From Flavobacterium pallidum (GTDB taxonomy: Bacteria; Bacteroidota; Bacteroidia; Flavobacteriales; Flavobacteriaceae): 64,000 nucleotides of DNA. Location: the NCBI RefSeq assembly GCF_003097535.1, contig NZ_CP029187.1:372001-436000 (forward strand), written 5' to 3'. Position numbers and translations under genes: made by a program. Position 1 is the stretch's first letter, and every line of letters starts with the position of its first letter. The notes beneath the pieces are model-generated. The model was not told the origin of the DNA. It made no database searches and saw only the letters and a list, made by a program, of their open reading frames with translations. Shown piece after piece: positions 1-64,000 of the stretch.

Positions 1-1
1 G

Positions 2-169
2 GGAAAGGATGATAAAGTAACGCCACCTGATGTGGCTGTAGAGTTTGATAAATTATTGCCGAATTCTTCCTTATATTGGATTGACAAATGCGGTCACGCT
101 GCGATGATGGAGCACCCTGATGAATTCAACCAACTGATGCACGACTGGCTCAGGACACACCATTTTTAA
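2..169 (+). CDS. Alpha/beta hydrolase, C-terminal fragment
   Basis: The window opens inside this gene and only the last 55 codons are present. They read as the end of an alpha/beta-hydrolase fold protein. The segment WIDKCGHAAMMEHPDEF is the usual surrounding of the catalytic histidine (GH followed by an acidic EHP(D/E)xF stretch), and the protein ends in an amphipathic helix typical of the fold. The nucleophile and acid residues lie upstream of the window, so substrate and reaction cannot be judged. A terminator-like hairpin follows and separates it from engB. Confidence 0.75.
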   Translation, partial: GKDDKVTPPDVAVEFDKLLPNSSLYWIDKCGHAAMMEHPDEFNQLMHDWLRTHHF

Positions 170-177
170 ATCAATAT

Positions 178-210
178 AAAACCGCGGTCCAAAAGATGGC
201 GGTTTGTTTT
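178..210 (+). terminator. Probable terminator after the hydrolase
   Basis: AAACCGC (179-185) can pair with GCGGTTT (199-205), and the second arm runs into a T-rich tract. It lies between the hydrolase stop and engB. Confidence 0.45.
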
Positions 211-223
211 TAATACACAGCAT

Positions 224-841
224 ATGAAAATCAACACTGCCGAATTTGTAATCAGCAACTCTGAAGTGGCGAAATGCCCGAAGGACATGCTTCCGGAATA
301 TGCCTTTATCGGGCGTTCCAATGTAGGAAAATCGTCGTTGATCAATATGCTTACTAATAACAAACATCTTGCAAAAACTTCAGCAAGGCCTGGAAAAACG
401 CAGTTAATCAACCACTTCCTGATCAATAAGAACTGGTTCCTGGTGGATTTACCGGGATATGGTTATGCAAAGGTTTCGAAAAAAACCAAGGAAGTTTTCC
501 AAAAATTCATTACGGATTATTTTGAGAAAAGGGAGCAGCTCGTTTGTGCTTTCATATTGATAGACATCCGCCATGAAGCGCAGAAAATCGATCTGGAATT
601 CATTACTTATATCGGAGAAATCGAAATCCCGCTTTGCCTGGTTTTTACCAAAGCTGACAAAATTGGAAAAGTCAAGGCCGATATTGCCGTTGCCGATTAC
701 CGCAAAAAACTGCTTGCCAACAATTGGGAGGAAATGCCGCCGTATTTTATCACTTCGTCATCAGAAGGGCGCGGCAAGGAAGAATTGCTGCATTATATTG
801 ACGGTATAAACCAGGAAATGTTTAAAAATAACGGCTTCTAG
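224..841 (+). CDS. engB: Ribosome biogenesis GTPase EngB (YihA/YsxC)
   Basis: This 205-residue protein is a TRAFAC-class GTPase of the EngB family, which acts in maturation of the 50S ribosomal subunit in the cytoplasm. All G motifs are visible: the P-loop GRSNVGKS at residues 30-37, RPGKT (G2) at 54-58, DLPG (G3) at 74-77, TKAD (G4) at 141-144 and the G5 loop around TSSSE at 176-180. The GYGYAKV stretch after G3 is typical of EngB. The length is normal for the family and the N-terminus is short, as expected. The gene converges on gldC with only one base between the stop codons. Confidence 0.96.
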   Translation: MKINTAEFVISNSEVAKCPKDMLPEYAFIGRSNVGKSSLINMLTNNKHLAKTSARPGKTQLINHFLINKNWFLVDLPGYGYAKVSKKTKEVFQKFITDYFEKREQLVCAFILIDIRHEAQKIDLEFITYIGEIEIPLCLVFTKADKIGKVKADIAVADYRKKLLANNWEEMPPYFITSSSEGRGKEELLHYIDGINQEMFKNNGF

Positions 842-842
842 A

Positions 843-1175
843 TTACTTTTTCAAATTCAGCTTTTCAGCAAAATAATCACAGAAATCCTTCATCGTATCG
901 GTCATCTTATCATCTGCGGTAGCGCGCTGGAACGTATCGGCCATAGCCACGAGCGTTTGGTGGAAAAATACTTTCATTTCATCTACGGGCATGTCTTTGG
1001 TCCATAAATCTATACGTAAAGTTTCCTGTGCATTGCTGTCCCAGATAGACAACATCATCGCTTTGGCTTCTTCGGCATCCACGCCGCCATCCTGTGCGGT
1101 CCAGCTTAATTTTTCGGGCACACGGTTCTCATCGAGTTCGACAAGGAATTTTATTTCGGAGGTAATGTTACTCAT
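843..1175 (-). CDS. gldC: Gliding motility protein GldC
   Basis: The 110-residue protein starts at MSNITSEIKF, and I recognise it as GldC, a small soluble protein needed for efficient flavobacterial gliding. It has no signal peptide or membrane segment, so it is cytoplasmic or peripheral. An upstream in-frame ATG at 1220 would add 15 residues unlike the family and would extend the overlap with gldB, so the internal start was chosen. Its first 8 bases overlap the end of gldB, which implies translational coupling. The molecular function of GldC is not known. Confidence 0.9.
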   Translation of the reverse strand: MSNITSEIKFLVELDENRVPEKLSWTAQDGGVDAEEAKAMMLSIWDSNAQETLRIDLWTKDMPVDEMKVFFHQTLVAMADTFQRATADDKMTDTMKDFCDYFAEKLNLKK

Positions 1176-2142
1176 TTTGGGAAGGTTTGTATTTTGATTT
1201 GTTGAATATTTCGGTAGCATCCATCATCAGCATTTTCTGCAGGGTTACGTCGGGATTGTTTTTCATGAACGAACGGACGATCTGCCATCCCACCCAATTG
1301 CCGATGCGGCCAGGGCTTTCATTGTCAATTTCAAGGTAAAATTTCGAGAATGGCGCGAGGTTGATAAATCGGCTCAGCAGCTTAATATCAGTGCTATAAA
1401 GGTAACTTTCTTCAATAAAGTAACTCCACATCATGGCTTCATTGGCCTGTGCCCACTTTAGCTGTTCTTCAGTATACCCGATTTTATCCGCATCGGAATA
1501 ATCCGGAATCAAAAGGTCTTTCATATACAATTCCTTTCCGCCGTAAATCATATGCGCCAAAAGTGTTTTCTCTGTTGGAGGCGGGACTTTGGTTTTTGCA
1601 AAAGCGGAAGCCAGGTCCGGCATCATCTGTTTCGGCTCGAAATTCTGCCTGATGTACTTGTCGATGCCTTCATAAAATTTGTGGTCTTTTCCTAAATACA
1701 TTTCCAATGAAATCAACACGATGCTGTCGGTGTAAATTACTTTGGTATTGTAATCCATTTCATAAATCATCGTAGTGACTTTGGGTGTCCGGGTTTTTGG
1801 GTAATAGTATTTGATGTGTTTTAAGACATCTTCGATTTCATGCGTTTGTGGTGTAAAATCACTGTATTTTTTCTCTACCTCTTTATACAATTCACGCCAT
1901 TGGGGATGCGTCATTTTTTCAATATACTGCGCATCATTAACATTTGGTGGGAAAAAATCCGGGAATTGCTGCTTCAGTTTTGGAAGATCAGCCGGTTTGG
2001 TTTCGAAAAAGGCCTTGTCGAACCGTTCGACTTTGATGGGTTGCAGTATCACTTCCCCAACCTTTTCTTCCACTTGCGATTTTTTGTCGCATGATAACAA
2101 AAACATCGCTAAACAAACTGCAAACAACTTCGTTAACTTCAT
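1168..2142 (-). CDS. gldB: Gliding motility lipoprotein GldB
   Basis: This 324-residue protein begins with a lipoprotein signal ending in the lipobox LLSC, with the acylated cysteine at residue 18. The rest matches the GldB family of gliding bacteria, which is required for gliding and placed in the cell envelope. The body carries the family stretches around HMIYGGKELYMKDLL and NWVGWQIVRSFM near the C-terminus. It is transcribed with gldC, with an 8 bp overlap. A full promoter match lies upstream, next to the divergent nadE. Its biochemical activity is unknown. A distant resemblance to metallopeptidase-like HxxYGG proteins is only an inference. Confidence 0.93.
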   Translation of the reverse strand: MKLTKLFAVCLAMFLLSCDKKSQVEEKVGEVILQPIKVERFDKAFFETKPADLPKLKQQFPDFFPPNVNDAQYIEKMTHPQWRELYKEVEKKYSDFTPQTHEIEDVLKHIKYYYPKTRTPKVTTMIYEMDYNTKVIYTDSIVLISLEMYLGKDHKFYEGIDKYIRQNFEPKQMMPDLASAFAKTKVPPPTEKTLLAHMIYGGKELYMKDLLIPDYSDADKIGYTEEQLKWAQANEAMMWSYFIEESYLYSTDIKLLSRFINLAPFSKFYLEIDNESPGRIGNWVGWQIVRSFMKNNPDVTLQKMLMMDATEIFNKSKYKPSQNE

Positions 2143-2301
2143 ATGTTCATTGGATTTCTGAAGGCGCGTATTACACCATATTATCGGAAAATTCAGCTTT
2201 AAATATTACAACTTTTCTGACTTAAAGAATAAATTGTTTTGTTAAATTTATACGAATTTTATCTTGTCATTTTGTGGTTTCAGGATAAGTGATTCGCCGT
2301 G

Positions 2302-2334
2302 CAAATATACATTTCAGTTTTTTAAATTATCCAA
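2302..2334 (-). promoter_or_regulatory. Promoter of gldB-gldC
   Basis: On the minus strand a TTG (2332-2334) is followed after 22 bases by TATATTTG (2302-2309). This matches the Bacteroidota -33/-7 consensus TTG-N(17-23)-TAnnTTTG. It would give a leader of roughly 150 bases for gldB. Confidence 0.5.
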
Positions 2335-2337
2335 ACT

Positions 2338-3156
2338 ATGCAAAAAATGACTGCGGCTACAGCCGGCAAAATAAATGAATTTATTGTTGATTGGCTCAAA
2401 CGTTATGCCGATAACGCGAAAGTAAACGGTTTTGTTGTAGGGATATCCGGCGGTATCGATTCTGCCGTAACCTCTACGCTTTGTGCGCAAACCGGCAAAC
2501 GTGTCTTATGCGTCGAAATGCCCATTCATCAGGCCGAAAGCCATGTAAACAGGGCGAGACAGCATATTGCGCAGCTGAAGCAGCGCTTTTCGAATGTGGA
2601 AAGCACCTCAGCTGATTTGACTGCGGTTTTTGAAATATTTAAAACAAAAGTGTCTTCGGATGCGAATGAAACGAACCTGAATTTGTCATTGGCAAATACC
2701 AGGGCACGGATCAGGATGACGACCTTATATTATTATGCCGGGATTTATGGCCTTTTGGTTGCCGGGACGGGAAATAAGGTGGAAGATTTCGGGGTGGGGT
2801 TTTTTACCAAATATGGCGATGGCGGTGTGGATCTGAGCCCTATATCTGATTTGGTAAAATCTGAAGTATATGACCTGGGCAGGTTTTTAAATGTCCCTGA
2901 ATCGATACTTACAGCCGCTCCCACAGATGGATTATTCGGCGATGACCGTACCGATGAACAGCAGATTGGTGCTTCATATGACGAACTGGAATGGGCGATG
3001 AATGCCTCGGAAAATGGAAAAACAGAACAGGATTTTTCCGGTCGTGAGCAGGTAGTCTTCGGGATTTACCAAAAGCTGAACCGCAACAACAGGCACAAAA
3101 TGGAACCGATACCCGTATGTACGGTTCCTGAAGAATTGAAAGAACCGCTGACATGA
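2338..3156 (+). CDS. nadE: NAD(+) synthase NadE
   Basis: The enzyme adenylates and amidates nicotinate adenine dinucleotide to form NAD+, the last step of NAD synthesis. At 272 residues it is the short form without a glutaminase domain, comparable with the ammonia-dependent enzymes. The PP-loop ATP site is SGGIDS at residues 37-42. The later stretch with GTGNKVEDFGVGFFTKYGDGGVD carries the residues that bind the dinucleotide and the second ATP loop. A second ATG lies three codons downstream of the chosen start. The gene is divergent from gldB. Confidence 0.95.
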   Translation: MQKMTAATAGKINEFIVDWLKRYADNAKVNGFVVGISGGIDSAVTSTLCAQTGKRVLCVEMPIHQAESHVNRARQHIAQLKQRFSNVESTSADLTAVFEIFKTKVSSDANETNLNLSLANTRARIRMTTLYYYAGIYGLLVAGTGNKVEDFGVGFFTKYGDGGVDLSPISDLVKSEVYDLGRFLNVPESILTAAPTDGLFGDDRTDEQQIGASYDELEWAMNASENGKTEQDFSGREQVVFGIYQKLNRNNRHKMEPIPVCTVPEELKEPLT

Positions 3157-3206
3157 AGCGGAATGCAAAATTAAATATCTGAAAAGAATTTATAAAAACT
3201 ACGATT

Positions 3207-3836
3207 ATGATAAAAGTTGGTATCGCTGATAATCAGCCAGTAGTCCATTTCGGAATCGAATCCTTTTTTAAAGGCCACGATAAAATCAATATCGTAGGTC
3301 ATTATGGTAACTTCAACGAACTTGGAAAAGTGCTGGAAACCGAAAAACCGGACATTTTAATTCTTGACCTGGAACTCGACGGACTTACAAGCATGAATTT
3401 CATCAAGACCCTTAAAAGGGAGCATCATTTTACAAAGATTATCATCTACAGCAATCTTTCCGAGCAGACGTACACGCCCAACGCCATAAAAGCTGGTGTT
3501 TCTGCCTATGTCCATAAATCAAATGAATTGGAAGTCCTAGAAAATGCCATCCTTAAGGTCAACCAAGGAGAAATCATTTTCAGTGACGATGTCCGGAAAA
3601 AATTGCTCGCCATTTCAAAGCAGAATAAAAGCGAAAGGCTTTACCGCAAATTATCTTCACGGGAAGTGGAAGTATTACGGTATTTAAGCGATGGCAAGAA
3701 AAATAATGAAATTGCAAAACTGCTCGACCTGAATGAAAAAACCATCAGTACTTACAAGTTGCGTTTATTGAATAAACTGAACGTGACCAATCTGGTTGAT
3801 TTAGTGAATAAAGCGAAGAAACTGGAAATCGTTTAA
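3207..3836 (+). CDS. LuxR/NarL-family response regulator
   Basis: This 209-residue regulator has an N-terminal receiver domain and a C-terminal LuxR-type helix-turn-helix. Asp8 starts the acidic pocket, Asp54 in LILDLEL is the predicted phosphoacceptor, and Lys104 in YVHKS is the conserved lysine. The helix-turn-helix spans roughly residues 149-193, with LSSREVEVLRYLSDGK and the recognition helix after NEKTISTYK. No partner histidine kinase is adjacent, so its signal is unknown. Its last 4 bases overlap the end of the convergent dnaG. Confidence 0.92.
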   Translation: MIKVGIADNQPVVHFGIESFFKGHDKINIVGHYGNFNELGKVLETEKPDILILDLELDGLTSMNFIKTLKREHHFTKIIIYSNLSEQTYTPNAIKAGVSAYVHKSNELEVLENAILKVNQGEIIFSDDVRKKLLAISKQNKSERLYRKLSSREVEVLRYLSDGKKNNEIAKLLDLNEKTISTYKLRLLNKLNVTNLVDLVNKAKKLEIV

Positions 3837-5809
3837 TGGTAACGGGACATCACGCGCCCAAGTTTTGTCGAGAAAAAGTTAATGAGTTTATAATAATCCA
3901 TCGCGGTTGACAATACTTCGGAATTGTCGGCCTCTTTTTCCTGAGAGATGGCTGCTTTAAGTTCCTCAATAATCCTGTCTACCAGATACCAGCGCATGGT
4001 CAGGATGGTTTCAGAAACATATTGTGCAATGGAATGATTTTTCTGTTTGACAATGATATTCTGCGCTTCCCAATTGTGCAGGGTCATTTTCTCATCTTCC
4101 ATCAATATATCGGTAACTTCCTGCGCGAATTCCGTCGGAAGCTGCATCAGGTATTGTTCAGTACTGAAGGTTTCATTTTGCTGAAAATAAGTAATGAGGT
4201 CATTGTAGATTCCTCGGAACAATTCATTTGCCAATTCTACCTCATCTTCCTGTAGGCTTAGGAAAACACGTTGGTGTACTTTATAAGTATGCTTTTCAGT
4301 GGCAAATTCGACTTCGCCTTCATCATTTGTTTTCAGCAATACATCTTCAAATTCCTCTTCTATATTGCCATACAGCAAAAGGATTTCAATAATTTTGCGT
4401 TCCAATCCGTATAAAATATCGACCTTTTCCACTTCCTGTGGATACTCTTCACGGATGACTTCAAATGCCTGTTGTTCCTGTTTCTGCTTTTTCGCCAGAT
4501 CGCCTAAATCCTTCTGCACCATCTGCGCCAGCGTACTCACCAGCACCTGCTCAGAAATATCCATAATACGCGAACATTCCTGTATGTAAATCTCACGGCG
4601 GATGCGGTCCGGAATCTTGGAAATGCTTGTTACCATATCACGGATCAGGTCGGCTTTCTTGATCGGATCGTTCTTGGCTTCATCCATCAAAAGCGATGCC
4701 TTGAATTGTATAAAGTCACGTGAGTTTTCATCGAGGTACGCGATCAACTGCTCATAAGGCGTCTTTCTTGCAAAACTGTCAGGGTCTTCCCCTTCCGGAA
4801 ATGTACAGACTTTTACATTCATGCCTTCTTCAAGGATTAAATCAATCCCACGCACTGAGGCGCGCAGTCCGGCTGCATCGCCGTCAAAAAGGACCGTGAT
4901 ATTTTTCGTCAGGCGATTAATCAAACGAATCTGGTCGGGAGTAAGCGCCGTTCCTGATGAGGCGACAACGTTCTCAATTCCGGCCTGGTGAAATTGTATC
5001 ACATCGGTATAGCCTTCTACCAAAAAACAATTATTCAGTTTCGCAATAGCCTGCTTGGCATGATTGATGCCGTATAATACTTTGCTTTTATGGTAAATCT
5101 CGCTTTCGGGGGAATTGACGTATTTCGCCGCTTTCTTGTCATTGGTCAAAATCCGGCCTCCAAAACCAACTGTCCTGCCTGACATGCTTTGTATAGGGAA
5201 CATTACGCGCCCACGGAAACGGTCGAAGTGCCTGTCGTCTTTTACGATGGTAAATCCCGTGCTCTCAAGAAATTCGAGCTTGTAACCTTTGCCCAAAGCC
5301 TCTTTCGTAAATGCATCCCAGGATTCCGGCGAGAAGCCAAGGCTGAATTTTTTAATCGTTTCTGCAGTAAAGCCGCGCTCCTTAAAATAAGAGTACCCGA
5401 TAGCCTTTCCTTCTTCGGTATTTAAAAGCACGTCGTGGAAATAATTCTTTGCGAATTCTGAGACGAGGAACATACTTTCTCGCACGTCTGAATTGGCCTT
5501 CTCTTCCTGGCTTTGCTCGGTTTCCTCGATTTCTATATTGTACTTTTTCGCCAGATAACGGATGGCTTCAGGATAGGTAAAATGTTCATGCTCCATTAAG
5601 AACGCGACGACATTTCCGCCTTTTCCCGAACTGAAGTCCTTCCAAATCTGCTTCACCGGAGACACCATAAACGACGGAGAGCGTTCATCAGAAAATGGGC
5701 TCAGTCCCTTAAAATTGCTTCCCGCACGTTTTAATTGCACAAAATCACCTATTACCTCCTCAACACGGGCGGTTTCGAAAACGGTATCTATAGTGGCTTT
5801 TGTAATCAA
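3833..5809 (-). CDS. dnaG: DNA primase DnaG lacking the zinc ligands
   Basis: This 658-residue protein is the replicative primase that makes RNA primers at the fork. The TOPRIM catalytic core is intact, with Glu265 in FLVEGYTD and Asp309/Asp311 in LFDGDAAG. The N-terminal zinc-binding fold is recognisable by its frame (NFKGL-PF at 32-39, PSFMVSP, then GGNVVAFLM), but the four CHC2 ligands are replaced by Ser37, Ser40, Asp58 and Ser61. The C-terminal helicase-binding region is present, with long helices from about 440 on. The length is normal, so this is a substitution of the metal site and not a truncation. The gene is convergent with the LuxR-type regulator, overlapping it by 4 bp. Confidence 0.96.
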   Translation of the reverse strand: MITKATIDTVFETARVEEVIGDFVQLKRAGSNFKGLSPFSDERSPSFMVSPVKQIWKDFSSGKGGNVVAFLMEHEHFTYPEAIRYLAKKYNIEIEETEQSQEEKANSDVRESMFLVSEFAKNYFHDVLLNTEEGKAIGYSYFKERGFTAETIKKFSLGFSPESWDAFTKEALGKGYKLEFLESTGFTIVKDDRHFDRFRGRVMFPIQSMSGRTVGFGGRILTNDKKAAKYVNSPESEIYHKSKVLYGINHAKQAIAKLNNCFLVEGYTDVIQFHQAGIENVVASSGTALTPDQIRLINRLTKNITVLFDGDAAGLRASVRGIDLILEEGMNVKVCTFPEGEDPDSFARKTPYEQLIAYLDENSRDFIQFKASLLMDEAKNDPIKKADLIRDMVTSISKIPDRIRREIYIQECSRIMDISEQVLVSTLAQMVQKDLGDLAKKQKQEQQAFEVIREEYPQEVEKVDILYGLERKIIEILLLYGNIEEEFEDVLLKTNDEGEVEFATEKHTYKVHQRVFLSLQEDEVELANELFRGIYNDLITYFQQNETFSTEQYLMQLPTEFAQEVTDILMEDEKMTLHNWEAQNIIVKQKNHSIAQYVSETILTMRWYLVDRIIEELKAAISQEKEADNSEVLSTAMDYYKLINFFSTKLGRVMSRYH

Positions 5810-5814
5810 GGTGG

Positions 5815-5844
5815 CAAAGTTTCAAAGTGCCAAAGTTACAAAGT
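5815..5844. repeat. Four CAAAGT words with exact 8 bp period
   Basis: CAAAGT occurs at 5815, 5823, 5831 and 5839, exactly 8 bp apart, just upstream of dnaG. One unit, CAAAGTTA (5831-5838), reads TAACTTTG on the minus strand and so also fits the -7 consensus for dnaG. Confidence 0.8.
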
Positions 5845-5921
5845 TTAGCGTGCATGAGTGCGGGAGTGCCCGGGTTTTTTAGTGATGGCGCCAACCGATA
5901 GTGGATATGGATACCTAATAC

Positions 5922-5947
5922 TAAAAAAGCACTCCTTTCGGAGTGCT
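5922..5947 (-). terminator. Terminator of the sigma factor operon
   Basis: AGCACTCC (5928-5935) pairs perfectly with GGAGTGCT (5940-5947) over a 4-base loop. On the minus strand the hairpin is followed by a run of six T. It lies downstream of the 349-residue protein gene. Confidence 0.85.
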
Positions 5948-5976
5948 CAAAACTTATTTAACTAACTCAAACAAAT

Positions 5977-7026
5977 TTAATTGAAATCGAAACGCACACC
6001 CAGCGACACGTTGTTCTGTTTCACCGCATTATCCTTAAACAGCGGATTCAGGTCATATTTCGCATAAAGGCTTACTTCGCCATAACCTATGTAAGCACTC
6101 AATCCGTAGATGAAATCATTGGTGTTGAAACTGCCTTTGGTTACCAGTTTTGAATCATAACCGGCCATGTCATATTTAATGATTTGCTTTGATTTTACGT
6201 TTACACCAGCGTAACCCCCGAGTCCTAAGCGGAAACTTTCATGGGTTTTGTAAAGCGTTTTTCCGTCTTTTACCGTTGGGCGGGTAAAATCGAATTCAAG
6301 ATGCAATGGCACTACTAGGTTGACATTCCTGAAACGGGAATCTTCCATCTTTACAGGATTCGTTTCCAGATCGGTTTGTGAACCGTTGTCCACAAACATG
6401 CGGTTGTCGGTTGGGCGCAGGTTGTTATACATTAATGACAGTCCGTATTTGGCATGGAGCAGGTTGCTGTTTTTAGCGATGCGCGTGTTCCATGAAAGCC
6501 CCCATTCATAAAAATGCGATCCCCAATACCTGTAATCCGATCCGGCAACGGCGCCATCTGTAGCGAGATTATTCACCCCAAAGGCAAAAACGAACTGTGA
6601 GGTCGTCCTCAATTCCCCCGGAACATATGGTTTCCGGCTGTCCCTTATTTTAAAACCCGGTAAGGTTAAATCCAGACGGTAACCGTTGCCGGTGGTGTCG
6701 CGTTCTGCAATTTTCCCATCCACCTTATCCTGAACTAAAGTCTTCAGCTCAGCTTCTGCGGCAGCGACACGTGTTTCGATATTTTTGGCACGTACCTCGG
6801 CAAGTTTCAGTTTCCTTTCGTCGGCCTGGGCTGCAGTAATGGTGCCTTTTTCCAATTCCTGATTCACTTGCTCCACTTCGTCGCGAAGCATCATTTTTTC
6901 TTCTTTTGTTATGTTTTCGATTTTGATGGCAATGACTTTCGCTTTGCCTTCAAAGGTTTGCTGCGCCGTCATTTTGCTCATAAAAAGACACAGCGATACT
7001 GCTAAGTAAATGGTTAAATTTCTCAT
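5977..7026 (-). CDS. Outer-membrane beta-barrel-like exported protein
   Basis: I do not recognise a named family. The 349-residue protein has a signal peptide (residues 1-21, ending TAQ), then a charged helical segment at about 30-110 rich in Glu and Lys that probably forms a coiled coil. The C-terminal two thirds have alternating aromatic and small residues and end in VSLGVRFDFN, a terminal aromatic strand typical of outer-membrane barrels. It is the last gene of an operon with an ECF sigma factor and a putative anti-sigma protein, and a strong terminator follows. It may therefore be the main target or a sensor partner of that regulon, which is inference. Confidence 0.8.
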   Translation of the reverse strand: MRNLTIYLAVSLCLFMSKMTAQQTFEGKAKVIAIKIENITKEEKMMLRDEVEQVNQELEKGTITAAQADERKLKLAEVRAKNIETRVAAAEAELKTLVQDKVDGKIAERDTTGNGYRLDLTLPGFKIRDSRKPYVPGELRTTSQFVFAFGVNNLATDGAVAGSDYRYWGSHFYEWGLSWNTRIAKNSNLLHAKYGLSLMYNNLRPTDNRMFVDNGSQTDLETNPVKMEDSRFRNVNLVVPLHLEFDFTRPTVKDGKTLYKTHESFRLGLGGYAGVNVKSKQIIKYDMAGYDSKLVTKGSFNTNDFIYGLSAYIGYGEVSLYAKYDLNPLFKDNAVKQNNVSLGVRFDFN

Positions 7027-7052
7027 GATTGATTGTTTTAATAAATTGATGA

Positions 7053-7799
7053 TTACTCTTTGTTTCGGTTCGCCAAAGCGACTTTTACGTTTTGGTAGTT
7101 TTTGTTCGCCGTCCTGATGACGCGCTCACGGAAGGTAAGCGTGATTTCGCCATCGACCTGCGACAATAAGCTGTTCGCATTCACTTTCACCGCCGGAGCT
7201 GCAGTCGCCGGTTTTTTTGTTTTTGAAACTGATGCCAATAGTTCGTCAACATTCACTTCAGTTCCTCTTTTGGTGTTGGATGCCAGCGTTTGATTTACAG
7301 CAGGTTCCGGATTTTGTTGCCTTTCGGCGATTTGATTGTTTTGATTTTGACTGATTTTTTCAATAACAGGAAGCGCTTCGTTTGTTATTGGGATTTTGAT
7401 TGATGATTGATTATTTTGATGAGGTGTTGTCTTATTGTTTTGCGATGCCTGGCTGCTTTGCGTTTCCGCTACAACCGTTTCATTTATTACCGCATCGCTG
7501 TTGATTTCATTTGCACCTGTATCTTTCACCGTGTCTTTTACAGCATTGCTTTCATGTACAGTTACCTGATTATCATCCTTGCCCACATCGGTCATCTCGG
7601 CTGTCTGGGAAAGGAATACCATCCCGATAAACAAAAAACCCAAAATCGATGCTGCGATATAAATCCAGCCGTACTTTTTCTTTGGCTTCTCAGCGACTGT
7701 AAGCATCGCATCGAGCCTGTCCCATGCATTTGCCGATGGCGTAATCTCCCTTTGGTTCAGTTTATCCCTGAAATTCTCTTCTAATTTATGCTGTGCCAT
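7053..7799 (-). CDS. Putative anti-sigma factor, single-pass membrane protein
   Basis: This 248-residue protein has a cytoplasmic N-terminus (residues 1-41) with the PSANAWDRLDAML motif seen in many flavobacterial anti-sigma-like proteins. One membrane segment follows at about 45-63. The rest is a long periplasmic region rich in Gln, Asn and Ser, with low-complexity linkers and a short basic C-terminal domain. Its first 14 bases overlap the sigma factor gene upstream, a coupling usual for sigma/anti-sigma pairs. No ZAS zinc motif (HxxxCxxC) is present. The anti-sigma role rests on position and topology and is inferred. Confidence 0.75.
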   Translation of the reverse strand: MAQHKLEENFRDKLNQREITPSANAWDRLDAMLTVAEKPKKKYGWIYIAASILGFLFIGMVFLSQTAEMTDVGKDDNQVTVHESNAVKDTVKDTGANEINSDAVINETVVAETQSSQASQNNKTTPHQNNQSSIKIPITNEALPVIEKISQNQNNQIAERQQNPEPAVNQTLASNTKRGTEVNVDELLASVSKTKKPATAAPAVKVNANSLLSQVDGEITLTFRERVIRTANKNYQNVKVALANRNKE

Positions 7800-8346
7800 T
7801 TTGATAATTCTTTAATTTGTTAATCTGCTCCTGCAGCATCCTGCGGGCATGCGACAACTGTGATTTTGAAGTTCCTTCCGTAATCCCGAGTGCCTGTGCA
7901 ATCTCCTGGTGCTTGTAGCCCTCGATGGCATACAGGTTGAAGATCATTCGGTAACCATCGGGCAGGCCATCGATCAGTGCCTGTATGTCCTCGACGTTGA
8001 AATTGCTTTCGATGTTGTTGAACGTGTCTTCCTTATAATAGGTGTCTTCAAGAAAACTGACCTTCTTCTGTGCCCTCAGGAATGAAATGCTTTCATTGAC
8101 CATAATCCTGCGGATCCATCCTTCAAAACTGCCCTTGTGCTCAAATTTATCCAGGTTAGCAAACACTTTCATAAATGCCGTAATCATCACATCCTCGGCT
8201 TGGTGCAAATCCTTAATATACTGTCGGCATACGCTTAACATCCTTGAGGCATGCTTCGAATAAATCTGCTGTTGGGCATGCCGGTTATTTTCAACTGCCA
8301 GACGGATGATATCCTGCTCTTCGTGATGTAAATTGATTACTTTCAT
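7786..8346 (-). CDS. ECF-type RNA polymerase sigma factor
   Basis: This 186-residue protein has the two-domain layout of extracytoplasmic-function sigma factors. Region 2 lies at about 22-90 (MLSVCRQYIKDLHQAEDVMI and WIRRIMVN). Region 4, at about 128-175, contains LPDGYRMIFNLYAIEGYKHQEIA and the helix-turn-helix ending in SKSQLSHARRML. There is no region 1 or 3. It heads a three-gene minus-strand set with a putative anti-sigma factor (14 bp overlap) and a barrel-like exported protein. The ligand or stress it answers to cannot be read from the sequence. Confidence 0.92.
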   Translation of the reverse strand: MKVINLHHEEQDIIRLAVENNRHAQQQIYSKHASRMLSVCRQYIKDLHQAEDVMITAFMKVFANLDKFEHKGSFEGWIRRIMVNESISFLRAQKKVSFLEDTYYKEDTFNNIESNFNVEDIQALIDGLPDGYRMIFNLYAIEGYKHQEIAQALGITEGTSKSQLSHARRMLQEQINKLKNYQNGTA

Positions 8347-8536
8347 TTACGGTTTGGTTCCTTAAATCAGACTTCTATTGGCATAGACGGAAATGGTCGG
8401 AAAATGGTTGCATCGGAAAATTAAAAAATGAAGGAATCAGAAAATTAGATAATGGAAATGCGAGTAAAATCTGGCGTTTAGCAAATAAAAATATTTTAAC
8501 AATTTCAGATAATCGTCTATTGATTCTGTCCGAACA

Positions 8537-8573
8537 ATTTTCTAATTATTTAAATTGCTGCATTTTCTAATTA
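8537..8573. repeat. Two identical 12-mers ATTTTCTAATTA
   Basis: ATTTTCTAATTA occurs at 8537-8548 and 8562-8573. The second copy includes the stop codon of the polyprenyl synthase gene. The AT-rich gap from 8347 to 8570 shows nothing else that I can support. Confidence 0.7.
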
Positions 8574-9545
8574 CTTCTTACGTTCAATTACGTAATTCAC
8601 CATCAATTCCAGGGCATCCTTATAAACCGATTGCGGATATTTCGAAATAAGCTGCAAGGCGCGCTCGCGGAATTCATTCATTTTAGCTTCAGCGTAAACC
8701 AGTCCGTTATGGCCTTTCACGAACGCAATGACTTCCTTCACGCGTTTCTTGTCCTTATTATGATTTTTGATGGAATTGATCAGCCAGGATTTTTCTTTTG
8801 CCGAACAGTGATTCAATACATGAATTAACGGCAGCGTCATCTTCTGCTCCTTAATATCGATACCGGTGGGCTTCCCGATGGCTTCCTCGGTATAGTCAAA
8901 CAAATCGTCTTTAATCTGAAATGCCATCCCTATCAATTCCCCGAAATAGCGCATATCTTCTACTTTCCCTGAATCTTCAATTACAGACTGCGCACCCAAT
9001 GCACAGCAGGCAGCAATCAGTGTAGCGGTCTTTTGGCGGATGATTTCATAATAGACCTCTTCGGTAATATCAAGACGCCGTGCCTTTTCTATCTGCAGCA
9101 ATTCCCCTTCGCTCATTTCGCGTACGGCCACTGAAATAATTCGCAGCAAATCGAAATCGCCATTATCAATTGATAATAACAATCCTTTAGATAATAAATA
9201 ATCGCCTACCAGCACCGCAATCTTGTTCTTCCACAACGCATTGATGGAGAAGAACCCCCTGCGGCGGTTGCTGTCATCGACCACATCGTCATGCACCAAA
9301 GTCGCCGTATGGATCAGTTCGATCACCGAAGCCCCGCGATACGTGCGCTCATTAACAGTCCCTGAAACCATCTTTGCGGTCAGGAATACGAACATCGGTC
9401 GCATCTGCTTACCCTTACGGTTTACGATATAATAGGTGATTCGATTGAGCAGTGCCACCTTGGAAGCCATGGCATCGTGGAACTTCTTCTCGAAAAGTTC
9501 CATCTCCTGAAGTATGGGCTGCTTGATCTGCTCGGTGACTTTCAT
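8571..9545 (-). CDS. Polyprenyl diphosphate synthase (trans-isoprenyl diphosphate synthase)
   Basis: This 324-residue enzyme condenses isopentenyl diphosphate onto an allylic diphosphate to build the long side chain of the respiratory quinone. The first Asp-rich motif is DDVVDD at residues 86-91, followed by the RRRG arginines. The second is DDLFD at 213-217, preceded by FQIK. Flavobacteria use menaquinone-6, so a hexaprenyl product is plausible but cannot be read from the sequence. The start at MKVTEQIKQP was preferred over an in-frame ATG 28 codons upstream because the extra residues do not look like the family. The sequence TATCTTTA ends only five bases before this ATG. Confidence 0.92.
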   Translation of the reverse strand: MKVTEQIKQPILQEMELFEKKFHDAMASKVALLNRITYYIVNRKGKQMRPMFVFLTAKMVSGTVNERTYRGASVIELIHTATLVHDDVVDDSNRRRGFFSINALWKNKIAVLVGDYLLSKGLLLSIDNGDFDLLRIISVAVREMSEGELLQIEKARRLDITEEVYYEIIRQKTATLIAACCALGAQSVIEDSGKVEDMRYFGELIGMAFQIKDDLFDYTEEAIGKPTGIDIKEQKMTLPLIHVLNHCSAKEKSWLINSIKNHNKDKKRVKEVIAFVKGHNGLVYAEAKMNEFRERALQLISKYPQSVYKDALELMVNYVIERKK

Positions 9546-9604
9546 TGGGGTAAAGATAGTAAAGTTTTCAGTTGGCAGTTGCAGTATTCGGGTGAGCATT
9601 ACTA

Positions 9605-9640
9605 ATAAAAAGCCCCCGTAAGCATTCACTACGGGGGCAT
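9605..9640 (-). terminator. Terminator after the two exported-protein genes
   Basis: GCCCCCGTA (9612-9620) pairs with TACGGGGGC (9630-9638). On the minus strand the stem runs into TTTTTATT. It follows the 164-residue protein gene. Confidence 0.85.
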
Positions 9641-9659
9641 CCTTTTAAAACTTTAAAAT

Positions 9660-10154
9660 TTAATTCAACGTAATCGTAGTAGTTCCTGCCGATCCGGAGC
9701 CACCCTGGGCAACAGTCAGCGTGCGAGCCCCCACAGTATAGGTTCCCAGCCCGTAACGATAGGTGGTACCTCCTCCGATACTGATGGCCACATAGTCGAA
9801 TACCTGGCTCGTGGCGGCAGCGTCCATATAAGCAGTATTGCCGCTGAGTGCTGCAGGAGCTACACCGCTGGTATATTTTGTCCAGGTATCAAAATACGCA
9901 CCCATGCCATGAATATACAAATATGGGAATTTGAACATGTTACCTGCAGCAGGAGTCATCGTGTACGAAGTCGTAACCGATACCGGGCCGAGGCTGCTTG
10001 TTCCTACAAACCTTAGATATGCGCAACCAGAGTCTATCGAAGAGACTTCGGAAACAGACATTGAGGTACCAGTATTATTTATAAATGTTACTGTTTTTTG
10101 TGCCTGGACAAAGAGGCTTAACAAAAGGAATGGCAATACGATATATTTTTTCAT
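9660..10154 (-). CDS. Exported protein of unknown function, 164 residues
   Basis: I do not recognise the family. The protein has a clear signal peptide (residues 1-18, ending VQAQ). The mature part is rich in Thr, Ser, Gly and Tyr and contains two cysteines or fewer, suggesting an all-beta extracellular or periplasmic domain. The C-terminus (TLTVAQGGSGSAGTTTITLN) is Gly/Ser/Thr-rich and does not match a type IX sorting domain. It follows a small lipoprotein gene by 5 bp and ends before a strong terminator, so the two form a small operon. A shared role at the cell surface is inferred. Confidence 0.75.
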   Translation of the reverse strand: MKKYIVLPFLLLSLFVQAQKTVTFINNTGTSMSVSEVSSIDSGCAYLRFVGTSSLGPVSVTTSYTMTPAAGNMFKFPYLYIHGMGAYFDTWTKYTSGVAPAALSGNTAYMDAAATSQVFDYVAISIGGGTTYRYGLGTYTVGARTLTVAQGGSGSAGTTTITLN

Positions 10155-10159
10155 GATAA

Positions 10160-10537
10160 TTATTTATTAATGTTGGTGAATTGGATTTGTGCTGCATAAA
10201 CGCCTATGGCCTTCTCAACGATTGTCACGTCGTCATTCTTCAGCTCACTTTCGTTGCCTGTGAGGGCCAGCAGCGCTTTTGACTCCTCAAGCATCAGGTG
10301 TTTATTCTGGTCGCTGATTAAAGGGCTTCTGTTGTCGTGGGGTGATCGGGCCCTTTCGTCAAGCATGTCTTTGAATGCTTCCTTGAAATTCCTGAATTCA
10401 ACCGAATTCACCATCTTTAATTTCGATGCTTCGCTCACCGCTTCCGGGTTTGCGCCATCGGGCTCCTCATTGCTGCAGGAATATAATCCCATAGAGGTCG
10501 CCAACAGGACCGCAGCAATACAAATGAATTTTTTCAT
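10160..10537 (-). CDS. Small lipoprotein, 125 residues
   Basis: I do not recognise the family. The N-terminus is a lipoprotein signal with lipobox LYSC and Cys21 as the acylated residue, followed by an acidic linker (SNEEPDG). The mature part is mostly helical and charged, with a central segment on feature DMLDERARSPHDNRS and no cysteines. It lies 5 bp upstream of the 164-residue exported protein gene and is probably co-transcribed with it. Confidence 0.78.
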   Translation of the reverse strand: MKKFICIAAVLLATSMGLYSCSNEEPDGANPEAVSEASKLKMVNSVEFRNFKEAFKDMLDERARSPHDNRSPLISDQNKHLMLEESKALLALTGNESELKNDDVTIVEKAIGVYAAQIQFTNINK

Positions 10538-10941
10538 GTTATTAAGAGATTCCCTGAACGAATGTCCTTAAGGCTGTAGGAATCAGTTTTAGGTTAAGTT
10601 CCAGCCCGTACAGTTTTTCCTTGCTATAATTGCTATAGGCTCTAAAGCGATTTCCTTACGGTATATCAAAGTATCCGAAAGCGATTGCCGGTAAGCTCAG
10701 GATGTAAAACTGCCACTTCCGGACCAGGGGGTGTCCGGAAATTTTTCATGACTAAAATACGAATTTTATAAGTCAAATGCGCAAATAGACATATAATTTA
10801 ATATTATGCCATTACTTTAACATCCGATTTATGATTTTATAACAAAATGACAATGTTACACACAGTATGCATAACTAATAATCAAATGCAAAAGCTGATT
10901 TTTCACCGGAATAAAAATATTGAAACGGACAATGCGAAAAA
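10538..10941. other. 404 bp non-coding gap with one strong hairpin
   Basis: No convincing gene lies here. TTCCGGAC (10717-10724) pairs perfectly with GTCCGGAA (10733-10740) over an 8-base loop, and on the plus strand the hairpin is followed by ATTTTTC. No plus-strand gene ends upstream, so it may terminate an unseen small RNA or lie in the leader of the minus-strand lipoprotein gene. Confidence 0.5.
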
Positions 10942-11982
10942 CTATCCCTTATTGGCCAATTGCCCGCACGCAGCATCGATATCCTTACCGCGGCTTCGGC
11001 GCACTTTCGCCACAATGCCTGCGGCTTCCAATGCTTTTATATAAGCATTGATGCTCTGTTCGGAGGCTTGCTGGAATTCCCCGTCGTCTATAGGATTGTA
11101 TTCGATAAGATTGACTTTACAAGGCACATATTTGCAGAAACGCACCAGGGCATCGATTGATTTCTTATCGTCGTTGATACCGTCCCAAACCACGTATTCA
11201 TAGGTGACGCGGCTTTTGGTTTTCAGGTACCAGTATTCCAAAGATTCGCGCAATTCGGTCAGCGGGAAATTTTTCGTAAACGGCATAATGCGGTTCCTTG
11301 TCTCCTCAATAGCGGAATGCAGCGACACGGCAAGCTTGAATTTGACCTCATCGTCCGCGAGCTTGCGGATCATTTTTGAAACCCCTGAAGTAGACAATGT
11401 AATGCGTTTTGGAGACATCCCCAAACCTTCTGGCGAAGTGATTTTCTCAATCGCCTTCATGACGTTATTATAATTCATCAGCGGCTCGCCCATGCCCATA
11501 AACACGATGTTTGACAATGGATGGTTGTGGTACAGGCGGCTCTCTTTATCAATAGCTACCACTTGGTCATATATTTCGTCAGGGCCTAAATTACGCATCC
11601 TTTTGAGCCTGGCCGTAGCACAAAAATTACAGTCAAGACTGCATCCCACCTGGCTCGACACACAGGCCGTTGTCCTCGTCTCAGTAGGTATCAGCACCGA
11701 TTCAACTACAAGTCCGTCATGAAGCCGCACTGCATTTTTTACAGTCCCATCTTCACTGCGTTGCATCTGGTCAACCATAATATGATTGATGACGAAATGC
11801 TTGTCGAGCATCTCGCGCGTGGGTTTTGCGACGTTCGTCATATCTTCAAAACTATGTGCGCCCTTGTTCCAAAGCCACTCATACACCTGGTTCCCGCGAA
11901 AGGCCTTATCGCCATTAGCAACAAAAAATTCACGAAGCTGCTCTTTGGTCAAAGCACGGATGTCTGTCTTTTGGATTTCCAT
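10942..11982 (-). CDS. rlmN: Dual-specificity RNA methyltransferase RlmN
   Basis: This 346-residue radical-SAM enzyme methylates C2 of A2503 in 23S rRNA and of A37 in some tRNAs. The iron-sulfur cysteines are Cys114, Cys118 and Cys121 in CSLDCNFC. The methyl-carrying cysteine near the end is Cys339 in DAACGQL. The GEPLMNY stretch binds SAM. The length is normal for the family. A -7 box TACCTTTG ends four bases before the ATG, so transcription may begin at or very near the start codon. Confidence 0.96.
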   Translation of the reverse strand: MEIQKTDIRALTKEQLREFFVANGDKAFRGNQVYEWLWNKGAHSFEDMTNVAKPTREMLDKHFVINHIMVDQMQRSEDGTVKNAVRLHDGLVVESVLIPTETRTTACVSSQVGCSLDCNFCATARLKRMRNLGPDEIYDQVVAIDKESRLYHNHPLSNIVFMGMGEPLMNYNNVMKAIEKITSPEGLGMSPKRITLSTSGVSKMIRKLADDEVKFKLAVSLHSAIEETRNRIMPFTKNFPLTELRESLEYWYLKTKSRVTYEYVVWDGINDDKKSIDALVRFCKYVPCKVNLIEYNPIDDGEFQQASEQSINAYIKALEAAGIVAKVRRSRGKDIDAACGQLANKG

Positions 11983-11986
11983 GGCG

Positions 11987-11994
11987 CAAAGGTA
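11987..11994 (-). promoter_or_regulatory. -7 box of rlmN close to the start codon
   Basis: TACCTTTG on the minus strand fits TAnnTTTG and leaves only four bases to the ATG. No TTG is seen at the usual -33 distance. Confidence 0.4.
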
Positions 11995-12130
11995 AGGAAA
12001 GTTTGCAGTTTGCAGTCACAGTAGGCAGCGGTAGTTCTATTAATGACATCTGGGGTTTTCATTACGATTGATTACTACGTGCTGCGACTGAATCTCACAT
12101 TTGACAATGTTCCGGAGGTTACGGGATACA

Positions 12131-12154
12131 ACTGCCAACTGTCACTGCCAACTG
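12131..12154. repeat. ACTGCCAACTG word repeat
   Basis: The 11-mer ACTGCCAACTG occurs at 12131-12141 and 12144-12154. Its reverse complement occurs once more at 9569-9579, upstream of the polyprenyl synthase. ACTG recurs here every 6-7 bases. Confidence 0.75.
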
Positions 12155-12165
12155 AATACTTTTAG

Positions 12166-12173
12166 TATTTTTG
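12166..12173 (+). promoter_or_regulatory. -7 box of the O-methyltransferase gene
   Basis: TATTTTTG fits TAnnTTTG and lies 15 bases before the ATG at 12189. No TTG at proper distance was found. Confidence 0.4.
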
Positions 12174-12188
12174 CAAAAAATACTAAAC

Positions 12189-12830
12189 ATGCATTTCCTA
12201 TCCGACGACCTCGAAAATTACATCGAACAGCATTCAGAAAAAGAGCCTGAACTGTTGGCAAAACTCAACAAGGAAACCTATCAGAAAATTTTACTCCCGC
12301 GGATGCTCAGCGGGCATTTCCAGGGACGCGTATTAAGCATGCTTTCGAAACTCATCCGCCCGAAATCGATACTGGAAATTGGCACCTATACCGGTTATGC
12401 GACGCTTTGCCTTTGCGAGGGATTGCAGGAAAACGGCGTCACGCATACCATCGATATTAAGGAAGAACTGATGGATTTCCAGCGGAAATATTTTGATGCA
12501 TCGCCGTGGGGAAACCAGATCGTCCAGCATTTGGGCGAGGCTTTGGATATTATTCCTGAAATTGACACGAAGTTTGACCTGGTTTTTATCGATGCGGACA
12601 AGGAAAATTACATCAATTATTACAACATGATTTTACCGAAGATGAACAAGGGCGGCATCATCCTGTCGGATAATGTATTGTGGAGCGGAAAGGTTGTACA
12701 GGAATTGCAGCCGAATGACCTAAGTACGAAAGTGCTTTTGGAATACAATGCCTTATTAAGGGACGACCCGCGTGTAGAGACGGTTTTACTGCCTATCAGG
12801 GATGGACTGACGGTGAGTCGGGTACTCTAG
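12189..12830 (+). CDS. O-methyltransferase (COMT-like, class I SAM)
   Basis: This 213-residue protein matches the bacterial relatives of catechol O-methyltransferase. The SAM site is in ILEIGTYTGYATLCLCEGL, followed by HTIDIKEE. The metal-binding acidic run is VFIDADKENYINYY, and the second conserved Asp-Asn pair is in LSDNVLWSG. It probably acts in the cytoplasm on a small hydroxylated substrate that the sequence does not identify. The ATG at 12189 is the start. An upstream in-frame TTG lies inside the -7 box and is unlikely to be used. Its TAG stop is also the first three bases of an intergenic structured element. Confidence 0.92.
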   Translation: MHFLSDDLENYIEQHSEKEPELLAKLNKETYQKILLPRMLSGHFQGRVLSMLSKLIRPKSILEIGTYTGYATLCLCEGLQENGVTHTIDIKEELMDFQRKYFDASPWGNQIVQHLGEALDIIPEIDTKFDLVFIDADKENYINYYNMILPKMNKGGIILSDNVLWSGKVVQELQPNDLSTKVLLEYNALLRDDPRVETVLLPIRDGLTVSRVL

Positions 12831-12932
12831 CCCCGATGGGAGCAACCCGAGCGAAGCGAACTGGCAAAGCACATCCTTTTTCCCGCTGCTGCCAGCAGGG
12901 AAAAGATATAGCGGACAGCGGAAAATAGCTCC
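12828..12932. repeat. Structured intergenic element, copy A
   Basis: The element begins at the stop codon of the O-methyltransferase gene. Its ends pair (GGAGC 12839-12843 with GCTCC 12928-12932). Inside, a hairpin joins CTTTTTCCCGCTG (12876-12888) with CAGCAGGGAAAAG (12893-12905), and the motif AGATATAGCGGACAGCGG follows. The motif is shared with copy B, and in part with copies C and D elsewhere in this window. Confidence 0.75.
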
Positions 12933-12937
12933 TGAAA

Positions 12938-13510
12938 TTACAAATGTGAAAAATACTGCTCTTTTACCCGAAAATACAACTTCAGTACCAGCCAGCTTGT
13001 AACAAAACCGCATAAATAACCGCATAAAATATCAATCGGGTAATGCAGCCCGAGGTAAATGCGGGTGTAAGCGAAAAGTAACGGCCACAGGAAAATGAGC
13101 CACATCATGCGGTAATGTGGTTTCAGCAGCGTATAAATGAAAATCGCGGCCGCCATGGAATTTGCCGCGTGGCCCGAGAAAAAACTGAAGGTTTTGCTGG
13201 TCTTCCCTTTTACATAATAAATAAAAGTGTTCAGTTCCGGATCACTGCTGGGACGAAGCCGGCGGAATTCGTATTTGAAGAAATTTGTTGTCTGGTCGGT
13301 AATCAGGATCAGCAATGCGATAAATCCCATGATGATCAGGGTATTCTTAGCGCCTACTTTCTTGAAAATCAGATAAAAAAGAAACAGGAAAAAGGGTGTC
13401 CAATTCAATTGGTTGGTCAGGAATAAAAAAACCGCATCCCATTTTTCGGAACCGAAACCATTAAGGTAAATAAAAAGACGGCGGTCGAGCGACAGGATCT
13501 CATCGAGCAT
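12938..13510 (-). CDS. PAP2-family membrane phosphatase
   Basis: This 190-residue integral membrane protein belongs to the PAP2 acid phosphatase superfamily, which removes phosphate from lipid phosphates such as undecaprenyl diphosphate or phosphatidate. The three catalytic blocks are present: Lys79 with Arg86-Pro87, SGHA at 112-115 (with Phe replacing the usual Pro before it), and Arg150, His156 and Asp160 in RIYLGLHYPID. Five to six membrane segments surround them, and the active site should face the periplasm. It starts 2 bp after tatA and is probably co-transcribed with it. The substrate is not decided by the sequence. Confidence 0.9.
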   Translation of the reverse strand: MLDEILSLDRRLFIYLNGFGSEKWDAVFLFLTNQLNWTPFFLFLFYLIFKKVGAKNTLIIMGFIALLILITDQTTNFFKYEFRRLRPSSDPELNTFIYYVKGKTSKTFSFFSGHAANSMAAAIFIYTLLKPHYRMMWLIFLWPLLFAYTRIYLGLHYPIDILCGYLCGFVTSWLVLKLYFRVKEQYFSHL

Positions 13511-13512
13511 GA

Positions 13513-13887
13513 CTAGGATCTTTTGATAGAGCCAGAACCCGTAATATCGTCGAGAGCTTCTTTGGCTTTATTGATTTCGGAAGTGATGTCCGAAGTAACG
13601 TCATTCATATTCAACGGCGATTCCGGCGTTTGTTTATCGACCATTTTGTTGAAACCCTGCTTTACATTATCAATTTCATCGGTAAAACCTGAGGTAAGTG
13701 ATTTTTGGTCAAGGCCGTGCTCTTCTGCACCTTTCCTGATCTCGTTCTTGATTTCGTTAGTCGCATTTCGCAACTGCGCCATACCTTTACCGAGTCCGCG
13801 CGCAATTTCAGGGAGTTTATCGGTCCCGAATAACATCAGTGCAATAAAGATGATAAAGATCATTTCGCCGCCACCAATTCCAAACAT
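13513..13887 (-). CDS. tatA: Sec-independent translocase subunit TatA/TatB
   Basis: This 124-residue protein has the short N-terminal membrane segment (about 7-20), the FG hinge in LMLFGTDKLPEIARGLGKG, and a long amphipathic helix followed by a polar acidic tail. That is the layout of TatA and TatB, the pore or receptor subunits of the twin-arginine pathway. The tail is longer than in most TatA proteins, and a TatB-like role cannot be excluded. tatC is not nearby. The downstream partner is the PAP2 phosphatase gene. Confidence 0.88.
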   Translation of the reverse strand: MFGIGGGEMIFIIFIALMLFGTDKLPEIARGLGKGMAQLRNATNEIKNEIRKGAEEHGLDQKSLTSGFTDEIDNVKQGFNKMVDKQTPESPLNMNDVTSDITSEINKAKEALDDITGSGSIKRS

Positions 13888-13913
13888 AGCCTTTCAATTA
13901 GAAAATTACCGTG

Positions 13914-13921
13914 CAAAAATA
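13914..13921 (-). promoter_or_regulatory. -7 box of tatA
   Basis: TATTTTTG on the minus strand fits TAnnTTTG and lies 26 bases before the tatA ATG. No -33 TTG was found. Confidence 0.35.
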
Positions 13922-13953
13922 CAAAAGATTATGTGCGCCGAAACACTTTATGA

Positions 13954-16218
13954 TCAATCAAACTTCGATTTAACGGTTTCTTTAGGCCAAACGTTGTTTG
14001 TAACATCTATATCGGCGGTTTCGAGTTTTGGATCTACCGTGAATTTCTTCACGGGCTTTGTTGTGGCAAAAAAGCGCGAGACTTCCCTGTCGTTCATACG
14101 CCAGATTTGCGCAGGGAACGTTTGCGTCTCCGTCGTGCCATCCTCAAAAGTCATTTCTAAAATGATGGGCATCACCAATCCGCCCGGTTTTTCGAATGTG
14201 ATATGGTAGAAATATTTCGGATCGGCGAGTTTCGCCTTTTCTTCATCTGAAAAATTGGCATCGACAAATTCCGACAGCGGTTTTGCTTCCTTATAACTGA
14301 ACGCCTTATTAAGCTCCGGCTTAAAATCCTCACTGCTTTGAGCAATCATATATACCTTCGGGCCTGAAGTGGATTTTGGTTTGCGCGGACTGAATTCTGC
14401 CTTCGCTTCTTTATATCCTTTAGGGGTTTCTGCACTGACAAAATACCTTTTTACTTCTTTTATACCGATGTCATTAAAATCCGTCGTATAAAACCAACCC
14501 CTGAAAAACCAGTCCAGATCGACGGCCGAAGCGTCCTCCATCGTACGGAAAAAATCCTCGGGTGTCGGGTGCTTGAATTTCCATCGGTTCGCATACGTAC
14601 GGAAGGCAAAATCAAAAAGCTCATGGCCCATAATCGTTTCCCGGAGGATATTGAGTCCGGCCGCAGGCTTTCCGTAAGCATTGTTCCCAAATTGCTTGAT
14701 GCTTTCAGAATTGGTCATAATCGGCACCAAACCCGACTGGTCGCCGCTCATATAAGGTACGATCAGTTTCGCCGGACCACGCCGTGACGGAAAATTTGGG
14801 TCGAAGGATTGCTCTGCGAGGTATTCCATAAACGTATTCAGGCCTTCATCCATCCAGGTCCATTGCCGCTCGTCGGAATTGACGATCATCGGGAAGAAAT
14901 TATGCCCGACTTCGTGGATTACAACCCCCAGCATGCCATATTTTACACCGTCGGAAAAAGTTCCGTCTTCCTCGGGACGTCCGAAGTTCCAGCAAATCAT
15001 CGGATATTCCATGCCCTGGTCCTGCGCATTTACAGACACGGCTTTCGGGTACGGAAAATCAAAGGTGTATTTGGAATAGCTTTTTAGCGTATGTGCGACA
15101 GCCCTGGTCGAATATTGCTCCCACAATGGATTTCCCTCTTTCGGATAGACCGAAATGGCCATTACATTCTTATCGCCTATTTTCACTGCCATGGCATCGT
15201 AAATGAGTTTCCTTGAGGTCGCAATCCCGAAATCGCGTACATTCTCAGCCTTGAATTTCCATGTTTTTTTTGCTGTTGAAAATGAGGATTCTTTTGCAGC
15301 AGCTTCCGCCTGGGTGACGACGATTACAGGCTTATCGAAAGATTTCTCGGCCTGCTCGTAGCGTTTCACCTGTTCGGCGGTAAAAACCTCTGCCCTGTTC
15401 TGCAACACGCCGGTCGCTTCCATAATATGGTCTGCAGGAACAGTGATGTCAACTTCAAAATTTCCGAACGGCAACGCGAATTCGCCACCGCCCCAGAACT
15501 GCATATTCTGCCAGCCTTCAACATCGTTATAAACTGCCATCCGCGGATAAAACTGCGCCAACACATAAAGATTGTTACCGTCTTTGGCAAAATGCTCATA
15601 ACCAGAGCGCCCGCCAACAATCATATAATTATTGATATTGTACCACCATTTCACCGAAAATGAACATTTTTCCCCGTGCTTCAGCGGCTTCGGCAAGTCA
15701 ACGCGCATCATGGTTTCATTGATGTTGTATGGCAATGCTTTTCCGGCGGCATCTTTCACATATTCAATTTTAAAACCGCCATCGAATGGCTCCTGCAGGT
15801 ATTTTTTTGAAAAGCCATTTACGCTGATGGCATCATCGGGATTCTGGTTTTCAGCAAGTGGCGATTTTGAGGTTTTTGCGTGCTGATTTTGATCAAGCTG
15901 CACCCAAAGGTAATCGAGCGATTCCTTCGCATTATTCGTATAAGTGATGGTTTCCGAGCCGAATAATTTCTGGTTCTTATCATCAAGTTCGATGCTCATT
16001 TTGTAATCGGCCTGCTGCTGGTAGTATTCAGGGCCAGGCGCACCGGACGCTGTCCTGTACATATTCGGCGTGGCCAAAAGGTCATACATCTGGCGGAATT
16101 TATTCACATCCTCATGGCCGGCTTCTTTTGTTTTGGGCTTATCCTGGGCATAAAATAATTGGCTTACGAAACAAAGCAGCAAAAGCGGAAACTTGATATT
16201 CTTCATGGAAACTGACAT
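13954..16218 (-). CDS. M1-family zinc metallopeptidase (aminopeptidase N-like), exported
   Basis: This 754-residue protein has a signal peptide (ending LFYAQ near residue 25). An M1 N-terminal beta domain follows, then the thermolysin-like catalytic domain. The zinc site is HEVGH at 435-439 with Glu458 in WMDEGLNTF, the spacing expected for M1. The exopeptidase motif reads QGMEYP instead of GxMEN. It probably trims peptides in the periplasm or at the surface. The alternative start at 16206 (MKNIKF) would remove four residues and looks equally good. It follows the DUF6702 gene after 8 bp, as the last gene of a five-gene set. Confidence 0.93.
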   Translation of the reverse strand: MSVSMKNIKFPLLLLCFVSQLFYAQDKPKTKEAGHEDVNKFRQMYDLLATPNMYRTASGAPGPEYYQQQADYKMSIELDDKNQKLFGSETITYTNNAKESLDYLWVQLDQNQHAKTSKSPLAENQNPDDAISVNGFSKKYLQEPFDGGFKIEYVKDAAGKALPYNINETMMRVDLPKPLKHGEKCSFSVKWWYNINNYMIVGGRSGYEHFAKDGNNLYVLAQFYPRMAVYNDVEGWQNMQFWGGGEFALPFGNFEVDITVPADHIMEATGVLQNRAEVFTAEQVKRYEQAEKSFDKPVIVVTQAEAAAKESSFSTAKKTWKFKAENVRDFGIATSRKLIYDAMAVKIGDKNVMAISVYPKEGNPLWEQYSTRAVAHTLKSYSKYTFDFPYPKAVSVNAQDQGMEYPMICWNFGRPEEDGTFSDGVKYGMLGVVIHEVGHNFFPMIVNSDERQWTWMDEGLNTFMEYLAEQSFDPNFPSRRGPAKLIVPYMSGDQSGLVPIMTNSESIKQFGNNAYGKPAAGLNILRETIMGHELFDFAFRTYANRWKFKHPTPEDFFRTMEDASAVDLDWFFRGWFYTTDFNDIGIKEVKRYFVSAETPKGYKEAKAEFSPRKPKSTSGPKVYMIAQSSEDFKPELNKAFSYKEAKPLSEFVDANFSDEEKAKLADPKYFYHITFEKPGGLVMPIILEMTFEDGTTETQTFPAQIWRMNDREVSRFFATTKPVKKFTVDPKLETADIDVTNNVWPKETVKSKFD

Positions 16219-16226
16219 GTAAATTC

Positions 16227-16718
16227 TTATTTAATAACGCCTGACGGATTGCCAACAGTAAGCAGCAAACTTTGTTTTTCATCACCTTTGCTGTATTGGA
16301 TGATGTTTTGCTGGGTATCATTGAGCTCCATCAGCGCGGCGTTGTATATGTCTATTTTATCGGCTTTCGTTACGCCTGAAACCCGGAAATAGCAAATCAC
16401 GACATTGGCTTCGATTTCTTTGCTCAGGTAGGCGATGTCTTTTTTTTGTCCGTTGACTTTAATGGTGAATTTTTCGGCGAGGTATTTTTTCAGGAGCTCG
16501 ATGTCTTCAGGCACTTCTTTATTTTCGCCGATGTGGGTCTTCTTATTGAAATGTTTCCCGATCGCATTATTAAGGTCGTCCATAAAAATACGCGCCGTGA
16601 TTTCAATGCGCTTCTTATCTGTGGCAACGTGCACCTGATAAATCGAGACATAAAACTTGTGTGCCGAAAAGCCCGTCAGCACTACAAACATCAATAAACA
16701 AGTTGCAATCTTTTTCAT
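16227..16718 (-). CDS. DUF6702-family exported protein
   Basis: I recognise this 163-residue protein as a DUF6702 member, a flavobacterial family without known function. It has a signal peptide (about 1-19, ending FSA) and then HKFYVSIYQVHV, the family's characteristic start of the mature domain. The rest alternates strands and helices (IEITARIFMDDL, KKYLAEKFTIKVNG). It sits between three tandem paralogous exported proteins and the M1 peptidase, with gaps of 12 and 8 bp, so it is probably in the same transcript. A -7 box lies in the 12 bp gap upstream. Confidence 0.82.
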   Translation of the reverse strand: MKKIATCLLMFVVLTGFSAHKFYVSIYQVHVATDKKRIEITARIFMDDLNNAIGKHFNKKTHIGENKEVPEDIELLKKYLAEKFTIKVNGQKKDIAYLSKEIEANVVICYFRVSGVTKADKIDIYNAALMELNDTQQNIIQYSKGDEKQSLLLTVGNPSGVIK

Positions 16719-16722
16719 TTCC

Positions 16723-16730
16723 CAAAGATA
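16723..16730 (-). promoter_or_regulatory. -7 box inside the gap before the DUF6702 gene
   Basis: TATCTTTG on the minus strand fits TAnnTTTG and lies wholly in the 12 bp between two genes, four bases before the ATG. No -33 TTG was found, so it may be chance. Confidence 0.3.
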
Positions 16731-17489
16731 CTATTTCTTTTCCTCAGTAATGGCCGCATTGAAGTCGGCGGCTTTCCTGATCATTTCAATCACGATGCGT
16801 TCGTTGTTTCCAGCAGCAAAAGTTTCTGCGAATACCATATCCTCTGCAAGATAATATTTGAAACCGCTTATCTCGTCACGCGCCACCTTCAAATCATTCA
16901 TAAAAAATTCATCTGTGTAATTTTCATTGATTTTAGCCAGCAACATTTCTTTTTTCTCAAGTTTAACTTCGTTTTTAAGGCGCTTTGTCTTACCATTGAT
17001 TGCGTTTATAATCGGGTCGAATTCCATGCCGCCCGCAATAATCCCCAACAGTTGAATCGGCTTGAAATCTCCGGCAGTCCTTAGCCTGCGCTCTGCGGGA
17101 GTATATTCTTTCGCGGGTTTTGCCAAAATCCCGAGATCGACTGCATTAATCTTATTGTGATTGACGACTTCCACTTCGTCAAGCTGTGTTGGTTTTGCCA
17201 TCATCGTAATATCGATTTTTCCTTTATAATACATGCTTTTTTCAACAATGATCCTTTGGAATTCAAGGTGTTCGGCACTGAGTACGAGTACATCGTCAAC
17301 ATTGGCCGGAATCATAAAATTTCCTTCACTATCGCTGACAACTTCCTTTTCATTGGCGACATTTACAATATGTACATTGGAAGGCGAGCCGTCCCGCACG
17401 GAAATTTTCCCTGCAATGTCCCTTTCCTGCGAAAAAAGCAATTGCAGTAAAAGCAGGCAGATGGGCAGGAAAATATTACTTTTTCTCAT
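16731..17489 (-). CDS. Exported carboxypeptidase-regulatory-like protein, paralogue 3
   Basis: This 252-residue protein has a signal peptide (about 1-20, ending LLFSQ) and a CarboxypepD_reg-like beta-sandwich (about 24-105). After TQLDEVEVVN comes a helical C-terminal domain with INAVDLGILAKPAKEYTPAERRL. The N-terminal part resembles the lead domain of SusC-type receptors, but no TonB plug or barrel follows. It is the third of three adjacent paralogues and overlaps paralogue 2 by 14 bp. It is the most diverged of the set, with FDPIINAINGKTKRLKNE retained. Function is unknown. Confidence 0.82.
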   Translation of the reverse strand: MRKSNIFLPICLLLLQLLFSQERDIAGKISVRDGSPSNVHIVNVANEKEVVSDSEGNFMIPANVDDVLVLSAEHLEFQRIIVEKSMYYKGKIDITMMAKPTQLDEVEVVNHNKINAVDLGILAKPAKEYTPAERRLRTAGDFKPIQLLGIIAGGMEFDPIINAINGKTKRLKNEVKLEKKEMLLAKINENYTDEFFMNDLKVARDEISGFKYYLAEDMVFAETFAAGNNERIVIEMIRKAADFNAAITEEKK

Positions 17490-18186
17490 TCGAAAGTCCG
17501 TTGTAATCCCTTGCCAGTTCGACCATCAGGAACGTAGCCATGAGTTGGTCCTTTAACTTAAGCGTCTCGACGAATTTCTTGTTTTCCACGATATAGTAAT
17601 GGAAGCCTTTGATCCTATCTTTGGCAATCCCAAGGTTTTCCTCGTAAAAAGAATCCGGAAACAGGCCATCGAGTTTTTCCAGCAGCATTTCCTTCTGCTC
17701 AATCCTGACATTGGCCTTCAATTGCCTGGTCCGTCCTGAAATCAGGTTGATCAGGGCATCGATTGCCGTACTGTTTGCTGTATACACTTTGCGTTCTGCC
17801 GGTGTGTATTGCTTTGGTTTTTTTGATAAGATGCCCAGGCTCACGGCATCAAATCTGATGATTTCGACTTGCTCCAGTTGCGTGGCTTTTGCCGTAGTTT
17901 CGATGGTAATCTTACCAGAATCATAATCGTCTTTTTCGACAGCCTTGCGTTGCAAATCGACATTAGTCCCTGAAATGAGTAAAATATCATCTGTCTTTGC
18001 TAAAATCGAAAACGCACCATTCCCATCGGTAACGGCTTCCTTTTCATTGACCAGGTTCAGGATATGGATTTCTTTCGGGTTGCCATCCTTGACAACAACT
18101 GTTCCGGAAATAAGCTTGCCATCCTGTGCAAAAAGGAAACCCGAGATTAAAAAACAAAGTAGTAAAAAAGTATTATTTTTTTTCAT
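17476..18186 (-). CDS. Exported carboxypeptidase-regulatory-like protein, paralogue 2
   Basis: This 236-residue protein starts at MKKNNTFLLL, with an in-frame ATG five codons earlier. It has a signal peptide (ending FLFAQ), a CarboxypepD_reg-like domain and the shared C-terminal domain with VSLGILSKKPKQYTPAERK, LISGRTRQLKAN and RIKGFHYYIVEN. It is the shortest of the three because the linker after TPAER is reduced. Its last codons, read as ...SNEKK and stop, contain the ATG of paralogue 3 in another frame. The same arrangement links paralogue 1 to this gene. The function is unknown. Confidence 0.82.
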   Translation of the reverse strand: MKKNNTFLLLCFLISGFLFAQDGKLISGTVVVKDGNPKEIHILNLVNEKEAVTDGNGAFSILAKTDDILLISGTNVDLQRKAVEKDDYDSGKITIETTAKATQLEQVEIIRFDAVSLGILSKKPKQYTPAERKVYTANSTAIDALINLISGRTRQLKANVRIEQKEMLLEKLDGLFPDSFYEENLGIAKDRIKGFHYYIVENKKFVETLKLKDQLMATFLMVELARDYNGLSNEKK

Positions 18187-18928
18187 TGGCAATGTTTTCA
18201 ATAAATTTTACAGCAAGTTCCCCAATAATAAAATCAGACATCGATTTGTTTTTTGAGACTAAGGTATTCAGAAAAGGCTGATTTTCCACGAGGAAATATT
18301 GGAAACCCTTAATATAATCAAACGGTATTTTAAGTTTTGCCAATAAAAAACCTTCATCATACAGATCCTGTACACGTTGCAGCCAGTTTTCTTTTTTCTC
18401 TGTTTCCAATGCACTTTTGAGCATGGCCGTACGTCCGGAGAGGGCATTAAGCAATGGATCAATCGAGAATTTTGTATCCAGTCCAAGTTGCGCATCGGTA
18501 CGCGTGGCGGTGTTAAGCCGTCTTTCAGCTGGCGTGAATTTCTTCTGCCCGGCGGGAATAATTCCGAGTGATACCGCATTGATTTTAGGATAATTCACAA
18601 TCACGACTTCATTGAGCTGCGTAACGGATGATTCCAGTTTCACGTATATCTTATCACTTTCCATGTCTTCGCAGCTTATCGAAATCTTTTTGGGTTTGAT
18701 ATTTACTGCGGAAAACAACAGCGTGTCATGCTCTTTTACCTGAATCGTAAAATAACCTTCTTCGTCAGTCACAGCATATTTTTCCGTCCTGGTGTTAATG
18801 ATACTGATATTGGCCAATACGGAAAAATCTATACTTACTTTGCCTTTAAGATTCCTGACGGGATTTTGCTGTGCATGAATCAATGCTACAACAAAAAATG
18901 ACAATAAGGTGTAATAGTTTTTGCACAT
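18173..18928 (-). CDS. Exported carboxypeptidase-regulatory-like protein, paralogue 1
   Basis: This 251-residue protein starts at MCKNYYTLLSFF, whose signal peptide ends LIHAQ. An in-frame ATG 15 codons upstream would spoil the signal. A CarboxypepD_reg-like domain (about 25-100) is followed by TQLNEVVIVN and the shared C-terminal domain with INAVSLGIIPAGQKKFTPAERRL, LSGRTAMLKSA and YIKGFQYFLVEN. It heads the set of three paralogues, DUF6702 and the M1 peptidase. The end ...ANEKK overlaps the start of paralogue 2 by 14 bp. The product is periplasmic or surface-exposed, with no known activity. Confidence 0.82.
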   Translation of the reverse strand: MCKNYYTLLSFFVVALIHAQQNPVRNLKGKVSIDFSVLANISIINTRTEKYAVTDEEGYFTIQVKEHDTLLFSAVNIKPKKISISCEDMESDKIYVKLESSVTQLNEVVIVNYPKINAVSLGIIPAGQKKFTPAERRLNTATRTDAQLGLDTKFSIDPLLNALSGRTAMLKSALETEKKENWLQRVQDLYDEGFLLAKLKIPFDYIKGFQYFLVENQPFLNTLVSKNKSMSDFIIGELAVKFIENIANEKK

Positions 18929-19091
18929 GCTTTCAGGGGTAATGGGAAAATTACGGAGGTAAAAATATTCCAATCCCTTCCCAATTTATTGCCAACAGGT
19001 TCGTAAAATTCTGTTAATTAGCATTTAAACATCATGCCCAACTGTTTTATTTTAGGCAAAAGGTTTTTTATCTTTATCCAAAATCAATCCT

Positions 19092-19799
19092 ATGAAAAAC
19101 CTGATTATTGCGAGCACCTCAACACTGCACGGAAGCGGTTACCTCGACTATATCATGCCTGAACTTGAACATCATTTTAAAGATTGCAGTACAATCCTTT
19201 TTATCCCTTATGCCAGGCCAGGCGGCATCACGCATGATGAATATACCGGAAAAGTAGCCGAAGCATTTTCAAAAATCAGAAAAAACGTGAAAGGGATACA
19301 CGAATTTGAAAACCCTGTCGAAGCCGTGAAAAATGCGGAAGGGATTTTCACCGGCGGCGGCAATACGTTTTTACTGGTGTCGCAATTGTATAAATTCGGG
19401 GTGATGGAACCGCTCGCTGAAGTGGTGAAAAACGGCACGCCATACCTGGGCAGCAGCGCCGGGAGCAACATAACCGGCCTGACGATGCAGACGACCAATG
19501 ACATGCCGATCATTTATCCGCCGAGTTTCAAAACGCTGGGCATGATCCCGTTTAACCTGAATCCGCATTATCTTGATGCCGATTTACAATCGAAGCACAT
19601 GGGGGAAACGCGCGAAACGAGGATTAAGGAATTCCATGTATTCAATTCGGTGCCGGTTTTGGGATTGCGTGAAGGAAGCTGGCTGGATGTAAAAGGAGAT
19701 AAAATCACTTTGAAAGGTGCATTGGCGGCGAGGCTTTTCAGGCAGGGAATGGATGCGGTCGAATTGGAAACAGGAAGTGATTTGGGTTTCGTGAAATAG
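19092..19799 (+). CDS. pepE: Dipeptidase E (peptidase family S51)
   Basis: This 235-residue protein is an S51 dipeptidase that cleaves dipeptides with N-terminal aspartate. The nucleophile is Ser122 in GSSAGSN, and FTGGGNTF at about 86-93 is the conserved upstream glycine loop. The NLNPHYLDAD stretch carries the conserved histidine. There is no signal peptide, so the enzyme is cytoplasmic. Its length and motif order agree with the family. The gene is monocistronic. Element copy C and the tRNA-Gly gene lie downstream. Confidence 0.93.
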   Translation: MKNLIIASTSTLHGSGYLDYIMPELEHHFKDCSTILFIPYARPGGITHDEYTGKVAEAFSKIRKNVKGIHEFENPVEAVKNAEGIFTGGGNTFLLVSQLYKFGVMEPLAEVVKNGTPYLGSSAGSNITGLTMQTTNDMPIIYPPSFKTLGMIPFNLNPHYLDADLQSKHMGETRETRIKEFHVFNSVPVLGLREGSWLDVKGDKITLKGALAARLFRQGMDAVELETGSDLGFVK

Positions 19800-19828
19800 A
19801 CACGATGCATCGACGGAACGCGGAAACT

Positions 19829-19910
19829 GCGTTAGCGATTAAAGCGAAAAGCCCACAGCGAGGCACGAGCGAGGACTTGCAGCGGAAAGCGCGGGCCGCA
19901 GGCAACGCCC
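19829..19910. repeat. Structured intergenic element, copy C
   Basis: The arms GCGTT (19829-19833) and AACGC (19904-19908) are complementary. The right part AGCGGAAAGCGCGGGCCGCA (19881-19900) closely matches the right part of copy D at 49246-49307, and the left part GCGTTAGCGATTAAAGC matches its left part. It begins 29 bp after pepE. Confidence 0.75.
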
Positions 19911-19964
19911 TAAGAAATTTCAAATGATGAATTATAAATGACGACCATTACATTTAAATTCAAA

Positions 19965-19997
19965 ATAAAAAAGCCCCAAACTTTCATTTGAGGCTTA
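19965..19997 (-). terminator. Terminator of the tRNA-Gly gene
   Basis: AAGCCCCAAA (19971-19980) pairs with TTTGAGGCTT (19987-19996), with one G-T pair. On the minus strand a run of T follows directly. Confidence 0.8.
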
Positions 19998-19998
19998 G

Positions 19999-20071
<73 letters not shown>

Positions 20072-20081
20072 AATAACGGTG

Positions 20082-20113
20082 CAAATATAAGTAATAAGTT
20101 TTTTGAGTTGCAA
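20082..20113 (-). promoter_or_regulatory. Promoter of tRNA-Gly
   Basis: TTG (20111-20113) is followed after 21 bases by TATATTTG (20082-20089) on the minus strand, a full consensus match. The -7 box ends 10 bases before the tRNA. Confidence 0.7.
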
Positions 20114-20193
20114 GTTTTTTTATGAAAAAAAATCAGGAAATCAGGAAAGCACGCATAATCGTTTTATCCTTAAAAAGTTACAGCAGCAATTAA

Positions 20194-20634
20194 ATGAACA
20201 CAATCACGCAGATCACCGCTGAGGAGACGTATCCGGTGCGCCACGAAGTGCTTCGGAAAGGAAAACCTTTGGAAAGTTGCCGTTTTGATGGTGATGAATT
20301 AGAGACAACCGTACATTTCGGACTTTACGAAAATCTCGAGTTAGCCGGAGTTGTTACCGTATTAGAAAATGGAAATCCGGTTTTTGAAGCGGAAAGACAA
20401 TTCCAGGTTCGCGGCATGGCCGTTTTGGAACAGCATCAGAAAAAAGGCTTTGGTGACAATTTGCTGACGGCTGCGGAAGACTATATTAAAGGGAAGCACG
20501 GCAGGCTGATCTGGTTTAACGCAAGGATTGGCGCTGCAGGATTTTATGAAAAAGCAGGTTATAAAAAAAACGGCCCGGCGTTTGAGATTCCAAACGTCGG
20601 GCCGCATTATGTAATGCATAAGGAAGTCTTATGA
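20194..20634 (+). CDS. GNAT-family N-acetyltransferase
   Basis: This 146-residue protein has the GNAT fold. The acetyl-CoA loop is in VRGMAVLEQHQKKGFGDNLL (motif A, about 72-95), where the usual Q/RxxGxG/A reads QKKGFGD. Motif B is in IWFNARIGAAGFYEKAGYKK. It is cytoplasmic, and its substrate is not identified by the sequence. Its last 6 bases overlap the end of the convergent L,D-transpeptidase-like gene, so the two genes have no separate terminators. Confidence 0.88.
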   Translation: MNTITQITAEETYPVRHEVLRKGKPLESCRFDGDELETTVHFGLYENLELAGVVTVLENGNPVFEAERQFQVRGMAVLEQHQKKGFGDNLLTAAEDYIKGKHGRLIWFNARIGAAGFYEKAGYKKNGPAFEIPNVGPHYVMHKEVL

Positions 20635-21336
20635 TGCCAAAACCTTCGCCAGATTCCTGACATGGGAAGGATGGTAGATGTAAAGGCAGGATTTATTTTT
20701 GATGACGTTGATGATTTCATCGTTCAATTCAGCCGGAAGCGCCGGACAACCCTGGCTCCTGCCCAGGCGGTGGTTGTTTTTGATAAATGATTCAGACACA
20801 TAATCTGCGGCATGCATCACAACGCCACGGGCCCGTGCAGAACTGTTGACGCCTTTTTCCATGCCATCGAGCTTCAATGAAGCACCGTGTTTCCCGTTGT
20901 AGATTTCGCCGGTAACGTAAAGTCCGAGGCTGCTTTTATACGATTCTGCTGCGTTTGAAAAAGCGTTTGCAAATTCGTCGCCGCTGTTCCTTCCGTGTGC
21001 CACCAGTGATTGATACAGGATCGTATTTGTTGCCATATCTATAACCCAAAGCCTTTTCGTATTTGATGATTTGCTGAAATCAATTAACGTAAGGATGTCT
21101 TTTTTAAGCGCTCCCGAAGCCTTCAATTCATAAAAGGCCTGAAGTCCCTGCGCAAAGCTTTCCATGCCGGGAAGGCTGAAATGGTTCGCATTCAGACTGC
21201 TGTAGATTGTTGCCGCTTCCGTTTCAAACGTTGCCGTTTTGGAATTACTTGCTAAAACTTTTTTCTCTGTTGATTTTTCGATTGGGGAAAAGCTTGTCAG
21301 AAAGAAAATAATGACTGCCGATATTCTGTATACCAT
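20629..21336 (-). CDS. Murein L,D-transpeptidase catalytic-domain protein
   Basis: This 235-residue exported protein has a signal peptide at about 1-16 and a C-terminal catalytic domain of the YkuD-related type. That domain includes GVVMHAADYV (His175) and GRSQGCPALP with Cys197 as the likely nucleophile. The SxGxxHGxN-like segment LVAHGRNSGDEF also fits. Such proteins form or edit L,D cross-links in peptidoglycan in the periplasm. A full promoter match lies upstream. The 3' end overlaps the GNAT gene by 6 bp. Confidence 0.88.
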   Translation of the reverse strand: MVYRISAVIIFFLTSFSPIEKSTEKKVLASNSKTATFETEAATIYSSLNANHFSLPGMESFAQGLQAFYELKASGALKKDILTLIDFSKSSNTKRLWVIDMATNTILYQSLVAHGRNSGDEFANAFSNAAESYKSSLGLYVTGEIYNGKHGASLKLDGMEKGVNSSARARGVVMHAADYVSESFIKNNHRLGRSQGCPALPAELNDEIINVIKNKSCLYIYHPSHVRNLAKVLAS

Positions 21337-21373
21337 TGAAAATGTTTAAGTTAATATTGCGTCTTTGGGATGG

Positions 21374-21404
21374 CAAAAGTAATTCGTTCATGGCTGATTG
21401 CCAA
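21374..21404 (-). promoter_or_regulatory. Promoter of the L,D-transpeptidase-like gene
   Basis: TTG (21402-21404) is followed after 20 bases by TACTTTTG (21374-21381) on the minus strand. The leader would be about 30 bases. Confidence 0.65.
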
Positions 21405-21509
21405 ACTTATAATGAAATTTTAACTTTTGCAGCAGTATCGGGTAGGACATTATAAACGCAGCTATTGTATTATTATTGTAATGTTTAGGTAAATTTTCGC
21501 ATAAATTTT

Positions 21510-21517
21510 TACATTTG
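21510..21517 (+). promoter_or_regulatory. -7 box of the DUF5916 gene
   Basis: TACATTTG fits TAnnTTTG and ends 18 bases before the ATG at 21536. No -33 TTG was found. Confidence 0.4.
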
Positions 21518-21535
21518 TCCCACAACCAAGTCCCG

Positions 21536-23956
21536 ATGAGCAAATTCCTTAAATTATCCCTGTTGCTGTTTTTATTCGCAGGCGTAAATTCATTTGCTCA
21601 AAAAAAAATCCTCGTGGCAAAAACCACCGCCGAGAAAATCGTCATCGATGGAAAATTCAATGAAGCCGTTTGGAAAGACGCTCCTCTGGCCGGCGATTTC
21701 GTTATGTTCCAGCCAGATAACGGCAAACCCATAGATTCTTCGAAAAATACCGAAGTGCGTATCCTTTACGACAATGATGCCGTGTATATTGCCGCTGTGA
21801 TGCATGATAATGATCCTTCGAAAATCAGGAAAGAGATTACGCAGCGGGACAACGTCGGGACGGCTGATATTTTTGGGGTTTTCATCAATGGATTCAATGA
21901 CGGGCAGCAGGATTTCCAGTTCTTCGTAACGGCTGCCGGCGTGCAACTGGACCGGTTGGCGACAGAAGACGGCGACGTTTCTCCCGACAATTTCAGCCAG
22001 GATTTTTCATGGGATGCGATTTGGGACAGCAAGGTGGTGATTACCGATTTCGGCTGGACCGTAGAAATGAAGATTCCCTACGCAGCGCTGCGGTTTTCAA
22101 AAGAAAACGTACAAACATGGGGACTGAATTTTTACCGCAGCATTCGCCGTGACAGGCAGCATTATACCTGGAGCCCGATTGATTCTGAAATCCGTTCGAC
22201 ACGAAATCAAAATGGCGTTTTGGAAGGAATTGAAAATATCAAAACCTCAACGAGGCTGTTCTTTATCCCCTATTCTTCTTATTATTATGAAAACAACGAA
22301 TCCGGTTCCGCCAATAAATTCAAGGCCGGAATGGATATCAAATACGGCATCAACGATTCCTTTACGTTGGACGCTATCCTTGTACCGGATTTCGGGCAGA
22401 CACGTTTTGACAATGTGATATTGAATCTGAGTCCGTTCGAGCAGCAATTCAGCGAAAACCGTCCGTTTTTTACAGAGGGTACAGATTTATTCAACAAAGG
22501 CGCGCTTTTATACTCGCGAAGGATTGGCGGCGCACCGCGATTTACGCCTGAAAATTACGACCAGGCCAACGAAACCATTACCAACACGCCGGCAACGGTC
22601 AACTTACTGAATGCCGTAAAAATCTCCGGACGCACAAAAAAGGGCCTTGGAATCGGGGTTTTGAATGCGGTAACGGAACGCACTTATGCTACAATCCAGA
22701 ACAACACCACCGGTGAAAAACGTGAGGGCATCGTTGAGCCGCTCACGAATTATAACGTTTTGGTCTTAGATCAGAGATTCAACCAAAATTCGTCTGTAAC
22801 CTTAGTGAATACAAATACTTTTAGGGAAGGAAGTTACCGCGACGCGAATGTGGCCGGATTGCTTTTTGACTTAAATACAAAAGAGAATTCCTACAACCTT
22901 TCCGGTGATTTCAAATACAGCAGCATCACGTCCGACGGGAATTATGACGGGTTCAAGACGTCATTGAATTTTGAGAAAACGAGCGGAAAATACCGTTATA
23001 CGCTTTTCGGAAAATACCTTTCGGCAGATTATGACATTAATGACCTGGGCATTGGCTTCCAGACGGATTATCACAATATTTATGCCGATTTCAGCTATCG
23101 CATCCTGAATCCGAACAAGATTTTCAACACGTTCCGGACCGATGTAAAATCGAGTTTAGAGCTTGAAAACACTACAGGTAAAGTACAGGACAATTTTGCG
23201 AATTTTTCAGCGGAGGGCAACACCCGCAAAAACGATTACTACAAATTCCTTGTCCAGATAAATCCTTTGGAAAGCTTTGATTTCTACCAGCCGCGCGTTG
23301 CCGGAAGGTATTCCTATGTGCCGCGGAGCCTGACGTCGCTTTTCGTGTTTTCATCGAATTACAACAATACGCTGGCGATCGATTTCAATCCTTCGGCAAA
23401 ATTATATGATGAGAAAGGGCGTAAGGATTACGGGTTCTTTTTTAGTCCGCGTTACCGCATTAACGACAAGATTTTATTGATTTACGGCTTTAATTATTTC
23501 CGTTCAATGAATGACCGCGGTTTTGTCGCCTATGATGGCGCTGGCATTTATTATGCTGAAAGGGACATCAAGACCATTACGAACGAATTGTCCGGGAAAT
23601 TTGCGCTGAACAATAAGATGACCATCAACCTTACCGCAAGGTACTACTGGTCATTTTCAGACAATCATGAATTTTTCGCATTGCAGGATGATGGCTATTT
23701 ATCCGCGACAGGATTTACCGGCGCTCCGGATGAGAATTTTAACGTATGGAATTTTGATCTTTCTTATTCCTGGTGGTTTGCGCCTGCAAGCCAGATTTCC
23801 GTTTTATACCGGAATAATGCGCTCGATTACCGCAATGACATCCGCAGGAACATCGGTGACAACCTCAAAAACCTGTTCGACAACAGCCTGAACAACATAT
23901 TTTCAGTAAGCTTCCGTTATTACATCGATTACAACAGCGCAAAGAAGTGGTTTTAA
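21536..23956 (+). CDS. DUF5916-family outer-membrane protein with CBM9-like N-terminus
   Basis: This 806-residue protein has a signal peptide (about 1-19, ending SFAQ). A carbohydrate-binding family 9-like domain follows (VIDGKFNEAVWKDAPLAGDF to about 200), then the DUF5916 region. The long C-terminal part has regular amphipathic strands and ends in an aromatic strand (VSFRYYIDYNSAKKWF), which suggests an outer-membrane barrel. The substrate is unknown. A role in binding or uptake of glycans is an inference from the N-terminal domain only. The start is the ATG of MSKFLKLSLL. An upstream in-frame TTG lies in the -7 box and was rejected. Confidence 0.88.
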   Translation: MSKFLKLSLLLFLFAGVNSFAQKKILVAKTTAEKIVIDGKFNEAVWKDAPLAGDFVMFQPDNGKPIDSSKNTEVRILYDNDAVYIAAVMHDNDPSKIRKEITQRDNVGTADIFGVFINGFNDGQQDFQFFVTAAGVQLDRLATEDGDVSPDNFSQDFSWDAIWDSKVVITDFGWTVEMKIPYAALRFSKENVQTWGLNFYRSIRRDRQHYTWSPIDSEIRSTRNQNGVLEGIENIKTSTRLFFIPYSSYYYENNESGSANKFKAGMDIKYGINDSFTLDAILVPDFGQTRFDNVILNLSPFEQQFSENRPFFTEGTDLFNKGALLYSRRIGGAPRFTPENYDQANETITNTPATVNLLNAVKISGRTKKGLGIGVLNAVTERTYATIQNNTTGEKREGIVEPLTNYNVLVLDQRFNQNSSVTLVNTNTFREGSYRDANVAGLLFDLNTKENSYNLSGDFKYSSITSDGNYDGFKTSLNFEKTSGKYRYTLFGKYLSADYDINDLGIGFQTDYHNIYADFSYRILNPNKIFNTFRTDVKSSLELENTTGKVQDNFANFSAEGNTRKNDYYKFLVQINPLESFDFYQPRVAGRYSYVPRSLTSLFVFSSNYNNTLAIDFNPSAKLYDEKGRKDYGFFFSPRYRINDKILLIYGFNYFRSMNDRGFVAYDGAGIYYAERDIKTITNELSGKFALNNKMTINLTARYYWSFSDNHEFFALQDDGYLSATGFTGAPDENFNVWNFDLSYSWWFAPASQISVLYRNNALDYRNDIRRNIGDNLKNLFDNSLNNIFSVSFRYYIDYNSAKKWF

Positions 23957-24010
23957 GGCTAAACCAACCGGTTTTTGGTTTTTCTTAACCTGCCCGCCCT
24001 CGAAATCAAT

Positions 24011-24018
24011 TATATTTG
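24011..24018 (+). promoter_or_regulatory. -7 box of gpmI
   Basis: TATATTTG fits TAnnTTTG and ends 16 bases before the gpmI ATG. No TTG lies at the usual distance. Confidence 0.45.
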
Positions 24019-24034
24019 CAAAAAATACTTTTCG

Positions 24035-25552
24035 ATGAATAAGAAAGTCATTCTGATGATCCTGGACGGTTGGGGAAAATCCCCGGATCCAAAGGTTTCA
24101 GCTCCCGATAATGCGTATATTCCTTTCATAAAAAACCTGCTTGCAAATTACCCGACCGCTGAATTGCGCACGGACGGACTCAACGTCGGCCTTCCTGAAG
24201 GGCAAATGGGGAATTCCGAAGTAGGGCATATGAATTTAGGTGCCGGAAGGATTATTTACCAGGATTTGGTCAAAATCAATCTTGCCGTAGAGAACAAGAC
24301 ATTCAATAAGGAAAAAGCCGTTGCCGATGCGTTCCATTATGCAAAAGAATACGACAAGGATGTGCATTTGCTGGGCTTGGTTTCAGATGGCGGCGTGCAT
24401 TCGCACATCAACCACCTTAAGGGACTTATTGATGCGGCGCATGATTATGGCCTGGAAAAAGTATTCGTACACGCCTTTACCGATGGCCGTGACGTGGACC
24501 CAAAATCTGGAACGGGTTTCATCGGCGATATCGTGAACCATGTAAAAGGGACTTCGGTTAAACTCGCTTCGATCATCGGAAGGTATTATGCGATGGACCG
24601 TGACAAACGCTGGGAGCGCGTGAAACAGGCTTACGATCTGCTGGTCCATGCCAATGGAACGCATTCAAAAGATGCCGTAAAGAGCATCGAGGAAAATTAT
24701 GCCAAAAACATCACTGACGAATTCCTGCCCCCGATAGTGATGACAAACGAGAATGATGAACCTTTGGTGACAATCAAGGAAGGCGATGTGGTGATTTTCT
24801 TCAATTTCAGGACCGATCGCGGGAGGCAGCTTACGGAAGTGCTTTCGCAGAAAGACCATCCGGACGAGAATATGCACAAAATGAATTTGTATTACGTCAC
24901 CATGACCAATTATGACGATACATTCCAGAATATTTACCGTGTTTTCGACAAAGACAACATTACTGAAACTTTGGGCGAGGTGTTGGAAAAAGCCAATAAA
25001 GAGCAAATAAGGATTGCCGAAACGGAAAAATACCCGCACGTGACGTTTTTCTTTTCGGGCGGAAGGGAAGCGCCTTTTGAAGGGGAAACGCGTATTTTGA
25101 GGAATTCACCTAAGGTCGCCACTTATGATTTGCAACCGGAAATGAGCGCTTATGAACTGGCCGATGCTTTGGTTCCCGAGCTAGATAAAGGTGAAGTGGA
25201 TTTCGTATGCCTGAATTTTGCCAACGGAGATATGGTAGGCCATACCGGCGTGATGGCCGCTGCAATCAAGGCCTGTGAAGCAGTCGACAAATGTGCTGAG
25301 AAGGTCATCACGGCAGCACTAAGGAACCATTACACCACCATCGTCATAGCCGATCATGGGAACTGCGAAACGATGATTAACCCCGATGGCACACCCAATA
25401 CCGCGCATACAACAAATCCCGTCCCGATCATCCTTGTGGATCCCGAACTTAAAAACGTACACAATGGGGTTTTGGGCGATATCGCTCCGACCATACTGGA
25501 ACTCATGGGCATCCCTAAACCTGACGCGATGACAAGGCATTCGCTGCTGTAA
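24035..25552 (+). CDS. gpmI: 2,3-bisphosphoglycerate-independent phosphoglycerate mutase
   Basis: This 505-residue glycolytic enzyme interconverts 3- and 2-phosphoglycerate through a phosphoserine intermediate and needs manganese. Asp11 in MILDGWG and the nucleophile Ser61 in QMGNSEVGHMNLG belong to the phosphatase domain. The C-terminal metal ligands are in ADHGNCE and HTTNPVP. The phosphotransferase domain with HAFTDGRDVDP lies between them. The start is MNKKVILMIL, and an upstream TTG-initiated extension of 20 residues does not resemble the family. Confidence 0.96.
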   Translation: MNKKVILMILDGWGKSPDPKVSAPDNAYIPFIKNLLANYPTAELRTDGLNVGLPEGQMGNSEVGHMNLGAGRIIYQDLVKINLAVENKTFNKEKAVADAFHYAKEYDKDVHLLGLVSDGGVHSHINHLKGLIDAAHDYGLEKVFVHAFTDGRDVDPKSGTGFIGDIVNHVKGTSVKLASIIGRYYAMDRDKRWERVKQAYDLLVHANGTHSKDAVKSIEENYAKNITDEFLPPIVMTNENDEPLVTIKEGDVVIFFNFRTDRGRQLTEVLSQKDHPDENMHKMNLYYVTMTNYDDTFQNIYRVFDKDNITETLGEVLEKANKEQIRIAETEKYPHVTFFFSGGREAPFEGETRILRNSPKVATYDLQPEMSAYELADALVPELDKGEVDFVCLNFANGDMVGHTGVMAAAIKACEAVDKCAEKVITAALRNHYTTIVIADHGNCETMINPDGTPNTAHTTNPVPIILVDPELKNVHNGVLGDIAPTILELMGIPKPDAMTRHSLL

Positions 25553-25555
25553 AGG

Positions 25556-25578
25556 TAGGGTTAGCAGACCCTTTTACT
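25556..25578 (+). terminator. Weak terminator after gpmI
   Basis: AGGGT (25557-25561) pairs with ACCCT (25568-25572) and a short T run follows. The stem is only 5 bp, so support is weak. Confidence 0.35.
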
Positions 25579-25600
25579 GTTTAAATATTATTTGACTATA

Positions 25601-28600
25601 ATGAAAATATTACATAAGGCACTAATGCCTGTTTTTTTGATGTTTTCCGCGTTGGCGCTTGCCCAGGGTGGCGCTTCCTCGTGTGGTGAATTGCAGGCGA
25701 ATTTCCAACAGTACCAAGCCTGCGCGACGACCATTCAATTTACCAATTCGATTAATAACCCCAGTCAGGAAAATTTCAACACGAGTTGTATTGGAGACAA
25801 TCTCCAGGGCCCAACGTGGTTTTTTATAAAGATTAAATCCGCTGGGGATATCCACATGCAGATAAGCCAGGTTGGTAACAGCGGCAATGAAACGGATGTA
25901 GATTTTGTGCTTTGGGGGCCATTTCCGAATCTTGACAACGTATGCGGTCAATTGAACCCATCCCACGAAATTGACTGCAGTTGGTCAGTTTTCGCTACAG
26001 AGCAGGTATCACTTCCCAATGCTATCGCCGGGCAATTGTATGTACTCCTTGTGGACAATTATTCAAACGTACCCGGTGAAATTACCATTACGCAAACCGG
26101 CGGTACCGGAAGTTCAGATTGCGGATTCTTATCGGCAGTGGATATCCTTGACAATACGGGTGCAGAAATTACAAATCTCAATTATTGTAAACCCGGCACC
26201 AAGGACCTCGTAGCTAAGGTGGACACTTCTGACTTTCCCGGAAATTTAGCAAACTATCGCTATAACTATAAATGGTACAAGGACGACGTACTGATTAACA
26301 CGATTACAGATTCTACTTCAGACACAAATACAATTACCGTAAATGAAACCGGAGATTACAGGGTTGATATGACTGCCTACGACAGTACCGACCCGACTGT
26401 AGATTTGACAAACCTGGACATCAGTTCAGATGAAATCACGCTGTCTTTTTTTGATGCTCCAGATATCACACTGCAACTTTCAGGCGGTTCCTGTCTGGCC
26501 CAAAATCCCGTGCTCCATGCAGTGGACAACAATGGTAATTTTGACGGAACCTATCAATGGTTCAGAAATAATGTTATGATTCCGGGTGCCGCAGCTCCAG
26601 ACTATACTCCTGACACTGCCGGAAATTATTATGTTAAAGTGGCCAATGCAGGCTGCCCTCCTGTAAATTCAAACAGCATCACCGTATATGTTGCCCCACA
26701 AATTTCGATTAGTGGCAACCAGACCATTTGTGAAGGAACCACACACACGATTACCTCAGCAATATCCAACAGTGCTTCACTGACATCAGTCACGTTCCGA
26801 TGGTTCAAAGACGGACAGGTAATTCCTGGCGCTACAAATAATTCTTACATTGTATCTGCTGTCAACCAAGCCCCGGGCACAACGGCATCTTACGAATTGG
26901 AAGCCACCGAAAATGGCACATGTGTATCTCTTACAAATGCTACTTCTATTACCATAAGTCCAAAACCGCAGCTGGTTTCGAATGTCAACTTAGAACAATG
27001 TGACTACATAGCCCCGAACAATGATGGCATTGCCAAGACCAATCTTACCCAGGTTTATCAGGCCATTACCAATAACAATCCGGCGTTTACACTAACATAT
27101 TATCTTGATTCCGGGCTTACCCAACAGATTCCCGACCCTTCAGCGTTTACCAATACCACGCCAAACCAGACGATATATGTTACGGGGACTATCCCAACCT
27201 CCGTTTGTATTTCTAATACGGCTACGATCAGCCTTACTGTAAGCCCTACAAACGTAGCTTCTTATACTAACATGGCTCCCGTTTGTCCTGAAATCAACAG
27301 CAGTTTTGGTTTTCTTGATTTTGAAAGTCAAAGGCAGGTTATCAAAAATACTTTTTTCCCAACGTCTAATGTCACCATCGATTTCTATGACAATGAAAAT
27401 GATGCCGCGCTGGAGCAAAATCCGCTGACGAATACGACCCAAAGGCCGATAGGCCCCACAGTAGTGTATGCCAGGATCGAAATGGGCAACAATTGCTTTG
27501 AAGTAGGCACATTCAATACAGAAATCTACTCCGCTCCGCTGCAATCGGCCATTGGGAATGTGGCGAAATGCCAGTCTGATACACTTTTATTATCTTCCAA
27601 AGATCCTGAAGCGCTTGCAGGACAAAACAACGCCGTCCAGGTGTCTTATTTCTATTCGTTCGACAATGCAAAAAACAATGCTAATGCCATCCCGAAAACC
27701 AGCGCTGTCAACCTGCCGCTGGGCAATAATCCAATTTTTGCACGGTTGGTCAACAGCAATTCGCAGTGCGTATCCATCACGGATTTCACGGTGACAGTAT
27801 TTGCAAATCCTGTATTGACGCAGCCTGATGATATTTCCCTTTGCGGTGATACTACGGCAGTATTCAACCTGGATTCCCGTATTCCACAGATTACTTCAGG
27901 GAACACAAATTACCAGGTGACGTTTTTTGCCTCACAGCAGGACCTGAATTCCGGTAATGCCATCCCCGATTCCGCCGCGTATGAATCCGCACCAAAAACC
28001 ATATTCATAAAAGCAATCGACCCAACAAATAATGGTTGTCCGTCGACGACTTCATTGACCTTGAATGTTTACCAAAGCCCCGGAAGCCCTGACAATCCCG
28101 ATATCATTGAAGAATGCAGCAGCGATGGATTTGCCGAATTTGACCTCACCAGCCATGAGCAGCAAATGGCAGGTACGACCCCGATAAACGAAATTGAATT
28201 CCGTTATTATATCGATCCGGCAGATGCTGCGGCCAATAATTCCAATGTCATATCAAATCCAGGAGCCTTTACCAATACTGCCATCTCAGAGCAGGCCATT
28301 TATGTCCGCTTAAATGGAAGCAACAGGATCGACAGTGAAACCGGGATAGCCTGCTACAGGATTTTACAGCAAATGATTTATGCAAGGCCCTTTCCAGAAA
28401 ACAAACTGAATGATTATCCATACAAGATTTGTCTGGACATCGATGGAAATGTTGTAAATCCAGCGATTGTCGATGCCGGTCTGTTGCACGGCGATTACGA
28501 TTTCATATGGTATAACGGTTCTGATGCCATTGCAGGAAATGAAATCATTACCTCGAATGGAAGTATTTTCACAACGGAGCACGAAGGCGATTATTCTGTA

Positions 28601-29158
28601 AGGATTACTGATCTTACGCATCTTACGTTATGCCAGACGATCGTGAATTTTACCGCAAGGAACTCCCTGATTCCATTTTCGCTTACTGGAAACCCAACAG
28701 AATTAGTGGCTTTTGAAACTGACAATACCATTACTGCTGTCGTGACACCACCTTCAGATGATTTTGAATACAGCCTCGATAATACGCCATGGCAGGACAG
28801 CAATGTCTTTACTGATGTAAAGGAAGGGATTTACACTTTAAGCGTCAGGAATAAATACGGTTGCGGGGAACTCAGCACCATGGTTGTCGTTACGGATTAC
28901 CCTCGGTTTTTCACGCCGAATGGCGATGGTTATAATGACCGCTGGAATATCGGCGGGCGACTGGCACTTGACAAATCCAATGTATTCATTTACGACCGAT
29001 TCGGAAAACTCATGACAGAAATCACAGCCAACGAAACGGGCTGGGATGGTACATACAATGGAAAACCGATGCCGGCAGACGATTATTGGTTCCGTATCAA
29101 TTACATCGTTGGGGGACAGAAAAAAGAATTCCTGGGGCACTTTTCGCTGAAGCGATAA
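25601..29158 (+). CDS. Giant Ig-domain protein with type IX (type B) sorting domain
   Basis: This 1185-residue exported protein has a signal peptide (ending LALAQ near residue 22). A Cys-containing N-terminal domain (about 25-180) follows, with FVLWGPF and LYVLLVDNYS. Several Ig-like or PKD-like repeats come next, with recurring YKWYKDD, YQWFRNN and FRWFKDG cores. The last 85 residues (1101-1185) are a gliding-motility-type C-terminal domain: FFTPNGDGYND, VFIYDRFGKLM, GWDGTYNGKPMPADDYWF. This domain directs secretion by the type IX system and surface attachment. It is probably an adhesin or S-layer-like protein, which is inference. A terminator follows. Confidence 0.9.
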   Translation: MKILHKALMPVFLMFSALALAQGGASSCGELQANFQQYQACATTIQFTNSINNPSQENFNTSCIGDNLQGPTWFFIKIKSAGDIHMQISQVGNSGNETDVDFVLWGPFPNLDNVCGQLNPSHEIDCSWSVFATEQVSLPNAIAGQLYVLLVDNYSNVPGEITITQTGGTGSSDCGFLSAVDILDNTGAEITNLNYCKPGTKDLVAKVDTSDFPGNLANYRYNYKWYKDDVLINTITDSTSDTNTITVNETGDYRVDMTAYDSTDPTVDLTNLDISSDEITLSFFDAPDITLQLSGGSCLAQNPVLHAVDNNGNFDGTYQWFRNNVMIPGAAAPDYTPDTAGNYYVKVANAGCPPVNSNSITVYVAPQISISGNQTICEGTTHTITSAISNSASLTSVTFRWFKDGQVIPGATNNSYIVSAVNQAPGTTASYELEATENGTCVSLTNATSITISPKPQLVSNVNLEQCDYIAPNNDGIAKTNLTQVYQAITNNNPAFTLTYYLDSGLTQQIPDPSAFTNTTPNQTIYVTGTIPTSVCISNTATISLTVSPTNVASYTNMAPVCPEINSSFGFLDFESQRQVIKNTFFPTSNVTIDFYDNENDAALEQNPLTNTTQRPIGPTVVYARIEMGNNCFEVGTFNTEIYSAPLQSAIGNVAKCQSDTLLLSSKDPEALAGQNNAVQVSYFYSFDNAKNNANAIPKTSAVNLPLGNNPIFARLVNSNSQCVSITDFTVTVFANPVLTQPDDISLCGDTTAVFNLDSRIPQITSGNTNYQVTFFASQQDLNSGNAIPDSAAYESAPKTIFIKAIDPTNNGCPSTTSLTLNVYQSPGSPDNPDIIEECSSDGFAEFDLTSHEQQMAGTTPINEIEFRYYIDPADAAANNSNVISNPGAFTNTAISEQAIYVRLNGSNRIDSETGIACYRILQQMIYARPFPENKLNDYPYKICLDIDGNVVNPAIVDAGLLHGDYDFIWYNGSDAIAGNEIITSNGSIFTTEHEGDYSVRITDLTHLTLCQTIVNFTARNSLIPFSLTGNPTELVAFETDNTITAVVTPPSDDFEYSLDNTPWQDSNVFTDVKEGIYTLSVRNKYGCGELSTMVVVTDYPRFFTPNGDGYNDRWNIGGRLALDKSNVFIYDRFGKLMTEITANETGWDGTYNGKPMPADDYWFRINYIVGGQKKEFLGHFSLKR

Positions 29159-29185
29159 TCACTGTTTCCTAAAAACCCATGATCT

Positions 29186-29216
29186 CCGGACGGAATTTTC
29201 CTTCCGGATTTTTTTA
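29186..29216 (+). terminator. Terminator after the giant type IX substrate
   Basis: The stem pairs CCGGA-C-GGAA with TTCC-T-TCCGG (29186-29207) and is followed by seven T. Confidence 0.7.
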
Positions 29217-29238
29217 CTTTTTTCAAAAACCTGGCGCT

Positions 29239-29269
29239 TTGCTACTTTGCAACTAAAACCGTACTTTTG
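29239..29269 (+). promoter_or_regulatory. Promoter of map and its downstream methyltransferase
   Basis: TTG (29239-29241) is followed after 20 bases by TACTTTTG (29262-29269), a full consensus match. The box ends 19 bases before the map ATG. Confidence 0.65.
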
Positions 29270-29288
29270 CCAACTGAAATTTACCATC

Positions 29289-30107
29289 ATGATTATACCG
29301 AAAACAAGGGAAGAAATCGAGCTGATGCGCGAAAGTGCGCTGCTGGTTTCCAAAACATTGGGAATGATTGCTACCGAAATCAAACCAGGCATCACCACGC
29401 TGGAACTTGATAAAATGGCGGAACAATTCATCCGTGACCATCAGGCCGTTCCCGGATTTCTTGGATTATACGGCTGTCCTTCCACATTGCTTACGAGCGT
29501 AAACGAGCAGGTCGTTCATGGCCTTCCGACCAACCGCCCTATTGAGGAAGGTGATATCGTATCGGTGGATTGCGGTGTACTGAAGAATCATTTCTACGGC
29601 GACCACGCTTATACTTTTGCCATCGGAGAGATTGACCCGAAAACAGAAAAATTGCTTCAGGTGACCAAGGAATCGCTCTACATCGGCATCCGCGAATTCA
29701 GGGCCGGGAACCGTGTGGAAGACATCGGCAGCGCCATCCAGAAATATACCGAATCACATGGTTACGGGGTGGTGCGTGAACTTGTCGGACATGGATTGGG
29801 CGAAAAGATGCACGAAGACCCCGAAGTCCCGAATTACGGCAAACGCGGGCGCGGTAAATTGTTCGTAGAAGGCATGACCATTGCCATCGAGCCGATGATC
29901 AATATGGGTACAAGGAATATCAAAACACTTAAGGACGGCTGGACGATCGTGACCGCGGATAAAAAACCAAGCGCGCATTTCGAGCATAATGTCGCGCTGG
30001 TGGACGGGAAACCTGAATTGCTTTCCACTTTCGCTTATGTCTATAAAGCTTTGGGAATCACATCCGATGAGGAAAATGAATTCAGGAAAACGCCATTGGT
30101 CATCTGA
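29289..30107 (+). CDS. map: Methionine aminopeptidase type I
   Basis: This 272-residue cytoplasmic enzyme removes the initiator methionine from new proteins. The metal ligands are visible in order: the Asp of VSVDCGV, the Asp of FYGDHAYTF, the His of GHGLGEKMHEDP, the Glu of IAIEPMI and the Glu of HFEHNVAL. The C-terminus is about 15 residues longer than in short bacterial forms (FAYVYKALGITSDEENEF). The start is MIIPKTREEIELM. Its stop overlaps the ATG of the next gene as ATGA. Confidence 0.95.
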   Translation: MIIPKTREEIELMRESALLVSKTLGMIATEIKPGITTLELDKMAEQFIRDHQAVPGFLGLYGCPSTLLTSVNEQVVHGLPTNRPIEEGDIVSVDCGVLKNHFYGDHAYTFAIGEIDPKTEKLLQVTKESLYIGIREFRAGNRVEDIGSAIQKYTESHGYGVVRELVGHGLGEKMHEDPEVPNYGKRGRGKLFVEGMTIAIEPMINMGTRNIKTLKDGWTIVTADKKPSAHFEHNVALVDGKPELLSTFAYVYKALGITSDEENEFRKTPLVI

Positions 30108-30871
30108 TGAAAAAAATATTCAAATTCATATTGAATACGATTCCGCGGCCATTGTTAATCCGGCTGAGCTATGTTGCCCGTCCGATTCTGGCTTTGGCGC
30201 TAAAAGGAAAAAAATTCACCGACCCGATTGATGGCAAAAGCTTCTCAATGTTCCTCCCCTACGGCTATGGGACGCAAAGGAATAATGTGCTTTCACCCAG
30301 TACGCTTTCGCTGGAAAGGCACCGATTGCTCTGGCTTTACCTGAATAATGAGACTGATTTTTTCACGAGCCCAAAAAAAGTGCTGCATTTTGCACCGGAA
30401 CAGGCTTTTTATAAACTGTTCCGAAACCGGAAAAACCTCGATTATACTACAACCGATTTGTTTTCTCCATTGGCCGATGTTAAGGCGGATATTTGCGATT
30501 TGCCTTTTGAGGACAACCAATATGATGTCATCCTATGCAACCATGTCCTGGAGCATATCCCGGATGATACCAAGGCGATGCAGGAACTGTACCGTGTCCT
30601 GAAGCCAGGCGGCATGGGCATTTTCCAGATTCCGCAGGATTTGACAAGGGAAAAGACTTTCACTGACGACACCATTACCGACGCTAAGGAGCGTGCCAAA
30701 ATATTCGGGCAATACGACCACGTACGCATTTATGGCCGTGATTATTTTGACAAACTGCGCAGCATCGGATTTAAGGTGGTTGAAGAAGATTACACCAAAA
30801 AACTATCGCCGGAACTGGTGGAGCGATTTTGCCTTGCCAAAGGTGAAATTATTCCGGTTTGTTTTAAATAA
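30107..30871 (+). CDS. Class I SAM-dependent methyltransferase
   Basis: This 254-residue protein has a methyltransferase type 11-like domain. VLHFAPEQAFYKLFR corresponds to motif I in a form lacking the usual GxGxG, followed by YTTTDLF, the acidic VKADICDLPFEDNQYDVILCNHVLEHI, and VLKPGGMGIFQIPQ. The N-terminal 60 residues are basic and amphipathic. The start codon overlaps the stop of map, so the two are translationally coupled. The substrate is not known. Confidence 0.88.
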   Translation: MKKIFKFILNTIPRPLLIRLSYVARPILALALKGKKFTDPIDGKSFSMFLPYGYGTQRNNVLSPSTLSLERHRLLWLYLNNETDFFTSPKKVLHFAPEQAFYKLFRNRKNLDYTTTDLFSPLADVKADICDLPFEDNQYDVILCNHVLEHIPDDTKAMQELYRVLKPGGMGIFQIPQDLTREKTFTDDTITDAKERAKIFGQYDHVRIYGRDYFDKLRSIGFKVVEEDYTKKLSPELVERFCLAKGEIIPVCFK

Positions 30872-30991
30872 GTCCGGAAGTTGGAAAAGTCCGAAAGACC
30901 GAAAGACAATTAAAAAGCCTGATAGAAAACTCCATCAGGCTTTTTTTATTTGGTATCCGAAGCCTCATACATGGCTTACTTTCGGTCTTTC
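30872..30991. repeat. 8 bp-period word array with a distant inverted partner
   Basis: Units of the type GTCCGAAA start at 30872, 30880, 30889, 30897 and 30905. GAAAGACCGAAAG (30893-30905) has a perfect inverted copy CTTTCGGTCTTTC at 30979-30991, and the terminator hairpin lies between them. Confidence 0.75.
30912..30947. terminator. Bidirectional terminator between the methyltransferase and M16 genes
   Basis: AAAAAGCCTGAT (30912-30923) pairs with ATCAGGCTTTTT (30934-30945). It has T runs on both strands and serves both converging genes. Confidence 0.9.
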
Positions 30992-33801
30992 TAACCCTTC
31001 TCCGGCATCAAAATCCCGATTACCTTGTCCTTCGTGAGGTATTTTTTAGCTACATCCTGCAGGTCTTTGGCAGTAATGGCCTTGATTTTGTCCTCTTTTT
31101 TCAGCAAATCTTCCGGATTGCTTGAATTCCTGTAAGCGCTGGTGAAATTCTCAAGCCAAAAGCTGTTTTCCTTAATGCTTTTCTTGTATTCCAGGAGTTC
31201 GGCTTCCTTGTATTTCTCAAGGTCTTTCGCTTCAGGTCCTTTATCGATTATCTTTTGGAGTTCCTTCAAAGCCGAGTCAACCAGTTTGTCCGTGTTTTCA
31301 GGCCCGCATGGAAACCCGATATTGAAGCCAAAACTGCCATAAGGCACTTTCCTCATGTAACCGCTTGCCCTGATTCCGTATACGCCGCTTTCATTTTCGC
31401 GCAATTGCTCGATCAGTTTTATCGTAAGCACTTCACCCAAAGCTTCCAGTGCAAGTGCTTCTTTGGCAGAATAAGCAGTGTCGCCATAATACATGATGGT
31501 GACGTTGCTTTTTGGGTCTGAACCTTTATTCACCACTTTTTTGAAATCGCCTTTTGCGAGCCTGTAGCCTAAATCCACAGGTTGGTCTTTCTTGCCCGTC
31601 GACGGCAGCGAGGCGAGGTATTTCGCAGCATAGTCTTCCATGATCTTGTCATCGACATTGCCTACGAAGTAAAACTCGAAATCACCGGCATTTGCAAAAC
31701 GTTCCTTGAACTTGTTGTACGCCAGTTCGTAATCCGAATTTTTCCAGGCTTCATCATCCGGGAAAATGCCCGCAAACCTTGGATTGTCCTTCATCAGGTA
31801 GGAATAAAATTCTTTTTGGAAATACACTGACGGCTGTGAACTCAGGTTCTTGAAAAAAGCCGACTGCTTCTGCTTGTAACCTTCATAAGCTTCCTTGTCA
31901 AGATTCAGGTCGGTGAAATAAGCATGGATCATCTCGAACATATATTCAAGGTCTTTTGGCGTCGCATTACCCGAAATGTTTTCCGTAATATCGTCTACAT
32001 AGGGATACACATTTGCGATTTTCCCGGACATGAATTTATTGATGTCGTTTACTTTCAAGCCGGAAAAACCAGCTTCCATCAAGGCACCATCAGCAAATTG
32101 TGTCTTTTTGATCTCATCATTGGAGTACAGGTTTGAACCTCCCCAACTGATGCCTTCCATCACAACCTCATCATTCTTGAAATCGGTTTTCTTGTATGTT
32201 ACCTTCGCGCCGTTTGAAAGGAATAAAGTCGTCGCACCAATTTTTGCATTGGTTTCTTTCTTCACGACACTACCCGCTTTTACAGGATGGCGCAATAGGC
32301 CAGCGGCAATTTCAGTATCTTCGTAAGGCTTGATATCTGCATCATTTACTTTCAAAGCTTCAAGCACTTCCTGCTCCGTAACCTTCTTCAGGCCTTCCTT
32401 TTCAGGCCCTGTGATCACGACGACCCTGTTGCCTTCAGTAATATATTCATTCAGGAAAGAACTCACATCCTTCAGGTTGATTTCCGGAATCATCTTTTTA
32501 GCGGCATTATATGACCATTCGATTCCGGGAGCAGGGCTTCCTTCCAAAAAGTATGACTGATACTGTCCGATATAATCCTGGGATTCAGATTTGTCCCTTT
32601 CATTATAAGCTGTTTCATATTCTGACAGGAACTGTGACTTCGCCCTGTCAAGCTCACCTTGTGTAAAACCGAATTTCTTGGCGCGCTCATTTTCGGTTAC
32701 CAAAACCTTCAACGCCGACAATTGCTGGTCTTCCTGCATCATCGCCATCGACTGGTATGCTTCTTTAGTCCTGGCAAAAGTCCCTCCGTGATAAGAAAAT
32801 CCGTACACAAATGGTGGTGTCGGGGAATTGGTCAATTCGTTAAAACGGTTGTTCAGCATCGTCGTGAACAATCCTTCCATAAGGCTTTTTTTGTAGTCGT
32901 CAACAGTGACAATCTTTTTAGGAAGCCCTGCATCCTTATACAACAGCTGGACATTCGAGCTTGAAGCTTCCTTGTCGCTTTCGATTGCGATAAATGTTTC
33001 TTTGTGATTTGGCACATCAAACGTTTTCCTAGGCTTTTCATTTTTCGGATTTTCATAAGAAGAGAAATGGTCGATGATTTTCTTTTCCATCTCCGCCACA
33101 TTGATATCCCCAACGACAATTACACTGATCAGATCCGGGCGGTACCAATCTTTATAAAAATTAACGAGTTTGTCGTATTTGAAATTCTCCAATATTTCTT
33201 TTTTACCAATCGGAAGGCGGTCTGCGTAATGGGATTTGTACATCATTTTCGGAAGGTAGCGTCCCATCATCCGTTTGTTCGCCCCCAGTCCGAGGCGGTA
33301 TTCTTCCAGCACGACACCCCTTTCCTTATCGATTTCATCCGGTGTCAGGTTTGCATTGAATGCCCAATCCTCGATAATCTGAAATCCTTTTTCCAGTTTT
33401 TCAGCATCATCAGAAGGAATTGGAAGGAAATAAGCGGTTTCATCAAAACTGGTATACGCGTTCAGATGCTGCCCGAATTTCACCCCGATGCTCTGCAGGT
33501 AATCCACCAGTTTGTTTTTCGGGAAACGCTTGGTCCCGTTAAAATTCATGTGTTCCATGAAGTGCGCCAGTCCCTGCTGGTCATCGTCTTCAAGGATAGA
33601 GCCTGCATTGATAACCAATCTGAGGTCTACTTTGTTCTCGGGTTTTGCGTTTTTCCTGATAAAATAGGTCAGCCCGTTTTTGAGTTTTCCTGTTTTTACG
33701 TTTGGATCGAGCGGAATTTTAGCAGTTCCGGTAAGGTCCTGGGCAGTTATTGACAGTGGAAATGCCAATAATAACAGCCATGCTTTGTTCATTTGTTTCA
33801 T
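30991..33801 (-). CDS. M16-family zinc peptidase (pitrilysin type), exported
   Basis: This 936-residue protein has a signal peptide (about 1-20, ending ITAQ) and two tandem M16 halves. The active half carries the inverted zinc motif HFMEH at 80-84, and the third ligand is expected in the downstream acidic segment RGVVLEEYRLGLG. The second half (from about 500) lacks the zinc motif and is the usual inactive partner that closes the chamber. It should degrade peptides in the periplasm. The gene is monocistronic, with a strong terminator at its end. Confidence 0.93.
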   Translation of the reverse strand: MKQMNKAWLLLLAFPLSITAQDLTGTAKIPLDPNVKTGKLKNGLTYFIRKNAKPENKVDLRLVINAGSILEDDDQQGLAHFMEHMNFNGTKRFPKNKLVDYLQSIGVKFGQHLNAYTSFDETAYFLPIPSDDAEKLEKGFQIIEDWAFNANLTPDEIDKERGVVLEEYRLGLGANKRMMGRYLPKMMYKSHYADRLPIGKKEILENFKYDKLVNFYKDWYRPDLISVIVVGDINVAEMEKKIIDHFSSYENPKNEKPRKTFDVPNHKETFIAIESDKEASSSNVQLLYKDAGLPKKIVTVDDYKKSLMEGLFTTMLNNRFNELTNSPTPPFVYGFSYHGGTFARTKEAYQSMAMMQEDQQLSALKVLVTENERAKKFGFTQGELDRAKSQFLSEYETAYNERDKSESQDYIGQYQSYFLEGSPAPGIEWSYNAAKKMIPEINLKDVSSFLNEYITEGNRVVVITGPEKEGLKKVTEQEVLEALKVNDADIKPYEDTEIAAGLLRHPVKAGSVVKKETNAKIGATTLFLSNGAKVTYKKTDFKNDEVVMEGISWGGSNLYSNDEIKKTQFADGALMEAGFSGLKVNDINKFMSGKIANVYPYVDDITENISGNATPKDLEYMFEMIHAYFTDLNLDKEAYEGYKQKQSAFFKNLSSQPSVYFQKEFYSYLMKDNPRFAGIFPDDEAWKNSDYELAYNKFKERFANAGDFEFYFVGNVDDKIMEDYAAKYLASLPSTGKKDQPVDLGYRLAKGDFKKVVNKGSDPKSNVTIMYYGDTAYSAKEALALEALGEVLTIKLIEQLRENESGVYGIRASGYMRKVPYGSFGFNIGFPCGPENTDKLVDSALKELQKIIDKGPEAKDLEKYKEAELLEYKKSIKENSFWLENFTSAYRNSSNPEDLLKKEDKIKAITAKDLQDVAKKYLTKDKVIGILMPEKG

Positions 33802-33954
33802 AAGGTTTCGTGATTAAGAGCCTGAAAGTAGCATATTATGCTGATAAATTACTTATATTATTAATAATTTAACAATCCGATTTCCAATGGAAACCGGGGA
33901 GTATCACAATTAAAATCACTTTTATTTGTTTATATTTACTTCAAGAATATATTT

Positions 33955-35208
33955 ATGATGAAGCATTACTGTTATTTCCTGCTTTCCCTTTTTTTTCTAA
34001 CCACCGTCCTGCAGGCACAGGTTGAAACCGAAATCATTCCTCCATTCAACATCAAGACCATCACTTTTGTACAGAGCGGGCAGAATGCGATTCCGGTATT
34101 CACCCTGAATGATTCTTTCCAGCTGCAGTTCGACGACCTTTATGGCAATGAAGCCAATTATTATTACCAGATCGTGCATTGCAATTATGACTGGACAAAA
34201 TCAGATTTATCAGAAAGCGAATACATCCAGGGATTTGACGACCAGCGCATCCAGGAATATTACAATTCGTTTAATACACTGCAGTTGTATTCGCATTACA
34301 AACTCTCATTCCCAAACAAATTCACACGGTTTAAGGTTACAGGCAACTATATGCTTAAAATCCTGAATGAGAACAGGGAAGTCGTTTTTTCAAGGAAATT
34401 TATCTTATATGAAGACCTGGTTTCCGTGCCGCTGCAGATCAAAAGAGCGCGTAACCTCGGCGTGATCGACTACAAGCAGAATCTTGATTTTGCCATTAAA
34501 TCAAAAAATATACAATTCCAGAGCCCGTTGCAGAATGTAAAAATATTGCTGCTGCAAAACGCCGAAATCAATTCAGGCATCACCAATATCAAGCCACAGT
34601 ATACCATCGGGAACGACCTGATTTATAAATACGATGCCGAAACCCAATTCTGGGCAGGAAATGAATACCTGTATTTTGAAAATAAAGATGTCCGTGGCGC
34701 AACCAACAACGTACTACGGGTGGATTCTCAGGACACTTATAATGCTTACCTGTACACAAATGTCGCGCGCGGCAGCAATCCATATACGTATTATCCCGAC
34801 ATCAATGGGAATTTCCAGATTAAGAACATCAATGCTGAAAACAATGAATTGGAAGCCGATTATGTCTGGGTATTCTTCACGCTTTCTGCGCCGAATTATT
34901 TCGGAAAAAAAGACATTTACATCAACGGAATGTTCAACAATTATGCCATCGATCCGGAATTCAAGATGGATTATAATGCTGATAAAGCAGTGTATGAAAA
35001 GGCATTGCTCATCAAGCAGGGTTTTACGAATTTCCGTTATACCATTTCAGACGCGAAGGGAAACATTGATCGGGAAAATGCGATTGATGGGAATTTCTAC
35101 CAAACAGAAAACAATTATTTCGTAATCGTGTATTACCGCGAAAACGGTCAACGTTATGATAAAGTTATCGGAAAAGGTGTCGCAACCTCAGTTGATATTA
35201 CCAATTAA
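33955..35208 (+). CDS. Type IX secretion system plug protein (DUF5103 family)
   Basis: This 417-residue exported protein has a signal peptide (about 1-21, ending LQAQ) and matches the family formerly called DUF5103. One member is the periplasmic Plug that closes the SprA translocon of the type IX system when the substrate-bound PorV form is absent. Family stretches include NYYYQIVHCNYDW, FTRFKVTGNYMLKI and IYINGMFNNYAIDPEFKMDY. It fits the two sorted substrates and the gld genes in this window. A second ATG-free alternative start was not needed, since MMKHYC opens a good signal. Confidence 0.9.
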   Translation: MMKHYCYFLLSLFFLTTVLQAQVETEIIPPFNIKTITFVQSGQNAIPVFTLNDSFQLQFDDLYGNEANYYYQIVHCNYDWTKSDLSESEYIQGFDDQRIQEYYNSFNTLQLYSHYKLSFPNKFTRFKVTGNYMLKILNENREVVFSRKFILYEDLVSVPLQIKRARNLGVIDYKQNLDFAIKSKNIQFQSPLQNVKILLLQNAEINSGITNIKPQYTIGNDLIYKYDAETQFWAGNEYLYFENKDVRGATNNVLRVDSQDTYNAYLYTNVARGSNPYTYYPDINGNFQIKNINAENNELEADYVWVFFTLSAPNYFGKKDIYINGMFNNYAIDPEFKMDYNADKAVYEKALLIKQGFTNFRYTISDAKGNIDRENAIDGNFYQTENNYFVIVYYRENGQRYDKVIGKGVATSVDITN

Positions 35209-35251
35209 TCAAAATTTAACGCTTCCCCTGTGAATTCCATCCGAATTTTTG

Positions 35252-35259
35252 TAAATTTG
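35252..35259 (+). promoter_or_regulatory. -7 box of apaG
   Basis: TAAATTTG fits TAnnTTTG and ends 24 bases before the apaG ATG. No -33 TTG was found. Confidence 0.35.
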
Positions 35260-35283
35260 GGTGTTTTAAATTCTGCCGTACAA

Positions 35284-35670
35284 ATGGTTACACAAATAAC
35301 GAGAGGCATCAAGATTTCAGTCCATACCAGTTTTGAAGGCACTTACTTCAAGAACTACAAGATTCATTTTGCCTTCAGTTATGAGATTACGATAGAGAAT
35401 TCCAGCAAAGATTCCGTGCAGCTTGTGTCACGCCACTGGGAAATCTTCGACTCATTAAACGAGTTGGAAATTGTGGATGGTGAAGGCGTAATCGGCAAAA
35501 AACCCGTTTTAAAACCCGGCGAAAAGCACACTTACAGCTCCGGCTGCCTGCTTTCCTCCCCTTTTGGAGCCATGAAAGGCTATTTCAATATGGTCAATTT
35601 TACGACGACAAGAAACTTTCGTGTCATTGTCCCGAATTTCCGCCTCAGTGCGCCATTTGCCTTAAATTAA
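35284..35670 (+). CDS. apaG: ApaG-family protein
   Basis: This 128-residue protein is a single FN3-like ApaG domain. The family segments are ITRGIKISVHTSFEG, FAFSYEITIEN, LVSRHWEIFDS, EGVIGKKPVLKPGE, and HTYSSGCLLSSPFGAMKGYF. ApaG was linked to cobalt and magnesium efflux in enterobacteria, but its biochemical role is unsettled. The start is MVTQITRG. An in-frame start 18 codons upstream would run through the -7 box, so it was not used. A terminator follows. Confidence 0.93.
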   Translation: MVTQITRGIKISVHTSFEGTYFKNYKIHFAFSYEITIENSSKDSVQLVSRHWEIFDSLNELEIVDGEGVIGKKPVLKPGEKHTYSSGCLLSSPFGAMKGYFNMVNFTTTRNFRVIVPNFRLSAPFALN

Positions 35671-35691
35671 ATAAACCTTAATATTACAGAG

Positions 35692-35714
35692 AATGCCCCA
35701 TCAGGGGCATTTTT
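35692..35714 (+). terminator. Terminator of apaG
   Basis: AATGCCCC (35692-35699) pairs perfectly with GGGGCATT (35704-35711) over a 4-base loop, followed by TTTC. Confidence 0.75.
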
Positions 35715-35735
35715 CATTTAAGCAAATTACGGATT

Positions 35736-36056
35736 TTAAACCGCACTTCCAGGTGCTGAAGGATCCATCGGTGATCGTGGCGACCTTGAATCGTGTTGCG
35801 GATCAACATCCCCCCAATCCGATTTATGGGTTTCTTCCTCATCAACTTCTTCATTTTTTTCTTCTCTATCTTCATCATCTCTATCTTCATCATCGATGCG
35901 GTCGTGCAAAGCTTGCATTTCAGCATCAGGATCGGCATGCGGGAAAGTGCTTATATTGCCTGCAATGCCAGGAACTAAAAGCGCATCATCATCATGTCGT
36001 GCCAGGTTTTTCAATGTCTTATTGTCCGTGCCGTTGTTTATGTCTGTAGGTTCCAT
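35736..36056 (-). CDS. Small acidic protein of unknown function, 106 residues
   Basis: I do not recognise a family. The protein has an ordered-looking N-terminal half with LVPGIAGNISTFPHADPDAEM. It is followed by a very acidic stretch (DDEDRDDEDREEKNEEVDEEE) and a disordered Ser/Pro-rich tail. It has no signal peptide, cysteines or membrane segment. The ORF occupies most of a 460 bp gap between convergent neighbours, and a -7 box TAAATTTG lies 15 bases before its ATG. That supports a real gene, although the biased composition asks for caution. Confidence 0.6.
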   Translation of the reverse strand: MEPTDINNGTDNKTLKNLARHDDDALLVPGIAGNISTFPHADPDAEMQALHDRIDDEDRDDEDREEKNEEVDEEETHKSDWGDVDPQHDSRSPRSPMDPSAPGSAV

Positions 36057-36070
36057 AATATTTTTTTATT

Positions 36071-36078
36071 CAAATTTA
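36071..36078 (-). promoter_or_regulatory. -7 box of the acidic-protein gene
   Basis: TAAATTTG on the minus strand fits TAnnTTTG, 15 bases upstream of the ATG. No -33 TTG was found. Confidence 0.35.
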
Positions 36079-36129
36079 CTTACCGTGCGCCAGAGTATTT
36101 TATGGAATTCCTTTCGAGTTATGTAATAT

Positions 36130-36765
36130 TCAGCACACTTTCACAATCCGGTCTTTGGCAATGGCATATACGCAATCGTCGGTTTCCGGAATCAAAACGT
36201 AAGTTCCCGTAAATTCGCCAAATGCCGGCAATATCATCTGGTTTTCCCTCTGAAAAAAACAAGGCAGTTTCATAAATTGCTTCCCGATGCCGCGCAGTTC
36301 AATCGCCGGATGGATGTGCCCGCAAATGTTGAATAGATCATCCCTTTGCTCGGGATGGTGCGTCAACAGGAATCCGTCAGTCAAAATTTCTTTCAAGACC
36401 AAAACGCCCAAATCATCATAATGCTGCTGCGAAATGATGTCGTGGTTTCCTGCCACCAATATTATTTTCGCTTCCGCAGATTTTACCCAGCCGTCAAACA
36501 ATTCCCATTCCCTGTTTTTCTTACTGTGGAAAAGATCTCCCATAAAAATGACGGCTTCCGGCGAAAAGAAATCGAGCACCCCGTCAAGCCGATGGAAATT
36601 CATTGCTACGGCATTTTCGGGAATGGCCATGCCGTGCTTCCGGAAATGGGATACTTTCCCGAGGTGCACATCGGAAATCAAAAGCGTGTTTTTTTCCTGC
36701 CAGAACAAGGCTGCCGACGGATGCAGTATAAAAGTATTGTTGCGTATGGAAATCGTTTGTGTCAT
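36130..36765 (-). CDS. pdeM: Ligase-associated DNA damage response endonuclease PdeM
   Basis: This 211-residue protein is a calcineurin-like metallophosphoesterase. The two-metal site is given by Asp32 and His34 in SDVHLGK, GD at 76-77 in FMGDLFH, GNHD at 106-109, and the later HHPEQ and GHIHP histidines. In many bacteria such a protein is encoded with an Lhr-like helicase, an ATP-dependent ligase and a beta-lactamase-fold exonuclease, as here. It overlaps the helicase gene by 4 bp and is the last gene of that operon. It is taken to process DNA ends during repair. Confidence 0.93.
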   Translation of the reverse strand: MTQTISIRNNTFILHPSAALFWQEKNTLLISDVHLGKVSHFRKHGMAIPENAVAMNFHRLDGVLDFFSPEAVIFMGDLFHSKKNREWELFDGWVKSAEAKIILVAGNHDIISQQHYDDLGVLVLKEILTDGFLLTHHPEQRDDLFNICGHIHPAIELRGIGKQFMKLPCFFQRENQMILPAFGEFTGTYVLIPETDDCVYAIAKDRIVKVC

Positions 36766-39230
36766 TTTTCGTTTTTCATAAAGGAAGCTGTCATTTTTGC
36801 AATACGGTCGGCCAGGGTTTCACTGCTGAGTTTCTCCCGAAGCCTGTCGGTAATGATCGGGAAACTAAAAGGTGTAGGTTTATCGCATTTTTTGACGACG
36901 ATATTCTGTGTCGCGATTCTTTCCAAAGCCAAAATCAAACGCCCTTCTTCCAATTGGTGCTCAAACGTTTCGCGGTACGCCTGTTGGAGCAATAAATTAT
37001 CAGGTTCATAATCCCGGAACACGGCAAAAAGCAATTGCGAACTACTTTGCAAATGTTTCGTTTTAATCAATTGCCCCGGATAACCTGTAAATACCAATCC
37101 CGCAATCACAGCAATATCGCGGAATTTCCGCCTTGCCATTTCCGTAGCATTCAGGCTGTGCTGCAAATCATGGTGCACGTATTCGGCCGAAAACAAATTG
37201 TTATCCAATACGCCTTGAATATCAATTTCCTGGTCTGAAAGCAGTTCAAATCCGTAGTCATTATAGGCCAAAGAAAACGAAATCGGTGACAGCAAACTGA
37301 TGCGATAGGCCAAAAGGCTGGCCAGGGCTTCATGCACGAAGCGTCCTTCAAACGGATAAAATATCGCATGGAAACCTTCGCGCGACTTGAACATTTCAAT
37401 AAGGAATTCATCGGCAGAAGGAACGATGGATTCCTTTCGCTGGCGTTTGAAAACGGGTGCCATGGCTTTAAGTTCGGGAGTCAGTTTGTCGGTATTGGCA
37501 AGATACATTTCCTGCCGCAGCATTTCGCTCATTTGCGCCGAGAATGATAACCTGCCGCCCATCCAGCTTGTGAGTTTTGAACTTTTAGCATTATCGGCAC
37601 GGCGTACGATGACCTGCATGTTTTTCACCTGGAACAATTCGAGCTTCCTTCCTGCGAACGTAAACACATCGCCCGGTTTCAGTTTCGATATAAACCATTC
37701 CTCAATCGTCCCGATAAAACTGCCGCCCAGGAATTTGACGTTCATCACGGCATCTCCCACAATCGTTCCAATCTGCATCCGGTGGTGCATCGCAATCCTT
37801 CTGCTGGTAATTTTAAACAATCCGTTTTCAAGGATATCTACTTTTTTATATTCGTCGTAGGCCTGTAAACTTTGGCTGCCTTTTGTAATAAAGTTCAATA
37901 ACCATTGCCAATGTTCTGGTGTCATCGCCTGATAGCAGAATGTTCCTTTCACTTCCTTGTAAATTTCGTCAGGAAAAAATCCATCCGAAACGGCGAGCGT
38001 ATTGAGGTATTGTACCAAAACATCCCAGCTGTTCAGGTAGGGTACACGGTCTTCGACAACGGTATCGGCAACGGCTTTTTTGAGCGCAGAAGCTTCAATG
38101 AGTTCCATGGCATAAGTCGCAAGGAAATAAATCACGCTTTCCTTACCCGGCTGGTGCCCGCTGCGGCCCGCACGCTGCATAAAACGCGCCACGCCTTTGG
38201 GTCCGCCTACCTGAATAATGGTTTCTACGGGCGCAAAATCGACACCCAAATCCAGGCTTGAAGTACAAACGACGACTTTCAATTGCTCGTCACGAATGGC
38301 CTGCTCGACCCACAGCCTCGTATCGCGGTTGATGCTGCCATGGTGCATCGCCATTTCGCCGGCGAATTCGGGGTATTTTTCCAAAAGCCGTTGGAACCAG
38401 ATTTCGCAGGCCGAACGCACATTGGTAAAGATCAATGTAGTCCTGCTTTTTCGGATAATATCGGCCACCTCATCGATTAAGTGCAAACCCATATGCCCGC
38501 GCCACGGATAGGCTTCCATTTTTTCCGGAATGATTGACAGTATTTTAATTTTTTTATTGATATGCGCATGGATTAACACCGAATTTTGCAACGCTGCCGA
38601 CTTTACGCCTAACAATACTTCCTGCGCCTGCTGCAAGTTGCCGATGGTTGCCGAAATGCCCCAAATCCGCATATCATCCGTAATCGATTTTAACCGTGAC
38701 AATGCCAATTCCACCTGTACGCCACGTTTGGTACCAAGCAACTCGTGCCATTCGTCAATAATGATGGCGCTGCAATCCTTAAACACCTTTTCATATCCTT
38801 TTGAAGCGAGTAAAAGCTGTAAACTTTCGGGGGTAGTGACGAGCAAGTCAGGCATTTTGTCCTTCTGCTTTGCACGTTCACCCGCCGGGGTATCGCCACT
38901 GCGGATACCGACGGTCATCTTCGCATCGAGGTCGTTCACGACCCGTTCCGCCGCCTGTTTTATTTCCACCGATAAGGCTCGTAAAGGCGTAATCCAGATG
39001 GCTTTCAATCCCGGTTTGTGTTTGTTTTGATAATCCGGATTTTGCTTGATGTAATTGAGCACGACCGGGATCCAAAGCGCATATGTTTTCCCGCTCCCGG
39101 TGGGCGCATTGAGCAAACCGTTTTTGCCCTGCAGGAAAGCCGTCCAGGTTTCTTTTTGGAATGGGAACGACTTCCAGCCCTGGGTTTTAAACCAATTGTC
39201 GGCTATTTCGAAAAGTTTTGCTCTGTTCAA
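36762..39230 (-). CDS. Ligase-associated DEXH-box DNA helicase (Lhr-like)
   Basis: This 822-residue superfamily 2 helicase has Walker A APTGSGKT at 42-49 and the DExH box DEWH at 159-162. SATIGN is motif III, TTLIFTNVRSACEIW is motif IV, and QRAGRSGHQPG is motif VI. The C-terminal winged-helix and Lhr core region follows from about 420, without the long extra C-terminal extension of full-size Lhr. It should translocate on single-stranded DNA and unwind duplexes in the repair set. It lies 3 bp after the ligase gene and overlaps pdeM by 4 bp. Confidence 0.94.
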   Translation of the reverse strand: MNRAKLFEIADNWFKTQGWKSFPFQKETWTAFLQGKNGLLNAPTGSGKTYALWIPVVLNYIKQNPDYQNKHKPGLKAIWITPLRALSVEIKQAAERVVNDLDAKMTVGIRSGDTPAGERAKQKDKMPDLLVTTPESLQLLLASKGYEKVFKDCSAIIIDEWHELLGTKRGVQVELALSRLKSITDDMRIWGISATIGNLQQAQEVLLGVKSAALQNSVLIHAHINKKIKILSIIPEKMEAYPWRGHMGLHLIDEVADIIRKSRTTLIFTNVRSACEIWFQRLLEKYPEFAGEMAMHHGSINRDTRLWVEQAIRDEQLKVVVCTSSLDLGVDFAPVETIIQVGGPKGVARFMQRAGRSGHQPGKESVIYFLATYAMELIEASALKKAVADTVVEDRVPYLNSWDVLVQYLNTLAVSDGFFPDEIYKEVKGTFCYQAMTPEHWQWLLNFITKGSQSLQAYDEYKKVDILENGLFKITSRRIAMHHRMQIGTIVGDAVMNVKFLGGSFIGTIEEWFISKLKPGDVFTFAGRKLELFQVKNMQVIVRRADNAKSSKLTSWMGGRLSFSAQMSEMLRQEMYLANTDKLTPELKAMAPVFKRQRKESIVPSADEFLIEMFKSREGFHAIFYPFEGRFVHEALASLLAYRISLLSPISFSLAYNDYGFELLSDQEIDIQGVLDNNLFSAEYVHHDLQHSLNATEMARRKFRDIAVIAGLVFTGYPGQLIKTKHLQSSSQLLFAVFRDYEPDNLLLQQAYRETFEHQLEEGRLILALERIATQNIVVKKCDKPTPFSFPIITDRLREKLSSETLADRIAKMTASFMKNEK

Positions 39231-39233
39231 GTG

Positions 39234-40835
39234 TTAAGGAATCATATTTTTTAAATCATCAATCGAATTGGCCTCGTTAATTTTTTTATCATGCCGCCAT
39301 CTTAAAATTCGCGGAAATCTAGTTGCCACGCCGCTTTTATGCCTTTTAGATAACGCAATCCCTTCAAAACCTATTTCAAAAACCAATTGCGGCGTCACGC
39401 TGCGCACCGGTCCGAAACGTTCCAGCGTATGTTTTTTAATCCAGTCATCAACCTGGCGGAATTCGGCATCGGTGAGCCCTGAATACGCTTTCGCAAAAGT
39501 GACCAGTTCCTTGGTGCCGTCGTCATTGGTTTGCCAAAGCGCAAAAGTATAATCCGTGAAGAGATTCGAGCGACGGCCTGAACCCCGCATCGCATAAGTT
39601 AAAACCGCATCGATTACCAACGGCTCAATTTTCCATTTCCACCAGTCGCCTTTTTTACGGCCGACTTCGTATTTGGAATCGCGGCGTTTGAGCATCAGCC
39701 CTTCACTACGCATCTCCCTTGCCTGGAGTCTTTCATTTGCGACTTCCTCCCATGAATTGCAAACGCTGTTTCCGGATAAAATAAGCGGCAGATTTTTATC
39801 TTTTACAGATTCCAGAAGTTGTTCCAATAGCTTCCTCCTTTCATCATAGGTCTGTTGCCGGATGTCTTTCCCTTCCCATTCCAATAAATCATAAGCCTTA
39901 ATGATAACCGGTGTTTTTGATAACAAATCCTTTGAAATGGTTTTACGTCCGATGCGGGTTTGCAAATCATTGAATGTCCCGATTTCGCCATTCGGGAAAG
40001 GCAAAATCTCACCGTCAATCACCGTGCCATTGGGAATGATCCCGGTGAAGCTGTGAAGTTCCGGATATTTATCGGTGACCAGTTCCTCGCCGCGGCTCCA
40101 GACATACAACTCGCCGTCACGGACAATCGTCTGCGAACGGATGCCATCCCATTTATGCTCGATGGCCCAGTCCGAAGCATTGCCTAAAGCGGACACTTCA
40201 CCTTCAATCGGATAAGCCAGATAAAACGGGTAGGGTTTTGAAAGATGGTCGCTGCTTTTTTCATCCAGAATCAATTCCTGGAATGAAATGGTTGCCGGAT
40301 TCCAGTTTCCCATCAGTTTGTAAGCGAGCAAATCCTCATCGACTTCGGTGGCTTTTGAAAGCGCACGCGTCATCAGTTTCTGGCTGACACCGATGCGGAA
40401 ACTGCCCGTAATCAATTTGGTAAAGACAAATCGTTCGTAATAATTCAAGGCCAGCCAGTTTTCGTGTAAGTAGGCGCGTTTCTGTTCATCAGTTTTGCTT
40501 TTGAGCGCAATCATTTCGTGCAGATATTCGGACAGGCTTTTGTCTGAATGTTCTTCAGTCGTTGGGATAATTAACGCAATAGTTTCCGCCAAATCGCCGA
40601 CGATATGGTAACTTTCCTCAAATAACCACAACGGGATGGCTGCCAATTCGTTTGCCCAAATGCGCAGCAATGTCGTATTGACGGGACGTGGCGGACGGCG
40701 GTGTGACAAGATCGCAATCGTCCAAACCTTGTCCTCATCGGAGGCATGCCCGAAATACTCCGTCAGCGCGTTGACTTTCACACTCGTTTTGTTGGAACTG
40801 TCGAGGGCTTTTATGAGATTCGCAAAATTCTTCAT
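39234..40835 (-). CDS. ATP-dependent DNA ligase of the repair operon
   Basis: This 533-residue ligase has an N-terminal helical DNA-binding domain (about 1-200), then the nucleotidyltransferase domain with the adenylated Lys228 in EHKWDGIRS. GEELVTDKYPEL, VIDGEILPF, EGLMLKRRDSKYEVGR and WWKWK are the later ligase motifs. The OB-fold domain ends with PQLVFEIGFEGI and RFPRILRWRHDK. It seals nicks in DNA using ATP and is separate from the replicative NAD-dependent ligase. It overlaps the exonuclease gene by 4 bp and precedes the helicase gene by 3 bp. Confidence 0.95.
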   Translation of the reverse strand: MKNFANLIKALDSSNKTSVKVNALTEYFGHASDEDKVWTIAILSHRRPPRPVNTTLLRIWANELAAIPLWLFEESYHIVGDLAETIALIIPTTEEHSDKSLSEYLHEMIALKSKTDEQKRAYLHENWLALNYYERFVFTKLITGSFRIGVSQKLMTRALSKATEVDEDLLAYKLMGNWNPATISFQELILDEKSSDHLSKPYPFYLAYPIEGEVSALGNASDWAIEHKWDGIRSQTIVRDGELYVWSRGEELVTDKYPELHSFTGIIPNGTVIDGEILPFPNGEIGTFNDLQTRIGRKTISKDLLSKTPVIIKAYDLLEWEGKDIRQQTYDERRKLLEQLLESVKDKNLPLILSGNSVCNSWEEVANERLQAREMRSEGLMLKRRDSKYEVGRKKGDWWKWKIEPLVIDAVLTYAMRGSGRRSNLFTDYTFALWQTNDDGTKELVTFAKAYSGLTDAEFRQVDDWIKKHTLERFGPVRSVTPQLVFEIGFEGIALSKRHKSGVATRFPRILRWRHDKKINEANSIDDLKNMIP

Positions 40836-41866
40836 GCGGCGGTTTCGTTTTCATTTTCGGGTGTCGTGCCCATTTCCGCAGATTCGCCTTCATATTGTGT
40901 GTTGGCAGTGCGGGCATCATAACCCAATTCGCGCAAATACTTTGAAAAAATATCGGAATACCCGTGGGTGCAGATCACTTTTTCGGCACCTGTCGCTTTG
41001 ATGCTGTCCAATAACGAATACCAGTCGCAATGGTCACTCAATACAAATCCTTTGTCGATAGCGCGTCTTGCACGTGCACCACGAAATGCCATCCAGCCGC
41101 TTGCCGTGCCCGTAACGAATGGCGTCATTTTCCTGATCCACGGACTGCCGTGGGCGCTTGGCGGTGCAATAACGATGTTACCGAGCAATTCTTCTTTTTT
41201 GGTGGCGGATGTGATTAATGTCGTTTCGGGAAGTTTGACGATGGAACGCAACACTTCAGTCATGTTTTCGACGGCGCCATGGGTGTAGATTTTCCCGATC
41301 GAAGTGTCGAGGTGCTTCATCAGCCGTTGTGCCTTTCCTAAAGTGTATCCGAACAGGATGGATGTCTGACCTTCCGCTTTATTTTCGGCCCACCAGTTGT
41401 TGATGTCACAGAAGACATCTTTCTGCGGAAGCCAATTAAAAGCTGGCAATCCGAAAGTACATTCTGTAATGAAGGTATCGCATTTCAAGACTTCGTAAGG
41501 TTGTGAGATTCCATCGTCTTCGGTTTTATAATCACCTGTAAATACCCATACTTCGCCTTTGTATTCGACACGGACCTGTGAACTGCCGACGATGTGCCCG
41601 GCCGGATGCAGCGAGAATTTTACGCCGTTCACGAGGAAGGTTTCATTCCAGCTTTTACCAGTGACGTTAATTTCGCCGAGGCGGTGACGGATAATTGGGA
41701 CGTTTTGGTAATGGGTGATATAGTTTTGATGTCCCCAACGGGAATGGTCGGAATGACCGTGGGTGATGATGGCGTTGGTGACCGGCCGCCACGGATCAAG
41801 GTACACATCAGCCTGCTCGCAGTAAATGCCTTTGTCGTTAAAAGCCAGCAGCGGAGTTCTTTTCAT
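40832..41866 (-). CDS. Ligase-associated DNA damage response exonuclease
   Basis: This 344-residue metallo-beta-lactamase-fold nuclease is related to SNM1/Pso2 and CPSF73-like enzymes. The metal motif HGHSDH is at residues 36-41. Later ligands lie in HPAGHIVGSSQV and FTGDYK. The C-terminal beta-CASP-like part contains SDHCDWYSLL and VICTHGY. The tail after about 325 is acidic and probably disordered. It is the first gene of the four-gene repair operon and overlaps the ligase start by 4 bp. Confidence 0.93.
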   Translation of the reverse strand: MKRTPLLAFNDKGIYCEQADVYLDPWRPVTNAIITHGHSDHSRWGHQNYITHYQNVPIIRHRLGEINVTGKSWNETFLVNGVKFSLHPAGHIVGSSQVRVEYKGEVWVFTGDYKTEDDGISQPYEVLKCDTFITECTFGLPAFNWLPQKDVFCDINNWWAENKAEGQTSILFGYTLGKAQRLMKHLDTSIGKIYTHGAVENMTEVLRSIVKLPETTLITSATKKEELLGNIVIAPPSAHGSPWIRKMTPFVTGTASGWMAFRGARARRAIDKGFVLSDHCDWYSLLDSIKATGAEKVICTHGYSDIFSKYLRELGYDARTANTQYEGESAEMGTTPENENETAA

Positions 41867-42110
41867 AATCGGGTTTTGACATTCTTATAAATTTACGAAG
41901 CCACTGCAACATGATTGGTTTATTTAGAAGAAGTTTAACTTTTGTTTGGACACCATAACAATCTTAGTTCTGAAGTCTTTAGGAAGTAAAGTATCAATTA
42001 AATGGAAAATACCTGAATTTGAATAATCCCGTTATGACCGCGAAGAATCTATAATAATTTCAATAGCGAAATTAGGTTTTTTTACCTGATTATGTTTAAA
42101 ATCAAATGAT

Positions 42111-42118
42111 TACATTTG
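42111..42118 (+). promoter_or_regulatory. -7 box of the 134-residue protein gene
   Basis: TACATTTG fits TAnnTTTG and ends 21 bases before the ATG at 42140. No TTG lies at the usual distance. The rest of the 41867-42139 gap is AT-rich and shows no gene. Confidence 0.4.
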
Positions 42119-42139
42119 TTTAAATCTTAATTATCAAAT

Positions 42140-42544
42140 ATGAAAAAATTATTTTTAATCGCAATATTCAGCATAAATGCCTATTCCCAAAAAGATTCCT
42201 TGTCTGTGGCTGTAGCGGGAGATAAGATCAGTACTGACAAACTGGAAATGTTACTCAATGATTTGACCAAACAAATCGATGAATCTAAGGATCTTGATAA
42301 AAAGTCAGATTTTCTTAACCAGCGAGGCGTGCTTTTTTTGGCCATGGGAAATTATAGTAAATCCAACTCGGATTTTGTAGCAATAATTGAAATCGATAAA
42401 CGTCATATTCCGGAGGCATATTATTATAAAGCCATAACGAACTCGCTTCTTGGTAAATCTGATTGCGATTCATTTAAAAAAGCCAAATCATTAGGCTACG
42501 AAACTGATTGGACTAATCTAAAAATTTTTTGTAATGATTTATAA
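42140..42544 (+). CDS. Exported TPR-like protein, 134 residues
   Basis: I do not recognise a specific family. The protein has a short signal peptide (about 1-16, ending NAYSQ). Two to three helical hairpins of TPR type follow: DFLNQRGVLFLAMGNYSKSNSDF and PEAYYYKAITNSLLGKSDC, with the small and aromatic pattern of the repeat. TPR domains bind partner proteins. The coding sequence is clearly more AT-rich than the genes on either side, which suggests later acquisition or weak selection. A second AT-rich exported protein gene follows after 24 bp. Confidence 0.72.
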   Translation: MKKLFLIAIFSINAYSQKDSLSVAVAGDKISTDKLEMLLNDLTKQIDESKDLDKKSDFLNQRGVLFLAMGNYSKSNSDFVAIIEIDKRHIPEAYYYKAITNSLLGKSDCDSFKKAKSLGYETDWTNLKIFCNDL

Positions 42545-42568
42545 TCTAACCTTTTAAATTATCAAACA

Positions 42569-43014
42569 ATGAAAAAAATTAAACTACTCCTCGGATTTTT
42601 TTCCTGTCAATTATGATTTCATGCTCAGATGAAGGAAGTGACGTTTTAAACGCTAACTCAAAATCAATGGAATATTATGGCGTTACCATTCAGTGGCCTA
42701 AAGATCTTAGATTAAGTGTGGAAAGCGACATAATGAAGGCTGAGCATGGATGCTACACTGTACAAGTCAGGATATACATGACAGAAACGGACAGAAATGA
42801 AAAATTGTTGATATGTAGTTCAGTCGTTAAAGTTGGTGAATGTGCAGAAAACAGACCTGTTGATAACTGCACCGGAACCTATAAAGATCAATTTATTACA
42901 TCAGAATATGTTAATCCGGAATTTCCTGAAGCATGTGCAATAGCAGTTTTCGATGATCAACCAACTATTTATAATGAGTATTTAACCCAGCGAAGAGCAT
43001 TAACAGGATTATAA
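42569..43014 (+). pseudogene. Small lipoprotein gene with an apparent 1-base frameshift in a T run
   Basis: Reading from the ATG at 42569 gives MKKIKLLLGFF and then runs out of frame at a run of seven T (42596-42602), meeting a stop nine bases later. If the run had eight T the frame would continue as FLSIMISC-SDEGSD, a complete lipoprotein signal with Cys at residue 19, and run to the stop at 43012-43014. As it stands only an internal ATG (42613) opens the downstream part, giving 133 residues without an export signal. The mature part has six cysteines and no family that I recognise. Sequencing error, a real mutation or phase variation are all possible. Confidence 0.65.
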
Positions 43015-43083
43015 TAAAAAAACCACATGATAGACTGCCCCCAAAAGTTAGACACTTATTGGGGGCATCTTTTATTATAATCC
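43006..43083. repeat. 78 bp palindromic structure with an insertion-sequence-like core
   Basis: GGATTATAATAAAA (43006-43019) and TTTTATTATAATCC (43070-43083) are perfect 14 bp inverted repeats. Inside them TGCCCCCAA (43036-43044) pairs with TTGGGGGCA (43059-43067). The core motif CCCCCAAAAGTTAGACAC resembles the terminal sequence of IS3-type elements, but no transposase is present. Confidence 0.7.
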
Positions 43084-43111
43084 TCAGAAGCGTAGGTGTT
43101 CCTGGCAAATA

Positions 43112-43140
43112 TTGATTTTATTATCGATTTCGTATCTTTG
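43112..43140 (+). promoter_or_regulatory. Promoter of pruA
   Basis: TTG (43112-43114) is followed after 18 bases by TATCTTTG (43133-43140), a full match to the Bacteroidota consensus. The leader is about 30 bases. Confidence 0.7.
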
Positions 43141-43178
43141 CACCACAATTTCAGATAATACTTAAAAAATATACATTT

Positions 43179-44807
43179 ATGTTAAAAGGTTTTTTTCATG
43201 TGCCAAAAGCGGTCAATGAACCGGTGAAGGCTTACAGGCCGGGAAGTCCGGAAAAAGAGGCTGTGCTTGCGGCTTACAATGCAATGTGGAATGCTCAGGT
43301 TGATGTGCCGTTGTATATCGGGAGTGAGGAGATCAGGACCGGGAATACGAAAAACATGTCCGCGCCGCATGACCATAAGCACGTTGTTGGGACCTATCAT
43401 CTGGCCGAGAAAAAGCATGTGGATATGGCCATTGAAAACGCTTTGGCGGCAAAAGATGCCTGGGCAGACCTTGCCTGGGAGCAGCGCGCAGCGATTTTCC
43501 TGAAAGCCGCCGAATTGATTGCCGGGCCTTACCGTGCCAGGATCAATGCCGCAACGATGATCGCGCAATCGAAGACGGTTTTCCAGGCCGAGATTGATGC
43601 GGCGTGCGAACTGATCGACTTTTTGCGTTTCAACGTCGAGTTCATGACGCAGATCTACAACGACCAGCCTAAATCGAATTCGGATATGTGGAATCGTTTG
43701 GAATACCGCCCGCTGGAAGGGTTCGTGTATGCGATTACGCCGTTTAACTTTACCGCGATTGCTGCGAATTTGCCTGCGAGCGCCGCGATGATGGGCAATG
43801 TAGTGATTTGGAAACCAAGCGACAGCCAGGTATTCTCTGCCAAAGTGATCATCGATGTATTTAAGGAAGCAGGTGTTCCGGATGGCGTGATTAACGTGGT
43901 CTTCGGCGATGCGGCGATGATCAGCAACACGATTTTCGACCATGCTGACTTTGCGGGAATCCATTTTACGGGATCAACGCATGTGTTTAAGGATATCTTT
44001 AAAACAATCGGAAATAATATCGATAAATATAAAACTTACCCGAGGATTGTCGGGGAAACCGGCGGCAAGGATTTCATCGTCGCGCATCCCTCTGCGGACG
44101 TGAAGCAGGTTGTTACGGGAATTGCACGTGGCGCATTTGAATTCCAGGGACAGAAATGCTCGGCGGCATCGCGCGGTTATATTCCGCAAAGCCTTTGGCC
44201 TGCCGTGAAAGAACAGTTGATTGCTGATGTAAAATCGATGAAAATGGGTTCGCCTGCGGATTTCTCGAATTTCGTTACGGCGGTGATCCACGAAGGTTCG
44301 TTTGACAAGCTGGCTTCGTATATCGACCAGGCGAAAAAAGACAAGGATGCCGAAATCATTATCGGTGGCAATTATGACAAATCTGTGGGTTATTTTATTG
44401 AACCAACAGTGATTGTGACCACCAATCCGCATTATGCCACGATGGAAACAGAGTTGTTCGGGCCTGTGATGACGATTTATGTGTATGACGACAACAAATG
44501 GAGCGAGACTTTGAAACTGGTGGATGAAACTTCTCCGTATGCCCTGACCGGCGCAGTGTTCAGTCAGGACCGTTATGCACTTGCAGAAGCCACAGAAGTG
44601 TTGAAGAATGCCGCCGGAAATTTCTACATCAACGACAAACCGACAGGAGCGGTCGTGGGCATGCAGCCATTTGGCGGGGCAAGGGCTTCGGGCACGAATG
44701 ACAAGGCGGGATCGGCGCTGAATTTATTGCGTTGGGTGTCTCCAAGAACGATAAAAGAAACGTTCGTAACGCCTACGGATTACCGTTATCCGTTTTTAGG
44801 GGAATAA
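43179..44807 (+). CDS. pruA: L-glutamate gamma-semialdehyde dehydrogenase (P5C dehydrogenase)
   Basis: This 542-residue enzyme oxidises glutamate semialdehyde, the open form of pyrroline-5-carboxylate, to glutamate with NAD+. It is the second step of proline degradation. The catalytic cysteine is in GQKCSAASRGYIP, the general base region in GETGGKDF, and the nucleotide site in GIHFTGSTHVFKDIF. The C-terminal oligomerisation flap with GTNDKAGSALNLLRWVSPRT is typical of P5C dehydrogenases. The N-terminal part matches the bacterial single-function form. Proline dehydrogenase is not adjacent. The gene has its own promoter and terminator. Confidence 0.96.
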   Translation: MLKGFFHVPKAVNEPVKAYRPGSPEKEAVLAAYNAMWNAQVDVPLYIGSEEIRTGNTKNMSAPHDHKHVVGTYHLAEKKHVDMAIENALAAKDAWADLAWEQRAAIFLKAAELIAGPYRARINAATMIAQSKTVFQAEIDAACELIDFLRFNVEFMTQIYNDQPKSNSDMWNRLEYRPLEGFVYAITPFNFTAIAANLPASAAMMGNVVIWKPSDSQVFSAKVIIDVFKEAGVPDGVINVVFGDAAMISNTIFDHADFAGIHFTGSTHVFKDIFKTIGNNIDKYKTYPRIVGETGGKDFIVAHPSADVKQVVTGIARGAFEFQGQKCSAASRGYIPQSLWPAVKEQLIADVKSMKMGSPADFSNFVTAVIHEGSFDKLASYIDQAKKDKDAEIIIGGNYDKSVGYFIEPTVIVTTNPHYATMETELFGPVMTIYVYDDNKWSETLKLVDETSPYALTGAVFSQDRYALAEATEVLKNAAGNFYINDKPTGAVVGMQPFGGARASGTNDKAGSALNLLRWVSPRTIKETFVTPTDYRYPFLGE

Positions 44808-44844
44808 ACCTCAAATTCTAAATGGAAATGCAGATATACTCATT

Positions 44845-44870
44845 AGCCCGGAAACATCCGGGCTTTTTTT
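44845..44870 (+). terminator. Terminator of pruA
   Basis: AGCCCGG (44845-44851) pairs with CCGGGCT (44858-44864) over six bases, followed by a T run to 44870. Confidence 0.88.
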
Positions 44871-44899
44871 GTATATTCGGCTAATCTTAAACGAATTAT

Positions 44900-45892
44900 A
44901 TGAAAACAACATTACTTTCACTATTTTCACTTATTACAGCCGCAGCGTCAGCTCAGAGCGTGGCGAGTTACTACGGAGACAACAATACGGCTTATACTTT
45001 ATTTTCCGCGGTAGTACCTCTAGACCATTCCGCTACAGGCGCAAATCAAACATGGAATTTCAGCGGCCTGACAGCTACAGGTAATGTGGTAGATGTTGTA
45101 GGCGCTCCTACCGGTCCTGAAGCCACAACCTATCCCGGAACTACCGGAACATCAACTACATCAGGAACAGAAAACGGGAGTCCGACTACCAGCAAAATTT
45201 TTTCAAAGGATGTCGCCGGGGCCATTTCTGTTACAGGTGTTGCCAGCGACGGATTGATTCTTAATTATTCTGCTGACAATGCTTCAGTAGGGACATACCC
45301 TCTCGCCTTCGGTTATTCAAATAGCGACAGCGTTGCAGGAACTTTTACTTATACCACTTACAGCGGCACATTCTCCGGAAATGTAACCACCACAGTCGAT
45401 GCCTATGGTACTTTGACATTAGATCCGGGACCTGACAACATGAATGTAGTGCGTATAAAAACAACACAAACGATTGACCTGTTTTACCCTCCGTTTGGCG
45501 ATGTAGGGGATGTAATCATTACCAGTTACAGTTATTATGAAGCCGGAAGCAATTCGCCTTTGTTCAGGACTGCAACAACAACGATGGTCGTGGCTTTGCT
45601 GTCAATCAACCAGACAAGGACGAGGGTTGAAATCATGAGTTCAGCACTTGGCCTTGATGACATGAACAGGAATACAGTACAATTGCTGCCAAATCCGGCG
45701 CAGGATGTATTGCATGTCGTGTCTGATGGAAATCAAACAGTGCGTTTGATCCGCCTTATCGATATGAATGGCAGGATTGTTTCACAATCCTCTGCGTCAA
45801 GCATGAATGTTTCGCAGCTGCAGAAAGGTATGTATTTTGCTGAAATCACTACTGATTCAGGAACTTTTACGAAGAAGGTGATAAAGCAATAG
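44900..45892 (+). CDS. Secreted protein with type IX (type A) sorting domain
   Basis: This 330-residue exported protein has a signal peptide (about 1-19, ending ASAQ). A Thr/Ser/Gly-rich all-beta middle region follows, with no recognised enzymatic motif. The last 75 residues or so are a type A C-terminal sorting domain: VQLLPNPAQDVLHV, VRLIRLIDMNGRIV, LQKGMYFAEI and the final lysine-rich TFTKKVIKQ. That domain targets the protein to the type IX secretion system. The middle region shows a regular strand pattern only. It could be a surface or extracellular structural protein. Confidence 0.85.
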   Translation: MKTTLLSLFSLITAAASAQSVASYYGDNNTAYTLFSAVVPLDHSATGANQTWNFSGLTATGNVVDVVGAPTGPEATTYPGTTGTSTTSGTENGSPTTSKIFSKDVAGAISVTGVASDGLILNYSADNASVGTYPLAFGYSNSDSVAGTFTYTTYSGTFSGNVTTTVDAYGTLTLDPGPDNMNVVRIKTTQTIDLFYPPFGDVGDVIITSYSYYEAGSNSPLFRTATTTMVVALLSINQTRTRVEIMSSALGLDDMNRNTVQLLPNPAQDVLHVVSDGNQTVRLIRLIDMNGRIVSQSSASSMNVSQLQKGMYFAEITTDSGTFTKKVIKQ

Positions 45893-45917
45893 CAAGGGCG
45901 AGCCATTATAAAATTTC

Positions 45918-45959
45918 AAATCCCAGATTCCAATGAGTATACATTGGAATCTGGGATTT
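45918..45959. repeat. 18 bp perfect inverted repeat after the type A protein gene
   Basis: AAATCCCAGATTCCAATG (45918-45935) and its exact reverse complement (45942-45959) are separated by six bases. The stem extends imperfectly on both sides. No T run follows, so a simple terminator is not certain. Confidence 0.8.
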
Positions 45960-45976
45960 TGAATTTACGGTTGACC

Positions 45977-46112
45977 GCGCCAGGGATGTAAGCGGCATCC
46001 TTTTGCGGCCGCAGCGCAGCGGAGGCCGTAAAAGATATAGCATTATCAAGGAAAAAGCATCGCTTTTGACGAAGATACCTCACGTAGTGATGCCCGACCC
46101 GCAGGGGGTGCC
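45977..46112. repeat. Structured intergenic element, copy B
   Basis: End arms GCGCC (45977-45981) and GGTGC (46107-46111) pair with one G-T. An inner hairpin joins CTTTTGCGGCC (46000-46010) with GGCCGTAAAAG (46024-46034), then AGATATAGC follows as in copy A. The right half carries two further small hairpins not seen in the other copies. Confidence 0.72.
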
Positions 46113-46124
46113 GAAATAAAAAAA

Positions 46125-46754
46125 TCAGGCCTTAAACTTCAGCGGAAGATGCACCACTTTTTTCGTTTCAAAAAATTCATCTGAGAAAAAATCCGAAATA
46201 TTGTATTCGGTTGCCTTTGGAAAATCTTTTAATTCCTCAGTCAAATCGCCACCTTTGAGGTACAAGATTCCGTTCTTCAACTCGTGTTTCTGCTGCTTTT
46301 TAATCTTATCCTTAATCCAGGATACGAAATCGGGCATGTTCGTCACGGCGCGGCTGATGATGAAATCAAAATCGCCTTTGACCAGTTCGGCGCGAAGTTG
46401 TTCGGCTTTGACGTTCTTCAGCTCCAATCCTTCCGTTACTGCCTTTACCACATTGATTTTCTTCAGGATGATGTCGATCAGGTAAAAACGCGTTTCCGGA
46501 AAAAGGATCGCCAAAGGAATCCCGGGAAAGCCACCACCAGTACCCACATCCAGCACGTAAGTTCCCGGCTCGAAAGGCTGTACTTTGGCAATTGCCAGCG
46601 AATGCAGCACGTGTTTTGTATACAACTGGTCGATGTCTTTCCGGGAAATGACATTGATTTTTGCATTCCAGTCGTGGTACAAAGCTTCCAGCTTCAGGAA
46701 CTGTTCCTTTTGAATATCAGTCAGGTAAGGGAAATGCTTGAGGATTTCATCCAT
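46125..46754 (-). CDS. rsmG: 16S rRNA (guanine527-N7)-methyltransferase RsmG
   Basis: This 209-residue enzyme methylates N7 of G527 in 16S rRNA. The family marks are VISRKDIDQLYTKHVLHSLA near 37-56, the SAM loop VLDVGTGGGFPGIPLAI, and the later FDFIISRAVTNMPDFVSW. The length and domain layout are normal. It is transcribed towards element copy B, with which its end is nearly in contact. No partner gene lies in the same transcript. Confidence 0.95.
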   Translation of the reverse strand: MDEILKHFPYLTDIQKEQFLKLEALYHDWNAKINVISRKDIDQLYTKHVLHSLAIAKVQPFEPGTYVLDVGTGGGFPGIPLAILFPETRFYLIDIILKKINVVKAVTEGLELKNVKAEQLRAELVKGDFDFIISRAVTNMPDFVSWIKDKIKKQQKHELKNGILYLKGGDLTEELKDFPKATEYNISDFFSDEFFETKKVVHLPLKFKA

Positions 46755-46800
46755 TTTTTAAGAATTTAGCTACGCGCCATCGGCACATGGCTTTACGCCA

Positions 46801-46808
46801 CAAAAGTA
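46801..46808 (-). promoter_or_regulatory. -7 box of rsmG
   Basis: TACTTTTG on the minus strand fits TAnnTTTG and lies 46 bases before the rsmG ATG. No -33 TTG was found. Confidence 0.35.
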
Positions 46809-46864
46809 ATCATTTAGTATTGAAATTTTTCGTTGATTTACACGTTTAGCTGTCTAATAATATT

Positions 46865-46872
46865 TACCTTTG
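46865..46872 (+). promoter_or_regulatory. -7 box of the desaturase gene
   Basis: TACCTTTG fits TAnnTTTG and ends 29 bases before the ATG at 46902. The nearest TTG is too far upstream. Confidence 0.4.
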
Positions 46873-46901
46873 GAAACAATTTTTTTACATTAAAAAATAA
46901 T

Positions 46902-47996
46902 ATGAATACCACAATTCCTACGTTCTCCAAGCAGGACAGCCTGAAGTTCTTCAGGACACTTAACTCCCGCGTAAACAACTACTTCAAAGAAAACAACCTC
47001 CAAAAAACCGGAAACTGGAAACTGCACCTGAAAGCCATCGTGATGTTCTCCATTTTCCTGACACCGTACTTTTTAATCCTGACGCTTGACATGCCTTTTT
47101 GGGTCATGCTGCTCCTGTCGATTGTCATCGGCGTAGGAATGGCCGGCGTGGGCATGAACGTGATGCACGACGGGAACCACGGTTCCTACTCCAACAAATC
47201 CTGGATCAATAAATTCATGGGCGGCAGCATTTACATCCTTGCCGGAAACGTATACAACTGGCAGGTACAGCACAATGTTTTGCATCACACTTACACCAAC
47301 ATCCACGGCCATGACGAAGATCTTGAAGCAGGCCGCATCATGCGTTTTACACCGCAGGCAGAATGGCGAAGGTTTCACAAATTCCAGCATTATTATTCTG
47401 TTTTCCTTTACGGATTACTGACTTTCAACTGGGCCATTACGACCGATTTCCAGCAGATGCGCCGTTATATGAAAAGGAAATTATCGTACGGCGAATTCCC
47501 AAATCCGGTAGCACAGTGGACCACTTTAATTATTACGAAGATCATTTATTTTTCGATTTGGCTTGTCGTTCCTATGGTTTTGGGCATTACGTGGTGGAAA
47601 GTTCTATTAGGCTTTTTGGTAATGCATTATACCGCAGGGGTTATCCTGAGCATCGTATTCCAATTGGCACACGTGGTCGAAGACACTTCAAATCCTGAAC
47701 CAAACGAATACGGCGAAATCGAAAACACCTGGGCCATCCACCAATTGTTCACCACCGCGAATTTCGCTCCGAAAAACTGGCTCGTAAATTACTTCACCGG
47801 CGGCTTGAACCACCAGATTGAGCACCACATTTTCCCAAACATCAGCCATGTGCATTATGATAAGATTGCGAAAATCGTGAAGGAAACCGCACAGGAATTC
47901 AACCTTCCCTATTACGAATTCAAGACCATGAGAAGTGCTGTTGCCGCGCATTTCAAACACCTGAAAGAACTGGGACAAAACCCACAGTTAGCTTAA
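46902..47996 (+). CDS. Membrane fatty-acid desaturase (acyl-CoA/front-end type)
   Basis: This 364-residue integral membrane di-iron desaturase has the three histidine boxes HDGNH (89-93), HNVLHH (124-129) and HQIEHH near residue 315. The last is the QxxHH form typical of front-end and linoleoyl-CoA-like desaturases. Four membrane segments are visible around 45-85 and 210-260. It introduces a double bond into acyl chains and so affects membrane fluidity. The regiospecificity cannot be read. There is no N-terminal cytochrome b5 domain. The start is MNTTIPTFSK. The aminotransferase gene follows closely. Confidence 0.92.
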   Translation: MNTTIPTFSKQDSLKFFRTLNSRVNNYFKENNLQKTGNWKLHLKAIVMFSIFLTPYFLILTLDMPFWVMLLLSIVIGVGMAGVGMNVMHDGNHGSYSNKSWINKFMGGSIYILAGNVYNWQVQHNVLHHTYTNIHGHDEDLEAGRIMRFTPQAEWRRFHKFQHYYSVFLYGLLTFNWAITTDFQQMRRYMKRKLSYGEFPNPVAQWTTLIITKIIYFSIWLVVPMVLGITWWKVLLGFLVMHYTAGVILSIVFQLAHVVEDTSNPEPNEYGEIENTWAIHQLFTTANFAPKNWLVNYFTGGLNHQIEHHIFPNISHVHYDKIAKIVKETAQEFNLPYYEFKTMRSAVAAHFKHLKELGQNPQLA

Positions 47997-48018
47997 TATG
48001 CAAACCGAAACAACTACA

Positions 48019-49203
48019 ATGAATCCATTATCGGACAGGATCAATAATTTATCGACCTCACAAACGCTTGCCATGGCGGCACTTGCCCGGGAATTAAAAG
48101 CACAGGGGAAAGACATCATCAGCCTGAGCCTTGGAGAACCGGATTTCAACACGCCGGATTTCATCAAGGAAGCAGCCAAAAAAGCCATCGACGAAAATTA
48201 TAGCACATATTCACCCGTAGACGGTTACCTCGAATTGAAAGAAGCGATTTGCCGTAAATTCAAGCGTGATAATAATCTCGATTATAAGCCGGGAAACATT
48301 GTCGTTTCTACCGGTGCCAAGCAATCGTTGTTTAATATCGCACAGGTGATGATCAACGAAGGCGACGAAGTGATCCTTCCTGCGCCTTACTGGGTCAGCA
48401 ATTACGAAATCATCAGGATGGCAGGCGGAATTCCCGTCGAAGTGCCGACATCTGTAGACAGCGATTTCAAAATTACGCCCGAGCAGCTCGAAAAGGCCAT
48501 CACGCCAAAGACAAAAATGATCTGGTACAGTTCGCCCTGCAATCCAAGCGGTTCAGTATACAATCGCGAAGAACTGACGGCCTTGTCAAAAGTATTGGAA
48601 AACCATCCGCAGATTTATGTTGTCTCCGATGAGATCTACGAACACATCAATTTCTCCGGCACCTTCTGCAGCATCGCCAGCATCCCAGGGATGTTCGACA
48701 GGACGATTACTGTAAATGGCGTAGCAAAAGCCTTCGCAATGACAGGTTGGCGGATCGGCTACATCGGTGTCCCGGAAATCATTGCCAAAGCCTGTACCAA
48801 AATGCAGGGACAGGTAACCAGCGGCGCCAACAGTATTGCTCAACGCGCGACCATCACTGCCGTCGATGCCGATCCTTCCGTTTTGAAGGATATGGTAAAA
48901 GCATTCCACAGCAGGCGTGATCTCGTTGTCGGATTGATCCGTCAGATTCCGGGATTAAAGCTCAATGTCCCTGAAGGCGCATTTTATGTATTCCCAGACG
49001 TGTCCTCTTTCTTCGGGAAAACACTGAAAGGCACGAAAATCAACAACGCCGACGATTTCTCCATGTATCTTTTATCAGAAGCCAATGTGGCAACAGTAAC
49101 CGGTGACGCTTTCGGAAATCCGGACTGCATCCGCATCTCTTACGCCACGAGCGAGGAGTTGCTCACCGAAGCGATGAAAAGGATCAAAGACGCTTTAGCA
49201 TAA
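48019..49203 (+). CDS. Aspartate-type PLP aminotransferase (class I)
   Basis: This 394-residue fold-type I aminotransferase matches the aspartate/prephenate transaminase group. The PLP lysine is in NGVAKAFAMTGWRIGY, and the Asn and Asp that hold the cofactor are in SSPCNPSGSVY and YVVSDEIYEHI. The C-terminal substrate arginine lies in CIRISYATSEE. An ATG at 47998 in the same frame, one base after the desaturase stop, is possible, but homologues begin at the MNPLSDRINNL used here. It probably transfers the amino group from aspartate to 2-oxoglutarate. Confidence 0.9.
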   Translation: MNPLSDRINNLSTSQTLAMAALARELKAQGKDIISLSLGEPDFNTPDFIKEAAKKAIDENYSTYSPVDGYLELKEAICRKFKRDNNLDYKPGNIVVSTGAKQSLFNIAQVMINEGDEVILPAPYWVSNYEIIRMAGGIPVEVPTSVDSDFKITPEQLEKAITPKTKMIWYSSPCNPSGSVYNREELTALSKVLENHPQIYVVSDEIYEHINFSGTFCSIASIPGMFDRTITVNGVAKAFAMTGWRIGYIGVPEIIAKACTKMQGQVTSGANSIAQRATITAVDADPSVLKDMVKAFHSRRDLVVGLIRQIPGLKLNVPEGAFYVFPDVSSFFGKTLKGTKINNADDFSMYLLSEANVATVTGDAFGNPDCIRISYATSEELLTEAMKRIKDALA

Positions 49204-49208
49204 CATAC

Positions 49209-49233
49209 GCCCCGGATTTTCGGGGCTTTTTTT
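49209..49233 (+). terminator. Terminator of the desaturase-aminotransferase unit
   Basis: GCCCCG (49209-49214) pairs with CGGGGC (49221-49226), followed by seven T. Confidence 0.88.
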
Positions 49234-49245
49234 ATTGATAATTTT

Positions 49246-49307
49246 GGCGCTGCCTTCGGCCCGGGCTCTCCGCGGTGCACGGCACCTTGCTTCGATCCCT
49301 AGCGCGG
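49246..49307. repeat. Structured intergenic element, copy D (reverse orientation)
   Basis: GCGCT (49247-49251) pairs with AGCGC (49301-49305). Read on the minus strand the element gives GCGCTAGGGATCGAAGC, a small central hairpin GGTGC-CGT-GCACC, then GCGGAGAGCCCGGGCC, which matches copy C. It ends 20 bp before purT. Confidence 0.72.
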
Positions 49308-49327
49308 CCCCACCCTAACCTCAACGT

Positions 49328-50494
49328 ATGAACAAGAAAATACTCCTCCTCGGATCGGGAGAACTCGGAAAAGAATTCGTCATCGCCGCACAACGCATTG
49401 GCCAGACCGTCATCGCCGTAGACAGTTACGAAAATGCACCGGCCATGCCTGTCGCACATGGATTTGAAGTCATCAACATGCTCGACGGCGATGCACTTGA
49501 TGCCATCGTCGCTAAACACAAACCGGACTTTATCGTCCCTGAAATTGAAGCGATCCGCACCGAACGCTTTTACGATTACGAAAAACAAGGGATTACTGTA
49601 GTCCCTTCTGCGAAAGCGGCGAATTTCACGATGAACCGTAAAGCGATCCGCGACCTGGCCGCAAAGGAACTCGGCTTGAAAACCGCGAATTACCGTTACG
49701 CCACCACCGCCGGGGAATTGCAAAAGGCAGTGGCTGAAGTCGGCATGCCATGCGTCGTAAAACCATTAATGTCCTCATCGGGCAAAGGCCAATCTACCAT
49801 AAAATCTGAAGCTGATATCGAAACCGCATGGAATTATGCTGTTGAAGGCTCGCGTGGCGATGTTGTGGAAGTGATTGTGGAAGCATTTGTCAAATTCAAT
49901 TCTGAAATCACGTTGCTCACCGTTACCCAAAATAATGGCCCTACCCTATTCTGTGCACCTATCGGCCACCGTCAGGAACGCGGTGATTACCAGGAAAGCT
50001 GGCAGCCTGCAAGGATTTCGGACAAGGATTTGTATGAAGCGCAGGACATGGCTGAGAAAGTCACTGAGGCTTTGGGCGGCGCCGGATTATTTGGTGTGGA
50101 GTTTTTTCTTGCCGATGACGGCGTGTATTTCTCCGAATTGTCACCGAGGCCGCATGACACCGGCATGGTAACTTTAGCAGGAACGCAAAACTTCAACGAA
50201 TTCGAATTGCATTTGCGTGCGATATTGTCCCTGCCGATTTTCGAAATCCGATTGGAGAAAGTTGGCGCAAGTGCTGTAATCCTGGCGTCGGAAAACAGCA
50301 ACAATCCTACTTTTACAGGAATTGAAAATGTCGCAGGCCTTCCTAAAACAGATTTTCGTATCTTCGGCAAACCGACATCAAGGCCGTACCGAAGAATGGG
50401 TGTTGTTTTGACCAATGACACTTTGGAAACCGATGCAGCACAAGTCGTTGAAAAGGCGAAGTCGGCAGCGAAATTAATAACCGTAAACTCTTAA
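49328..50494 (+). CDS. purT: Formate-dependent phosphoribosylglycinamide formyltransferase
   Basis: This 388-residue ATP-grasp enzyme makes formyl-GAR from GAR, formate and ATP in purine synthesis. The N-terminal domain has [19 protein letters not shown]. The ATP-grasp core contains [17 protein letters not shown], and [15 protein letters not shown] carries the metal ligands. The order and length agree with PurT and set it apart from PurK and PurD. The leader includes element copy D. The small DUF6370 gene follows after 5 bp and is probably in the same transcript. Confidence 0.96.
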
Positions 50495-50499
50495 ATATT

Positions 50500-50817
50500 A
50501 TGAAAAAATCACTTTTAATCGCATTTGCGTTTATATCTTTTGCCGTAAGCGCACAGGAAAAAATCAAAGACAAAGTAGTCGAAGTATCTTGTGGCGAGTG
50601 CCAGTTCCACATGAAAGGCAAAGGCTGCAACATGGCCATCCGCATGGACAAAAAGACCTATTTCGTTGATGGCGACAAACTGGACAAACATGGGGATGCC
50701 CATGCCGAAGACGGGATGTGTAATGCCGTCAGGGAAGCAAAAGTAAGCGGCGAAATTGTAGGCGACCGTTTTAAAGCAACATCCATCACGTTGTTACCCG
50801 CAAAGAAAAAGAAATAA
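50500..50817 (+). CDS. DUF6370-family exported Cys-rich protein
   Basis: This 105-residue protein has a signal peptide (about 1-18, ending AVSAQ) and a short mature domain with VEVSCGECQFHMKGKGCNMAIRM. Its CxxC-H-C arrangement suggests metal or heme-like binding, and a further Cys and His lie in HGDAHAEDGMCNAV. I recognise it as DUF6370, a small family of Bacteroidota with no known function. The metal role is inferred from the motif. It follows purT by 5 bp and ends before a strong terminator. Confidence 0.82.
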   Translation: MKKSLLIAFAFISFAVSAQEKIKDKVVEVSCGECQFHMKGKGCNMAIRMDKKTYFVDGDKLDKHGDAHAEDGMCNAVREAKVSGEIVGDRFKATSITLLPAKKKK

Positions 50818-50835
50818 CAATACATTTATCAGCAT

Positions 50836-50868
50836 AAAAAACCGGGACATCATGTCCCGGTTTTTTTA
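50836..50868. terminator. Bidirectional terminator
   Basis: ACCGGGAC (50841-50848) pairs with GTCCCGGT (50854-50861), flanked by A and T runs on either side. It serves the purT unit and probably the converging membrane protein gene. Confidence 0.88.
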
Positions 50869-50906
50869 TTTAAACAGTAAGCGTATAATGAAAATCTAAA
50901 TTAAGA

Positions 50907-52535
50907 CTATTTTTTCAGGCTTCGGTTTTCAAAAGTAGTCACGTCAATTATTTTCTCGTTGTCAATGTCGAAGGAGATGTTGATGCTGTCGCCTTCCTTG
51001 GTAACAGGCAATTCGCTGGACAATTGGGAAGAACCGACAAAAATATTCGGATAATCCTTGACCGTAAAATAGTAAAAACTGTTGCCATTCTTCACATCGC
51101 TTTGGATTCTGGACACCACGGTTTTCAACGATTTGCGGTTGTCCTGGCTGCCCGGATTGATTTTATTGCCTGCCATATTGTAAACGCTTTTATACGCCGA
51201 AAGCGCTTCGCGCATGCTGTTCCCAACACCCACAATCGTGTAATCGTTAATGGAAACCATCGCATACATCTTCACCAGGCCGCCTTCATCTTTCAGCGTC
51301 ATGACGTAAGTCGGGATGTTGTTGATGTTATAAGGAATCGGCAATGAAGCGCGATAGCCTTTTTCCTGCACTTTACCTTCAGCGGAACTTTGGGCGGCAA
51401 ATTCAGTAGCGCCGCTTTGCCCATAAATGGTGGTCTCTTTGGTACGCGTATCAACAAGTACGAACCCTACAGCAGACTCTTCCTTACCGACTGAACTTAT
51501 ACCGGTGTACCAATACGAACGGTTGTTCTGGCCATAAACCAAAGTCAGCCCTTCCGTAATCATCAATTTGTCACGGTTAGACCAGTTCCAGTAGCCGTGT
51601 ACATAGTCACCCCAATCTGAAAGCTGGTCCTGGATGAATGAAATCGGCTGCACACGGTCAACCCACGACGGGGCATCTTCTATACCATACTCTTTCATGG
51701 CACCGGTTTCGGCATCGACAACCACGACACCTGTGGCATCATTTCCGGCAAAACCGATTTTCTTTTTATAAGTCGTAACAACCCAATACGGATGCCCGGC
51801 ATCATCAATCTCAAAATTAAAATCCTCTAATCCGACAGACATATAGCCATTGAAATAAAGGTGCCTTTCAATTTGTGACCCGAAGAATGCCGCGGGTTGG
51901 TATTTAATGTGTATTTGCTTGCCATTGATTTTTTCAACCAATTTCACATCGCGTTCATTCGTTGCTGAAACCATCACATAACCCGGTGTGCCTTCAGAAT
52001 TGCTGAACCATTTAAAAAAACCGGTATGCAATAACGGCGCTACCCAGTACAAATCATGGTTGACTTTTTGGATGGTAAAGTCCCCAATTTCTACCTGGCT
52101 TCCCAATGCAGGCTGCGACCCGAGGATTTTCTCGCCCAGGAGATACGCCAGCGGCTCGTCAACAACACGGATTTCATCTATTGAAATGGGCGCGATGTGA
52201 TTGGATATCTTTTTACCATTATCCACTTTTCCAATCATATTACGATACGCATCAGTGTGGAACATCGGTGCACTTGTAATCAATGGCACGATGGTCATGT
52301 AAACTACCAGCGCCAGGATCAACCATCCGAAAATTCTGTTTGGTTTCGAGATGAACTGGAATTTTTTACGATCCTGCGAAAGCCCGATTTTGGTAAAAAA
52401 CAACATTCCGATTATAGCAAGGATCAGTAGCATTACAGGCAACTGGATGAATCCGTAATTCAATACCGGATGGCCGAAGTACAGGAACAGGAAAATGATG
52501 AACAGGAATAACAGAGGTGATAAAATTCTTTTCAT
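50907..52535 (-). CDS. Uncharacterised membrane-anchored protein, 542 residues
   Basis: I do not recognise a named family. Three membrane segments lie at about 5-20, 30-49 and 68-87. A large soluble domain of some 450 residues follows. It contains repeated beta-rich stretches such as YWVVTTYKKKIGFAGNDATGVVVVDAETG and VGFVLVDTRTKETTIYG, with PepSY-like character. It should face the periplasm. It is transcribed alone, divergent from the two-component system. A sensory or envelope-maintenance role would be speculation. Confidence 0.82.
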   Translation of the reverse strand: MKRILSPLLFLFIIFLFLYFGHPVLNYGFIQLPVMLLILAIIGMLFFTKIGLSQDRKKFQFISKPNRIFGWLILALVVYMTIVPLITSAPMFHTDAYRNMIGKVDNGKKISNHIAPISIDEIRVVDEPLAYLLGEKILGSQPALGSQVEIGDFTIQKVNHDLYWVAPLLHTGFFKWFSNSEGTPGYVMVSATNERDVKLVEKINGKQIHIKYQPAAFFGSQIERHLYFNGYMSVGLEDFNFEIDDAGHPYWVVTTYKKKIGFAGNDATGVVVVDAETGAMKEYGIEDAPSWVDRVQPISFIQDQLSDWGDYVHGYWNWSNRDKLMITEGLTLVYGQNNRSYWYTGISSVGKEESAVGFVLVDTRTKETTIYGQSGATEFAAQSSAEGKVQEKGYRASLPIPYNINNIPTYVMTLKDEGGLVKMYAMVSINDYTIVGVGNSMREALSAYKSVYNMAGNKINPGSQDNRKSLKTVVSRIQSDVKNGNSFYYFTVKDYPNIFVGSSQLSSELPVTKEGDSINISFDIDNEKIIDVTTFENRSLKK

Positions 52536-52761
52536 GGTTTTGTTTTGGTTTTGACTATGATACGCTGCCTTTTATAATTTGTTACATTTGATGATGGCGA
52601 AGAAGTCCGTGAAGCCATCCGGCATTTAACTATTCTCGTGAAATTGAAATTTTAACGCATAAAATTTTCATGTAATCGTAATTATCGGAAGCATTTTAAC
52701 AATATCCCTTAATTCTTTTACACATTAAGTTTTTTTAAAGAAAGTTTAAAAATGTGTGGCT

Positions 52762-52769
52762 TATTTTTG
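52762..52769 (+). promoter_or_regulatory. -7 box of the two-component system
   Basis: TATTTTTG fits TAnnTTTG and ends 15 bases before the regulator ATG at 52785. No -33 TTG was found. Confidence 0.4.
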
Positions 52770-52784
52770 GCAAAACTTTTTCAA

Positions 52785-53465
52785 ATGAGACTTTTGATTG
52801 TTGAAGATGAGCCCAATTTACTTTCCGTAATCCGCAAGGGCTTTACAGAAAAAGGCCACAACTTAAGCGCTGCTATGGACGGCAGGACGGCTTTGGAAAT
52901 GCTGGGCGAATACACTTTTGATGCCGTAATCCTTGACATTATGCTTCCGGACACCAATGGTTTGGAAATTTGCCGCCGACTTCGGTCCGTGCAGAATTTT
53001 GTACCGATATTATTGCTTACTGCACTGGGAAGCACCGAAAATATTGTTACCGGGCTCAATGCCGGCGCCGATGACTATCTTCCAAAACCATTCCGTTTTA
53101 CAGAACTGGAAGCGCGGGTCAATGCCCTGGTCCGCCGTTCGTCACAGGAGCATAAACCCATTGAAACCATTACCATCGAAGATCTTGAAGTAGATTTTCG
53201 TGCCAAAACCGTGAAACGGGATGGCAGTTTTATACAACTTACTGCGAAAGAATTTTTACTGCTCGGTTATCTCGTGAAAAATTCCGGTACGATATTGTCG
53301 CGCAATCTGATTTTGGACAACGTCTGGGACATCAATTTTGACCTGAACACGAATGTGGTCGATGTGTACATCAATTACCTTCGGAAGAAGATTGACAAAC
53401 CTTATGAAGATAAATTAATCCACACCATCAAAGGCCTGGGTTATGTAATCAAACCTTTAACCTAA
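52785..53465 (+). CDS. OmpR-family response regulator
   Basis: This 226-residue regulator has a receiver domain with Asp51 as phosphoacceptor in VILDIMLPDTNG and the conserved lysine in DDYLPKPF. A winged helix follows, with LTAKEFLLLGYLVKNSGTILSR and the recognition helix near TNVVDVYINYLRKKID. It starts at MRLLIVEDEP. An in-frame ATG 11 codons upstream lies before the -7 box and was not used. The histidine kinase gene begins on the last base of its stop codon. Confidence 0.95.
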   Translation: MRLLIVEDEPNLLSVIRKGFTEKGHNLSAAMDGRTALEMLGEYTFDAVILDIMLPDTNGLEICRRLRSVQNFVPILLLTALGSTENIVTGLNAGADDYLPKPFRFTELEARVNALVRRSSQEHKPIETITIEDLEVDFRAKTVKRDGSFIQLTAKEFLLLGYLVKNSGTILSRNLILDNVWDINFDLNTNVVDVYINYLRKKIDKPYEDKLIHTIKGLGYVIKPLT

Positions 53466-54853
53466 TGCAGATCAGGAAAAAAATTACCCTCACTTATATT
53501 GTACTTTCCGGGTTGAGTACCTTGCTGCTCTGCCTGGTGGTGCTTTTCCTCTTTAAGAAGAACAACCAGTATTACTTCCTCAAACGTTTACATGACAGGG
53601 CAAAAATCGTCGCTTCCATCCACAGCCAGCATGACCCTGAAAAAGCGAAATATTACAGAAAGCTCAAAGAGAACGGACTTGAGGAACTCATCGATGAAAA
53701 TGATTTCGTGCTTCGCGTAAACGGCAAGGATTCATTTGAATACAATACTGCACTAAATCTTCCGGCAACATTCTATACCGAGGTGCTTTCGCAGCAATCT
53801 ACCTGGACTGAAGACGACAACCGGTATTTCTACGGACAGCTTTTTGAGGAAGGGAACCAAAAATACATCGTCATCATCACCGCAAAAGACCGCCGCGGGA
53901 ATACGACGACAATCTATATTTTACAGATCCTTTTCTTCGCCGGAATCGCATTTGTTGTCCTTGCTTATTTCCTCGGACGGTTTTTGGCAAAAAAAATGAT
54001 CACACCGGTCTCGAAAATTACCGCCGAAGTAAAACGCATCAGCGCTTCGAACCTGCACAATCGCGTAAAAGAACCTGAAAATAACGATGAACTGGCCGAT
54101 TTGACACGTACCTTCAATGACATGCTCGACCGGTTGGAAACTTCGTTTGAAATTCAGGCCAATTTCATCAACAACGCTTCGCACGAACTCCGCACACCCA
54201 TCACGACGATTATTGCCGAAACAGAAGTGATGCTTTCAAAAGAGCGCGAACCCCGGGAATACATGGAATCGCTTTCCAATATACAGAACCAGGCATCAAG
54301 GCTTGGAAACCTGACCAACGGACTGTTAAAGCTCACACAAACCGGTTATGACGGCAATAAGCAGGTGCTTGACGTAACAAGGCTGGACGAACTTTTAATG
54401 GACGTGAAATCGGATCTGGACAAGATTTACCCCACCAATAATGTCACACTGCGCCTCGATGATTTGCCCGAAGACGACGCTTTATTGCTGATCCCGTGTA
54501 ACAAACCGCTTTTGGAACTGGCCTTGTCAAACATCATTTCAAACGGTGTAAAATATTCGGACAACGGCATCGTGTTTGTCACGCTTTCTGCGGATGCGAA
54601 CCTGTTACGCATAAAAATAACCGACATCGGTATAGGAATTCCATCTGAAGATTTCCCTCATTTATATGAGCCTTTTTTCCGCGGAAAAGAAGCCTCGCGT
54701 TACAACGGATACGGACTGGGGTTGCCGCTGGCCATGAAGATCATCAGGATGCACAGCGGGGAAATGCAGATCCAGTCGGAACCGAATAAGGGCACTGTGG
54801 TACAAATCGACTTCCGCCGTTCCAACATTAAAATCTCTAATGGGAATTCTTAG
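53465..54853 (+). CDS. Sensor histidine kinase
   Basis: This 462-residue kinase has two membrane segments (about 11-30 and 150-170) around a periplasmic sensor loop of some 115 residues. A HAMP linker follows, then the HisKA box with His240 in NNASHELRTPITT. The HATPase domain has NIISNGVKYSDNG (N box), ITDIGIGIPSEDFPHLYEPFFRGKEA (G1/F box) and YGLGLPLAMKI (G2). It is the partner of the upstream OmpR-type regulator, with which it shares one base. A universal-stress-like protein and a bestrophin channel lie next to it, though its signal is unknown. Confidence 0.95.
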   Translation: MQIRKKITLTYIVLSGLSTLLLCLVVLFLFKKNNQYYFLKRLHDRAKIVASIHSQHDPEKAKYYRKLKENGLEELIDENDFVLRVNGKDSFEYNTALNLPATFYTEVLSQQSTWTEDDNRYFYGQLFEEGNQKYIVIITAKDRRGNTTTIYILQILFFAGIAFVVLAYFLGRFLAKKMITPVSKITAEVKRISASNLHNRVKEPENNDELADLTRTFNDMLDRLETSFEIQANFINNASHELRTPITTIIAETEVMLSKEREPREYMESLSNIQNQASRLGNLTNGLLKLTQTGYDGNKQVLDVTRLDELLMDVKSDLDKIYPTNNVTLRLDDLPEDDALLLIPCNKPLLELALSNIISNGVKYSDNGIVFVTLSADANLLRIKITDIGIGIPSEDFPHLYEPFFRGKEASRYNGYGLGLPLAMKIIRMHSGEMQIQSEPNKGTVVQIDFRRSNIKISNGNS

Positions 54854-54939
54854 GAAATTCTAATACGGATTTAACCTGCCTCTAATTTCAGGGTTGTTGT
54901 TTTGCAAGTGTAATTAGTAATCACTTAAAAATACAAGTC

Positions 54940-55665
54940 ATGAAAAATATCTTAATCCCTACGATTTTACACCAGGATACGGTGGTTGCCGTAGCCTCTG
55001 CCATCGCGCATGCGGGTGGAAAACCATGCCGGATCATTTTACTGCAATTACAGCAGGTACCGGAAAATTATTCGTCAGCTTCCGTGCTGCGAAGTATGAA
55101 ATCGGAACTCACCCAGGCGCAGCGCGAAGTTTTGGAAACCTCCCGGCATATCGCTGCATCTGAACCAAATTGCAACCTTCAAATACAAACGCAATATGCG
55201 CTGTCATCACCGCTGCTGAATCATTTACTGGAAAGCCTTTCGGCAGATTTGGTCATCCTGAGCGACTCATTCAAAAACTCTGATGTGCCCATCAATAAAT
55301 ATTGCGTAAAACTTCTCGGCAATTGCAAACTGGCCATCCTGCATGTTGGCGAAGGAATTGCAAAACCCGAATTCAGCAATGCGCTTTATCTGGAAAAAGC
55401 CCAATCCAAAATTCCTGTGGAAGATTTACAGCAATTGCTCAGTGAAAGTTTCTCCTGCAAAATCGTAAGCCGTGCCACGGTATTCGCAGACCAGGATTCG
55501 GATGAAATCATGCCGCAACTGTCGGAAACGATTTCCCGGAACAACATCGATTTATTGATTGAAATGCGCAAGCCTTCGAAAATAAAAATGAACAGGAAGC
55601 ACGAACAGTCGTTTGCAAAAACAACCGGACTGCCGGTACTTTCGGTTTATGAAAAAGTAATTTAA
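54940..55665 (+). CDS. Universal-stress-protein-like tandem-domain protein
   Basis: This 241-residue protein reads as a degenerate tandem of two UspA-like halves. The first begins MKNILIPTILHQDTVVAVASAIAHAGG and contains LSADLVILSDSF and the Gly-poor end CKLAILHVGEG. The second half ends GLPVLSVYEK. The ATP-binding GxxGx(9)G(S/T) motif is not intact, so nucleotide binding is doubtful. The gene lies 86 bp after the kinase gene and 30 bp before the bestrophin gene. It may be under the control of the two-component system next door, which is inference. Confidence 0.78.
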   Translation: MKNILIPTILHQDTVVAVASAIAHAGGKPCRIILLQLQQVPENYSSASVLRSMKSELTQAQREVLETSRHIAASEPNCNLQIQTQYALSSPLLNHLLESLSADLVILSDSFKNSDVPINKYCVKLLGNCKLAILHVGEGIAKPEFSNALYLEKAQSKIPVEDLQQLLSESFSCKIVSRATVFADQDSDEIMPQLSETISRNNIDLLIEMRKPSKIKMNRKHEQSFAKTTGLPVLSVYEKVI

Positions 55666-55695
55666 TCCCAAATCATTCATTTTAAAAAGAAAATT

Positions 55696-56646
55696 ATGCT
55701 ATTGAAAAAGAAAATTCCCATGAAGTATGTTTTGGGAAAAATACGTGTCGAACTAATATTGGTATTGCTTTATGCCGTGGGATTTTCGGTTTTCCACTTT
55801 TATTATTCTGGCGTTCCGTTGAATATCCCGATTGCCATTCCGGGGATTTTAGGCACCATCATTTCACTTTTGCTCGCGTTTAAATCGAACCAGGCTTACG
55901 ACCGTTGGTGGGAAGCAAGAATTGTCTGGGGTTCGATCGTAAATGATTCCCGATCGCTGCTGCGCCAGGTCATCGCTTTCTATAAAGACCAGGATTTTTC
56001 AGTCGAAGCCAACGATTTCAGGGAACGTTTCGCACAAAGGCAGGCCGCGTGGTGTTACAGCCTCGGGCAATCCTTACGCGGGAAAGATGTCATGAAATCG
56101 ATAAAATCGTTGTTGGAAGAAGAAGAACTGCAGTTTGTGAAACGCCATAAACATGTGCCGAACGCCCTATTGATGCTGCATGCCAAAGACCTTACAAAAG
56201 CTTTGGAAAAAGGAAAAATCAATTCCTTCCAACAAGTTGAAATCGACAATACACTGACGCGTTTGTGCGATGCCATGGGGAAATGTGAACGCATTAAAAA
56301 CACGATTTTCCCGACCACGTACAGTATGTACATCCGTTTTACGCTTTGCCTGTTCGTCATATTATTGCCCTTCGGGATGGCAGAACACCTCGGTTGGCTG
56401 GTCATTCCGGTGGTGACATTGATTGGTGCTGCGTTTTTCCTTGTCGAAAAAATGGCAATTCACCTCCAGGACCCTTTTGAAAACAGGCCAACCGATACGC
56501 CGATGACGCTGATTGCCATGAATATCGAGCAAAACCTGTTGCAGATGGTGAATGAATTCCGGGACGAATACCAGAATGAGATTCCGGACGACAAGCCGAA
56601 ACTGCATCACATACAGCCTGTTAAGAATGGTTATTTTGTACTTTAA
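55696..56646 (+). CDS. Bestrophin-family ion channel (UPF0187)
   Basis: This 316-residue integral membrane protein is a bacterial bestrophin, a pentameric channel for anions or, in some bacteria, cations. Family marks are IPGILGTIISLLLAFKSNQAYDRWWEARIVWGSI at about 49-82, LPFGMAEHLGWLVIPV, and LQDPFENRPTDTPM near residue 265. Four membrane segments are visible. The gene lies 30 bp downstream of the stress-like gene and is probably co-transcribed with it. A role in ion balance under stress is an inference from neighbours. Confidence 0.93.
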   Translation: MLLKKKIPMKYVLGKIRVELILVLLYAVGFSVFHFYYSGVPLNIPIAIPGILGTIISLLLAFKSNQAYDRWWEARIVWGSIVNDSRSLLRQVIAFYKDQDFSVEANDFRERFAQRQAAWCYSLGQSLRGKDVMKSIKSLLEEEELQFVKRHKHVPNALLMLHAKDLTKALEKGKINSFQQVEIDNTLTRLCDAMGKCERIKNTIFPTTYSMYIRFTLCLFVILLPFGMAEHLGWLVIPVVTLIGAAFFLVEKMAIHLQDPFENRPTDTPMTLIAMNIEQNLLQMVNEFRDEYQNEIPDDKPKLHHIQPVKNGYFVL

Positions 56647-56716
56647 GTTTGTTGAGTTGTGGCTCGAATCCGGATCCGTCCGGATTTTTGCTTTTCAGGA
56701 TAATTCAAAAAAAATG

Positions 56717-56724
56717 TACCTTTG
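56717..56724 (+). promoter_or_regulatory. -7 box of fabD
   Basis: TACCTTTG fits TAnnTTTG and ends 19 bases before the fabD ATG. A TTG lies 26 bases upstream, slightly too far. Confidence 0.4.
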
Positions 56725-56743
56725 CTGCTCTAAACAAAACAAT

Positions 56744-57619
56744 ATGAAAGCATACGTATTTCCAGGACAGGGTGCGCAATTCACCGGAATGGGTAAAGAT
56801 TTATATGAAACTTCAAACCTGGCCAAAACCTTGTTTGAGAAAGCAAACGACATCCTCGGTTTCCGCATCACGGACATCATGTTTGAAGGCACTGCGGAAG
56901 CATTGAAAGAAACTAAGGTTACACAGCCTGCGGTATTCTTGCACTCGGTGATATTGGCAAAAACCTTAGGAAATGACTTCAAACCGGATATGGTGGCAGG
57001 GCATTCCCTCGGTGAATTTTCTGCGTTGGTGGCCAATGGTGCCTTATCATTCGAAGATGCATTGAAACTGGTTTCACAACGAGCGATGGCGATGCAGAAA
57101 GCGTGCGAAATTACCCCTTCTACCATGGCTGCAGTTTTAGGCTTGGACGATAAAACCGTAGAAGATGTTTGTGCCTCTGTCGATGGCGTAGTGGTGGCTG
57201 CGAATTATAACTGCCCGGGCCAGCTCGTGATTTCCGGTGAAACCACAGCGGTTGAAAAAGCCTGCGAAGCGATGAAGGCTGCAGGTGCAAAAAGGGCGCT
57301 GATATTGCCTGTAGGCGGGGCTTTCCATTCCCCTATGATGGAACCGGCAAGGGAAGAACTGGCTGCTGCTATTGAAAGTACTTCTTTCTCTACACCGATT
57401 TGCCCGGTGTACCAAAACGTAACTGCTTCGGCAGTTTCTGATCCGGCGGAAATCAAGAAAAACCTGATTATCCAATTGACGGCTCCCGTGAGATGGACAC
57501 AATCAGTACAGCAGATGATTAAGGATGGTGCTACTTCATTTACTGAAATCGGGCCAGGAAAAGTATTGACAGGATTGGTTAGTAAGATTGACCGTGAAGT
57601 CGCTACTGAAAATATTTGA
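56744..57619 (+). CDS. fabD: Malonyl-CoA:ACP transacylase
   Basis: This 291-residue enzyme moves malonyl from CoA to acyl carrier protein for fatty-acid synthesis. The nucleophile is Ser88 in GHSLGE, FPGQGAQFTGMG opens the protein, and the catalytic His is in GGAFHSPMM. The late Gln of VYQNVTA also fits. The length is normal. The ATG at MKAYVFPGQG was chosen, since upstream in-frame codons run into the bestrophin gene. It is monocistronic, with a terminator behind it. Confidence 0.96.
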   Translation: MKAYVFPGQGAQFTGMGKDLYETSNLAKTLFEKANDILGFRITDIMFEGTAEALKETKVTQPAVFLHSVILAKTLGNDFKPDMVAGHSLGEFSALVANGALSFEDALKLVSQRAMAMQKACEITPSTMAAVLGLDDKTVEDVCASVDGVVVAANYNCPGQLVISGETTAVEKACEAMKAAGAKRALILPVGGAFHSPMMEPAREELAAAIESTSFSTPICPVYQNVTASAVSDPAEIKKNLIIQLTAPVRWTQSVQQMIKDGATSFTEIGPGKVLTGLVSKIDREVATENI

Positions 57620-57633
57620 TTTAATTAATAAAT

Positions 57634-57668
57634 AAAAAATCCCGACAGCTTGTTGCCGGGATTTTTTT
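57634..57668. terminator. Bidirectional terminator between fabD and galE
   Basis: AAAAATCCCG (57635-57644) pairs with CGGGATTTTT (57657-57666), so both converging genes run into a T tract. Confidence 0.85.
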
Positions 57669-57671
57669 ATA

Positions 57672-58694
57672 TCAATTTTCAATTGCCCTTATTTTCCTTT
57701 CCCAGCGCCACGCGTCGCGCATCGCGTCTTCAAGTGAAAATCCGGTTTTCCAGCCAAGCACATCGTTGGCTTTTTGCGTATCGGCATAAGCTTCAATCAC
57801 ATCGCCGGGTCTTTTATCTACTAATTTATAAGGTAATTTTTTGCCGCTTACTTTTTCAAAAGCATGTATCACTTCGAGCACAGTACTTCCCGTTCCGGTG
57901 CCGAGGTTGAAGGTTTCCACTTTTTCAGCATGCTGGTTATTGATGAGCCTTTCCAATGCGATAACATGTGCTTTGGCCAAATCGACCACATGGATGTAGT
58001 CGCGGACACAGGTACCGTCAGAAGTAGGATAATCTGACCCATAAACCGACAGTTCCTTCCTTAATCCCGCGGCAGTCTGGGTAATGAATGGCACTAAATT
58101 CTGCGGCACACCTAACGGCAACTCTCCTATTTCTGCAGATGGGTGTGCCCCGACCGGATTAAAATACCGCAATAAAATCGCCTTAATGTGGCTGATATTC
58201 GCCACATCGCGTATGATTTCTTCTCCTATTTGCTTGGTGTTCCCATACGGTGACATTGCAGGTTGTACGGCGGCATCTTCGGTAATCGGCATGGAAACTG
58301 CCTGTCCGTAAACGGTGCATGAAGAGCTGAAAATAAAACTCGCTTCCGGCATTTGCTGCAATTGCTGTAGCAAATACACCAAAGTACCGATATTGTTTTC
58401 GTAATACAGTAATGGATTTTCAACGCTTTCACCAACTGCTTTTGACGCAGCAAAATGAATGACACCTTTCAGGTCATGGTGTTTTTTAAAAAATGAGACA
58501 ACCGCTTCTTTTTCGCGAAGATCGATTTTTTCGAAGATCGGTTTTATTCCTGTAATGGCTTTGATACCGTCAAGAACACCTTCGGAGGCGTTTGAAAGAT
58601 TGTCGATAACGATCACTTCAAATCCCTTGGCAATAAGTTCCACAACAGTATGCGACCCAATGAATCCAAGGCCTCCGGTCACGGCTATTTTCAT
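57672..58694 (-). CDS. galE: UDP-glucose 4-epimerase
   Basis: This 340-residue extended SDR enzyme interconverts UDP-glucose and UDP-galactose, supplying sugars for surface polysaccharide. The NAD site is GGLGFIGSH at 7-15, and the catalytic Ser and YxxxK lie in SSSCTVYG and SPYGNTK. It is the last gene of a minus-strand set with a DegT-type aminotransferase and a small membrane protein, at gaps of 4 and 5 bp. That suggests a link to nucleotide-sugar supply for the envelope. Confidence 0.94.
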   Translation of the reverse strand: MKIAVTGGLGFIGSHTVVELIAKGFEVIVIDNLSNASEGVLDGIKAITGIKPIFEKIDLREKEAVVSFFKKHHDLKGVIHFAASKAVGESVENPLLYYENNIGTLVYLLQQLQQMPEASFIFSSSCTVYGQAVSMPITEDAAVQPAMSPYGNTKQIGEEIIRDVANISHIKAILLRYFNPVGAHPSAEIGELPLGVPQNLVPFITQTAAGLRKELSVYGSDYPTSDGTCVRDYIHVVDLAKAHVIALERLINNQHAEKVETFNLGTGTGSTVLEVIHAFEKVSGKKLPYKLVDKRPGDVIEAYADTQKANDVLGWKTGFSLEDAMRDAWRWERKIRAIEN

Positions 58695-58699
58695 GTTTT

Positions 58700-59125
58700 C
58701 TACTTTTTTGGTGCCAGCGTAAAGTCAAATAAATGGGCACCTTTGTTATCCCGATAATTATATTTCAATCCAAATTGATTGTCCCGGATGATCTTCATTT
58801 GCGGGCTGGTATCGAAATTCTGCTGTGTTTTCGCCTTGATTTCAGCAACAACAGGACTCATATCCTGCGGAAGGCTGTCCTTCGACTTCAATATGGTATA
58901 ATAATAATTAGCGATTTTACCGGATAAGGCGACGCTGTCAAGACGCGTCATATCATCAATCTTCATCGGGCATTTTTTGTTGACACTTTCAATCTCGGCT
59001 TTGGCCCGTGCCATAACCGAATTGCCGGACATCAGTTTTGTAGTCACAAAAAAAGCCAGTCCAAATGCTATTATGAAAGTGATGACATTGAACAGTATTT
59101 TATTATTTTTCTTTTTTGGCTCCAT
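58700..59125 (-). CDS. Small single-pass membrane protein, 141 residues
   Basis: I do not recognise a family. A basic N-terminus (EPKKKNNK) is followed by one membrane segment (about 11-32), and the rest is a charged soluble domain of about 105 residues with one cysteine (KKCPMKID). The topology should put that domain outside the cytoplasm. The gene sits between the DegT aminotransferase and galE with gaps of 4-5 bp, so it is part of that operon. Its link to nucleotide-sugar metabolism is positional only. Confidence 0.8.
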   Translation of the reverse strand: MEPKKKNNKILFNVITFIIAFGLAFFVTTKLMSGNSVMARAKAEIESVNKKCPMKIDDMTRLDSVALSGKIANYYYTILKSKDSLPQDMSPVVAEIKAKTQQNFDTSPQMKIIRDNQFGLKYNYRDNKGAHLFDFTLAPKK

Positions 59126-59129
59126 CAGA

Positions 59130-60260
59130 TTAATTTAAAAATTCCAGGATGCTATCCGTAATAAATTTGATCTGCTCATCATCCAACTCGGTATGCATCG
59201 GCAAGGAAATCACTTCTTTTACCAAACGGTTCGTGATCGGGAAATCTTCTTCCTTATACCTTGGATCCAGATACGCTTTTTGCGCATGCAGGGGAATCGG
59301 GTAATAAATTGCACACGGGATCCCTTTATCCAAAAGGTGCTGCATGAGTCCGTCACGGTCGGCACCGACGATCCTTAAAGTGTATTGATGGAACACGTGG
59401 CTGTCCTTTTCACCAGCTATAAACGGCGTAATGATGTTTTTATGATTGGCTAATGCTGACGAATATTTCGAAGCTGCAAGCTGGCGGGCTTCGTTGTAAT
59501 TGTCCAGGTGCGGCAATTTTGCATTCAACACACCGGCCTGGATACTGTCCAGACGGGAATTTACACCCACCACATCATGATGGTAACGTACATACATGCC
59601 GTGGTTTACAATACCGCGAAGTGTGTGTGCCAATGCATCATCATTAGTGAAAATCGCACCGCCGTCACCATAGCAGCCCAGGTTTTTAGATGGAAAAAAT
59701 GAGGTTGAAGCCACATGCCCGATAATCCCGGCTTTCTTCTTTGAACCATCAGCCGATTTATAATTCGCTCCAATCGCCTGCGCGTTGTCTTCAATTACGT
59801 ATAAGTTGTGCTTTTTCGCCAATGCCATAATTGCATCCATATTTGCGGCCTGCCCGAAAAGGTGTACCGGAACGATCGCTTTGGTCTTCGGCGTAATTGC
59901 TTTTTCGATGGCAGCAATCGAAATATTGAACGTATCTTCTTCCACATCCACCAACACCGGGGTGAGTTGCAAAAGCGCAATCACTTCCACTGTCGCAGCA
60001 AACGTAAAATCGGCCGTAATCACTTCATCCCCTGGCTTTAAATCAAATCCCATCATAGCGATCTGGAGCGCATCAGTTCCGTTCGCGCACGGAATAACGT
60101 GCTTTGCACCAAGGTATTCCTCGAGATTTTTCTGGAAAGTATGGACCAGCGGCCCGTTGATGTAAGTATTGGTGTCAAGCACTTCCTGAATGGAAGCATT
60201 TACGGTTTCCTTGATACGTTCGTATTGCCCTTTCAGGTCAACCATCTGGATTTTTTTCAT
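59130..60260 (-). CDS. DegT/DnrJ/EryC1/StrS-family aminotransferase
   Basis: This 376-residue PLP enzyme adds an amino group to a keto sugar bound to a nucleotide. The PLP lysine is in TSFFPSKNLGCYGDGGA. VIPCANGTDALQIAM holds the phosphate, and YVIEDNAQAIGA carries the Asp and Gln that stack on the cofactor. It belongs to the same fold as the sugar aminotransferases of O-antigen and aminosugar pathways. The specific sugar cannot be read. It heads the operon with galE, and a full promoter match lies upstream. Confidence 0.93.
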   Translation of the reverse strand: MKKIQMVDLKGQYERIKETVNASIQEVLDTNTYINGPLVHTFQKNLEEYLGAKHVIPCANGTDALQIAMMGFDLKPGDEVITADFTFAATVEVIALLQLTPVLVDVEEDTFNISIAAIEKAITPKTKAIVPVHLFGQAANMDAIMALAKKHNLYVIEDNAQAIGANYKSADGSKKKAGIIGHVASTSFFPSKNLGCYGDGGAIFTNDDALAHTLRGIVNHGMYVRYHHDVVGVNSRLDSIQAGVLNAKLPHLDNYNEARQLAASKYSSALANHKNIITPFIAGEKDSHVFHQYTLRIVGADRDGLMQHLLDKGIPCAIYYPIPLHAQKAYLDPRYKEEDFPITNRLVKEVISLPMHTELDDEQIKFITDSILEFLN

Positions 60261-60283
60261 CGGATTTTGGTATTAAAAACAGG

Positions 60284-60314
60284 CAAAAATAAGAATTTAA
60301 TGGGTGGCAACCAA
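60284..60314 (-). promoter_or_regulatory. Promoter of the DegT-galE operon
   Basis: TTG (60312-60314) is followed after 20 bases by TATTTTTG (60284-60291) on the minus strand. The leader is about 20 bases. Confidence 0.65.
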
Positions 60315-60361
60315 TGAAATTAATTTTATCTGCCGTATTTTAGCCCGACAAATTTCCTGCG

Positions 60362-61597
60362 ATGATTTTCCTTTACAACCTTATCGTCCTGACGGCTTCG
60401 CAACTGGTAAAAGTCGCAGCAATGTTCAGTCCGAAGATGAAACTTTTCGTGGAAGGAAGGAAAGAGGTAACACAGAAAATCCTTGCAAAAATAAACCCGT
60501 CAGACCGCACAATCTGGTTCCACACCGCATCCTTAGGCGAATTCGAGCAGGGACTTCCCGTGATGGAAGCCATCAAACAGAAATACCCAAACCATAAAAT
60601 CGTCGTGACTTTCTTTTCTCCTTCAGGCTATGAAGTCAGGAAAAACAACACTGTCGCCGACGTAACGGTCTATCTGCCTTTGGACACTCCGGCAAAAGTG
60701 AAATCCTTTCTGAAAGCCGCGCATCCGGATATGGTTTTCTTTGTAAAATATGAGTTTTGGCCGAATTATCTCAGGCAGCTGAAACAACAAAATATCCCAA
60801 CATATCTGATTTCAGGAATCTTTCGGGAAAATCAGGTTTTCTTTAAGTGGTATGGTGGTTTTTACAGAAAAGCGCTGCGTACTTTCGAACAGTTCTTTGT
60901 GCAGAATGAAAAATCGAAAAATCTGTTGCAAAGCATCGGTTTCCAAAATGTAAAAATCAGTGGTGATACGCGTTTCGACCGTGTTTCGAAAATTTTGGAA
61001 CGCGACAATTCCCTCGATTTCATTGAAGATTTCATCGATGGAAAAATGACTTTGGTTGCCGGAAGCTCGTGGCCTAAGGATGAAAGCCAATACCGGGACT
61101 TCGTCAACGACCCTTCTTTTGACGTAAAATACATCATTGCGCCACACACGATCAAGCCCGAACAAATGCAGGAATTGAAAAACAGCTTTACCAAAAAACC
61201 CGTTTTATTTTCTGAAAAGGAAGGCAAAAACCTGGCCGATTACGACATTTTCATCATCGACACCATCGGTTTGCTGACGAAAATTTACAGTTATGCCGAC
61301 ATCGCTTATGTAGGCGGAGGCTTTGGTACTGCGGGTCTTCACAATATCCTGGAACCGGCGACTTTTGGCATCCCGATCGTGATTGGCCCGAATTATGCGA
61401 AATTTTCAGAAGCCGTGGCGCTGGTCGGTTTGGGCGGATGCCTTTCGGTGAAAACCAAAAATGAACTGGAGGAAACATTGGCGCTTTTGATCCAAAACCA
61501 GGATGAAAGGCTTGAGAAAGGGCATGTCTGCAGCACTTTTGTGCAGATGAATAAGAATGCGACGGACATCATCATGAAAAACATTCAAAATGTGTGA
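60362..61597 (+). CDS. waaA: 3-deoxy-D-manno-octulosonic acid transferase
   Basis: This 411-residue GT-B glycosyltransferase attaches Kdo to lipid A precursors at the inner membrane. It has an N-terminal hydrophobic anchor (about 1-20). WFHTASLGEFEQGLPV carries the conserved catalytic Glu. KYEFWPNYL, SGDTRFDRV and the donor-site YVGGGFGTAGLHNILEPA follow. The length is normal. Its last 8 bases overlap the start of a GNAT gene, so the two are coupled. Confidence 0.95.
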   Translation: MIFLYNLIVLTASQLVKVAAMFSPKMKLFVEGRKEVTQKILAKINPSDRTIWFHTASLGEFEQGLPVMEAIKQKYPNHKIVVTFFSPSGYEVRKNNTVADVTVYLPLDTPAKVKSFLKAAHPDMVFFVKYEFWPNYLRQLKQQNIPTYLISGIFRENQVFFKWYGGFYRKALRTFEQFFVQNEKSKNLLQSIGFQNVKISGDTRFDRVSKILERDNSLDFIEDFIDGKMTLVAGSSWPKDESQYRDFVNDPSFDVKYIIAPHTIKPEQMQELKNSFTKKPVLFSEKEGKNLADYDIFIIDTIGLLTKIYSYADIAYVGGGFGTAGLHNILEPATFGIPIVIGPNYAKFSEAVALVGLGGCLSVKTKNELEETLALLIQNQDERLEKGHVCSTFVQMNKNATDIIMKNIQNV

Positions 61598-62036
61598 ATT
61601 CATTTCCATAACCGAAAATGACATTCCTGTCATCCTTTCCATGATGGAAAATTTTTACGCCATCGATGGTTATCCGATTGACATTGAAAAATCAAATAGA
61701 CTGTTCGAAACCTTTATCGCCGATGAAAACCTGGGCAAAGCATGGCTGATTTATTCTGACGGAGAAGTCGCTGGTTACGTCATCCTCACTACGATTTTCA
61801 GTTTCGAATACGGCGGAAAAATCGCTTTTATCGACGAGTTATATATTAAGGAAGAATTCCGCGGCAAGGGAATCGGGAAAGCCAGTGTAACTTTCCTGAA
61901 GGAAGCAGCGACTAAACTGGGGCTGAAGTTGTTGTACCTTGAAGTCGAGCACCACAATTCGAATGCGCAGGAGTTGTACCTCAAATCCGGATTTTCGCTG
62001 CACAACCGGCGGCTGATGCAATATAAAATCAAATAA
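61590..62036 (+). CDS. GNAT-family N-acetyltransferase
   Basis: This 148-residue protein has a complete GNAT fold. IDELYIKEEFRGKGIGKASVTFL is motif A with the RGKGIG acetyl-CoA loop, and YLEVEHHNSNAQELYLKSGF is motif B. The start codon lies inside the end of waaA. Its substrate is not known, and a link to Kdo or lipid A is only suggested by coupling. The S46 peptidase gene follows 18 bp downstream. Confidence 0.9.
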   Translation: MCEFISITENDIPVILSMMENFYAIDGYPIDIEKSNRLFETFIADENLGKAWLIYSDGEVAGYVILTTIFSFEYGGKIAFIDELYIKEEFRGKGIGKASVTFLKEAATKLGLKLLYLEVEHHNSNAQELYLKSGFSLHNRRLMQYKIK

Positions 62037-62054
62037 TTCACTAAACACACCTTT

Positions 62055-64000
62055 ATGAGATTCTTAAAACTGATATTTTTATTTGTCGTTATCCAGGCCA
62101 AAGCGCAGCAGGGAGGCATGTGGATTCCATCACTATTGGAGGGCATGAATGAAAAGGAAATGAAAAACCTGGGCATGAAAATGTCGGCAGCCGATATTTA
62201 TGATGTCAACCATTCGAGCCTGAAAGATGCCGTGCCGCAGTTTGATGGCGGCTGCACCTCGGAAGTGATTTCCCCGAAAGGATTGCTGCTGACGAACCAT
62301 CATTGCGGATTCGATGCGATACAGTCACATTCTTCCGTAGCACACGATTATCTCACCGATGGTTTCTGGGCCTATAAAATGGAAGATGAATTGCCGAATG
62401 AAGGCATGGTGGTGATGTTCATCGTAAAAATCGAAGACGTCACGAAACAGATTTTAACGGGCACCGAAAATTTGGCAGAAGCCGACAAACAAAAGAAAAT
62501 CCAGGAAAACATTACTGCCCTTTCCAATACGTTCCCGAAGGAGCGCTGGCAGGAAAACAAGATTCGTACGTTTTATGAAGGCAATCAATACCTGCTTTTC
62601 GTAACGGAGACTTTCAAAGACATCCGGTTGGTTGGGGCACCGCCGTCGTCCATCGGTAAATTCGGGTCGGATACGGACAACTGGGTTTGGCCGCGTCATA
62701 CCGGAGATTTCTCATTGTTCCGCATTTATGCCGATAAAGACAACCATCCGGCACCTTACTCAAAAGAAAATGTGCCGTATGTGCCGAAACATTTCCTGCC
62801 GATATCACTCGACGGTGTAAAAGACAACGACTTCAATATGGTGATGGGCTTTCCGGGAAGGACTACGGAATATTTACCGTCAGTAGCCATTGAGCAGATC
62901 GTTGACGAGCTGAATCCCGCCAAGATTGAAGTGCGCGACAAAGCGCTTAAGATTGAAGATGGATTTATGCGCAAGGACAATGCGATTAAAATCCAGTATG
63001 CCTCAAAATATGCAGGCATAGCCAATTATTGGAAGAAATGGATTGGTGAAACGCAGGGATTGAAGAAGTCAGGCGCGGTTAATGTGCGCAAACAGGACGA
63101 AAAGCGTTTCCAGCAGGAAGTCGTCAAAAAAGGGAAAACGTCCGAATATGGCAGCCTATTGTCTGATTTCGAAACCAATTACAAAGAAATTGCGCCGTAT
63201 GCTTTGGCACGGGATTATTTCAATGAAGTAGCGTTGCGCAATACGGAATTGCTGAGTGTCGGGTATAAATTGTATCAATTGGAGCAGTTGCAGAAGACCA
63301 AAGGCGAACAGGCATTTACCGACAGGAAAAATACTTTGGCCAATGGCTTAGGTGATTTTTACAAGGATTACAACAAAAATGTAGACGAGAAAATATTTGA
63401 GGAACTGATCCGTATCTATGCGCTTAAAGTACCTTTCCAGTTTATACCTCCCGGACTTGCAGGTACCGACACACGAAAATTGACTGTGGAAATTTATGAT
63501 ACATCAGCGCTTACCAGTTATGATGCCATCAAAAAATTACTGACCGGCGATACCCAGACCGTCCTTAATAATATGAATGCGGACAAAGGTTACCAGCTGA
63601 TCAAGAATATGGCCGACACTTACCTTAATAAGGTAGCTCCGAAATATGATGAAATCAACCTTCGGATTACGGCTTTGCAGCGCACGTACATCAAAGCCCT
63701 TCTGGAATTAAAAACCCGCGACCGGATGTTTCCTGATGCAAACAGCACGCTGCGTGTCACTTATGGCAAAGTGAAGGGATACAAGGCCAAAGACGCTACG
63801 ATTTATGAATCGAAAACGTATCTTGACGGTGTGATGGAAAAATATATTCCGGGCGATTATGAGTTTGACGTGTCTCCAAAACTGATTGACCTTTATAGTA
63901 AAAAGGATTTTGGCCGATATGGTGAAGACGGAAAAATGCCCGTTTGTTTCATAGGGACAAGCCATACTACGGGCGGAAATTCAGGAAGTCCGGCGATTGA
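62055..64000 (+). CDS. S46-family dipeptidyl-peptidase (DPP7/DPP11), partial
   Basis: The gene runs off the window after 648 codons. It has a signal peptide (about 1-17, ending AKAQ) and the S46 start QGGMWIPSLL. The catalytic triad is visible: His in LLTNHHCGFDAIQ, Asp in WPRHTGDFSLFR, and Ser in TGGNSGSPAI at the end of the window. These enzymes remove dipeptides from peptides in the periplasm of asaccharolytic Bacteroidota. The residue that separates DPP7 from DPP11 specificity lies some 18 residues after the serine and is outside the window, so the subtype stays open. Confidence 0.94.
   Translation, partial: MRFLKLIFLFVVIQAKAQQGGMWIPSLLEGMNEKEMKNLGMKMSAADIYDVNHSSLKDAVPQFDGGCTSEVISPKGLLLTNHHCGFDAIQSHSSVAHDYLTDGFWAYKMEDELPNEGMVVMFIVKIEDVTKQILTGTENLAEADKQKKIQENITALSNTFPKERWQENKIRTFYEGNQYLLFVTETFKDIRLVGAPPSSIGKFGSDTDNWVWPRHTGDFSLFRIYADKDNHPAPYSKENVPYVPKHFLPISLDGVKDNDFNMVMGFPGRTTEYLPSVAIEQIVDELNPAKIEVRDKALKIEDGFMRKDNAIKIQYASKYAGIANYWKKWIGETQGLKKSGAVNVRKQDEKRFQQEVVKKGKTSEYGSLLSDFETNYKEIAPYALARDYFNEVALRNTELLSVGYKLYQLEQLQKTKGEQAFTDRKNTLANGLGDFYKDYNKNVDEKIFEELIRIYALKVPFQFIPPGLAGTDTRKLTVEIYDTSALTSYDAIKKLLTGDTQTVLNNMNADKGYQLIKNMADTYLNKVAPKYDEINLRITALQRTYIKALLELKTRDRMFPDANSTLRVTYGKVKGYKAKDATIYESKTYLDGVMEKYIPGDYEFDVSPKLIDLYSKKDFGRYGEDGKMPVCFIGTSHTTGGNSGSPAI

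Follow-up and report, generated by a model that had tools for sequence, protein, structure and literature searches.

An earlier note on this stretch of Flavobacterium pallidum DNA had described four copies of a structured intergenic element, and had seen in them a fold conserved either in RNA or in extruded DNA. What is this element, and in which of the two does its fold matter? We analysed the copies in the window, i.e. the whole stretch of 64,000 nt (assembly GCF_003097535.1, contig NZ_CP029187.1, positions 372,001-436,000, forward strand), in the F. pallidum genome and in related genomes.

The remark in the earlier note that like sequences occur between flavobacterial genes was correct, and the family for which it knew no name was identified by Rfam scans as RF01705, Flavo-1. 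Matches of at least 27 bits in F. pallidum (n = 111) fall into two layouts, 74 of type I and 29 of type II, with 8 unclear. Type I has the ends AGC...GCT and is the Rfam Flavo-1 form. Type II has GGG/CCC in the core, a covarying outer stem of 5 bp and a side hairpin such as CCC-GCA-GGG, in a proposed three-way junction. Common to both is the core: a short stem, a purine-purine (A.G) mismatch, T-A, and a Watson-Crick pair that changes freely, hereafter the free pair. Inward of the core both layouts continue through a 3x3 loop (GAA/GGA) and a G-C/C-G step to one of several exchangeable inner modules. Both also have a variable apical hairpin. The inner modules and the features of the four window copies, with their matches to the covariance model R1 described below, are:

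Inner module (a): GGCATCCTTTT...AAAAGATATAGC
Inner module (b): GGAAATCCTTTT...AAAAGATTGYARC
Inner module (c): GGCAGCCC...GGACTAYAGC
12825-12932, plus strand: copy A, type I, canonical Flavo-1 layout; R1 match 12854-12922, E = 2.3e-5
12829-12831 with 12928-12930: P1 of copy A, AGC with GCT
12833-12835 with 12919-12921: core stem of copy A, CCG with CGG
12836/12918, 12837/12917, 12838/12916: A.G mismatch, T-A pair and free pair G-C of copy A
Within copy A: inner hairpin closed by CTTTT/AAAAG
12844-12871, plus strand: insert in copy A, about 28 nt, ACCCGAGCGAAGCGAACTGGCAAAGCA, read from the sequence
19829-19908, plus strand: copy B, type II; R1 match 19831-19895, E = 0.0067
19829-19833 with 19904-19908: P1 of copy B, GCGTT with AACGC
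19835-19837 with 19890-19892: core stem of copy B, GCG with CGC
19838/19889, 19839/19888, 19840/19887: A.G mismatch, T-A pair and free pair T-A of copy B
19895-19903: side hairpin of copy B, GCC-GCA-GGC
45977-46111, plus strand: copy C, type II, interrupted; R1 match 45992-46041, E = 1.9e-4
45977-45981 with 46107-46111: P1 of copy C, GCGCC with GGTGC, one G.T
45983-45985 with 46093-46095: core stem of copy C, GGG with CCC
Within copy C: inner hairpin CTTTTGCGGCC...GGCCGTAAAAG
46042-46092, plus strand: interruption of copy C, about 51 nt in place of GGACAG, from the sequence and the G073 alignment
46098-46106: side hairpin of copy C, CCC-GCA-GGG
49247-49305, minus strand: copy D, type II, compact; R1 match 49260-49303, minus strand, E = 0.0018
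49305-49301 with 49251-49247: P1 of copy D, GCGCT with AGCGC
Within copy D: core stem GGG/CCC, free pair C-G
49260-49252: side hairpin of copy D, GCC-GAA-GGC
Within copy D: short inner hairpin, GGTGC-CGT-GCACC

Inspection of the sequence confirmed all four copies and their positions. Model R1 was made from 57 copies, 52 from F. pallidum outside the window and five from G073, the nearest of 379 scored genomes of the genus (19 more were unscorable); none came from the window, and one of the five G073 copies is the counterpart of copy C. When the 64 kb were searched on both strands with filters off, the top four matches of R1 were exactly copies A-D, and the fifth had an E-value of 0.96. The end arms read earlier at 19829, 45977 and 49246 (GCGTT/AACGC, GCGCC/GGTGC and GCGCT/AGCGC) are present. 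For copy A, other copies support the arm AGC/GCT instead of the proposed GGAGC/GCTCC, and the motif GCGxxAGGGAT, ascribed to all four, is absent there; copy A shows the canonical Flavo-1 layout CTAGCCCCGATGG ... GACAGCGGA ... AGCTCC with about 28 nt inserted. Closure of the inner hairpin by CTTTT/AAAAG, claimed for copies A and B, was found at 12828, and also at 45977, but not at 19829. The motifs at 45977 occur in interrupted form, about 51 nt separating GATATAGC from CCCG in place of the usual GGACAG, and the partner of the free pair is therefore gone in copy C.

Several smaller features surround the copies. Copy A shares its first bases with the TAG stop codon (12828-12830) that ends the ORF at 12171-12830. 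Inserts of the GAGCGAAGCGAACTGGC type lie at nearly the same place within Flavo-1 copies and in both orientations, namely in copy A, in the F. pallidum copy at 549831 (similar insert, same place, by eye) and, as reverse-complement forms, in two copies of genome G374 at 270741 and 277466 (by eye). The inner module of copy B, AAAGCCCACAGCGAGG...GAGGACTTGCAGC, had one further F. pallidum occurrence, with 2 mismatches, in a pattern search, and a tRNA-Gly gene (TCC; 19998-20071, minus strand) lies about 90 nt past this copy. Directly before copy C, after an ORF ending at 45892, there is a long near-perfect palindrome, AATCCCAGATTCCAATG..., at 45906-45968, whose weak Rfam match to mir-3145 we judged to be due to chance. 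The string AGATATAGCGGA occurs 33 times in the 3.55-Mb single-contig F. pallidum genome and its backwards string not at all; at three of the 33 sites (L013, L021, L030) the rest of the element is missing.

Each of ten copy neighbourhoods compared with Rfam matched RF01705, at 42.1 to 80.8 bits. A genome-wide search, with 150 of 989 candidates scored, gave 118 RF01705 matches at E<=10 in F. pallidum, and at least 102 of them reach the gathering score of 42 bits. Copy A scored 27.3 bits, under that value, and copies B, C and D had no RF01705 match at E<=1 in the Rfam scan of the window. Since the window copies lie under the Rfam cut-off and other F. pallidum copies over it, the former are divergent or interrupted relatives of the known family Flavo-1. 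They share its core stem and loops, as R1, made from mostly Rfam-listed copies, ranks them first. Scoring 150 of 3213 candidates with R1 gave at least 120 copies with E<=0.01 in the F. pallidum genome. Thirteen of the copies listed are outside the Rfam list, and when the sequences of all 13 were retrieved, module (c) was present in 12. The repeat and the Rfam family have core sequence and stem in common, but the 76-position Rfam consensus is without the type II outer or side stem, and copies with module (c) are missing from the Rfam match list. With type II and a third inner module, the Rfam model therefore spans only part of the family.

Covariation was assessed by shuffles, by slid partners and at orthologous sites. 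The conserved fold with compensating changes proposed from the four copies proved to be well beyond chance in the pairing of the 57 R1 copies, at orthologous sites and in a test of the type II arms. The patterns used to choose the 57 sequences prescribe some core positions, and evidence comes only from the pairs that they leave unspecified; with this proviso, 95.8% of 741 cells were paired, compared with 82.6% after shuffling and 43-54% with slid partners. Both sides had changed in 81 cells, with double changes in 8 of the 13 pairs. Of the 31 unpaired cells, 22 represent the A.G found in type II at the outermost core position. The free pair was G-C in 37 copies, U-A in 8, C-G in 7 and A-U in 5, and never unpaired. 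Among type I copies, 52 of the 111 were parsed by a strict pattern: the three variable pairs show 13 combinations and are Watson-Crick in 51, 52 and 51 of these 52 (shuffled maxima 30, 35 and 49), the free pair in all 52 (shuffled maximum 35). In type II, examined in a fixed window, the left arm was fully Watson-Crick with its own right arm in 26 of 45 F. pallidum copies and with arms of different copies in 223 of 1980 combinations, while 2000 shuffles gave a mean of 5.5 and a maximum of 12. Many of the 19 misses arise because a longer side hairpin shifts the arm beyond the window; in at least two (L107, L130) a matching arm is missing. Calculated as DNA, the minimum-energy fold of copy D is the proposed three-way junction with no excess stability over shuffles (z = -0.48). 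Copy B as a lone strand showed no excess either and did not give the junction, and two intact elements reached z = -2.6 to -3.3 whichever strand was folded.

Strong covariation and conserved loops containing G.A mismatches are common features of RNA, and they favour the reading that Flavo-1 acts as an RNA, be it an sRNA or a UTR element. RNA stems, however, usually tolerate G.U, which is nearly absent: it occurs in 2 of the 741 cells and in 1 of 450 core cells (together with one A.C; 29 of 111 copies are unparsed there).

Over 400 kb the F. pallidum and G073 genomes are collinear, with about 79% identity. Alignments were obtained for 24 of 25 F. pallidum copies examined, 16 with a counterpart at the same site and 8 without (by eye); the comparison included one place, 337715, that is no element. 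Eleven of the 16 shared sites were parsed. Of their 66 pairs, 59 are the same in both genomes and 7 differ at both partners; no pair differs at one partner alone. The parse pattern fixes some letters, and a one-sided change was possible in 33 of the 66 pairs (free, second core and inner); all seven two-sided changes fall among these 33. Five shared sites were unparsed, including a visibly degenerate counterpart (487488), and the unparsed F. pallidum copy at 511957 seemingly has A.A at the free pair (by eye). In the window, copy C has P1 GCGCG/CGCGC in its G073 orthologue (alignment), copy D has P1 GCGTT/AACGC and free pair T-A (by eye; unparsed in the analysis of pair changes), and for copy A no counterpart was seen by eye at the collinear site. 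At orthologous sites the unpaired neighbours change along as blocks, e.g. GGCATCC...GATATAG versus GGAAATCC...GATTGCA, and at site 498816 the apical hairpin is wholly changed yet still palindromic. From these blocks we infer a probable exchange of whole modules, by gene conversion or by insertion anew.

Double changes without one-sided intermediates, the near absence of G.U and the palindromic replacement at 498816 are also what would be expected if template switching, by correcting quasipalindromes, had produced the matching arms without any recognition of the fold. Such correction should erase the core mismatch, yet among 22 parsed copies this is A.G in 20, G.A in one and A.A in one (the parser allows A or G only), and it would not exchange unpaired loop letters blockwise. 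We therefore regard template switching as the source of the matching arms as very improbable.

The genomic placement also bears on the RNA reading. An overlap of more than 25 bp with a gene call was found for 5 of the 111 F. pallidum copies, and in many, whichever way they point, one end is no further than 15 nt from a stop codon. The upstream gene is on the same strand for 28 type I copies and on the opposite strand for 46 (14 and 12 for type II); in the named genomes, copies between same-direction neighbours are sense in 38 cases and antisense in 38. No preference for a type of region was detected, the tandem, divergent and convergent regions numbering 55/23/13 with the element and 95/40/28 without it. 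Replication direction (dnaA lies at 415) showed no preference either, the best strand split being reached in 178 of 300 shuffles. The motif which we take to mark promoters preceded 4 of 111 copies; it was present at the mirror side of 3 of the 111 and in 50 of 780 control pieces. No gene family recurred more than three times among 227 neighbour genes. In an RNA-seq study of F. psychrophilum, Flavo-1 matches are sense or antisense to transcribed regions without distinction, with many outside them (PMC9723704).

With no tie to region type, to gene or replication direction or to a promoter, a DNA element is to be preferred. An RNA role of the Flavo-1 repeat is doubtful, and the genome context speaks against the RNA half of the alternative in the earlier note as it does against the Rfam type 'sRNA'. 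The RNA reading, which the Rfam type and the 2010 description state, can point to Weinberg et al., who class Flavo-1 as probably RNA and not cis-regulatory (PMC2864571), and to several F. psychrophilum 5' transcribed regions that coincide with Flavo-1 matches (PMC9723704). Set against it are the missing orientation preference and promoter motif, the scarcity of G.U and the many copies between divergent genes (21 of 74 in F. pallidum type I), and we consider it improbable. Since 2010 Flavo-1 has stood as a structured RNA with no function assigned, and a 2022 review names it among abundant sRNA families from homology searches (PMC9029176); in searches of open-access literature, mostly at the level of listings, we found no paper treating it as a DNA repeat. 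The window forms are variants below the Rfam cut-off of a known family whose class as an RNA gene is doubtful and whose stems give unusually clean evidence of both sides changing together. If DNA bears the element, Flavo-1 has been annotated as the wrong kind of thing, and a search can begin for the enzyme responsible for moving or rewriting it.

On balance, we favour by a modest degree the reading of the element as a dispersed, modular, REP/BOX-like, hairpin-forming DNA repeat, not an RNA gene, that is spread or homogenised by a putative activity. It is favoured because of the covariation, the lack of ties to transcription or replication and of a promoter motif, and the change of whole modules. 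Observed directly are the mostly intergenic placement in both orientations, the compensation in stems and the whole-module change at orthologous sites. A putative protein would recognise the folded single strand, with the mismatch and the loops as landmarks, and transposition or gene conversion would spread the copies or overwrite them with the sequence of others. Against this reading stand the absence of a transposase or other partner among the 227 neighbour genes, the overlap of 22 of 121 copies in the named genomes with an ORF (simple ORF calling) and the lack of a duplicated target in long-flank windows. A clean empty site with defined ends was not available because the nearest relative is only about 79% identical; G015 and G210, considered for this, are only about 87% identical.

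The 16 of 24 copies found at the same G073 site, despite largely diverged flanks (by eye), also fit selection in place. The copies, having spread long ago, could then be sites in double-stranded or extruded DNA that bind proteins or serve topology, each kept where it is by selection; E. coli BIMEs have been reported as sites of this kind. The absent strand preference agrees with this, as does the position of copies on the outer sides of F. pallidum rRNA operons. It is at odds with the 8 of 24 aligned copies without a G073 counterpart, with modules that differ as wholes between orthologous sites, and with a copy number that varies widely among congeners, from 0 in 3 of 61 genomes to 60 or more in many (top values at least 64). 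We rate such in-place selection as unlikely. At the rRNA operons themselves, minus-strand type II copies lie upstream of all three 16S genes seen (L103, about 1577 kb; L124, about 2571 kb; L033, about 2008 kb) and plus-strand type II copies after two 5S genes (L305, about 1583 kb; L307, about 2014 kb), pointing away from the operon. In two operon pairs the near-identical repeat comes to an end near the element.

The earlier note had named a lack of further copies in related genomes as a refuting result; it did not arise, as 58 of 61 genomes of the genus match Flavo-1 at E<=0.001. A sample of 198 genomes from the phylum gave 22 with a match at E<=1e-6, including 12 that belong to other genera. 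Among the matches listed for an exact two-part pattern of 31 fixed bases are Flavobacterium, Aquimarina, Tamlana, Lacinutrix, Winogradskyella, Chryseobacterium, Kaistella, Pedobacter and Bacteroidales bins; plasmid records gave no match. As a tentative generalisation, for which we see somewhat less than even chances, mobile or self-homogenising folded DNA repeats could be widespread in Bacteroidota and misfiled as sRNA, their single-stranded hairpins recognised by a conserved purine-purine mismatch and loops and their modules exchanged by an enzyme other than a Y1 HUH transposase.

How does the preferred DNA repeat compare with known mobile systems? BOX elements of streptococci are modular mosaics of fixed outer and exchangeable inner parts, and the Flavo-1 repeat is likewise a mosaic, a likeness of layout. 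It resembles MITEs in being non-autonomous, dispersed and foldable; terminal inverted repeats beyond the stems and target duplications were not seen in the flanks, the nearest relative being too distant for clean empty sites. Integron attC sites have complementary boxes, a variable apex, probable folding of one strand and a GTT/AAC core. The Flavo-1 repeat shares the boxes, the apex and the likely one-strand folding, but attC was rejected as GTT/AAC is not kept and arms such as GCGCG, GCGCC and GCAAC occur. Contig 13 of G374 has a run of 13 type I copies within about 92 kb (230-323 kb, L261-L265). They all lie on the minus strand and resemble one another closely in the apical hairpin, and the region contains restriction/STAND-like and weak TIR-like genes. 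Ten proteins of this run were scanned, including a restriction/STAND-like protein, a weak TIR match and a dehydrogenase, and the idea of a cassette array was therefore dropped. A carrier element was considered for five copies near contig ends in G210 and rejected: two of the three ends read enter one shared sequence, which by eye we take to be an rRNA leader.

REP repeats and BIMEs are likewise short palindromic copies in number, intergenic, close to stop codons and without coding capacity. REP repeats have a GTAG or CGTC tag at one end, which was not seen in Flavo-1 copies in a by-eye look. REP/BIME systems are associated with a RAYT (TnpA_REP, Y1) transposase, whereas the F. pallidum genome gave no match to the Y1 domain (PF01797). 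The spreading activity in F. pallidum would thus not be a Y1 (RAYT-type) transposase. Across 61 genomes of the genus, Y1 presence does not follow Flavo-1 abundance: Y1 is missing from 5 of 23 genomes with at least 55 copies and from 3 of 8 with at most 4. In 20 stretches around RAYT-like genes from 18 genus genomes, three contained Flavo-1, and in each of these over 1 kb separated it from the Y1 match. A RAYT/REP origin was rejected, with no Y1 in F. pallidum and the RAYT-like genes of the genus adjoining other palindromes (flanks read in 16 of the 20 stretches). These genes are flanked by a palindrome of the type TAGCGC...GTGC (L281-L299), with 30 pattern matches in the 87 kb of those stretches and none in 763 kb of F. 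pallidum, and it is probably their own REP. According to a 2018 survey, RAYT subclass 2.6, mostly from Bacteroidetes, is flanked by atypical structures (PMC6006769), and we take the TAGCGC...GTGC palindromes to be probably of this kind. The string CCCGATAGC.GCGGA is common to the RAYT-flanking palindromes and Flavo-1 (by eye), and the two may have a distant common origin.
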